Made by a program: the position numbers and the translations under genes | Part shown: in pieces, positions 1 through 34,196 of the stretch | Layout: every line of letters starts with the position of its first letter | Numbering within the stretch: the first letter of the stretch is position 1 | Assembly (NCBI GenBank): GCA_937944095.1 | Contig: CALEAC010000094.1 | Span: forward strand, 1-34,196 | DNA length: 34,196 nt | From: an uncultured Saprospiraceae bacterium | GTDB taxonomy: Bacteria; Bacteroidota; Bacteroidia; Chitinophagales; Saprospiraceae | Direction: 5' to 3' | Notes under the pieces: generated by a model | Database searches by the model: none | What the model saw: only the letters and a program-made list of their open reading frames with translations | What the model was told of the DNA's origin: nothing

Positions 1-1227
1 CCATTCCTCGCTGATGCAATCGAAGGCTACACACTCCAGGATCATGATCAGAATGATGTCACCACCCTACTAGCAAAAACCAAACATAAGACGTCTAAGA
101 CCAGAAAACTCTGGCCACGGATGACCGTTGCTGCCTGTGTCGTGAGTCTACTTACCGTCTCGTTCTGGCTCCTCCAATCCTATGATTCTGGAACGAAGGC
201 CTCTATCGCAAATGCACAGAATACGGACAAAAGAAGTATGCCACAACCACAGATTTTCGCTGAAACAGCAGCTGAAACAAAAAAGAATAAAACAACCAAT
301 TTAGAATCGACGGCTAAGAAGGAAGTCATCCCACCAACAGTACCTCCTAACATTGCTACGCCTATAAAATCGCCTATGGTGAAAACAAGCCCTGTGGTAG
401 AAGTGGCTGATATAGAAGAAATTGTAGTACCGACGCAAGAAGAGTCTGCTCCTGTCTTAGCAGAAAAATCTACGACTGCCGTAGAAGAAGAGTCAGAAGC
501 GACTAATGAACTTGCTGCAGATGATCTGCTTATGGATCCCCGCAGATTGGGAAATATGGCCTTACTAGAAGATAGAGATATGGTCGTACAAGAATCAAAA
601 GTCACAGAGGCCAAGCGCGCATACAAGACGACAAGTAAAAAGGCCAAAACCTCACAGTCTTCCACTGTTATAGATAAAGATACCGATAGCCCGATTCAGA
701 TCCAAGTCACTGACGAGCGCCTCGAGCCCCTCTCTGGTGTACAAATACTGGACCTAGAACAGAACGTCTTAAGCATATCCGACGACTCTGGTTACAGCTA
801 TATTCCTGCAGAGCACGCGTACGTGATAGCCGCTCTTAGCGGTTACGACACCCTCACCCTCGCTAATCAACCACAACTCTCTGTCCAACTTAAGAAATCG
901 GTAGAGAGCTCGGCTCAACCACACAAGCGCCTAGTAGACCTGATGTCTGATATGGAAGTAACCTCATACTATACAAATAAATTAAATGAACGCTTCAGTA
1001 CCCTGTGGCCTCTTTGCGATAAGCGTACAGAAGAATCAAGGCTTAGAAATAATATTTCTATGAATATTACAATCAGTGAATTTGGAAAAATTTATGATCT
1101 CACTTATTTCTCACCCATAGATTCACAATGTCAAGAACGCATAGAAGAACTGCTCCAAGACATAGCAGCTGCAGGTGTATTCTATTCTGGAAGGTCAATA
1201 CAATTTCGGTATCGGATTAATATTTAG
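1..1227 (+). CDS. Membrane-anchored anti-sigma/TonB-like protein, 5' end missing
   Basis: The frame is open from base 1, so this is the last 408 residues of a longer protein, not a gene beginning at the ATG at 121. The first residues (PFLADAIEGY) resemble the short cytoplasmic region seen before the membrane span in Bacteroidota anti-sigma-like proteins. One membrane helix follows at about residues 41-61. After it come a long Pro/Glu/Thr/Lys-rich linker (about 62-230), a carboxypeptidase-regulatory-like beta domain (about 232-295) and a C-terminal region (about 325-408). The C-terminal region ends in a pattern like the TonB/AgmX C-terminal fold. The layout suggests a cytoplasmic tail, one span and a periplasmic body. 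In such genomes these genes often follow an ECF sigma factor, which would lie outside the window. The exact function is unknown. Confidence 0.8.
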   Translation, partial: PFLADAIEGYTLQDHDQNDVTTLLAKTKHKTSKTRKLWPRMTVAACVVSLLTVSFWLLQSYDSGTKASIANAQNTDKRSMPQPQIFAETAAETKKNKTTNLESTAKKEVIPPTVPPNIATPIKSPMVKTSPVVEVADIEEIVVPTQEESAPVLAEKSTTAVEEESEATNELAADDLLMDPRRLGNMALLEDRDMVVQESKVTEAKRAYKTTSKKAKTSQSSTVIDKDTDSPIQIQVTDERLEPLSGVQILDLEQNVLSISDDSGYSYIPAEHAYVIAALSGYDTLTLANQPQLSVQLKKSVESSAQPHKRLVDLMSDMEVTSYYTNKLNERFSTLWPLCDKRTEESRLRNNISMNITISEFGKIYDLTYFSPIDSQCQERIEELLQDIAAAGVFYSGRSIQFRYRINI

Positions 1228-1359
1228 GTAAGCTGTTTTCTTGTCAATAACCTAATTATATGGTTTAAAAATAAGAAGACTTTAATCTCATTTTTCTTAT
1301 GGGATAGAAACATTTCTTTGGTATGTCAGTTCTTATTTAGAATTAACACTTTTAGAGTT

Positions 1360-2544
1360 ATGAAAATATCATTCACCAATAAAGAGGGCTTAAACTTATC
1401 TGCTTTCCTAGACCTGCCAAAGAGTAGAGCGATTAAAGGTTATGCTCTTTTTGCGCATTGTTTTACTTGTAGCAAGAGCCTATCTGCTGTCCGCCAAATC
1501 TCCAAGGCACTGACAGAAGAAGGTATCGGACTGCTTAGATTTGATTTTACTGGCCTAGGTCATAGTGAAGGTGATTTTGCTGACAGCAATTTCTCGAGTA
1601 ATATAGATGACCTCTTGAGTGCTGCTGCCTTTCTACAAGACCACTATAGAGCCCCTGCTTTGCTGATTGGACATTCGCTAGGTGGTGCTGCTGTTATCTT
1701 TGCTGCTCAGCAAATCTCCTCAGTAAGGGCCGTCGCCACGATCGGCGCACCCTTTGGGCCTGGTCACGTGCAACACCTGTTTGATCATAAAATAGACGAG
1801 ATACAAACTAGTGGTGCAGCAGAAGTAAATATCGGCGGGCGACCTTTCTTGGTCAAGCGACAATTCCTCGAAGACATCGCACAAGCAAACCCCAATAAAA
1901 TCCTAAACGCATTGGAGGTCGCCTTATTAATCTTACACGCGCCACAAGATAGAATTGTTAGCATAGATAATGCATCTAAAATTTACTTGGCAGCACCCCA
2001 TCCTAAAAGTTTCATTTCCTTGGATGGTGCAGACCACTTACTTTCTGATAAGAGAGATTCCAGTTATGCTGGACAGGTCATTGCTACGTGGGCTTCAAGA
2101 TATCTTGATCCCAACCCAAGCGACAATTCTGTGAACGCGGTCATCAATGAAATTCCTGTTTCCGTCATTCTCAATGGCGAAGGATTTACCGCAGATGTCT
2201 ACACCCCAGATCATCATTTTATATCAGATGAACCAATCTCTCTAGGTGGAAAAAACTTAGGACCTGGACCATTCGATCTCCTGCTATCCTCACTTGGGAG
2301 TTGTACAGCTATGACACTACGTATGTACATAAACCGTAAGAAGTGGTCTGTCACTGAAATTAAAATATACCTCAGGTCAGAAAGAGTCAATGGCAGTTTC
2401 CATATACATAGAGCCATAGAAATAGAAGGCGCTTTGGATGAAATACAAAAAGCAAGACTTCTAGAAATCGCTGACAAATGTCCTGTGCATAAAGTACTAC
2501 ATAGTGACATCGAAGTCCTGCACTGGGAAAGAAGAAATAGCTAG
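1360..2544 (+). CDS. Alpha/beta hydrolase fused to OsmC-like peroxide-reductase domain
   Basis: This is a two-domain protein of 394 aa from the ATG at 1360. The frame stays open to a TTG at 1318, but the extra 14 residues look unlike the start of a hydrolase. Residues 1-250 form an alpha/beta hydrolase with the nucleophile elbow GHSLGG at 104-109 (Ser106), and acid and histidine candidates in the later APQDR and GADH segments. The last ~130 residues are OsmC/Ohr-like, with two cysteines in the expected places (SLGSCTAM and DKCPVH). OsmC-family cysteines reduce organic hydroperoxides. NCBI recognises this fused architecture as a bifunctional hydrolase/OsmC family. The substrate is unknown; a plausible role is hydrolysis and detoxification of peroxidised esters in the cytoplasm. 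The gene converges on ftsH with 34 bp between the stops and no visible terminator. Confidence 0.9.
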   Translation: MKISFTNKEGLNLSAFLDLPKSRAIKGYALFAHCFTCSKSLSAVRQISKALTEEGIGLLRFDFTGLGHSEGDFADSNFSSNIDDLLSAAAFLQDHYRAPALLIGHSLGGAAVIFAAQQISSVRAVATIGAPFGPGHVQHLFDHKIDEIQTSGAAEVNIGGRPFLVKRQFLEDIAQANPNKILNALEVALLILHAPQDRIVSIDNASKIYLAAPHPKSFISLDGADHLLSDKRDSSYAGQVIATWASRYLDPNPSDNSVNAVINEIPVSVILNGEGFTADVYTPDHHFISDEPISLGGKNLGPGPFDLLLSSLGSCTAMTLRMYINRKKWSVTEIKIYLRSERVNGSFHIHRAIEIEGALDEIQKARLLEIADKCPVHKVLHSDIEVLHWERRNS

Positions 2545-2578
2545 AATCAATTAACCTAACTAAGTCTCCTCATTACTC

Positions 2579-4561
2579 TTATGGCGCTGGCTCTCCTGCT
2601 GGTTCTTTCTCGTCTTCGAATAAGTCATCATACTTGTCGTTCTTTCCTTGAGAAGAGATTCCCTTGAACTCATCGACATCTGGATATGGTCTTTTGCCTA
2701 TGAGTCTTTCGACATCTGACTTAAGTAGGACCTCCTTATCGAGTAATTGCTGTGCGAGTATGTCCAGCTCGTTTCTCTTTTCCTTTAGTAACTCCTGAGC
2801 AACGACATATTGCTTCTCGATAAGATTCCTGACTTCGTTATCTATTAGCGTTGCAGTATCATCTGAGTATGGCTTATTGAAATTGTCCTGAGACATACCG
2901 TAGAAGGAAACATTTCCAACTTTTGTATTCATACCAAACACTGACACCATAGAGTAGGCCATCTTTGTGACTTGGTCAAGGTCATTCTGAGCACCTGTCG
3001 AAATCTTATCGAATACAATTCGCTCAGCTGCACGACCACCTAGGGTCATCGTCATACGATCTAGCATCGCTTCTGTCCTCGTAATATATTCTTCCTTAGG
3101 TAAGTATTGTGCATAACCTAAAGTACCGACACCACGAGGTACTATCGTGACTTTGACTAAGGGCGAGGCATATTTCAGAAACCAGCCACAGATTGCATGA
3201 CCTGCTTCGTGATAAGCAATGATTTCCTTTTCCTTAGGTGAAATAATTTTATTCTTTTTCTCTAAGCCACCGATGACTCTATCAAGTGCATAATTAAAAT
3301 CATCCAACTCTACAGCTTTCTTATTTCTTCTCGCGGCCACTAGAGCTGCTTCATTACAAACATTAGCAATATCGGCTCCAGCAAAACCCGGAGTCATCTC
3401 TGCTAGCGTCTCTGGCTTGATTGTATCGTTGGTTTTGATTGTTTTCAAGTGTACTTTGAATATCGCTTCCCGACCTTTCAGGTCTGGTCGGTCTATGCCT
3501 ATCTGACGATCAAACCTGCCCGGCCTCATCAGGGCATTATCGAGTATATCTGGTCGGTTAGTCGCCGCCATGAGTATAACCCCTTTGTCTGTAGAGAAGC
3601 CATCCATCTCTACGAGGAGTTGGTTCAGCGTATTCTCTCTCTCATCATTACCTCCCTGAACCGCGCCTCTGCCTCTCGCTCTGCCTATCGCATCTATCTC
3701 ATCTATAAAGACGATACAAGGTGCTTTTTCTCTGGCTTGCTTAAATAAATCACGTACTCGAGATGCACCGACACCAACGAACATTTCGACGAAGTCACTA
3801 CCTGAGATCGAAAAGAAAGGCACGCCGGCTTCACCAGCAACGGCTTTCGCTAATAAGGTCTTGCCTGTTCCAGGAGGACCTACTAGTAATACGCCTTTAG
3901 GAATCTTACCACCTAGAGAAGTATACTTCTTAGGGTTCTGCAGGAAGTCGACGACTTCCATGACTTCTTCCTTGGCTTCTTCTAGTCCTGCGACATCCTT
4001 AAAAGTGACATTAACTTTGCTATTAGAGTTATCAAATAAAGTCGCTTTTGATTTGCCTATGTTGAATATCTGACCACCTGGACCTCCGGCCCCATTTCCT
4101 ACACGTCTCATGAAGAAAATCCATAGTCCAATTATTATTGCAAATGGCAGCACCCAACTGAGTACCTGACCCCAATAATTAGTCTCTATATCATATTTCG
4201 GATCGATGACAATCCCATCATCCTTCAGCTCAGCAACAAGTCTATCGAAAGTGGCTATGTCGCCATACTTAAACATGAAGTGAGGCTGAGAAACATTGAA
4301 TTTGTTCTCCTTGAATTCTGGATAGTTAATCAGTGCCTCATCCTTGAGGAATACTTTGACTGTATTGGTATTGGTGATGACCTTGACCCTGTCTAAGTGA
4401 TCCTTACGAGCTATATCCTCGAATTCGACGGCGCCGATCTCTGTCGTTTTGCCGTTGAGGACAGTCACTACATTCATCGCCAATATTAGAAATATTACCA
4501 AACCATAAATCCAGTAGGAATTCAGATTGAATTTCTTATTGTCGTCTTTTTTATCGCTCAT
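2579..4561 (-). CDS. ftsH: ATP-dependent zinc metalloprotease FtsH
   Basis: This is a 660-aa membrane-bound AAA+ protease of normal family length. There are two membrane helices (about 16-35 and 135-152) with a periplasmic domain between them. The AAA module carries Walker A GPPGTGKT at 228-235, Walker B IVFIDEID at 283-290, and the second region of homology with arginine fingers at 333-353. The peptidase domain has the zinc motif HEAGH at 451-455, and a downstream acidic ligand lies in the TGAQNDLDQ segment. FtsH degrades misassembled membrane proteins and some regulators. It starts with ATG, 55 bp downstream of rsfS on the same strand, and the rsfS-ftsH order is conserved in Bacteroidota. 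All key residues are present. Confidence 0.98.
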
Positions 4562-4616
4562 TGCTTGTTTTCTCTAATGATAAAAGGAAGAAGTTCAGTT
4601 CTTCGTTCATCGATAT

Positions 4617-5051
4617 CTAAATATTTTGGTACTCAGTCACTTTAGCATCGCTCCATAAATCTTCAATATCATAGAATTCTCGTGTTTCTGGATAGAAAAC
4701 ATGGACCACGATGGTAAAATAATCTACTAATACCCAGGTCGAGGTCATTCGGCCTTCGATGTGGGACGGTCGGAGACCGAGTTCATCTTTGAGTCTCTTT
4801 TCGATCCGCTGGGCAATCGATGATATCTGAGTCGTCGATTCACCTTCACAGATAACGAAGTAGTTCGCTGGGGCTTCATCAATTTCTCTTAGATCCAGTT
4901 TGACGATATTCTGGCCTTTGACGTCTTCAATACTGTCTATAATCAGATCTAAAAGTGCCTCGTCTGTGGTATTTTGTGTCTGTAAGGTCGTTTCTTCGTG
5001 CAAATTCTCGTTTCTTATTTGAAATCCTTTCTCAAAACATCTATTCCTCAT
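4617..5051 (-). CDS. rsfS: Ribosome silencing factor RsfS (Iojap family)
   Basis: This 144-aa protein belongs to the Iojap/DUF143 family. The core runs from about residue 30 to 140 and includes the recognisable segments DLREIDEAPANYFVI, EGRMTSTWVLVDY and HVFYPETREFYDIEDLW. RsfS binds ribosomal protein uL14 and blocks joining of the subunits when nutrients are scarce. I chose the ATG at 5051; the frame has one more codon upstream, a TTG at 5054. The first ~28 residues are an extension with no clear counterpart in the family core. It is followed by ftsH and probably shares its transcript. A TAATTTTG box on the minus strand (plus positions 5075-5082) lies 24 bp upstream of the start. Confidence 0.95.
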   Translation of the reverse strand: MRNRCFEKGFQIRNENLHEETTLQTQNTTDEALLDLIIDSIEDVKGQNIVKLDLREIDEAPANYFVICEGESTTQISSIAQRIEKRLKDELGLRPSHIEGRMTSTWVLVDYFTIVVHVFYPETREFYDIEDLWSDAKVTEYQNI

Positions 5052-5074
5052 CAAAAGGAGGATGCATTTTTTTC

Positions 5075-5092
5075 CAAAATTAATACATTTTG
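5075..5092. promoter_or_regulatory. Divergent rsfS/birA promoter boxes inside an inverted repeat
   Basis: The 18-bp stretch CAAAATTAATACATTTTG is a perfect 6-bp inverted repeat with a 6-bp spacer. On the minus strand its left arm gives TAATTTTG, an exact match to the Bacteroidota -7 box TAnnTTTG, directed at rsfS. On the plus strand its right arm gives TACATTTTG, which has one extra base in the spacer, directed at birA. I see no good TTG -33 box at about 19-21 bp for either direction. The minus-strand box is the better supported of the two. Confidence 0.5.
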
Positions 5093-5857
5093 ACGCCCGT
5101 GGTACACTTGAGTCTATCTAGCCCCACATTAGTCTATCAGTACTTACTCTCTTGTCGCTCAACTAACGACGAAGTCTCAGCATTGTTCTCCCAAGGTAAC
5201 CCAGATCGCCACTATTGTCTCTATACCTATAATCAGCTGTCAGGTAGAGGCCAGATAGGTCGACAATGGTATAGTGGTCAGACCAACAATATCACACTAT
5301 CCTATGGCCTAAGGTTAACTAACATACAAGCTGCGGACCAGTTCATGATCAGCATTCTTTTCTGTCTCGCTATCACAGACCTATTAGTCGATCTGGTCCC
5401 AACTGGCTTGACAATCAAGTGGCCCAATGATATCTATTACCAGAATAAGAAATTAGCTGGGGTATTGATACAAAATACAATCAGATCAGGCCATATCTCA
5501 GAGACAATCCTTGGTTTAGGGCTCAATGTCAACGAACAAGGCTTCCCTGCAGAGCTGCCCAATCCCATCTCACTCAAAATGATAACCAAGCAATCTTATG
5601 CCTTAGTGGAGCTCATCCATGCGCTATCTGATCAGGTTATCCATCGTTTTTTCAATGATTCTTATAACTACCAACATCTCAAAGAGGAGTATATTTCTAA
5701 GCTCTTCAGACTCAATGAATCAGCTAGTTACAGATCTGGTGAAACACCTTTTACAGGCACAATCCGAGATATTGAGTCGGACGGCCGGCTAATTATAGAA
5801 ACAAACAAAGGATTACAATCATTTAACTTCAGAGAAATAGAATACTTAGGTCTATAA
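5090..5857 (+). CDS. birA: Biotin--[acetyl-CoA-carboxylase] ligase
   Basis: This is a monofunctional biotin protein ligase of up to 255 aa, without the N-terminal DNA-binding domain of E. coli BirA. The biotin/ATP-binding loop GRGQIGRQW lies at about 53-61, and the catalytic KWPNDIYYQNKKLAGVL segment at about 108-125. A small C-terminal domain follows. The enzyme forms biotinyl-AMP and transfers biotin to the acceptor lysine of carboxylases. The start is uncertain. The frame opens at a TTG at 5090 and has GTG at 5099, but no ATG lies ahead of the conserved region. The TTG overlaps the possible -7 box, so GTG 5099 may be the real start, possibly leaderless. cinA follows after 12 bp. Confidence 0.92.
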   Translation: MTPVVHLSLSSPTLVYQYLLSCRSTNDEVSALFSQGNPDRHYCLYTYNQLSGRGQIGRQWYSGQTNNITLSYGLRLTNIQAADQFMISILFCLAITDLLVDLVPTGLTIKWPNDIYYQNKKLAGVLIQNTIRSGHISETILGLGLNVNEQGFPAELPNPISLKMITKQSYALVELIHALSDQVIHRFFNDSYNYQHLKEEYISKLFRLNESASYRSGETPFTGTIRDIESDGRLIIETNKGLQSFNFREIEYLGL

Positions 5858-5869
5858 CAACAACCATCA

Positions 5870-7111
5870 GTGAAAGGAACAATAATCACCATCGGAGACG
5901 AAATATTAATCGGACAGATCACGGATACCAATTCTGCGTGGCTTGGTAATGAATTAGCCTTACTTGGCGTCGAGGTTGTCCAAATGATAACCATAGCTGA
6001 CAAGCAACTCGCTATCCATCAGGCCCTAGACCTTGCTCTAGCTCAGTCTGACTTAGTCGTTATGACTGGAGGCCTGGGGCCTACTAAGGATGACATCACT
6101 AAGAAAGCGCTGGCTGAGTACGTCGGTACAGAACTAGAACTAGACGAAGAACTCGTCACTCGTATCAAAGGTTACTTCACCTCTCGGAACATCCCATTTC
6201 TGAAAGCACACCATGAACAGTGCCTGATGCCGCGATCTGCTAAGAGCCTCAATAATCAGCTGGGGACTGCCCCAGGTATGCTGTTTGAGAAAAATGGACA
6301 GTATCTACTCTCTATGCCTGGTGTCCCTTATGAAATGAAAGATATCTTCTCTAACAGTTTCATGCCCGAATTCAACAAACTCAATAAAACAAATTACAGA
6401 ATTTATCACAGGACCATCAAGACAGTAGGTCAGGGCGAAACAAGAATCGCTGAGAAAATAGAAGATATAGTGAGCCACCTTCCTAAGGATATTTCTATGT
6501 CTTATCTCCCTAGCTTAGGAGAAGTCAAACTCAGGCTAACTGCCAGATCCTCCGAAGATCTGTCATCTACAGTAGATGAATTGACAACCCAGATCATCGC
6601 TAGAGTGCCCGACCTGGTCTATGGAACTGATAAAATAAATCTATCGACTGCTCTCCGGAATCTAATGTGCGATAGGGGTCTGACCCTGTCTACAGCAGAA
6701 AGTTGTACTGGTGGATATCTAGCACACCAATTGACGACAGTGCCTGGCTCATCTGGTTATTATATGGGCAGTATCATCGCTTATGACTACAAACCGAAAC
6801 AAGCCCTTCTAAATGTCTCAGCCCAGACGCTACAAGAACACGGTGCTGTGAGCGAAGAAACCGTCATAGAGATGCTCTCTGGTGTCCTAGATAAATTCCA
6901 GACGTCGCTAGGCGTTGCTATTTCTGGCATTGCTGGTCCAGGTGGTGGCCTCCCAGATAAGCCCGTTGGTACCATCTGGATGGCGTGGGGAACCAAGGAG
7001 GATGTCCAGACCTATAAGCTGACCTTATCGAAAGATCGAGCCAAAAACATAGAATATACAGCAACAGCAGCTATGAATGCACTTAGAAAATTCATCCTTA
7101 AGCTCAGTTAA
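5870..7111 (+). CDS. cinA: CinA-like protein / nicotinamide-nucleotide amidase
   Basis: This 413-aa protein starts with GTG, 12 bp after birA. It begins with the classic sequence TIITIGDEILIGQITDTNSAW. The N-terminal MoCF/COG1058 domain (about 1-170) includes TGGLGPTKDDIT. A middle domain links to the C-terminal CinA/PncC domain (about 260-410), which has STAESCTGG and GIAGPGGG. In characterised relatives the C-terminal domain deamidates NMN to nicotinate mononucleotide, and the N-terminal domain has ADP-ribose pyrophosphatase activity, so the protein recycles pyridine nucleotides. Despite the name, a role in competence is not shown outside some Gram-positive bacteria. Both domains are complete. 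It is probably co-transcribed with birA. Confidence 0.96.
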   Translation: MKGTIITIGDEILIGQITDTNSAWLGNELALLGVEVVQMITIADKQLAIHQALDLALAQSDLVVMTGGLGPTKDDITKKALAEYVGTELELDEELVTRIKGYFTSRNIPFLKAHHEQCLMPRSAKSLNNQLGTAPGMLFEKNGQYLLSMPGVPYEMKDIFSNSFMPEFNKLNKTNYRIYHRTIKTVGQGETRIAEKIEDIVSHLPKDISMSYLPSLGEVKLRLTARSSEDLSSTVDELTTQIIARVPDLVYGTDKINLSTALRNLMCDRGLTLSTAESCTGGYLAHQLTTVPGSSGYYMGSIIAYDYKPKQALLNVSAQTLQEHGAVSEETVIEMLSGVLDKFQTSLGVAISGIAGPGGGLPDKPVGTIWMAWGTKEDVQTYKLTLSKDRAKNIEYTATAAMNALRKFILKLS

Positions 7112-7126
7112 TCAATAGTATACGAC

Positions 7127-7156
7127 CTGTCCAAAGCATAAATTCGATTACTTTTG
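7127..7156 (+). promoter_or_regulatory. Predicted Bacteroidota promoter for the E2 gene
   Basis: TACTTTTG at 7149-7156 matches the -7 consensus TAnnTTTG. A CTG at 7127-7129 lies 19 bp upstream, one base off the -33 TTG. The ATG of the E2 gene is 20 bp downstream of the box. No Shine-Dalgarno sequence is present. Confidence 0.6.
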
Positions 7157-7175
7157 CAGCAGATAAGACTAACTA

Positions 7176-8537
7176 ATGGCCAAAGTAGAACTACTCATGC
7201 CCAAGATGGGCGAAAGTATCATGGAAGCAACCATCCTCAAGTGGGTTAAGAATGTGGGAGATAAGGTAGAAGAGGACGAGACCATACTAGAAATAGCAAC
7301 CGACAAGGTGGATTCTGAGATTCCTTCTCCTGTGGATGGCGTTATTGTGGAAATCCTGCACCAAGTCGATGAGGTCATCCCCATCGGACAGGTCGTAGCG
7401 ATTATCCAGACAGCAGGAGAGGAATCACCAAGTGACCCTAATCCTGTTGTTGCAGAACAAGCACCCAAAGAACAAAAACCTCAAGTTGACCAGCAGCCTG
7501 AGACGCCTATAAAGATTGTAACGCCTGCCACGCCATCAGTCGTTCCTGCGACGCCTGTAGCTCACAAGACAGGCAGCGATCGCTTCTACTCACCCTTGGT
7601 GAAGAGTATTGCTAAAAATGAAGGCATAGTATTAAATGAGCTAGACGCCATTCCTGGTACAGGTAAAGACGGAAGATTGACCAAGAGTGATATCCTTAGC
7701 TATATAGAGAATAGATCCACAGGTATCACTCCTATGCCAATTGCTGCAAGCAGCAGCACTCATACTACTTCAAATAATGGCACTAGTGCCACAATGAGCA
7801 GTCCAGCTAGGTCTTTCTCCACCAGTGGTGAGGATGAGATCATAGAAATGGACAGGATGAGAAGACTTATCGCTGACCACATGGTCATGTCTAAGCGCGT
7901 CTCTCCTCACGTCACTTCCTTTGTCGAAGCTGATGTCACAAATCTGGTGAACTGGAGAAGTGCTAATAAGGGAGCATTCATGGAAAAATATGGCGAGAAG
8001 ATCACTTTTACGCCTCTAATCATGGAAGCCGTCATCAAAGCGATTAAGGATTTTCCTATGATCAATGTGACAACCTCAGATAATAAGATCCATGTCAAGA
8101 AAAACATCAATCTTGGTATGGCCGCAGCTCTGCCTACAGGTAACCTCATCGTTCCTGTTATCAAGAATGCAGCTTATCTTAACCTAGCTGGCCTCACTAA
8201 GACAGTTAATGATTTAGCTCACAGAGCCAGACAAAATAAACTGAAACCTGACGAAGTACAAGGCGGCACTTTTACAGTGACTAATGTAGGGACCTTCGGT
8301 AATGTGATGGGCACACCTATCATCAATCAGCCTCAAGTAGCCATCCTCGCCTTAGGCGCAATCAGGAAAAAGCCAGCTGTTATGGAGACTGAATATGGAG
8401 ATGTCATTGCAGTAAGACAGATGATGTTCTTATCTCATTCCTATGACCATCGTGTCGTAGATGGCCTACTCGGTGGCTCTTTTGTAAGAAGGGTCGCTGA
8501 TTATTTAGAGGCCTTCGACGCTAAGAGGGCAATCTAA
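7176..8537 (+). CDS. 2-oxoacid dehydrogenase E2 (dihydrolipoamide acyltransferase)
   Basis: This 453-aa protein has the full E2 layout. A lipoyl domain (1-80) carries the lipoate-accepting Lys44 in ATDKVDSEI. A Pro/Ala/Thr-rich linker follows, then a peripheral subunit-binding domain (about 136-180, FYSPLVKSIAKNEG...) that holds E1/E3. A second flexible linker leads to the acyltransferase core (about 220-453). The catalytic motif DHRVVDG lies at 424-430, with His425 and Asp429 present. The EIATDKVDSEIPSP style of lipoyl domain is common in branched-chain 2-oxoacid dehydrogenase E2, so BCKDH is my preferred substrate class; pyruvate remains possible. No E1 or E3 genes are adjacent. The PorE-like gene follows after 14 bp and is probably on the same transcript. 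Confidence 0.93.
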   Translation: MAKVELLMPKMGESIMEATILKWVKNVGDKVEEDETILEIATDKVDSEIPSPVDGVIVEILHQVDEVIPIGQVVAIIQTAGEESPSDPNPVVAEQAPKEQKPQVDQQPETPIKIVTPATPSVVPATPVAHKTGSDRFYSPLVKSIAKNEGIVLNELDAIPGTGKDGRLTKSDILSYIENRSTGITPMPIAASSSTHTTSNNGTSATMSSPARSFSTSGEDEIIEMDRMRRLIADHMVMSKRVSPHVTSFVEADVTNLVNWRSANKGAFMEKYGEKITFTPLIMEAVIKAIKDFPMINVTTSDNKIHVKKNINLGMAAALPTGNLIVPVIKNAAYLNLAGLTKTVNDLAHRARQNKLKPDEVQGGTFTVTNVGTFGNVMGTPIINQPQVAILALGAIRKKPAVMETEYGDVIAVRQMMFLSHSYDHRVVDGLLGGSFVRRVADYLEAFDAKRAI

Positions 8538-8551
8538 TACGTTAATTATCA

Positions 8552-10969
8552 GTGAGAGATTTTCCACAAAATTTACGTGCGCTTTTTACCCTTGCCATTG
8601 TATGGCTGCCATTAGTCGTTTGTTTTGCACAAAATTATGAAGCTAAGGGCGACAGAGCCTGGAATGAAGGCCGAATAAAAACCGCTGTCAACAACTATGA
8701 TCTCGTCGAAGACGTCGCATCTAATAAGGACGTACTAGCCAAAAGAGGCCTCGGTTACTTCAAACTCAATCGACTCAAAAAAGCAATTAACGATTTTACC
8801 CTGGCAAAAAAACTAGGCAACGATGATCCTGAGCTATTTCTTCTAATGGCTCAGACAAAACAACACCTCAACGAACCTGAAGAAGCCGCCTTCTTTTACA
8901 AAGAATACATTAGGTCTATCGGAGATAATGACCCTAGGTCTACTAAGGCTTTTATCGAACTTAAGAATTGCATCTACAGTGCAACTAATCAGGACCAACT
9001 CGCTGAAGCATACGTCCAGAATTTCGGTCCTGAGATAAATACTTATTACGACGAAATCTTTCCGCTACAGAGTCCACGCTTCGGAAACATCTATTATTTC
9101 ACCTCTAATCGTAATATGAAAGATATGAGGGTGTATTCTTACATCATGGATAAGAATGGTGAGTGGATAGCCAAAAAGAAATTTGGTGTAGGTGTTAATT
9201 CTGATGGTGACGATTATGTGATGGACATTAGCCCTGATGGTCTAAGCATGCTCTTCGTCAGAAAGAATGATACAGAAAGAAAGCACAAAATCTTAGTCTC
9301 TACCTTTGATGATAATAACACTCAACATATCATAGAATTACCAGACTATCTCGTCTATGGTGCGGAGGACTTCCAGATACAAGATAGAAACTCTATCACC
9401 TTTGCAAGTCGGGATCTAGGCGGTTACGGTGGATACGATATCTTTTCTATCAATTACGAAAATGGCATCTGGTCTGACCCGATCAATGCTGGAGAAGGTG
9501 TCAATTCAGAATATGACGAACGCTGTCCGTATGTGGTAACTTCTGGTGATTTTATTTATTACAGTTCTAATCGTCCCTATTGTTTCGGTGGCTATGATAT
9601 CTATTATTACAACATGCTCGGAATCAAAAAAGAACCGACTAATCTAGGCATGCCCATCAATAGTGCAGGGAACGATTTGCATTATAAGCCTTACCAAGAT
9701 GGGCAGATGGCCGTCATGAGTTCCGATAGAAAAACAGGTGAGGGCGCCTATGATATCTACAGAGTCTACATGCAAAATCCCAAATTAGTACCAGCACGTG
9801 ATACAGCACAACTCGAATATGTCAGAGACTATTTTGATGGCATAGCGTCTAGAGGAAAATCACACCTGGATAAACTAAAAGAAAAGCTAGACGATAAACC
9901 TGTTGTTACTGCTGATGTCACTAAGCCTGAAGAAAAAGTTGCTGATATAGTCACCGCAGAAGACTTACCCGATGATTTTAATAACCCTTTATTAGAATTG
10001 ACAGAAGTCAAAGAAAAGGAAGTCAAAAAGCCAAAAAAGGAAGAACCTAAGAAAACCATAGAAGCCAAAAAAGAGCCAGCTAAAACACCTAAGAAGAGCC
10101 AGGCTAAAGAATCCCAAAGTAAGCAGAAACAAACAGAAAAAGGTCCAGTTGTCGATACTGAACTAAAGGAAGACGACAACTCTGACGAAATCGCAGAAGA
10201 CAAGAATACACCTGTTCCAAATTTGGATTATTGCATTCTTTATGAAGACAGACATGACCTGCTTTCGAGCAATAACAAAAAGAAAATGGATGGCTATGTG
10301 GACTTACTTCAGCGTAATCCAGACTATCACCTCCACTTTATAGCTTATACCGATCATCTGGAGCCTGGTCTTCCTGAGTTTATGCAGTATAATACTATCA
10401 AGCGCGCAAACCTATTAGCTGAATATCTACTAGACAATAATATCGAAGCGCATCAGATCAGTATAGAGAGTGTTTCTAATAACTACCCTCTTGCGAAAGA
10501 AGACGTTGCCGGCAAAAAGAATATAGCTTACTTGCCTTTCAATAAGAGGATAGACATCGAAATAAGAGATCACTCAGGCGTGGTTCTCCATGGTCAAGAG
10601 CTAAATGATTTCCAGATACCAGGGTATGCCTTAGATAGAAAGTACGAGTTGTTCTCCCAGATTAGAGAAGAAGTCTACTATTCTGTAGAAATCGCTAACT
10701 CACCTCATATCTATAAAAACGCAGTCCTCAGGTTATATGATGATATCTACATCCGCAAATCGGCTCCAACAGCTAACAATCAATACTTTATCGGCATCTA
10801 CACTAAGTATGCTGATGCACAAGCTCTACAGCTAGATCTGGCTGACTCGTCTGCACCTTATTCCAAAATCGTCGCCTTCTATAATGGTATGCCGCTTGCC
10901 GATTCACAACTAGATGAATTACAAGTAACCTATCCAGATCTGGTGGAATACAGAAAAAATCTTAAATAA
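8552..10969 (+). CDS. TPR / PD40 beta-propeller / OmpA-like envelope protein (PorE-like)
   Basis: This 805-aa protein starts with GTG. It has a signal peptide (about 1-26, cleaved near VVCFAQ). TPR-like helices follow (about 30-150), then PD40/WD40-like repeats (about 165-410) with repeated YYFTSNR, SPDG, FASRDLGGYGGYDIF and YYSSNRPYCFGGYDIY blocks. A Lys/Glu-rich linker spans about 430-560. A divergent OmpA-like peptidoglycan-binding domain follows (about 565-685, including YNTIKRANLLAEYL and FNKRIDIEI), and a short SPOR-like end. This order resembles PorE of the type IX secretion system and the related Bacteroidota OmpA family, but I see no clear carboxypeptidase-regulatory domain, so I do not assign porE. 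It likely sits in the periplasm, tied to the cell wall. Its 3' end overlaps the convergent kinase gene by 8 bp. Confidence 0.85.
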   Translation: MRDFPQNLRALFTLAIVWLPLVVCFAQNYEAKGDRAWNEGRIKTAVNNYDLVEDVASNKDVLAKRGLGYFKLNRLKKAINDFTLAKKLGNDDPELFLLMAQTKQHLNEPEEAAFFYKEYIRSIGDNDPRSTKAFIELKNCIYSATNQDQLAEAYVQNFGPEINTYYDEIFPLQSPRFGNIYYFTSNRNMKDMRVYSYIMDKNGEWIAKKKFGVGVNSDGDDYVMDISPDGLSMLFVRKNDTERKHKILVSTFDDNNTQHIIELPDYLVYGAEDFQIQDRNSITFASRDLGGYGGYDIFSINYENGIWSDPINAGEGVNSEYDERCPYVVTSGDFIYYSSNRPYCFGGYDIYYYNMLGIKKEPTNLGMPINSAGNDLHYKPYQDGQMAVMSSDRKTGEGAYDIYRVYMQNPKLVPARDTAQLEYVRDYFDGIASRGKSHLDKLKEKLDDKPVVTADVTKPEEKVADIVTAEDLPDDFNNPLLELTEVKEKEVKKPKKEEPKKTIEAKKEPAKTPKKSQAKESQSKQKQTEKGPVVDTELKEDDNSDEIAEDKNTPVPNLDYCILYEDRHDLLSSNNKKKMDGYVDLLQRNPDYHLHFIAYTDHLEPGLPEFMQYNTIKRANLLAEYLLDNNIEAHQISIESVSNNYPLAKEDVAGKKNIAYLPFNKRIDIEIRDHSGVVLHGQELNDFQIPGYALDRKYELFSQIREEVYYSVEIANSPHIYKNAVLRLYDDIYIRKSAPTANNQYFIGIYTKYADAQALQLDLADSSAPYSKIVAFYNGMPLADSQLDELQVTYPDLVEYRKNLK

Positions 10970-11792
10970 GGGTCATTAGATCTAGGTCTAATGAATCACC
11001 TAGCTTGGTATGAACCAAGAAAAACCCACCGCCGCCTGCACCTGATAATTTCATATAATACTGATCTGAATCTAGGCCCGCTTTCCAAATCGTTTTGAGC
11101 TCATTCGGGATCATTCTACTGAAATGTTCATATTCTATTTCACTGATTTCCTTGAAGGTCCGACTGATATCCTGTTTCTGAATCAGTTCCTGAATAATCC
11201 TATCGTTAAAACGACTTAAGGCAAGTACCGCATTTTTGAAGCTTGTATCCGCATCTATCATCATTTGATAATACTCGATTAGTGGTTTGCTATTCCTTTT
11301 TCTACCACTATCATACAAATAGAGTTGGTCTAAATCAGGAAGCTTGTCGATAAGTTCTACTTCTTCTCTACGGACCAATATTGGTGAATTAAGATATGAG
11401 GTCAAGGGGTCCATGCCAGAGCTCCTGCCATGAAAAAAAGACTCTATCTCTGATAATTTATGCTTTATCTCAGTTGGTGCTTGTATGTTTTTAATAAAAA
11501 GTGCGTCGTAAGTGGCTGCAGTCAGCGCACCAGAGCTGCCGATTCCACAACCCATAGGGATATTGGATTGGAATAGCCAGTTCTCAGAAATAGCCTGCTC
11601 TACTAGCTTCTGATCGACATCAGAAAGGTCTCTGAGGTACTCAAAAAAGTTAAGAAGGCCCGTATCCTCATTATGTCTGACCCAATTGCCGCCATAGGTA
11701 TTAAGAGGGATAGCAAGAGCCGAACCACCATTAATGATAGTGTACTCCCCGAATAACAGCACTTTTGCAGGATAAAAGACTTCTTTGTCCAT
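10962..11792 (-). CDS. GHMP kinase, mevalonate-kinase-like
   Basis: This 276-aa GHMP-superfamily kinase has all three signature motifs: the N-terminal substrate loop KVLLFGEY (10-17), the ATP loop IPMGCGIGSSGAL (78-90) and the C-terminal LSGAGGGGFF. The segment FFHGRSSGMDPLTSYLN (about 119-135) matches the catalytic-Asp region of mevalonate kinases (HG.SSG.DP). The family is found across Bacteroidota and is usually named mevalonate kinase, the ATP-dependent step before isopentenyl diphosphate. No other mevalonate-pathway gene is in the window, so the substrate rests on family resemblance alone. It starts with ATG. Confidence 0.83.
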   Translation of the reverse strand: MDKEVFYPAKVLLFGEYTIINGGSALAIPLNTYGGNWVRHNEDTGLLNFFEYLRDLSDVDQKLVEQAISENWLFQSNIPMGCGIGSSGALTAATYDALFIKNIQAPTEIKHKLSEIESFFHGRSSGMDPLTSYLNSPILVRREEVELIDKLPDLDQLYLYDSGRKRNSKPLIEYYQMMIDADTSFKNAVLALSRFNDRIIQELIQKQDISRTFKEISEIEYEHFSRMIPNELKTIWKAGLDSDQYYMKLSGAGGGGFFLVHTKLGDSLDLDLMTLI

Positions 11793-11860
11793 GATTTACC
11801 TTTGATTTCTAAGTCTCCATTGTTACGGGGTCATAGCAAGAAAACTATGCAATATTATTC

Positions 11861-11868
11861 TAATTTTG
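11861..11868 (+). promoter_or_regulatory. -7 promoter box for the 51-aa membrane protein
   Basis: TAATTTTG fits the Bacteroidota -7 consensus TAnnTTTG and lies 16 bp ahead of the ATG at 11885, the same spacing as in the E2 gene. No TTG is found at the usual -33 distance, so the call rests on one box. Confidence 0.45.
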
Positions 11869-11884
11869 CCGCATAAAGTATTCT

Positions 11885-12040
11885 ATGAGAAGTGAAACTG
11901 ATTCTAGAGGCAAGTATTGGGTCATGACGTTTGCATCATTGATTGTAACTGTCCTTTTCTTAATATTCCTACCAGAGTGGTTCTGGGTCGTATTACCGTT
12001 TTTGGGTACGTCCTTTATTTATGCCATGGACTGGGCTTAA
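11885..12040 (+). CDS. Small membrane protein, 51 aa, unknown function
   Basis: This short gene begins with MRSETDSRGKYWVMT and then becomes hydrophobic. Two short membrane segments are likely, at about 12-30 and 32-47, joined at LPEW. It ends in IYAMDWA followed by TAA. The charged N-terminus, clean hydrophobic core and tryptophan-rich edges look like a real membrane protein, not chance sequence. A TAATTTTG promoter box lies 16 bp upstream of the ATG, and the gene fills the otherwise empty space between the GHMP kinase and mfd. I do not recognise the family. It may lie on the mfd transcript, since mfd begins 74 bp downstream. Confidence 0.68.
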   Translation: MRSETDSRGKYWVMTFASLIVTVLFLIFLPEWFWVVLPFLGTSFIYAMDWA

Positions 12041-12066
12041 GTTAGTATAACAACTTTTATTTAGTA

Positions 12067-12090
12067 CTACCATCCTTGTTCTGATGGTAG
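12067..12090 (+). terminator. Hairpin between the small ORF and mfd
   Basis: CTACCATC (12067-12074) and GATGGTAG (12083-12090) form a perfect 8-bp stem with an 8-nt loop. It lies 26 bp after the small gene's stop and ends 24 bp before the GTG of mfd. No T run follows, so this is either a weak terminator or a structured mfd leader. Confidence 0.4.
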
Positions 12091-12114
12091 CTACATCACG
12101 ACTATACCAGACAA

Positions 12115-15100
12115 GTGGATAATCTTGTGCGTCTGTTGGATAAGTACTCTGATTCCAAACAGACCAAAGACATACTGAAGTGGCTTTCGGAAGAAAAGCC
12201 TTCTCGCCTATTATTACAAGGAATGATAGGCGCTCAGGATTGCTTTGTCCTCACCGCTCTCTTTCAGACCCTATCCAGAACACATATATACATCGCTAAC
12301 GATAAGGAGGACGCAGCCTACGTCCAGAATACACTGGATCAGCTCATGACTGAACAGACAGTGCTCTTCTTCCCTGATTCGTTCCGAAGACCTGGCAGCT
12401 TCGAGGAGGTGGATAACAACAATGTTCTGATCAGAACAGAATCCATCAATAAGATTTCCAATAAATACAACAAACAGGAAATTCTGGTCACTTATCCAGA
12501 AGCCATCTTCGAGAAGGTCGTCGATCCCAAATATCTAGAGTCTCAGAAAATCACCATCAGCAAAGGGGAGGATCTAGATGTCGATACAATCATCGAGTTT
12601 CTGATAGAATACGGGTTTGAGCGGACTGATTTCGTATATGAACCTGGTCAGTTTTCTATCAGAGGTGGTATTATAGACATCTTTTCTTATGGTAACGAAT
12701 GGCCATATAGAGTAGAATTGTTCGATGAAGAGGTAGAGAGCATCCGTCTTTTCAATCCGACGACCCAACTATCAATTAAGAATATCGCTAAGGTTTCTAT
12801 CATACCTAACATCAGCAACCAATTCAGTCAAGAGCAAAAAATCTCTGTGTTAAATATCTTGCCCAAAGACAGCTGCCTTTGGATTAAGGATGTAGACATG
12901 TTAGTAGAGAAACTGAAGGTTTGTCGGGAGAAAGCTGCTGCCTTTGCAGAACAACTGAGGTCTGTCGAAGATGAAGCGCTCAAGAAATTACTAGATGAGC
13001 GCGCATTCCTAGATCCTGATACAGTCATAGCAGAAATAGATGAATTGCATATCTTACTGCTCAAAACTGGTGCAACACCAATAACAGTAGATAATACTGT
13101 GACTTACTCTTCTACCCCACAACCGACGTTCAATAAGAATTTCAAAATTCTATTAGAAGATCTCACACAAAGGGAAAAAGACAAAGTGGAAACCTATATC
13201 CTGACTGATAATAACAGACAGATAGAACGTTTCTATAATATATTCGAAGACCTAGGTGCAGAAGCGAATTTCCATCCTATCAGCAAATCAATCCATGCAG
13301 GTTATATCGATAATGATCTAAAAGTTGCTCTATATACAGATCATCAGATTTTCGAACGCTTCCATCGGTATAATCTCAGAAAAGGATTTACCAAAGAGCA
13401 AGCACTCAGCCTGCGGATGCTAAAGGAACTAAAGCCTGGTGATTTTGTAACTCATATCGATCATGGTGTAGGACGGTATTCTGGTCTAGAAAAAATCAAT
13501 ATTGCTGGCAAAGAACAAGAATCAGTTAGGCTAATCTATCAGAATAATGATGTGCTTTATGTCGGGATCAATTCCTTGCATAAGATCTCTAAGTTCGTCG
13601 GCAAGGATGGCACGGCGCCTAAGCTGAGTAAGATCGGCGGTGAGGCATGGAAAAATCTCAAACGAAAGACCAAGAAAAAGATAAAGGACATCGCATTAGA
13701 GTTAATTAAGCTCTATGCAAAAAGACGCGCCTCCAAGGGATTCGCTTTTCCTGAGGATGGTCACTTACAAAATGAATTAGAAGCCTCCTTTATCTATGAA
13801 GACACCCCTGATCAGTATGAGACCACTGTCGCTGTGAAGCAAGACATGGAAAAGGAACATCCGATGGATCGATTAGTCTGTGGTGATGTTGGTTTTGGTA
13901 AGACGGAGATTGCTGTCCGGGCAGCATTCAAAGCGATTCTAGGTGGCAAACAAGTGGCTATCCTGGTTCCTACTACTATCCTCGCTCTACAGCATTTCAA
14001 AACTTTCTCGGATAGGTTAAAAGCCTTCGGTGTCGATGTGGACTTTCTGAATAGATTCAGAACCACGAAGGAAAAGAATGCCATCTTCAAAAGATTAGAG
14101 GACGGTTCTCTGGATCTAGTTATTGGTACACATTCCATGCTGAATAAAAAAGTCAAATTCAAAGACCTAGGCCTACTCGTTATAGATGAAGAACAAAAGT
14201 TTGGTGTAGCGGCAAAAGAAAAACTAAGAAACCTCAAGGTAAATGTCGATACCCTAACGCTAACTGCAACGCCTATCCCTAGAACTTTACAATTCTCTCT
14301 GATGGCAGCAAGAGACCTCTCTATAATGAGAACGCCGCCACCTAATCGACAACCTATCCATACAGAAAGACGTGTATTCAATGATGAATTAATCAAAGAA
14401 GCGATCTATTACGAATTCACCCGAGGCGGTCAGGTCTTCTTCGTTCATAATCGAGTCAAGAGTCTAGCTGATATTACCGCTATGATTAAGCGTCTGTGTC
14501 CCGATCTAGAAATAGCCATGGCTCATGGACAGATGGATTCCAAGGTCCTAGAAAGAACCTTGCTTAATTTCATCGAAGGACAGTATGATGTTCTCGTCTG
14601 TACCAATATTATTGAGACGGGTCTCGACATTCCTAACGCTAATACAATGATTATTAACAATGCGCATCATTTCGGCATGAGTGATCTGCATCAACTTAGG
14701 GGTCGTGTCGGGCGATCTAATAGAAAGGCGTATTGTTATCTATTTGCACCTCCTGTCTCGACGCTTACATCAGAAGCGCGCAAACGACTCAGGACGCTAG
14801 AGGAGTTCTCAGAACTAGGCAGTGGTTTCCATATCGCGATGAAGGATCTCGACATCAGAGGTGCTGGAAATCTTCTCGGTGCAGAGCAAAGTGGTTTCAT
14901 CGCTGACATCGGCTACGAGACTTATCAGAAGATTCTAGAAGAAGCGATACATGAACTAAAAGAAACAGAATTCAAAGATCTTTTCAAAGAAGAAAAAGAA
15001 ACCAATAAGACTTGGGTTTTTGATGTCGATATAGATGCAGACATCGAAATGCTTATCCCTGATGAGTATGTCAATGTGATACAAGAAAGGCTCAATATCT

Positions 15101-15483
15101 ATTCTGACATGGGCAAAATAGATGATGAGAATCAACTATCAGAATACCGAAAAAAATTAAAAGACAAATTCGGTCCTATCCCATTCCAAGTAGAAGAGTT
15201 ATTTAATGGGATTCGCTTACGATGGATCTGTAAGAAAATGGGTGTTGAGAAACTATCTCTGAAAAAGCGAAAATTGAGATGCTATTTTATTTCGAACCCG
15301 AAGTCTTCCTTTTATGATACCGAATTCTTCAATAAAATGCTGCAGTATGTCTCTACGAAAGGAGCTGAGCATGGTCTCACTCTGAAACAATCAAATAAAT
15401 TTCTTATCCTTATCAAGGACAATGTCAATAATCTCAAAAGCGCCAGAAAACTACTAGAAAACCTAATAGAAGACATCGGTTGA
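12115..15483 (+). CDS. mfd: Transcription-repair coupling factor Mfd
   Basis: This 1122-aa SF2 DNA translocase starts with GTG. It has the UvrB-like N-terminal region, including the QFSIRGGIIDIF block. An RNA-polymerase-interacting CarD-like domain begins with LKPGDFVTHIDHGVGRYSGL (about 440-500). The helicase motor has Walker A GDVGFGKTE near residue 590 and the DEEQ box near 690. The motifs LTATPIPRTLQFSL, ETGLDIPNANT and QLRGRVGRS follow. The C-terminal TRCF domain is complete. Mfd pushes stalled RNA polymerase off lesions and recruits UvrA. The protein is full length. It is followed after 4 bp by two PH-domain membrane protein genes, so the three are probably one operon. Confidence 0.97.
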   Translation: MDNLVRLLDKYSDSKQTKDILKWLSEEKPSRLLLQGMIGAQDCFVLTALFQTLSRTHIYIANDKEDAAYVQNTLDQLMTEQTVLFFPDSFRRPGSFEEVDNNNVLIRTESINKISNKYNKQEILVTYPEAIFEKVVDPKYLESQKITISKGEDLDVDTIIEFLIEYGFERTDFVYEPGQFSIRGGIIDIFSYGNEWPYRVELFDEEVESIRLFNPTTQLSIKNIAKVSIIPNISNQFSQEQKISVLNILPKDSCLWIKDVDMLVEKLKVCREKAAAFAEQLRSVEDEALKKLLDERAFLDPDTVIAEIDELHILLLKTGATPITVDNTVTYSSTPQPTFNKNFKILLEDLTQREKDKVETYILTDNNRQIERFYNIFEDLGAEANFHPISKSIHAGYIDNDLKVALYTDHQIFERFHRYNLRKGFTKEQALSLRMLKELKPGDFVTHIDHGVGRYSGLEKINIAGKEQESVRLIYQNNDVLYVGINSLHKISKFVGKDGTAPKLSKIGGEAWKNLKRKTKKKIKDIALELIKLYAKRRASKGFAFPEDGHLQNELEASFIYEDTPDQYETTVAVKQDMEKEHPMDRLVCGDVGFGKTEIAVRAAFKAILGGKQVAILVPTTILALQHFKTFSDRLKAFGVDVDFLNRFRTTKEKNAIFKRLEDGSLDLVIGTHSMLNKKVKFKDLGLLVIDEEQKFGVAAKEKLRNLKVNVDTLTLTATPIPRTLQFSLMAARDLSIMRTPPPNRQPIHTERRVFNDELIKEAIYYEFTRGGQVFFVHNRVKSLADITAMIKRLCPDLEIAMAHGQMDSKVLERTLLNFIEGQYDVLVCTNIIETGLDIPNANTMIINNAHHFGMSDLHQLRGRVGRSNRKAYCYLFAPPVSTLTSEARKRLRTLEEFSELGSGFHIAMKDLDIRGAGNLLGAEQSGFIADIGYETYQKILEEAIHELKETEFKDLFKEEKETNKTWVFDVDIDADIEMLIPDEYVNVIQERLNIYSDMGKIDDENQLSEYRKKLKDKFGPIPFQVEELFNGIRLRWICKKMGVEKLSLKKRKLRCYFISNPKSSFYDTEFFNKMLQYVSTKGAEHGLTLKQSNKFLILIKDNVNNLKSARKLLENLIEDIG

Positions 15484-15487
15484 TCTT

Positions 15488-16012
15488 ATGATAAGCCCGA
15501 ATAGACAGATACATAGTGAGGACTTGCCACAGGTAGAGGAACTGGTATTCCTGCCCCTGGAGACCAAGTATCGCACGGTTATGCTTATAAGTCGCTGCAC
15601 CTTTCTGTTGGTATTAGCGATGGGCCTTACAGGCTTTCTCATCAGTGGTCTATTTGTGGTTTCTACCTTGCTTAAATACGCTCTAATTGCGGCTCTGATT
15701 CTCTTTTCCATATGGTCCTTTTTTTATATCTCGATGGCCTTTCGACATAAGAACTATGCCCTCCGAGAAAAAGATATCGTCTACCGTACAGGCTGGTTAT
15801 GGCGGACTATGACGACGGCCCCATTCTGCAGAGTACAACATGTCAGTATCGATCAGGGCCCTATCGAGAGACAATTCGGTCTTGCTAGACTAAGAATATT
15901 TACTGCGGGTGGCAATACCAGTGATCTAACTATTCCTGGACTCAAGCCGCAGAGAGCAAACGAACTAAAAGAATTCATCGTCAAAAAGACAGGGATAGAT
16001 GAAGAGGAGTGA
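15488..16012 (+). CDS. PH-domain membrane protein, YdbS-like
   Basis: This 174-aa protein has two membrane helices (about 34-55 and 60-82). They are followed by a bacterial PH domain (bPH_2/DUF304, about 83-168), recognised by REKDIVYRTGWLWR, CRVQHVSIDQGPIERQFGLARLRIFTAGG and TIPGL. YdbS/YdbT pairs are known in Firmicutes, where YdbST contributes to resistance to certain antimicrobial peptides; the function in Bacteroidota is not established. The gene starts 4 bp after mfd and overlaps the next gene by 14 bp, which implies translational coupling of the two PH proteins. Confidence 0.88.
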   Translation: MISPNRQIHSEDLPQVEELVFLPLETKYRTVMLISRCTFLLVLAMGLTGFLISGLFVVSTLLKYALIAALILFSIWSFFYISMAFRHKNYALREKDIVYRTGWLWRTMTTAPFCRVQHVSIDQGPIERQFGLARLRIFTAGGNTSDLTIPGLKPQRANELKEFIVKKTGIDEEE

Positions 16013-17504
16013 CGCAGAACTAGGCCAACCGATGAGGCAGTCATATGCCGCTATTATTCTAATCACCTATAAATTATATAAAGTCCTCTTCAGACAATTC
16101 TTTCCACTCATTATCATCTTCTTTCTAGGTGGCAGCATGGGTAAAAAAGGCAATCTGTTCTATATGGTTATTGCGATTGCCCTATTGGGTTTTATCTATA
16201 GTGTCATTGCCTTTTTCAAGTACTTCTTTTTTCTAAAAAATGACAAACTCATCGTACATAAGGGGGTCTTCAAAAGATCTGTACTGGAGATTCCTTTTGA
16301 TAGAATACAATCGATCAACTTCGAGCAGAATCTCATTCACCGCCTTTTTGGGGTGGTTAAGCTCAATATGGATACGGCAGGAAGCTCTACGACAGAGCTA
16401 CAACTTAATGCCCTAGACAGAAATCTCGCTAAACAACTTAGCGATCATATACTGTCTAATAAGTCTTCAGAATCAGAGGCGACCATAGAGGATACGGCCT
16501 CCAGCCATCAGAAAGAAAAAAAAGTCATCTTCCATCTGACTATACCACAATTACTCAAGGTCGGTGTGACGGCCAACCATCTACGATCTGGTGGACTGAT
16601 TATTTTCTTTTTTTTCTGGATCTGGGACAACGTCCGAGAATTAGGGATGGATCTAGAAGAAAAACTCAAAGAAGAAATTCCAACTGGTATCGAACTACTA
16701 CAGAGCAGCTTAATCCTATTCACTATCCTGATCGTTTTATTTGTGGTGACGGCCTTTCTGATTTCACTTATCAGAACCGTATTGAAATTTTATAACCTAC
16801 ACATGTACCGTAAGGGTGAGGGGTTTATTATAGAGTCTGGACTACTTAGTAGAAAAGAACAAGCTGCCAAAGATGAAAAGATCCAACTATTAAGTTGGTC
16901 TCAGAATCTGTTACAGAAATTATCCAGCATCTACGAACTTAGAATGAAACAAGCCTCTAGTGTCGCAGTATCAGACAGGGGTTCTATCCATGTTGCAGGA
17001 TTATATGAAAGTGATATACACCTGACCCGAAAGTATTTGTTCAAAGCAAATGAACAAGAATTTGATGAGATGGCATTCTATGGGGTCGATAAGTACTTTA
17101 GATTTAGACGTTTCTATTACTGGACCTTATTTCTGGTCCCGCTCTGCTGCTTCTTCGGTTATAATGGGCAGTGGTCTCTACTCATTGGCTTCAGCTTCTT
17201 GTATATAGTAGGTATGGTCGGTTCTCATCTTGCTTTTGTTAAAAAAAAATACGCCGTCACAGAAAACCTAATCATGATTATGGGCGGCGTCTGGGGACAT
17301 AATGCAACTGTCATGCTGACTCATAAGATTCAGAATATGGCTATGATGGCTTCTCCATTCCAGCGCAGACGTGAACTCGCTAGTCTAACTATATTCACCG
17401 CAGCTGGATCAATAACCATCCCAGATATCCCACAAGTCATCTGTCTACGGTTAAAAAACAAATTCTTGTATAGTGTAGAAAATAGCACGCTGGCTTGGAT
17501 GTAA
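15999..17504 (+). CDS. Multi-PH-domain membrane protein, YdbT-like
   Basis: This 501-aa membrane protein has an architecture of repeated helix-pair plus bPH_2 units. The first unit has helices at about 29-47 and 53-75 and the PH signature IPFDRIQSINFEQNLIHRLFGVVKLNMDTAG. The second has helices near 195-215 and 233-262 and a degenerate PH domain with KIQLLSWSQNLLQKL. The third has helices near 370-405 and the signature KIQNMAMMASPFQRRRELASLTIFTAAGSITIP. It matches the YdbT partner of the upstream YdbS-like protein. The ATG overlaps the upstream gene by 14 bp. Likely role: an inner-membrane complex of unknown function. Confidence 0.88.
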   Translation: MKRSDAELGQPMRQSYAAIILITYKLYKVLFRQFFPLIIIFFLGGSMGKKGNLFYMVIAIALLGFIYSVIAFFKYFFFLKNDKLIVHKGVFKRSVLEIPFDRIQSINFEQNLIHRLFGVVKLNMDTAGSSTTELQLNALDRNLAKQLSDHILSNKSSESEATIEDTASSHQKEKKVIFHLTIPQLLKVGVTANHLRSGGLIIFFFFWIWDNVRELGMDLEEKLKEEIPTGIELLQSSLILFTILIVLFVVTAFLISLIRTVLKFYNLHMYRKGEGFIIESGLLSRKEQAAKDEKIQLLSWSQNLLQKLSSIYELRMKQASSVAVSDRGSIHVAGLYESDIHLTRKYLFKANEQEFDEMAFYGVDKYFRFRRFYYWTLFLVPLCCFFGYNGQWSLLIGFSFLYIVGMVGSHLAFVKKKYAVTENLIMIMGGVWGHNATVMLTHKIQNMAMMASPFQRRRELASLTIFTAAGSITIPDIPQVICLRLKNKFLYSVENSTLAWM

Positions 17505-17512
17505 TAGGGCAT

Positions 17513-17544
17513 AAAAAAACCCTGAAAGTCTAGGACTCTCAGGG
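17513..17544 (-). terminator. Hairpin with U tract on the minus strand
   Basis: The arms CCCTGAAAGTC (17520-17530) and GACTCTCAGGG (17534-17544) pair with a single mismatch around a 3-nt loop. The seven A's at 17513-17519 become a U tract only when read on the minus strand. No minus-strand gene lies immediately upstream of it. On the plus strand the hairpin lies just after the YdbT-like gene but lacks a T run, so it could still act as a weak 3' end there. Confidence 0.55.
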
Positions 17545-17676
17545 CGATAGAATATTTAAGGGTGTTAAAGTCAAAACAAATGTAATTTTAATCTTAAATA
17601 GTAGGAAGATATTTGGCGCATTTATGCAAGATAATTGTCAGTATTTATCGTTTTAAACAATAATATTCTAAAATCT

Positions 17677-17817
17677 ATGAAATTTTTAGTTCTTATGGGG
17701 CTTGTATATCTCTCTTATCGAGCCTTGACCCCGCGTTCTAATTCCGGTCTAGAGGTCAAGAGAAACCCTAAGTCCCTTGATGAAGAGGAATTCATTGACT
17801 ACGAAGAAGTGGACTAA
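17677..17817 (+). CDS. Small membrane-anchored protein, DUF4834-like
   Basis: This 46-aa protein is read from the ATG at 17677. An upstream TTG at 17635 is possible but adds no plausible sequence. It has one N-terminal membrane segment (MKFLVLMGLVYLSYRAL) followed by a short polar tail ending in EEFIDYEEVD. That ending is like the C-terminus of the DUF4834 family common in Bacteroidota. The function is unknown. It lies 9 bp upstream of the pseudouridine synthase gene and is probably the first gene of that operon. Confidence 0.7.
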   Translation: MKFLVLMGLVYLSYRALTPRSNSGLEVKRNPKSLDEEEFIDYEEVD

Positions 17818-17826
17818 CAAGCATAC

Positions 17827-18477
17827 ATGATTGTAGCCAAAACAAAACATTATATCATCGCTACCAAGACCTGTGGTCAATTATCACAGCGTTCGTCAGC
17901 AGAAGATGGCTCATTACAGGCCAGCTTAGCAACAGATCACATAGCCCCGCTTCATATTCTAACCAGATTAGATAGACCTGTCAGTGGCCTGGTGCTATTC
18001 TCTAAGAGTAAGGCCTTCACCAAGAATTACCTACACCAGCAAATTCTAGACAAGGTCACCAAGGTGTATCTAGCCATAGTGGAACGCCTACCCGCGCAGG
18101 ACACTTTTATCATGAGCCACTATCTATTTCACGACAAGAAGACATATAAGTCCCATGTGAGTGACTTGCAGCAAGACAATTATAAGTTAGCGACTTCTGC
18201 TGCTAAGGTCTTATACAAGTTCGATAACTATGCTCTTCTCAGGATCAAGATACATAAAGGCAGTTTCCATCAGATCAGATCACAGTTAGCGCACATAGGC
18301 CATCCCGTCAAAGGTGATGTGAAGTATGGTGCCCGTAGAGGAAATAAGGACAGAAGCATACATTTGCACTCATATAAGCTGAAATTCACAGATCTAAATA
18401 AAGTAGGCCAAGAATATACAACCCTGCCTAGCGATCAGGATACTCTCTGGACTATTGCAAAAGAATATATTTCATGA
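17827..18477 (+). CDS. RluA-family RNA pseudouridine synthase
   Basis: This 216-aa pseudouridine synthase is of the RluA type and lacks an S4 domain. The catalytic motif is TRLDRPVSGLVLF with Asp49 in RLD (47-49). The later segments KVTKVYLAIV and GSFHQIRSQLAHIGHPVKGDVKYG are the conserved RluA core. It isomerises uridines in rRNA or tRNA; the site cannot be told from sequence. It starts with ATG and ends in an ATGA overlap with thiL. Confidence 0.93.
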   Translation: MIVAKTKHYIIATKTCGQLSQRSSAEDGSLQASLATDHIAPLHILTRLDRPVSGLVLFSKSKAFTKNYLHQQILDKVTKVYLAIVERLPAQDTFIMSHYLFHDKKTYKSHVSDLQQDNYKLATSAAKVLYKFDNYALLRIKIHKGSFHQIRSQLAHIGHPVKGDVKYGARRGNKDRSIHLHSYKLKFTDLNKVGQEYTTLPSDQDTLWTIAKEYIS

Positions 18478-19532
18478 AAGAGCCAAGTGTTAAATTTACA
18501 GATGTCAATGAATTAGGCGAATTCGGCCTGATTAGAAAACTGACAGAGGATATCGAGACAATCCACAAGTCCACTGTCCTAGGCATAGGAGACGATGCTG
18601 CCGTTATATGCCATGGTGATCATCATCTGGTCATCTCTACCGATCTACTTGTAGAAGGTATTCATTTTGACATGATTTACTCCCCGCTTAAGCATCTGGG
18701 ATACAAAGCAATCATGGTCAATCTCTCAGACATCTATGCGATGAATGCAACACCGCAGCAGGTCACCGTTTCTATTGCTATATCGAATAAATACTCTGTA
18801 GAGGCTCTAGAAGAACTATATGCTGGAATCAAAGAAGCATGTAGAAGATATAAGGTGGATCTAGTGGGTGGTGATACCACTTCCTCGCCTCGAGGAATGA
18901 CCATAAGCGTCACAGCTATCGGCTCTGTAGCCAAAGAAAAGATTACCTATCGATCAGGCGCTAAGAATGGTGACATCCTTTGCGTAAGCGGTGACTTAGG
19001 TGCTGCTTTTCTGGGTCTACAACTACTAGAAAGAGAAAAACAATTGTATCTCGATAACCCCGGTATTAAGCCTGAGTTAGAAGAACAGAAATATGTGTTA
19101 GAGAGACAACTCAAGCCTGAAGCTCGAAAAGACATGATCTCTTACATGGCCAAGGCAGAACTTGTCCCTACAGCTATGATAGATATCTCTGACGGACTGG
19201 CCTCAGACCTCATGCATATCTGTCATGCTTCTGGTGTCGGAGCCTATATAGAAGAAAGCAAAATACCAATCAATCAGGGTGCTCAGATGCTTGCATTGAA
19301 ATTCCAAATGGATCCAGTCACAGCTGCCCTCAATGGAGGTGAGGATTATGAGTTGCTTTTTACCGTAGATGAGAAAGATCTAGAAAAGATTAGACACCTC
19401 CCTAGCACCTATATTATAGGAGAAATAACCGTCAAGGAAGACGGTATTACGCTGCACACACCAGCAGGAAATGTGCATCCTCTCAAAGCACAGGGGTGGA
19501 GCCACTTCCCTGATAATGTAACTGACAGCTAG
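18474..19532 (+). CDS. thiL: Thiamine-monophosphate kinase
   Basis: This 352-aa ATP-dependent kinase makes thiamine diphosphate from thiamine monophosphate, the last step of cofactor synthesis. Family landmarks are GEFGLIRKL at the N-terminus, the metal/ATP motif GIGDDAAVI, STDLLVEGIHFD, VNLSDIYAMNA, GGDTTSSP and the late IDISDGLASDL and NGGEDYELLFTV. All are present and the length is normal. The ATG overlaps the stop of the pseudouridine synthase gene (ATGA). The gene converges with trmB, overlapping it by 4 bp. The product cofactor is needed by 2-oxoacid dehydrogenase E1 enzymes, partners of the E2 encoded at 7176, though no direct link is shown. Confidence 0.97.
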   Translation: MKEPSVKFTDVNELGEFGLIRKLTEDIETIHKSTVLGIGDDAAVICHGDHHLVISTDLLVEGIHFDMIYSPLKHLGYKAIMVNLSDIYAMNATPQQVTVSIAISNKYSVEALEELYAGIKEACRRYKVDLVGGDTTSSPRGMTISVTAIGSVAKEKITYRSGAKNGDILCVSGDLGAAFLGLQLLEREKQLYLDNPGIKPELEEQKYVLERQLKPEARKDMISYMAKAELVPTAMIDISDGLASDLMHICHASGVGAYIEESKIPINQGAQMLALKFQMDPVTAALNGGEDYELLFTVDEKDLEKIRHLPSTYIIGEITVKEDGITLHTPAGNVHPLKAQGWSHFPDNVTDS

Positions 19533-20227
19533 ACCTTACTGCCTAGCGAAAACTTAACAAACTTGATCTTAAGCTGATTCTTCAAGTGTTGCTTCTCGTA
19601 GAATGTGCGTATATCTAAATCAGGATGTATCAACTCTTCTTTGTAGATATCTGCATTATCGATTAACAAATTCAGTTTTTCCTCACTTATGACTTCTTTC
19701 GTATACAGATATAGAGGATTAGAATCAGTTTTGAGATGAACATAACCTGTCGATTCTAATACCTTTCTATAGATGTCTAAAAAATGGGGCGATGTCAATC
19801 GCTTGTTAGACTTGGTATCATTTAAGAATGGATCTGGAAAAGTGATCCAGATTTCTGAAACTTCTTCGTTGCCGAAATATCTGTCTAGGAATTCTATTCT
19901 GGTCCGCAAGAAGGCCACATTGGTTTGGTTTTCTTCTACCGCTGTCTTAGCACCTCGCCATATACGAGCACCTTTGATATCTACGCCTATAAAGTTCCGA
20001 TTAGGATACCGTGCCGCTAAGCCCAAGCAATACTCGCCCTTTCCACAGGCTAACTCGAGGGTTATGGCCTTATCGTTCTTAAAATGGAGCTCATTCCATC
20101 TACCTCTTAGGCTGACTTCTTGATGGTCTTTGCCATATAATCTTCCATCCTCATAGTTGCTGCTTTGATATACATTGCCAAATGTTAAGTTTTCTGTAAA
20201 CTTCAGCAGTTTGTTCCTTCTACTCAT
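19529..20227 (-). CDS. trmB: tRNA (guanine-N7-)-methyltransferase TrmB
   Basis: This 232-aa SAM-dependent methyltransferase makes m7G46 in tRNA. The SAM motif LELACGKGEYCLGLA starts near residue 54, followed by NFIGVDIKGARIWRGAK. The signature IWITFPDPFLNDTKSNKRLTSP carries the conserved PDP core. HLKTDSNPLYLYT completes the TrmB pattern. The start is the ATG at 20227. The gene stands alone on its strand, facing thiL, and its upstream region is shared with the divergent barrel gene. Confidence 0.97.
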   Translation of the reverse strand: MSRRNKLLKFTENLTFGNVYQSSNYEDGRLYGKDHQEVSLRGRWNELHFKNDKAITLELACGKGEYCLGLAARYPNRNFIGVDIKGARIWRGAKTAVEENQTNVAFLRTRIEFLDRYFGNEEVSEIWITFPDPFLNDTKSNKRLTSPHFLDIYRKVLESTGYVHLKTDSNPLYLYTKEVISEEKLNLLIDNADIYKEELIHPDLDIRTFYEKQHLKNQLKIKFVKFSLGSKV

Positions 20228-20302
20228 CTAATTATGAGACTTTTAGTTTTTGTGCTTCTGGACACTAAAATTATTCTAATTTCAGTCTTTAATTGACAAG
20301 AT

Positions 20303-21169
20303 TTGAGAACACTTCTATTCCTTTTTCTGACAACGATTTCTACGACCCTCATTGCCCAACATAAAATCGGCGTGAGAGCCGGGTTAAATTTGTCTACTTG
20401 GCAGGGTGGCGAATTAGAAAAGGGAGAAACCCTAGGTATCAATACTGGTTTTCATTTCGGTGTCAACTATACTTATCAATTGTCTTCCAAATTCGGTATT
20501 AGAGGCGAATTACAGTATATACAACGTGGAACCAACCATAACTTCATAGACACCATCGATGGGGCCTATAATCTGATTAAGCCCACAGATCTTACTGTAA
20601 CACCCTTCTTTGCCTATGGTGACACAGAACTAGAGATGCAGATATCCACAGGCTATCTATCAATACCTGTAACTGCCCAATTTCAGTTATCTGATAAGTT
20701 CGAAGTGTTTGGTGGTATCTCGCTAGACTTGCTACTTAATCCTATTGGCCGAGGCAATCTCAAGTTCGACAATGCTTTCCGTCAGGGCTATGAGCATAAC
20801 TATAGAAGAGATGAAGCTGGAGAAGCAATCACCTTTGGTAACCAGACCAGAACCTTGGCCTTTGATGTCAACGGTGAGGTAGAAACTATCTTTAAAACTA
20901 TCGGCGCCTATTACGATTATTCCGAAAGTTTTCTGGAAGAGAATGGCAAACGGTTTAAGCTCGTAGATAGCCACCTGATCTTCGGGCTTAATTACTTTAT
21001 AAATAGTGGATTTTACTTAGGGATAAGAGGTGAATATGGCCTGGTAGACATTACTAACAATCAACTAGACTTCAGCCTACGAGAGTTAAATCCCGATGAG
21101 ACCTATATCCGAAGATCGGACAGTGATAAGTCTATAAGCACCAGTATTTCTTTCGGATTCAGATTCTAA
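20303..21169 (+). CDS. Secreted outer-membrane beta-barrel protein (PorT-like)
   Basis: This 288-aa protein starts at TTG 20303; there is no in-frame ATG ahead of the signal peptide. The signal peptide is MRTLLFLFLTTISTTLIAQ, followed by HKIGVRAGLNLSTWQ, the usual opening of the Bacteroidota outer-membrane-barrel family (OMP_b-brl_2, PorT-like). Amphipathic beta strands alternate along the body, and the last residues ISFGFRF end in an aromatic, as expected for BAM recognition. The ligand or function is unknown. A PorT role in type IX secretion is not claimed, since this family has many members per genome. Confidence 0.88.
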   Translation: MRTLLFLFLTTISTTLIAQHKIGVRAGLNLSTWQGGELEKGETLGINTGFHFGVNYTYQLSSKFGIRGELQYIQRGTNHNFIDTIDGAYNLIKPTDLTVTPFFAYGDTELEMQISTGYLSIPVTAQFQLSDKFEVFGGISLDLLLNPIGRGNLKFDNAFRQGYEHNYRRDEAGEAITFGNQTRTLAFDVNGEVETIFKTIGAYYDYSESFLEENGKRFKLVDSHLIFGLNYFINSGFYLGIRGEYGLVDITNNQLDFSLRELNPDETYIRRSDSDKSISTSISFGFRF

Positions 21170-21171
21170 TC

Positions 21172-21735
21172 TTAGCTATTACTCTCTAGGTAATGGAAAC
21201 TTTGTTTTGGATGATACCCCTTGATACCCCTGAATAAATTTTCTATAGCAATAAGGTCCTGCTCTACATTATCAGTTGGCCAATACACTGGTAGGAAGCG
21301 AAACTCTTTTTTAGCATAATCTAGGACACAGGGGACGATTGGAATGCCTGCTAATCTGGCTATATGATAGTAGCCTGATTTAAACCGTTCGACTCTTTTG
21401 CGTTTGCCTTCTGGCGCAAAGAGAACTGCAAATGACTCTCTTATCCGATATTCATCTACAACAGCGTCTACAAAATTATTTGATTTAGACCGATCGACAG
21501 GTACACCACCTAGTTTGGAAAAAATCCAACCAAATGGGGGCTTAAATAATGATGATTTTCCGATATACTTAACGTTATCTTCTATGACATTCCTGACGAG
21601 TAAGCCTAGTGGAAAATCCCAGTTAGAAGTATGTGGTGCAGCAGCTAGAATTTTTTTCTTGATCTCCTTTGGGTAATAACCTGTGACCTTCCAGCCGAAT
21701 ATTTTTAATATAAACTTCGATATAGAAGCACTCAT
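21172..21735 (-). CDS. PlsC-like 1-acylglycerol-3-phosphate acyltransferase
   Basis: This 187-aa acyltransferase is read from the ATG at 21735. The frame opens at 21813, but the extra 26 residues (rich in Asn, Glu and Phe) have no counterpart in the family. The H-x4-D catalytic box is HTSNWD, with His35 and Asp40. GGVPVDRS and APEGKRKRVERFKSGYYHIA are the conserved glycerophosphate-binding motifs, and GIPIVPCVLDY follows. The enzyme moves acyl groups to lysophosphatidate or a related lipid at the inner membrane. The gene ends 2 bp from the convergent barrel gene. Confidence 0.85.
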   Translation of the reverse strand: MSASISKFILKIFGWKVTGYYPKEIKKKILAAAPHTSNWDFPLGLLVRNVIEDNVKYIGKSSLFKPPFGWIFSKLGGVPVDRSKSNNFVDAVVDEYRIRESFAVLFAPEGKRKRVERFKSGYYHIARLAGIPIVPCVLDYAKKEFRFLPVYWPTDNVEQDLIAIENLFRGIKGYHPKQSFHYLESNS

Positions 21736-22009
21736 GGTTCTCTTTCTTAAATTAAATGTAACTGAAAGAAAGAAATTATTTTCTTCTTCCATTCCAAGCA
21801 TGACTTTTAACATGCTAAACCCTTACACTAGGTGTACTTCATTTCGAATGTGTATACTAAGTGACAATGAACAAGCTAAATATTTGTTTAAATATTATAT
21901 GAATAAATACGATCAAAAGCGAATTAAAAATCGTCGTATATGCTTTCTGGTCATGTTTAAATTAAAGAGTACTTAAGATGTCAAAGTTCCCTAATTCTCT
22001 ATATTTACC

Positions 22010-23440
22010 ATGAATTATAATCTGAACACTTTTTTGATGGATAATAGAACGAAACGCGATGTATCGTTTCTGAGTATCGTATCAGAATTCGAAACCAACT
22101 TTGAGAACGGAGACCCAATTTTTTATGATAAAAGGACTTTCCTTGAAATCATCCGTTTTTACGAAGAAGAATTCCAATACGAAAAAGCAGTTGAAGTTAC
22201 CGATATTGCCATAGAGCAGTTTAAGTATCAGTCTGATTTTTTTATAATAAAAGCCAGGCTTTTATTTCAGACCAACTGTCATGAAGAAGCCCTAGAACTG
22301 CTTGCAAAAGCAGAAAAAATTTCCCCCTACGAACACGACGTACTGTTGCTGAAGATTCGTATTCTCGCCTTCCAAGGCAAAGTAGACGAGGCCAATGAAA
22401 TTCTTGCTGTGATGAAAAAGTACATCAGCAAGGAAGACTTGTCCGATGTCTACTTGAGTGAGTCATATATCAACGAGGTGACACATGACTATTCTGGTAT
22501 GTATGAGAACCTCTCCAAGGCCGTGGTATGCGACTGGAATAATGAAGAAGCTATGGAGCGCTTAGGTTTTGCAGTACAACTCTGTAAGAACTTCGAGCAG
22601 AGCATAGAATTCCACCAGCTTGTACTTAACAACAACCCATACAATTACTTGGCGTGGTTCAATCTAGGCCATGCTTATGCTTGTCAGGGAGAGTATGATC
22701 AAGCCATCTTGGCTCTAGAATATGCCTTTATCACAGAGGAAAACTTCCAAAATGGCTATCTCGATTGTGCTGACATTTGTATACAAGAAAAAGAATACCA
22801 AAAAGCACTTACTATCTATGAGGCCTTCTTAGATAAGTTCGGCTTAGACGAAGAGGTCTTGGTTAATATGGCGGAGTGCCAATTCCAATTAGGTGATCTC
22901 AATAATGCTAGAATTATCCTGAATAAGATTCTAAAGTTAGATCCATATAATGATGAAGTCTACTTCAAGTTAGGTCTATGCTATTCTAAAGCTAAAAAAT
23001 GGAATAAAGCGATTAATGCCTATCATAAGGCCATTACCCTAGAAGATAATTCCGAAGATTACTATCTACATCTTGCACATGCGCACAATGCTTTAGGTAG
23101 CTATGATAATGCTGAACTCTTCTATAGTAAAGCTGTAGAAATAGGACCAGAGCAAAGTATATACTGGAAAGAGTACATCGCCTTTCTAATCAAGATAGGT
23201 AAGCTGGAATCTGCTCTAGTCGTATTCCAAGAAGCAGACGATTTCACTTTCGGTGCAGATCTCCTCTACTGTAAAGGGGTCGCGGAATATATGGCTGGCA
23301 AGAAAGAAGAAGCTTATTTGACCTTTGAGGAAGCGCTCAAGGAGGATTATGCAATTCATATACTCATGTACGATATAGAGCCAGAATTAGCGCTCGATAC
23401 GACTCTTAATTCGATGATCAATTACTATAAAGAGGAGTAA
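22010..23440 (+). CDS. Tetratricopeptide-repeat protein
   Basis: This 476-aa protein is almost entirely TPR helices; about 11 repeats are visible from residue 50 on, for example YNYLAWFNLGHAYACQGEYD and DEVYFKLGLCYSKAKKWNKA. It lacks a signal peptide and is probably a cytoplasmic scaffold. A similar TPR protein with the N-terminal FYDKRTFLEIIRFY-type region is widespread in Bacteroidota, with no assigned function. The gene stands alone and ends 38 bp before a strong terminator. Confidence 0.9.
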   Translation: MNYNLNTFLMDNRTKRDVSFLSIVSEFETNFENGDPIFYDKRTFLEIIRFYEEEFQYEKAVEVTDIAIEQFKYQSDFFIIKARLLFQTNCHEEALELLAKAEKISPYEHDVLLLKIRILAFQGKVDEANEILAVMKKYISKEDLSDVYLSESYINEVTHDYSGMYENLSKAVVCDWNNEEAMERLGFAVQLCKNFEQSIEFHQLVLNNNPYNYLAWFNLGHAYACQGEYDQAILALEYAFITEENFQNGYLDCADICIQEKEYQKALTIYEAFLDKFGLDEEVLVNMAECQFQLGDLNNARIILNKILKLDPYNDEVYFKLGLCYSKAKKWNKAINAYHKAITLEDNSEDYYLHLAHAHNALGSYDNAELFYSKAVEIGPEQSIYWKEYIAFLIKIGKLESALVVFQEADDFTFGADLLYCKGVAEYMAGKKEEAYLTFEEALKEDYAIHILMYDIEPELALDTTLNSMINYYKEE

Positions 23441-23478
23441 TAAAATACAAGACACAACGACTACTCAATCTCGTTATG

Positions 23479-23514
23479 AGGCGATTAGGACTACGGTTCT
23501 AATTGCCTTTTTTT
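23479..23514 (+). terminator. Intrinsic terminator of the TPR gene
   Basis: The arms AGGCGATTAGGA (23479-23490) and TTCTAATTGCCT (23497-23508) form a 12-bp stem, with two G-U pairs and a 6-nt loop. T's run from 23508 to 23514. It lies 38 bp after the TPR stop codon and is clearly directed on the plus strand. Confidence 0.88.
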
Positions 23515-23518
23515 AATT

Positions 23519-24268
23519 TTAAGCTAGATGGTGAGCAAGTGCTGCACCTATAATTCCTGAGTTATTATATTTCTTCGCTGGCCTTACAGCAATAGAGGGA
23601 TCCATATACGGCGCATACAACGCATGCTTTTTGCTAATACCGCCTCCTAGAATGAATAGCTTAGGATAGAATAGTCTGTTGAGATAAAGAAGATATTCTC
23701 CCAGTTCTCTCCCGAAGTCTTCCCATGACAAGTCACGGCGTTTGCGAGCTGAATTAGAGACACTACGCTCTGCTATATCACCTTCGAATAAGATATGTCC
23801 AAGCTCTGTATTTGTGACCAACTTACCATCTATAAAAATGGATGAACCGATACCCGACCCCAGGGTCAAAAAGATAACCTTACCTTCTTTTTCCGCTGCA
23901 CTGCAATAATGAATTTCTGCCAGTCCTGCCGCATCTGCATCATTGATTACCGATACAGGAGAAGTAAACTTATCTGACATCATACTTTGTAGGTTCTGTC
24001 CGATCCAGGATTTATCTATGTTCGCTGCAGTCATACAGACCCCATCTATAATGACTGAGGGAAAGCCTAGACCTATAGGATATGATCTGTCTGGGCTGAT
24101 ACGGTTAGCGAGTTCTACCACAGACGAAAGAATAGTTTCTGGCGTCTTGTTGTCTGGTGTTTTGAGCTTCGTTCTTTCAGTTATAAGTTCTCCACGTGCT
24201 ATATCTACTAGTGCACCTTTTATGCCAGTCGCCCCGACATCTATACCTAAAATTACAGATTCACTCAT
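23519..24268 (-). CDS. ppgK: ROK-family kinase, probable polyphosphate glucokinase
   Basis: This 249-aa ROK-fold kinase has the phosphate-binding motif GIDVGATGIKG (8-18), catalytic Asp110 in VINDADAAG, the second phosphate loop TLGSGIGSS and LGGGIS. It lacks the CxCGxxGCxE zinc motif of ordinary ROK glucokinases and repressors. The segments TAANIDKSWIG, NDADAAGLAE and NTELGHI match what I recall of actinobacterial polyphosphate glucokinase (PpgK). It therefore probably phosphorylates glucose using polyphosphate, perhaps also ATP. It ends the six-gene minus-strand run, 3 bp after the upstream cyclophilin gene. Confidence 0.83.
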   Translation of the reverse strand: MSESVILGIDVGATGIKGALVDIARGELITERTKLKTPDNKTPETILSSVVELANRISPDRSYPIGLGFPSVIIDGVCMTAANIDKSWIGQNLQSMMSDKFTSPVSVINDADAAGLAEIHYCSAAEKEGKVIFLTLGSGIGSSIFIDGKLVTNTELGHILFEGDIAERSVSNSARKRRDLSWEDFGRELGEYLLYLNRLFYPKLFILGGGISKKHALYAPYMDPSIAVRPAKKYNNSGIIGAALAHHLA

Positions 24269-24271
24269 CTT

Positions 24272-25156
24272 CTAATTTAACATTCTGGCTTTTAGAATAC
24301 GGACATCCTTTTCTGGCTTATCGTACTTATCAGTGTCCACACTAGAAATTTTTTCCATGACATCATAGCCGATTAACAATCTTCCAAATACAGTATATTC
24401 CCCATCTAACTGAGGTGTTCCCCCGTATTCTAGGTATTGTTCGATTTGTTCGTCTTTATACTCGAACAACTTCTCTTCTCGTATCCTTTTTAACTTCTGC
24501 ATATCTAAGGCCCGACCCTCTACGATGTAGAATTGTGACCCTGATGATTTCTTCTTGGGGTTCATATCATCTGGCATTCTTGCTGCGGCTACTGCGCCTC
24601 TGACATGTATAAGGTCGTTACTTATTTCATTTTTGATTTCTGGAGGTTCTGGGAGTCTTTTGCCACTATTCCTAGACTTATTATCACCACCCTGTATCAT
24701 AAATCCATCTATGACTCGATGGAAAATAAGACCATTGTAGAATCCCTCTTCGACTAGCTTGGTAAAGTTTCTTAGATGAATAGGCGTCTCTTCGCTGAGC
24801 TCCATTATGAGATTACCCATGGTCGTTTCTAGGTGTACGACGCAGTTTGTAGGTGCTGCTACGACCAATTCTTTTGTTCGAGTCGCAATTTTGCCATTGC
24901 TCTCGGCGTCTAGTCTGACCTGATGCTTACCAGACTCTAAGAAACAATGTGCTAGTTCTCTTGCTGATGAGACCTGCTCATCATTAACCCACCAAGTATA
25001 GGTCGTTGCGTTCTTGGATGTATTCTGAAAGTCTATTGCAGCAGGCAGTTGGAAATTGTCTTCTTTGATGACAAAATCCGCATACGGCTTAGAGCAGCTG
25101 CCTAGTAACAAGGCAGCCGCACCTAACCAAATCTTATTTAGTTTCTGAAGTATCAG
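24272..25156 (-). CDS. Cyclophilin-type peptidyl-prolyl isomerase lipoprotein with PKD-like domain; non-ATG start
   Basis: The mature part has a PKD-like Ig fold (about residues 25-95, with IDFQNTSKNATTYTWW). A cyclophilin domain follows (about 105-294) with GLIFHRVIDGFMIQGGD, SSGSQFYIVEG and EYTVFGRLL. Translating from the first possible TTG (25111) gives only six residues, MLLGSC, before the lipobox cysteine, too short for export. Upstream the frame is open and encodes ILQKLNKIWLGAAALLLGSC, a proper lipoprotein signal, but it contains no ATG, GTG or TTG. I extend to the CTG at 25156, whose last two bases form part of the TGA stop of the preceding gene; ATA at 25153 or ATT at 25132 are alternatives. 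It is probably a periplasmic folding enzyme anchored by lipid. Confidence 0.85.
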   Translation of the reverse strand: MILQKLNKIWLGAAALLLGSCSKPYADFVIKEDNFQLPAAIDFQNTSKNATTYTWWVNDEQVSSARELAHCFLESGKHQVRLDAESNGKIATRTKELVVAAPTNCVVHLETTMGNLIMELSEETPIHLRNFTKLVEEGFYNGLIFHRVIDGFMIQGGDNKSRNSGKRLPEPPEIKNEISNDLIHVRGAVAAARMPDDMNPKKKSSGSQFYIVEGRALDMQKLKRIREEKLFEYKDEQIEQYLEYGGTPQLDGEYTVFGRLLIGYDVMEKISSVDTDKYDKPEKDVRILKARMLN

Positions 25157-25794
25157 TTGACTTTAGAAATTTTCATTTTTACATCTTTTACGGGTCTGTC
25201 TGCCTGACCTTTCTGCACTGCTGCAATCTTGTCTATAACATCTAGACCTTCTACAACCTCTCCGAACACAGTGTACTCATTATCAAGAAAAGGTGTACCA
25301 CCTACTTTCTCATATCGAGCGATATCCTCAGGAGAATAGGTGATGCCTTTTTGTTTTGCTAAGCCTGACAATTCGGCTGCCGTCACTGCTTTTCCATGTA
25401 CAATGTAGAACTGTGATCCAGAAGATTCTTTAGTCGGGTTACTTGGCCCTCCTGTACGCGCAGCTGCAAGAGTCCCCTTAAAGTGGTAAGCACCTATCTC
25501 AGCTGGCGTTCTATAACCAGGTCCGCCCATACCTAATCTTTTATCAGGTGCTGCACCTTTAGAATCGGGATCTCCACCTTGGACCATGAATTCATTGATA
25601 ACTCTGTGGAAAAGAAGATCATCGTAAAATTTATTATCGACGTGCTTCTTAAAATTGTCTCTGTGCTGAGGCGTGCTGTCATATAACTTGACCTTCATGT
25701 TTCCGTAGTCTGTTTCTATCAGAAACAACTCTTGCTTAGGTGAACAGGCTATCGCCAACATCGTCACACATAAGATCAGTAATGCATTTTTCAT
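25153..25794 (-). CDS. Cyclophilin-type peptidyl-prolyl isomerase lipoprotein
   Basis: This 213-aa protein has a lipoprotein signal (MKNALLILCVTMLAIACS, lipidated Cys17), so it is anchored in the envelope. The cyclophilin core shows DLLFHRVINEFMVQGGDPDS, GTLAAART, SSGSQFYIVHG and NEYTVFGEVVEG, the binding and catalytic segments for proline isomerisation of exported proteins. An insert that includes AAELSGLAKQKGITYSPEDIARYEKVGG separates two core strands and is typical of the Bacteroidota variant. The next gene is also a cyclophilin lipoprotein, and the two overlap by 4 bp, so the pair probably arose by duplication. Confidence 0.95.
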   Translation of the reverse strand: MKNALLILCVTMLAIACSPKQELFLIETDYGNMKVKLYDSTPQHRDNFKKHVDNKFYDDLLFHRVINEFMVQGGDPDSKGAAPDKRLGMGGPGYRTPAEIGAYHFKGTLAAARTGGPSNPTKESSGSQFYIVHGKAVTAAELSGLAKQKGITYSPEDIARYEKVGGTPFLDNEYTVFGEVVEGLDVIDKIAAVQKGQADRPVKDVKMKISKVN

Positions 25795-25813
25795 ATTTGA
25801 TGATTTACTGGAG

Positions 25814-26179
25814 CTATTCTTTTAGCTCCGCGTCATTATTTAGTTTGTTAAAATAATTCAGTACACATGTCTTTAAGATTCGCTCTTGTTCATCCAGTCC
25901 TTTGACCTTGAATGGTTTGACGATCTCAAAATGGGGCCAACCTTCTTCGTCTCGACCCTCAAAGGTATAGTAACCCTGTTGCTCTAGCATCGTACATGCC
26001 GCTACATGGATCAAGTCCCTCTTTTCTTCCTTGGTAAAATCTTTTCTCACTCGGCCATACTCCTGTATGCCTATAAGAAAAAGGATACCCTTCAGTTCCG
26101 GAAGATCTGGTAACTCGGTCATCTTCTGTAGTCGATGCCTAAGTTGTAACCATTGGAATTCTAATTCCCATTCCTCCAT
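25814..26179 (-). CDS. Conserved hypothetical protein, 121 aa
   Basis: This soluble protein has no signal peptide or membrane segment. It begins MEEWELEFQWLQLRHRL and includes ILFLIGIQEYG, KEEKRDLIHVAACTML and EGRDEEGWPHFE. It resembles a conserved Bacteroidota family of unknown function. It lies between the pseudouridine synthase gene (26 bp upstream) and the first cyclophilin gene (19 bp downstream), so it is part of the dnaB-ppgK run. I assign no function. Confidence 0.82.
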   Translation of the reverse strand: MEEWELEFQWLQLRHRLQKMTELPDLPELKGILFLIGIQEYGRVRKDFTKEEKRDLIHVAACTMLEQQGYYTFEGRDEEGWPHFEIVKPFKVKGLDEQERILKTCVLNYFNKLNNDAELKE

Positions 26180-26205
26180 AGAACTGCAAATATATGAAAG
26201 CCTAT

Positions 26206-26916
26206 CTAGGTAAAATGACTAAGCATTATGATCTCTTTCTTTTTTAAGAATCGACTCCAGCCTCTAGGGAGGTCTTTTTTGGTTAATCCAGCATAATAAA
26301 CCCGATCTAGGGTTACAACTTCATACTTTAGATGCTCGAATATCCGTCTTATAATCCTGTTTTTACCACTATGTAACTGGATTCCAATATGGGTCTGCGG
26401 TAATTCCTGGATATATGAGATCTCATCTATGTCTGTCATCCCGTCTTCTAGCTCTATTCCTTTGGCTATTGCCTTTATATCATCCTCCTCTAAGGGCCTA
26501 TTTAGGACAACCTGATAGATCTTTTTGACCTTACTAGACGGGTGGGATAGTTTATTGGCTAGGTCCCCATCATTAGTCATCAGTAAGAGACCTGTTGTGT
26601 TCCTATCTAGTCGGCCGACAGGATATATCTTGGTTTTAGCCTTGGCACTGACGATATCCCATACGGTTTTGCGCCCCTTTTCGTCCTTCATCGTCGTGAT
26701 GACGTTCTTTGGCTTATTGAGTAAAAGATAGATTTTTCTCTGATGGACAAACAACAACTTGCCCTGATACTCTACTTTATCATTGCTACGGACTTCTATA
26801 GCGGGATTAAGCTCTATTTCACCGTTAACCTTGATTTGCCCTGCTTTGACCAGTTCTCCGGCTTTCCGTCTAGAACACAAGCCAGAGTGCGCTACATATT
26901 TGCTTAATCGCATCAT
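26206..26916 (-). CDS. 16S/23S rRNA pseudouridine synthase, RsuA/RluB family
   Basis: This 236-aa enzyme has an N-terminal S4 RNA-binding domain (about 3-50) with LSKYVAHSGLCSRRKAGELV. The RsuA/RluB catalytic motif GRLDRNTTGLLL starts at 101, with catalytic Asp104. KVKKIYQVVL and HSGKNRIIRRIFEHLKYEV are conserved. In this family the target is usually 23S U2605 (RluB) or 16S U516 (RsuA); RluB is more likely in Bacteroidota but not proven. It begins with two ATG codons, 51 bp after dnaB, and precedes the hypothetical gene by 26 bp. Confidence 0.93.
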   Translation of the reverse strand: MMRLSKYVAHSGLCSRRKAGELVKAGQIKVNGEIELNPAIEVRSNDKVEYQGKLLFVHQRKIYLLLNKPKNVITTMKDEKGRKTVWDIVSAKAKTKIYPVGRLDRNTTGLLLMTNDGDLANKLSHPSSKVKKIYQVVLNRPLEEDDIKAIAKGIELEDGMTDIDEISYIQELPQTHIGIQLHSGKNRIIRRIFEHLKYEVVTLDRVYYAGLTKKDLPRGWSRFLKKKEIIMLSHFT

Positions 26917-26967
26917 ACGGCGCGCTGTTTTAAGGTGATGTATCGGCTTAGGTCTTTCATACTGCTA

Positions 26968-28476
26968 CTATTCGAATAGATCATCATCATTCTCAAGATT
27001 GAGCTTAGATGGCCTCGTAATAAAGCTATTGCCGCCATCACCGAAGATATCAGAGCCCATTCCGCCCATATTTCGGAAATCCATATTCTGGTTTTCGACG
27101 AACTTGACATATTCTTTCAAGAAAGACAGGTTAATTGTACCTAAACTACCATTACGATGCTTAGAAATTATTATTTCTGCCAAATTATCTGGTGTCTCCA
27201 TATTATCCGCCAATTCGTAATAATCTGGTCTATAAATGAAAGTCACGATATCGGCATCCTGCTCGATGGCACCTGATTCCCTCAAATCCGACAGCTGAGG
27301 TTTCTTGTTCCCACCTCTCGTCTCTACGGCTCTACTTAACTGTGATAGTGCGATGACTGGCAGGTCTAACTCCTTGGCCATACCTTTCAGCGCTCTTGAG
27401 ATACTCGAGATCTCTTGCTCTCTATTTCCTCTCTTGCTATCTCCGGCACTCATCAGCTGCAAATAATCGATGACAACCAAGCCGATATTATGGTTCTGCT
27501 TAAGTCGTCTACACTTGGCTCTTAGTTCGAATATGTTGATTGCTGGTGTATCGTCGATAAAGATGGGAAACTCAGACAGGGATTCTACCGCTGTTGCTAG
27601 AACAGGCCACTGGTCATCCTTAAGGCTGCCTTCTCTCAGTGTCGATGCTGGTATCATCGATTCCATCGCGATAAGACGCTGGACCAACTGGTTATTAGCC
27701 ATCTCCAGTGAGAAGATACCTACACCTGTACCCGCCTTAGCTGCATTCGCCGCTATAGAAAGGGTAAAGGCTGTCTTTCCCATACCAGGTCTGGCTGCGA
27801 TAATAATCAAGTCAGACCGTTGCCAACCATTCGTGATCTTATCTAATTCTGCAAAGCCTGTCGTCACGCCTGTCAAGCCATCTGTCCGCTGGCTTATATT
27901 CTCTATATCTCTTTGGACCTGTGCGGCAACCGAACTGATCTTCTGGAAGCCGGTATTCAGGTTTTTGTCTGTAATATCAAACAGGCTTTGCTCTGCCTGA
28001 TCGAGCATCTCGAGTACATCCTTCTGGTCTGCGAAAGCATCTCCTATCGTCGCCGTCGATACCCGGATCAGCTCTCTCTGGATATACTTCTGTAATATGA
28101 TATGTGCATGATACTCTATGTTTGCCGCTGAAGCCACCTTGTTCGTGATGTTCATCAGGTAGGCCACACCGCCGACTTCATCTAATTTCTGTCGCTTACG
28201 GAGCTCCTCGTGGACTGTTAGAATATCGATGGGTTTTGAATTAGCAAAAAGGTCCATCATAATCTCGTAGATAACTTGATGAGCCTGTAGGTAGAAACTT
28301 TCTGGTCTAAGCTTTTCTACTATAACTGAGAATGCTTCTTTGTCCAGCATCGCTGCACCGATTACCACCTCCTCCAAATCCAACGCCTGTGGCATGACCT
28401 TACCGAACATTAAATTGCTCGAGTCATCTGCTCGTCCTGGCTTGTCTTTTCTGTTCGTCTTGAATGTCTTTTCCAC
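26968..28476 (-). CDS. dnaB: Replicative DNA helicase DnaB
   Basis: This 502-aa hexameric 5'-3' helicase starts with GTG. The N-terminal DnaB_N domain (about 30-135) begins MPQALDLEEVVIGAAMLD. The RecA-like C-terminal domain carries Walker A ARPGMGKTA (228-236), the SLEM motif, Walker B LVVIDYLQLM (about 336-345) and the ESGAIEQDADIV block. There is no intein and the protein is complete. It loads at the origin and unwinds DNA ahead of the replisome. The TAGTTTTG -7 box lies 24 bp upstream of the GTG, with repeats further upstream. It probably heads a transcript through to ppgK. Confidence 0.97.
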   Translation of the reverse strand: MEKTFKTNRKDKPGRADDSSNLMFGKVMPQALDLEEVVIGAAMLDKEAFSVIVEKLRPESFYLQAHQVIYEIMMDLFANSKPIDILTVHEELRKRQKLDEVGGVAYLMNITNKVASAANIEYHAHIILQKYIQRELIRVSTATIGDAFADQKDVLEMLDQAEQSLFDITDKNLNTGFQKISSVAAQVQRDIENISQRTDGLTGVTTGFAELDKITNGWQRSDLIIIAARPGMGKTAFTLSIAANAAKAGTGVGIFSLEMANNQLVQRLIAMESMIPASTLREGSLKDDQWPVLATAVESLSEFPIFIDDTPAINIFELRAKCRRLKQNHNIGLVVIDYLQLMSAGDSKRGNREQEISSISRALKGMAKELDLPVIALSQLSRAVETRGGNKKPQLSDLRESGAIEQDADIVTFIYRPDYYELADNMETPDNLAEIIISKHRNGSLGTINLSFLKEYVKFVENQNMDFRNMGGMGSDIFGDGGNSFITRPSKLNLENDDDLFE

Positions 28477-28500
28477 GCTGCTATTCTCTTACTGGGGTGA

Positions 28501-28508
28501 CAAAACTA
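28501..28508 (-). promoter_or_regulatory. -7 promoter box of dnaB
   Basis: The minus strand reads TAGTTTTG, an exact TAnnTTTG match, 24 bp upstream of the GTG start. There is no clear TTG at the -33 position. The 11-bp palindrome ACACTAAGTGT at 28509-28519 lies directly upstream of the box, in the spacer. Confidence 0.5.
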
Positions 28509-28545
28509 ACACTAAGTGTCTCTTTCATATGATCTTAATTTCTCA

Positions 28546-28605
28546 TACGCTGGCAATAGTGTTGGGTCTTTCTAACATACTGTGGAATACGCTACTGATA
28601 GTGTT
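28546..28605. repeat. Two imperfect 18-bp direct repeats upstream of dnaB
   Basis: TACGCTGGCAATAGTGTT (28546-28563) and TACGCTACTGATAGTGTT (28588-28605) agree at 14 or more of 18 positions, with both ends TACGCT and ATAGTGTT identical. The repeat period is 42 bp, four helical turns. The region has no gene I can support. An open frame encoding a 48-residue hydrophobic peptide crosses it (28529-28675) but has no promoter or family support. Confidence 0.55.
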
Positions 28606-28689
28606 CATAAGTCCTACGGAAGATAACATATTATCGTCATATCTAATGCGTAGAAGCTTGATCGTGTCAAGTTAGGCTTTACTAGACAT

Positions 28690-28726
28690 AAAAAAAGGGC
28701 CGATGTGGATATAATCGGCCCTGTTG
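28690..28726 (-). terminator. Intrinsic terminator of the coiled-coil protein gene
   Basis: GGGCCGAT and ATCGGCCC form a perfect 8-bp GC-rich stem around a loop of about 10 nt. Seven A's on the plus strand, just left of the stem, become a U tract on the minus strand. It lies about 20 bp after the stop codon at 28746. Confidence 0.87.
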
Positions 28727-28745
28727 GTAATTTTCCTTAAGAAGA

Positions 28746-29405
28746 CTAATTTTTGCCGACGTTGTTAAGCCGAGTAACGACTTCTTCGACTGTCTTGATC
28801 TGCTTTTCGATCTCCATCTTCTTATCTTCTTGTTCTTGTAGATTCTGCTCAATATTCTTTTCTGCTTCCGAGATCTTTTTTCTGTACTCTTCTATCTTTT
28901 CATGCAGTTCCCTATTTTTTTTCTCCAGCTTCTCTAAGTCTTTATTCCTGTCTTTAAGATTGTCCTCTTCCATTTCCATTTCCTTCGTGATAACAACTCG
29001 TGTGACATCATGCTTAATATAATTTAGCTGTTTTCTGATACTGGCTGCCGCTGCTTCGGCGTTTTCGGAACTAATGAATTTCGTTCCATCATCGAAAAAG
29101 AGATAGCTGCTTGTCAGACCTTTGCCTTCTTCTATTTTAAAATAAATATTCGTTGCGCCAGAAAGTCCAGGTACCGTACATTCCAGACAGGACCATTCAT
29201 TTGCTTTTCTGTTTCTTTTGACTTTGCCATATTCCTTTATCGCTTTTTGGACGACTTTTTCAACTTGTTTTTTGTCAGCCTTATCATGTTCTATTACGAA
29301 GGCATTTTGTTCCCCAAGGCTAAGTGGATAGGCTCTTTCTGTAATCTCTTGTGCAGCAAGGGACATAGTAAGCATGGTAGATATAAGTGTAAGAATAATC
29401 CTCAT
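28746..29405 (-). CDS. Secreted protein with C-terminal coiled coil, unknown function
   Basis: This 219-aa protein has a signal peptide (about 1-18, MRIILTLISTMLTMSLAAQ). A small domain of about 100 residues with two cysteines (SCLECT) follows. The rest, about 145-215, is a Glu/Lys-rich heptad coiled coil (DRNKDLEKLEKKNRELHEKIEEY...). It is likely periplasmic. I do not recognise the family. Transcription ends at the hairpin just downstream. The MacB-type permease gene lies 102 bp upstream on the same strand. Confidence 0.82.
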   Translation of the reverse strand: MRIILTLISTMLTMSLAAQEITERAYPLSLGEQNAFVIEHDKADKKQVEKVVQKAIKEYGKVKRNRKANEWSCLECTVPGLSGATNIYFKIEEGKGLTSSYLFFDDGTKFISSENAEAAAASIRKQLNYIKHDVTRVVITKEMEMEEDNLKDRNKDLEKLEKKNRELHEKIEEYRKKISEAEKNIEQNLQEQEDKKMEIEKQIKTVEEVVTRLNNVGKN

Positions 29406-29507
29406 GTGTACGTTTTTTTATGGTTGGTTCAAGAATGTATTGTTAGACAACACAAATTATTGCTATTCCCACAAGTGCGCTACTAAAATAATGTTAAGAC
29501 TAAGGGC

Positions 29508-30749
29508 TTACTCGTACCTCAAAGACTCGATAGGATCTAACCTAGAGGCTTTCAGCGCAGGATATAGGCCTGATAGTGTGCCGACAACGATACAGACGAA
29601 TATACCCAGTGCCATCCAATTGAATGGAATGATGAACTGACCATCTATGAGCTTCGCTACGATAAGCCCTACGATGATGCCCAATATGATGCCCAGTAAG
29701 CCCCCTAATAAAGTAATAATGACAGCTTCGCTCAAGAATTGTAACATGATATTGAAGCGTGTTGCGCCTAGTGCTTTTCGGATACCGATCTCCTTGGTTC
29801 TTTCCGTAACGGATACGAGCATGATATTCATCAGACCTATGGCTGCACCTAATAAGGTCATGAGGGCTATCGCGATAGTGGCGATACGCAACTCGGTGGT
29901 GATGTCTTTGAGTGTCTGGAGGATGCCATCACTCTTTCGGATATCGAAATCGTTCTCTTGGGCTGCTTTTAGTTTTCTGACATTCCGCATGGTCCCAGTG
30001 GCTGCCGCAGAGGCGTTTTCGATCTGTGTCGGGTCCTTGATAAAAGCCATCAAACTATAATTCCTATCGGAGGTACCATAATATCTTTTGGCGTTAAGCA
30101 AAGGTATAAAGACCCTTCTGTCATTAGAGGTTGTCATGGAAGAACCTTTGCCTTCTAGCACGCCGACGACTTTATATCTGGTATTGCCGACATGGACGAC
30201 TTTACCTAAAGCGGCTTCTGATTTGCCATCGAAGAGAGAATTATTGACGTCATGCCCTATGATGATTTTATGGTCCCCATTATCAATCTCTGTGGCAGAG
30301 AAATTCCTGCCTGCTGACAACTCAAAGGAAGAACCAACCAAATAATTATCATCGATACCAACCAGTCTGACATTGGGATTGGTTTTTTCGGAGCCATACT
30401 TGACAACAGAGTTCCATTTACAAAAGGTATTAACCGAAACCTTGGCCGTCGGGAAGTCAAATTTTTCTTTGAAGCTCATCGCCTGATCAAAAGAGATGGG
30501 ATCTGATTTCTTTTTTTGCTTACCGCCTTTTCTTGATTTGATATTATCCCTAGCAGGATAGATGTAAATAGAGTTGGCGCCCATCTTACTGAAACTATTG
30601 CTCATAGAATAGAGGATGGTGTCTATGGCCGTTAATATGCCCACCAGACAAGTTATCCCCACAGCTATAATGAGTAGGGTCAGTAAAGCTCTGACAAAAT
30701 TGGACTTGATGGACCGAAGTGCCACTCGTATGTTTTCAGTCAAGTTCAT
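29508..30749 (-). CDS. MacB/FtsX-type ABC transporter permease
   Basis: This 413-aa protein has one N-terminal helix (about 20-45), a large periplasmic MacB core domain (about 50-270) and three C-terminal helices (about 290-400). The segment ERTKEIGIRKALGATRFNIMLQFLSEAVI is the FtsX coupling region. ABC proteins of this class do not transport across the membrane directly but move substrates or signals in the periplasm. The matching ATPase is not in the window, so the partner and substrate are unknown. A Lys-rich insert (SRKGGKQKKKS) lies in the periplasmic domain. The gene reads from ATG. Confidence 0.94.
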   Translation of the reverse strand: MNLTENIRVALRSIKSNFVRALLTLLIIAVGITCLVGILTAIDTILYSMSNSFSKMGANSIYIYPARDNIKSRKGGKQKKKSDPISFDQAMSFKEKFDFPTAKVSVNTFCKWNSVVKYGSEKTNPNVRLVGIDDNYLVGSSFELSAGRNFSATEIDNGDHKIIIGHDVNNSLFDGKSEAALGKVVHVGNTRYKVVGVLEGKGSSMTTSNDRRVFIPLLNAKRYYGTSDRNYSLMAFIKDPTQIENASAAATGTMRNVRKLKAAQENDFDIRKSDGILQTLKDITTELRIATIAIALMTLLGAAIGLMNIMLVSVTERTKEIGIRKALGATRFNIMLQFLSEAVIITLLGGLLGIILGIIVGLIVAKLIDGQFIIPFNWMALGIFVCIVVGTLSGLYPALKASRLDPIESLRYE

Positions 30750-30832
30750 TGTAGCTGAAATTTAATCAAACTCTGTGATACGAGAGTGGTTATTCTAGCA
30801 GTCCGCTTATAAGATCGATAAATCTTAAAATT

Positions 30833-31648
30833 TTACTTTGCGTCGCTATTATGAAACCGATGGATAACCTGAGCCATCGGTGCATGCAAAATGCCGTTAC
30901 TGCTTATTATTGTACCATTATTGAGATAGGTATCACCACCTGAATAATCTGTTACAGTCCCACCTGCCTCTTCGACTAATAGTGCTCCTGCGGCAAGATC
31001 CCATATGTTCAGTGAATTCTCATAATAGATATCTATAATGCCTGCAGACAGATAAGCCAAGTCTAAGGCTGCCGACCCTAACCGTCTTATGCCTCGACAA
31101 TGCTGGATACAATGCTTCAGCACTTCGAAGCTCGCTGCTATTTGTTGGTCACGCTCATAAGGAAAGCCGGTGATGACTATAGCCTCATTCATCGTCGCTG
31201 TATCAGAGACCTTTAACTTATTGTCCCCTTTCCATGCGCCCTCACCTCTGATTGCAGTATACGCATCCTCTAACATCACATCGTAGACTATACCTATTAC
31301 AACATCATCTTCGTGGCGCAGGGCAATAGAAATAGAAAAGTGTGGGAGTTTCCGAAGGAAGTTCGTCGTCCCATCGAGCGGGTCGATAATCCACATGTCC
31401 TTCTTCAGTGTAGAAGCAACCGTCCCTTCTTCGGTGATAAAACCGCTTTCTGGGAGGAGGTCTGACAGTCGCTTGACAATCATCTTCTCTGCTTCTTTGT
31501 CGACATAGCTCACGAGACTGTTCATGTCCTTTGTCTCGATATCAGCTGCCTCGACTTTATACAACTCAGCTCTGATAAAACCAGCTACCTGCTGACAGAG
31601 TGGAACGAGTTCCGACTTATACTTATTTAGGACTGAGCTTATTATCAT
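30833..31648 (-). CDS. Inositol-monophosphatase-family phosphatase
   Basis: This 271-aa Mg2+/Li+-type phosphatase has a metal-binding EE at 73-74 (ITEEGT), IDPLDGTTNF at 88-97 and the late WDLAAGALLVEEAGG near 218. The length fits inositol monophosphatase/SuhB. In bacteria such enzymes cleave inositol phosphate, PAP or sugar phosphates; I cannot choose among them. The ATG overlaps the stop of nfu (TAATG), so the two are translationally coupled. Confidence 0.92.
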   Translation of the reverse strand: MIISSVLNKYKSELVPLCQQVAGFIRAELYKVEAADIETKDMNSLVSYVDKEAEKMIVKRLSDLLPESGFITEEGTVASTLKKDMWIIDPLDGTTNFLRKLPHFSISIALRHEDDVVIGIVYDVMLEDAYTAIRGEGAWKGDNKLKVSDTATMNEAIVITGFPYERDQQIAASFEVLKHCIQHCRGIRRLGSAALDLAYLSAGIIDIYYENSLNIWDLAAGALLVEEAGGTVTDYSGGDTYLNNGTIISSNGILHAPMAQVIHRFHNSDAK

Positions 31649-32259
31649 TAGCCCATTTCAGCGACCACCTCTGTGACTTGAGGTACCATACGCTTAAGCA
31701 TCTGTTCTATGCCTGATTTGAGCGTGACTGTGGACGACGGACAACCGCTACAGGAGCCTTGGAGTATTACGGATACTTTGCCTTTGTCGTAAGACTTGAA
31801 TTCTATGTTGCCACCATCCATTTCTACAGCTGGCTTAACATATTTATCTATGAGTTCCTTAATCTTCTTGACCAGTTCTGCCTCTTCGCCTTCATAATGA
31901 TATTCGACACCTCTTTCGCTCTCGATCTTAGCCATCGCTTCTTCGAAACCCTCAGAAAGTATTTCTTTGTCTTCGGCCACATAGGATTTAATAAACTCCT
32001 TCGCCTTGGGCATGATGTCTTCCCATAGGTAATTCATCTCCTTAGAGATCGTGACGAAGTTATTACAGATATATACGCCACTCACAAACGGGAATTCGAA
32101 TAAGGCCTTAGCCAACGGGGACCATTCCTGAGCCAATTCTTGCGTCCGGAAATCTGCCGTGCCCTTATAGAGCATTCTATTAGTGACAAACTTCAATGAG
32201 TCAGGATTAGGCGTCTGCTCTGTATAAAGCATGATGGGACTTGCGGTTTTTGTTTCCAT
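31648..32259 (-). CDS. NifU-family iron-sulfur carrier (Nfu type)
   Basis: This 203-aa protein has an N-terminal Nfu_N domain (about 10-95, with YTEQTPNPDSLKFV) and a C-terminal NifU-like scaffold domain (about 125-200). The cluster-binding CSGC is at 170-173 in QGSCSGCPSS. Nfu proteins carry 4Fe-4S clusters to target enzymes such as lipoate synthase and aconitase. A long acidic linker (EEAMAKIESERGVEYHYEGEE) separates the domains. The stop overlaps the phosphatase gene's ATG. Upstream, 228 bp separate it from the divergent YbhN-like gene; that gap contains TAGCTA repeats but no gene. Confidence 0.95.
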   Translation of the reverse strand: METKTASPIMLYTEQTPNPDSLKFVTNRMLYKGTADFRTQELAQEWSPLAKALFEFPFVSGVYICNNFVTISKEMNYLWEDIMPKAKEFIKSYVAEDKEILSEGFEEAMAKIESERGVEYHYEGEEAELVKKIKELIDKYVKPAVEMDGGNIEFKSYDKGKVSVILQGSCSGCPSSTVTLKSGIEQMLKRMVPQVTEVVAEMG

Positions 32260-32487
32260 GATCTTACTTATCTCTGATAATTTATATTAGACAACGAAAT
32301 TAGGATGTTTTTGGTTGTAAAATATCCTACAAGAGTGATGAAGTCGTTCTAAGTGTCGTTGTATGAGTCATAGCGTTGGTTTATAGCTATTATTGTTCGA
32401 ACTTTGAGCTGCAAATTATTAGCTACCCGAGCTTGTTAGTTATATCGTGCGTATTAATTAACAAAAGGGTTAGACCCAGATAGAACT

Positions 32488-33558
32488 TTGAGTGAACTAA
32501 ATCGCATATCAGACGATAAGGAGGTTCTTAAATCCCTCGACCTCTCTAAGGTCATTCTACCCGTCATCATCGGGTTATTAGTGATTCTATTCATGGTATT
32601 TCGACAATTTGATGTCGATGAACTCAGCAAAATCAAGTGGAACAGTCGATTATGGACCTATCTCGCTATCGCGCTAGGTGTCTATATGCTAAGGCATATC
32701 TTCTATGCCTGGCGACTCAAGATCCTTTCTGATCACGAATTCACCTTCAAGCATGCTGTAGAGTTGGTTTTCATTTGGGAATTTGCTTCTGCGATTTCCC
32801 CGACGAGTATCGGGGGCTCTGCTGTCGCTGTATTCTTTCTGAGTCAAGAGAAGATATCTGCTGCCAAGGCCGTCTCCATTGTCTTATATACCGTCATCGT
32901 CGATACTTTCTTTTTTCTGACCTCCTTGGTCATACTCTATATGATTTTCGGTCCGACGCTTATACGACCGGATCTGACTAGTCTGATGAGTGGCTATGGC
33001 TTTACTTTCATGGCCGTCTGGTTATTCATGCTCTTCTATGGCGGTGTTCTACTCCTTGGACTCTTTCGACCTAGAGTTATCCGGTGGATCCTAATCTCGA
33101 TCTCTAAGATTCCTTTTATCAGACGATTCAGACATAGCCTCATCCAGACAGGACAAGATGTCGTCGTTACTTCTGCTGAATTACGTAAAAAACCTTTCAG
33201 CTTCCATTTCAAAACGATTTTGCTGACCATTGGTGCCTGGGTAACCCGCTTCGCAACGGTCAATTTCATTATTCTAGCCTTGCTGGAGGTGAATTGGAGT
33301 TTCATGGAGCATTTTCTGGTCTATGCGCGCGCTGAGACCATGTATGTCATCACCCAATTTAGTCCGACACCTGGTGGTTCTGGGGTCATGGAACTGATGT
33401 TTTCTGGGTTTTTCAAGGACTTTATCTCCCCAGCCCTCGGTTCGGTTGGTGCCCTACTCTGGCGACTGATTACCTACTATCCTTATCTAGTTATCGGTGC
33501 GCTCATCATTCCTAACTGGATCAGACGTGTGATTAGAAATAAACGGACACAAGCCTAA
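32488..33558 (+). CDS. YbhN/lysylphosphatidylglycerol-synthase-TM-like membrane protein
   Basis: This 356-aa polytopic inner-membrane protein has about 7-8 hydrophobic helices of the flippase-like UPF0104/YbhN fold. The signature ISPTSIGGSAVAVFFL near residue 110 and QFSPTPGGSGVMELM near 290 are typical. It lacks the C-terminal aminoacyl-transfer domain of MprF, so lipid-flipping or transport is a family inference only. It starts at TTG 32488; no ATG or GTG lies in frame between the preceding stop codon and this TTG. It converges with the methyltransferase gene 18 bp away. Confidence 0.88.
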   Translation: MSELNRISDDKEVLKSLDLSKVILPVIIGLLVILFMVFRQFDVDELSKIKWNSRLWTYLAIALGVYMLRHIFYAWRLKILSDHEFTFKHAVELVFIWEFASAISPTSIGGSAVAVFFLSQEKISAAKAVSIVLYTVIVDTFFFLTSLVILYMIFGPTLIRPDLTSLMSGYGFTFMAVWLFMLFYGGVLLLGLFRPRVIRWILISISKIPFIRRFRHSLIQTGQDVVVTSAELRKKPFSFHFKTILLTIGAWVTRFATVNFIILALLEVNWSFMEHFLVYARAETMYVITQFSPTPGGSGVMELMFSGFFKDFISPALGSVGALLWRLITYYPYLVIGALIIPNWIRRVIRNKRTQA

Positions 33559-33576
33559 TTAGCTCGGTTATAGCCG

Positions 33577-34062
33577 TTAGAATAGTGTAGGAGCGTCAGC
33601 AATAGCCCCCTCAAAGACCAATAGCCACCTTTTCACTTCTAGACCCAGCGCATACCCCGTAAGTGACCTATCCTTACCCAAAACGCGATGACAAGGAATA
33701 ACCAGTGGAAATGGGTTCTTACCATTCGCCAGCCCAACGGCTCGTACAGCCTTAGGATTATCCAGCGCCACAGCGATATCCGAGTAAGTCTTGACTTTTC
33801 CATAGGTGATGTTGCTCACTTGCTTCCAGACGCCTTGGTAGAAGGCTGAATAGCTCGTCGTTGCTAATGGAAGATCAAAGGTCCTTCTCTTATTAGCAAA
33901 ATACTCAGCTATCTGCTTGATAGCCAGTGTAGTAAGCTTATTTGGCTGTGCTGCCTGCTTCTCTACCTTTTTATTGAATCTAATCGCCGTTATAAACTGC
34001 TCATCTGCCTGAACGGTCCAGATGCCTACTGGTGATATAAATGATTCTGTGTAAACGATCAT
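33577..34062 (-). CDS. ogt: Methylated-DNA--protein-cysteine methyltransferase
   Basis: This 161-aa DNA-repair suicide enzyme has the active-site motif IPCHRV with acceptor Cys124. The helix-turn-helix region KTYSDIAVALDNPKAVRAVGLANGKNPFPLV precedes it, and GYALGLEVKRWLL follows. It moves O6-alkyl groups from guanine to the cysteine. The short N-terminal domain (MIVYTESFISPVGIWTV) is of Ogt type. Its promoter lies upstream, but I found no strong minus-strand box. Confidence 0.96.
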   Translation of the reverse strand: MIVYTESFISPVGIWTVQADEQFITAIRFNKKVEKQAAQPNKLTTLAIKQIAEYFANKRRTFDLPLATTSYSAFYQGVWKQVSNITYGKVKTYSDIAVALDNPKAVRAVGLANGKNPFPLVIPCHRVLGKDRSLTGYALGLEVKRWLLVFEGAIADAPTLF

Positions 34063-34095
34063 GAAGAATAGCTGTGAAATAAAGACTTATTTGCC

Positions 34096-34125
34096 TTGTT
34101 CTATTACAAAAAGCATCTAAATTTG
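34096..34125 (+). promoter_or_regulatory. Strong predicted promoter pointing out of the right edge
   Basis: TTG at 34096-34098, exactly 19 bp of spacer and TAAATTTG at 34118-34125 match both elements of the Bacteroidota consensus (TTG-N19-TAnnTTTG). It is the best promoter in the window and must serve a gene beyond the right edge. Confidence 0.72.
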
Positions 34126-34159
34126 CAATCGCTTATAAAGTAAGTAATTCGAAAACCAA

Positions 34160-34190
34160 CTATTTTTAAAATAGAGTCCTGTTGGACTCT
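34160..34190 (+). promoter_or_regulatory. Palindrome and hairpin in the outgoing leader
   Basis: CTATTTTTAAAATAG (34160-34174) is a perfect 7+1+7 palindrome. It is followed by AGAGTCC and GGACTCT (34173-34190), which form a perfect 7-bp stem with a 4-nt loop. Both lie downstream of the predicted start of transcription, so they could be an operator and a leader hairpin. Confidence 0.5.
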
Positions 34191-34196
34191 TATGGT

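Follow-up and report, generated by a model that had tools for sequence, protein, structure and literature searches.

A cyclophilin lipoprotein gene of Saprospiraceae probably read from a near-cognate start codon, and apparent ATC/ATT starts of ruvC in related genomes

The cyc1-cyc2 locus

The window, that is, the whole stretch of DNA analysed (34,196 nucleotides), is contig C94 of G000, a fragmented MAG of an uncultured Saprospiraceae bacterium (82.9% complete, 271 contigs). Three consecutive genes on its minus strand are considered here: cyc1, cyc2, and a ROK-family gene.

25153..25794, minus strand: cyc1, cyclophilin lipoprotein gene ahead of cyc2, beginning with ATG and ending with TGA at 25155-25153
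24272..25162, minus strand: cyc2, PKD and cyclophilin lipoprotein, stop-to-stop frame of 296 codons
24860..25045, minus strand: PKD domain of cyc2, profile match
24284..24838, minus strand: cyclophilin-type PPIase domain of cyc2, profile match to PF00160
23519..24268, minus strand: next gene after cyc2, ROK family / polyphosphate-glucose phosphotransferase, beginning with ATG

The body of cyc2 matches PF00160 with an E-value of 1.6e-39 and 136.1 bits, against a curated cut-off of 21.7, and keeps FHRVIDGFMIQGGD and GSQFY, which we take to be residues with roles in cyclophilin-type PPIases; PPIase activity is predicted. The ATG starts of cyc1 and of the ROK gene are kept in most genomes compared for cyc2.

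The 5′ end of the cyc2 frame consists of an in-frame TAA, then AGT CAA CTG (25156) ATA (25153) CTT CAG AAA CTA (25141) AAT AAG ATT (25132), then TGG TTA GGT GCG GCT GCC TTG (25111) TTA CTA GGC AGC TGC, with the lipobox Cys codon TGC at 25096-25094. Between the TAA and TTG 25111 there is not a single ATG, GTG, or TTG. The codons that might serve as starts, scored with an upstream-context matrix built from 288 conserved ATG starts, and the features around them are the following.

25154..25156, minus strand: CTG, the start put forward in the original prediction; context at the 53rd percentile
25151..25153, minus strand: ATA, the favoured start; context at the 58th percentile, third-position mismatch class as in ruvC
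25139..25141, minus strand: CTA, as far from the lipobox as is usual for starts in the genus (Cys residue 16); two anticodon mismatches, context at the 25th percentile
25130..25132, minus strand: ATT, an alternative start; good context (74th percentile), uncharged 12-residue signal
25109..25111, minus strand: TTG, the sole ordinary start, giving MLLGSC; context below all 288 references, at the tip of the predicted hairpin
25094..25153, minus strand: lipoprotein signal peptide ending at the lipobox Cys, for a start at ATA; from the codons read
25094..25120, minus strand: predicted hairpin (10 bp, loop of 7 nt) where the signal peptide is encoded, z −3.3 versus shuffles

The cyc1 TGA (25155-25153) overlaps CTG 25156 as CTGA and has its last letter in common with ATA 25153 as TGATA. 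The distance from stop to start is then −4 nt for CTG and −1 nt for ATA, an overlap of the kind by which coupled pairs are recognised. With either codon the product carries two Lys and an LLGSC lipobox (read by eye), the Cys being residue 20 (ATA) or 21 (CTG), and thus has the charged n-region, hydrophobic core, and lipobox Cys within 30 residues that characterise bacterial lipoproteins; a start at TTG 25111 removes them. The original prediction had described this signal as lying in frame with the cyclophilin body, with no ATG, GTG, or TTG between the upstream stop and the signal and only MLLGSC, too short for export, from an ordinary start, and each of these points was reproduced here, the codon reading being exact. 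By its context and by the loss of the signal, TTG 25111 appears disfavoured. We favour ATA 25153 over CTG 25156 as the probable start because the other cases met in the genus, the ATC and ATT of ruvC described below, are third-position mismatches. When the signals are aligned ungapped (by eye), it is CTA, not ATA or CTG, that falls at the old genus TTG position. We also considered whether the cyc2 start holds a conserved RNA structure and discarded the idea, only one (L015) of the 27 orthologous regions folded having z < −3.

cyc2 in related genomes

The genus comparison set comprises 14 Saprospiraceae genomes, namely G000 and 13 others. cyc2 is present in 12 of these 13, always adjoining cyc1, and the one genome in which it is missing (G012) is 53% complete. 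Among the 13 genomes with cyc2 the start is TTG in eight, GTG in one, and ATG or GTG in G008, and three have no usable ordinary start: the window's genome and the sister species G011 and G001. G001 does contain a TTG, from which the Cys would be residue 9; in the TTG-start orthologues of the genus it is residue 16-17. Outside the genus, where the 17 best-scoring loci were cut, ATG stands at this place in all 16 readable ones. Since these loci all have ATG and the genus mostly has TTG, the ATG of cyc2 appears to have been lost at the base of the genus or early within it. A search of orthologues for an in-frame ATG had been proposed in the original prediction as one of its tests, and the outcome, ATG throughout the outside loci, mainly TTG or GTG in the genus, and none usable in three of 13, is in its favour. 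In the nine TTG/GTG orthologues of the genus the cyc2 start lies 0-22 nt past the cyc1 stop (by eye).

Between G011 and G001, 94 of 294 cyc2 codons differ and 72 of the differences are silent, giving a dN/dS of 0.059, which indicates purifying selection. Only one codon differs among the 19 leading to the Cys, versus 93 of 275 in the rest (about six expected, binomial p 0.004). As a control for such a frozen 5′ end, 41 orthologue pairs were taken, and four of the 26 genes measured had at most one difference in their first 19 codons; the frozen end is also met in some ordinary genes and is not unique to cyc2. The comparison of sequences by itself establishes the lack of ordinary starts, its conservation across species, and the purifying selection in the sister pair.

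Lipoprotein genes in general do not share the trait. In the genus DNA surveyed, 50 of 52 lipoprotein-like ORFs have an ATG, GTG, or TTG 13-35 codons before the Cys; the two exceptions are the cyc2 genes of the two sister species (2 of 59 under looser limits). The window's own cyc2 was excluded by the filters of both surveys, having a Lys inside the ten-residue hydrophobic window.

ruvC without an ordinary start

The decisive and clearest case for ATC/ATT starts in the relatives, as judged from sequence, is the DNA-repair gene ruvC. The gene was found in 12 of the 14 genus genomes, and in six of these (G000, G011, G001, G008, G003, and G005) no ATG, GTG, or TTG occurs between the upstream stop and the conserved KIIG(V/I)DPG.

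L230-L234 and L237: ruvC of the six genus genomes, apparent ATC/ATT start, no ordinary start ahead of the core

In all six an ATC (five genomes) or ATT (G008) sits exactly four codons ahead of the conserved Lys, and this is the only invariant amino-acid column among the twelve upstream of that Lys. The gap from the stop to the ATC/ATT is as short as two codons in G005 and three in G008. The first ordinary codon of the G000 gene is codon 36; a start there would cost the RuvC profile match its first 22 residues, among them the Asp of GVDPG, which we take to be the catalytic Asp known from E. coli RuvC. The other six genus genes have TTG (three, with an additional ATG farther upstream in G009), GTG (one), or ATG (two). 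Outside the genus, ruvC was found in 58 of 59 genomes searched; the best 28 loci were cut, and the 25 readable ones have ATG (16), TTG (six), or GTG (three), with none lacking an ordinary start.

A tree of three joined proteins, from which G001 and G008 were dropped for missing data, places G000, G011, G003, and G005 together (support 0.989), beside G006 and G013. The ruvC tree joins G001 to G011 (100/98) and G008 to G000 (87/88), its deeper order being unsettled. A clade is thus supported for four of the six genomes, and the other two are placed through their ruvC pairing. The simplest reading of these sequences would be a single origin of the ATC start and its maintenance in one clade. The ruvC loci of G011 and G001 share an unbroken identical stretch of 86 nt (54 nt ahead of the ATC, 32 nt starting with it), although the coding body has a dS of 0.84; part of this stretch may be promoter.

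Other genes and frequency

Further candidates were met in G000 and, for era, in G002.

L202 (G000, ATC) and L208 (G002, ATT): era; TTG, GTG, or ATG at this place in relatives
L073:2001-4919, minus strand: uvrA of G000, ATC candidate, no ATG/GTG/TTG before the conserved N-terminus or signal peptide
L120:2476-5151: bamA of G000, ATC candidate, no ATG/GTG/TTG before the conserved N-terminus or signal; G000 only
L176:588-1625: isoprenyl diphosphate synthase of G000, ATC candidate, no ordinary start before the conserved N-terminus or signal
L141:14229-15455: FemAB-like gene of G000, ATT candidate, no ordinary start before the conserved N-terminus or signal

The 12 era loci of the genus have ATG (three), TTG (five), or GTG (two), the remaining two being those of G000 and G002, both without an ordinary start; in G000 the first ordinary codon would cut off the P-loop, and G002 falls outside the ATC/ATT ruvC group. 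For uvrA, the eight other loci read all have ATG, whereas in G000 no ordinary codon precedes the Walker motif, and its true start there seems less clear-cut than that of ruvC. The G000 cases of era, uvrA, bamA, the isoprenyl synthase, and the FemAB-like gene come from one 83%-complete MAG.

In 772 kb of G000, 424 ORFs were kept and 21 of them have at least 25 codons ahead of the first ordinary start; six of the 21 (ruvC, era, uvrA, bamA, the isoprenyl synthase, and the FemAB-like gene) were judged by eye to lack a start before the conserved N-terminus or signal. Leads of this length were found in 5 of 204 ORFs from G002 and G009, 4 of 173 from other clade members (two of them prfB), 0 of 89 from the rest of the genus, and 2 of 108 from other organisms. 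None of these was taken, by eye, as start-less, with G002_L142 and the control L068 doubtful. The difference between 6 of 424 in G000 and 0 of 466 in the genus gives a Fisher p of 0.011, a post hoc figure that depends on judgements by eye and omits the 108 ORFs of other organisms. The homology baselines were computed without antisense shadow ORFs. The control L068 (3759-4299, from an Oscillospiraceae MAG) has 38 coding-like codons before its first ordinary start and could be a similar case or a broken gene. Two frames that open only past a programmed frameshift site (L159 14853-15888 and L160 8489-9524, reverse-strand coordinates), presumably release factor 2 with its known programmed frameshift, were left out of the counts.

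When 392 genus genes were tested against their orthologues, eight were flagged, of which three (about 1%) were judged real: cyc2 of G011 and of G001, and the FemAB-like gene of G000. At the position of a partner's ATG no excess of ATC was found in G000, where ATC is outside the 12 commonest codons; this test is noisy because ungapped offsets are often off by one or two codons. Given three real cases in 392 and no ATC excess, near-cognate starts are probably a minor habit of these genomes, rare though commoner than usual, and not a changed code. For comparison, CUG is put at 0.024% of bacterial initiation codons (PMC11497404).

Initiation machinery

The initiator tRNA is ordinary (CAU anticodon, CGGG-CCCG stem) in G003, G005, G008, G009, and G013, the first three of which are members of the ATC/ATT ruvC group in which a changed one was looked for and not found. 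The initiator tRNA gene of G006 (L286) has a mismatch in place of one G-C pair of the anticodon stem. The gene was not found in G000, G001, G011, G004, and G010, runs off the contig in G002 and G012, and is represented in G007 by 21-nt pieces only. Its absence from G000 means little, since an RF00005 search of that genome gave just 15 tRNAs.

IF3 was read in 12 genomes. Within the motif PPV(A/V/C)KI-D(Y/F)NKF (L090-L101), the five members of the ATC/ATT ruvC group among these 12 have Gln (four) or Glu (one) where the seven others have Ile; the neighbouring Tyr presumably corresponds to a fidelity site of E. coli IF3. We regard this change as a lead, a clade-specific candidate behind a relaxed choice of start. 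A literature search for the IF3 variant Y75N gave no paper. The infC gene of the genus itself (L090-L101) has a TTG start in all 11 loci read of 12. Bacteroidota have been described as having an A-rich upstream context and no Shine-Dalgarno sequences (PMC6847099), and initiation in such a setting may be less dependent on the codon.

Discussion

It is quite probable, on the sequence evidence given above, that cyc2 is a functional gene whose translation begins at a near-cognate codon right at the cyc1 stop. Two marks of a non-canonical start are found here, the lack of any ordinary start before an essential N-terminus and the conservation of that lack in relatives (cyc2 in 3 of 13, ruvC in 6 of 12). 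A start other than ATG, GTG, or TTG, the central point of the original prediction, is well supported by the orthologues and by the other genes of the group. In the mechanism we propose, a ribosome or 30S subunit that finishes cyc1 at the TGA would probably re-initiate at cyc2 using the ordinary initiator tRNA. It would do so at ATA 25153, which overlaps the stop, or with lower probability at CTG 25156, and the product would carry the complete lipoprotein signal. Because the genus start had moved earlier from ATG to the weak TTG, cyc2 expression was probably already low, and three species would then have drifted on to a kind of codon that IF3 normally rejects. Initiation in the cell at near-cognate codons, the choice among them in the window, the coupling to cyc1, and the dependence on IF3 are what we infer from this pattern. 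In E. coli the output of CUG is given as about 0.86% of that of AUG (PMC11497404, citing Hecht 2017), and IF3 was reported to disfavour weak third-base pairs in vitro, such as AUU with CAU (PMC10158994); for these reasons cyc2 output might be very low.

The original prediction put the start at CTG 25156 and linked it to translational coupling. Coupling fits the placement of the nine orthologous starts just past the cyc1 stop, but CTG is not established as the start, ATA being at least as good. A start at CTG would imply descent from an ancestral TTG that overlapped the stop, with the new codon working by coupling. The CTGA overlap, a codon one letter off the genus TTG, a change that is synonymous in cyc1 (AAT to AAC), and a context at the 53rd percentile all agree with this. 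However, changes of start from UUG to CUG were reported as very rare (1 of 2,468; PMC5622118), no other genus gene examined shows clear use of CTG while ATC and ATT recur, and no TTG overlapping the cyc1 stop in this way was seen by eye among the orthologues, so we regard a CTG start as unlikely, if still the foremost of the alternatives. Of the other two codons named in the original prediction, ATA 25153 is the one we favour, and ATT 25132 leaves the signal without a charged residue.

A sequencing error or frameshift had been named as the alternative to a rare start. Single-base changes are possible that would create an ordinary start 13-30 codons ahead of the cyc2 Cys, and the fragmented MAG comprises 271 contigs at 83% completeness, so a base-call or assembly error could hide such a start. 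This is weakened because G011 and G001, mutually consistent, likewise have no usable ordinary start and because cyc1 ends at about the position of its relatives (by eye), which speaks against an indel; the six ruvC orthologues, moreover, have the feature in common, and we consider an error improbable. We give still less credence to a loss of the signal, with cyc2 decaying or made only in a cytoplasmic form from TTG 25111. That codon is indeed the first ordinary one, but its context is below all references and it lies inside the predicted hairpin, the frame stays open over 296 codons and still encodes a full lipobox signal, and cyc2 of the sister pair is under purifying selection, signal included. 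A fusion of cyc1 and cyc2 by frameshifting or stop readthrough, suggested by the abutting frames, is hardly credible: every cyc2 keeps its own lipobox signal, and the frame relation varies between species (three phases, by eye), for which reason a programmed frameshift was ruled out.

With translation of cyc2 from a near-cognate codon as the preferred reading, a broader one suggests itself, in which a Saprospiraceae clade has relaxed start discrimination and AUC, AUU, and AUA are inherited working starts for several genes, core genes such as ruvC, era, uvrA, and bamA among them, perhaps tied to the change of Ile to Gln or Glu in IF3. We consider this plausible, if somewhat short of probable. 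If it is true, near-cognate starts would form a small but regular share of the starts used in the lineage, and the AUC/AUU ruvC running through several species, together with the separate era and cyc2 cases, would be natural test material, letting IF3, the initiator tRNA, and coupling be probed for start fidelity where Shine-Dalgarno sequences are rare. Gene finders do not call non-canonical starts. Essential proteins of such genomes may then carry truncated N-termini in annotation or be missed.

Comparison with known systems

Experimental characterisation is available for very few non-canonical starts (PMC5472188), and in the open-licence literature we found no paper on AUC/AUU or other non-AUG starts in Saprospiraceae or Bacteroidetes, or on AUC in ruvC. 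The best parallels are infC, which encodes IF3 and starts with AUU in E. coli and AUC in Streptomyces, and Streptomyces sigR, with GTC in 32 of 34 species and GTT in two, a gene of low expression that was misannotated; in both, the non-canonical start is described as keeping expression low under IF3 (PMC5472188). By analogy, a weak start would hold cyc2 expression under that of cyc1. The genes discussed here resemble infC in having, in an ordinary gene of the chromosome, a near-cognate start of the kind that IF3 rejects (PMC5472188), and differ in that the infC start autoregulates IF3, whereas cyc2, ruvC, and the others are unrelated to initiation and infC of this genus itself has TTG. They resemble sigR in the conservation of a non-canonical start within a genus (PMC5472188). 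Unlike sigR, a single gene with an experimentally proven start and a strong ribosome-binding site, they are several and are known from sequence alone, in a host belonging to the Bacteroidota, which rarely use Shine-Dalgarno sequences.

In termination-reinitiation pairs, described with the overlaps ATGA and TGATG (PMC6728339), the same two geometries occur as CTGA and TGATA in cyc1/cyc2, the difference being that the described overlaps carry ATG. The cyclophilin-type PPIase lipoproteins of Bacteroidota have the same PF00160 domain after a lipobox signal, in tandem with a second cyclophilin, and the only difference found in cyc2 is its start codon.
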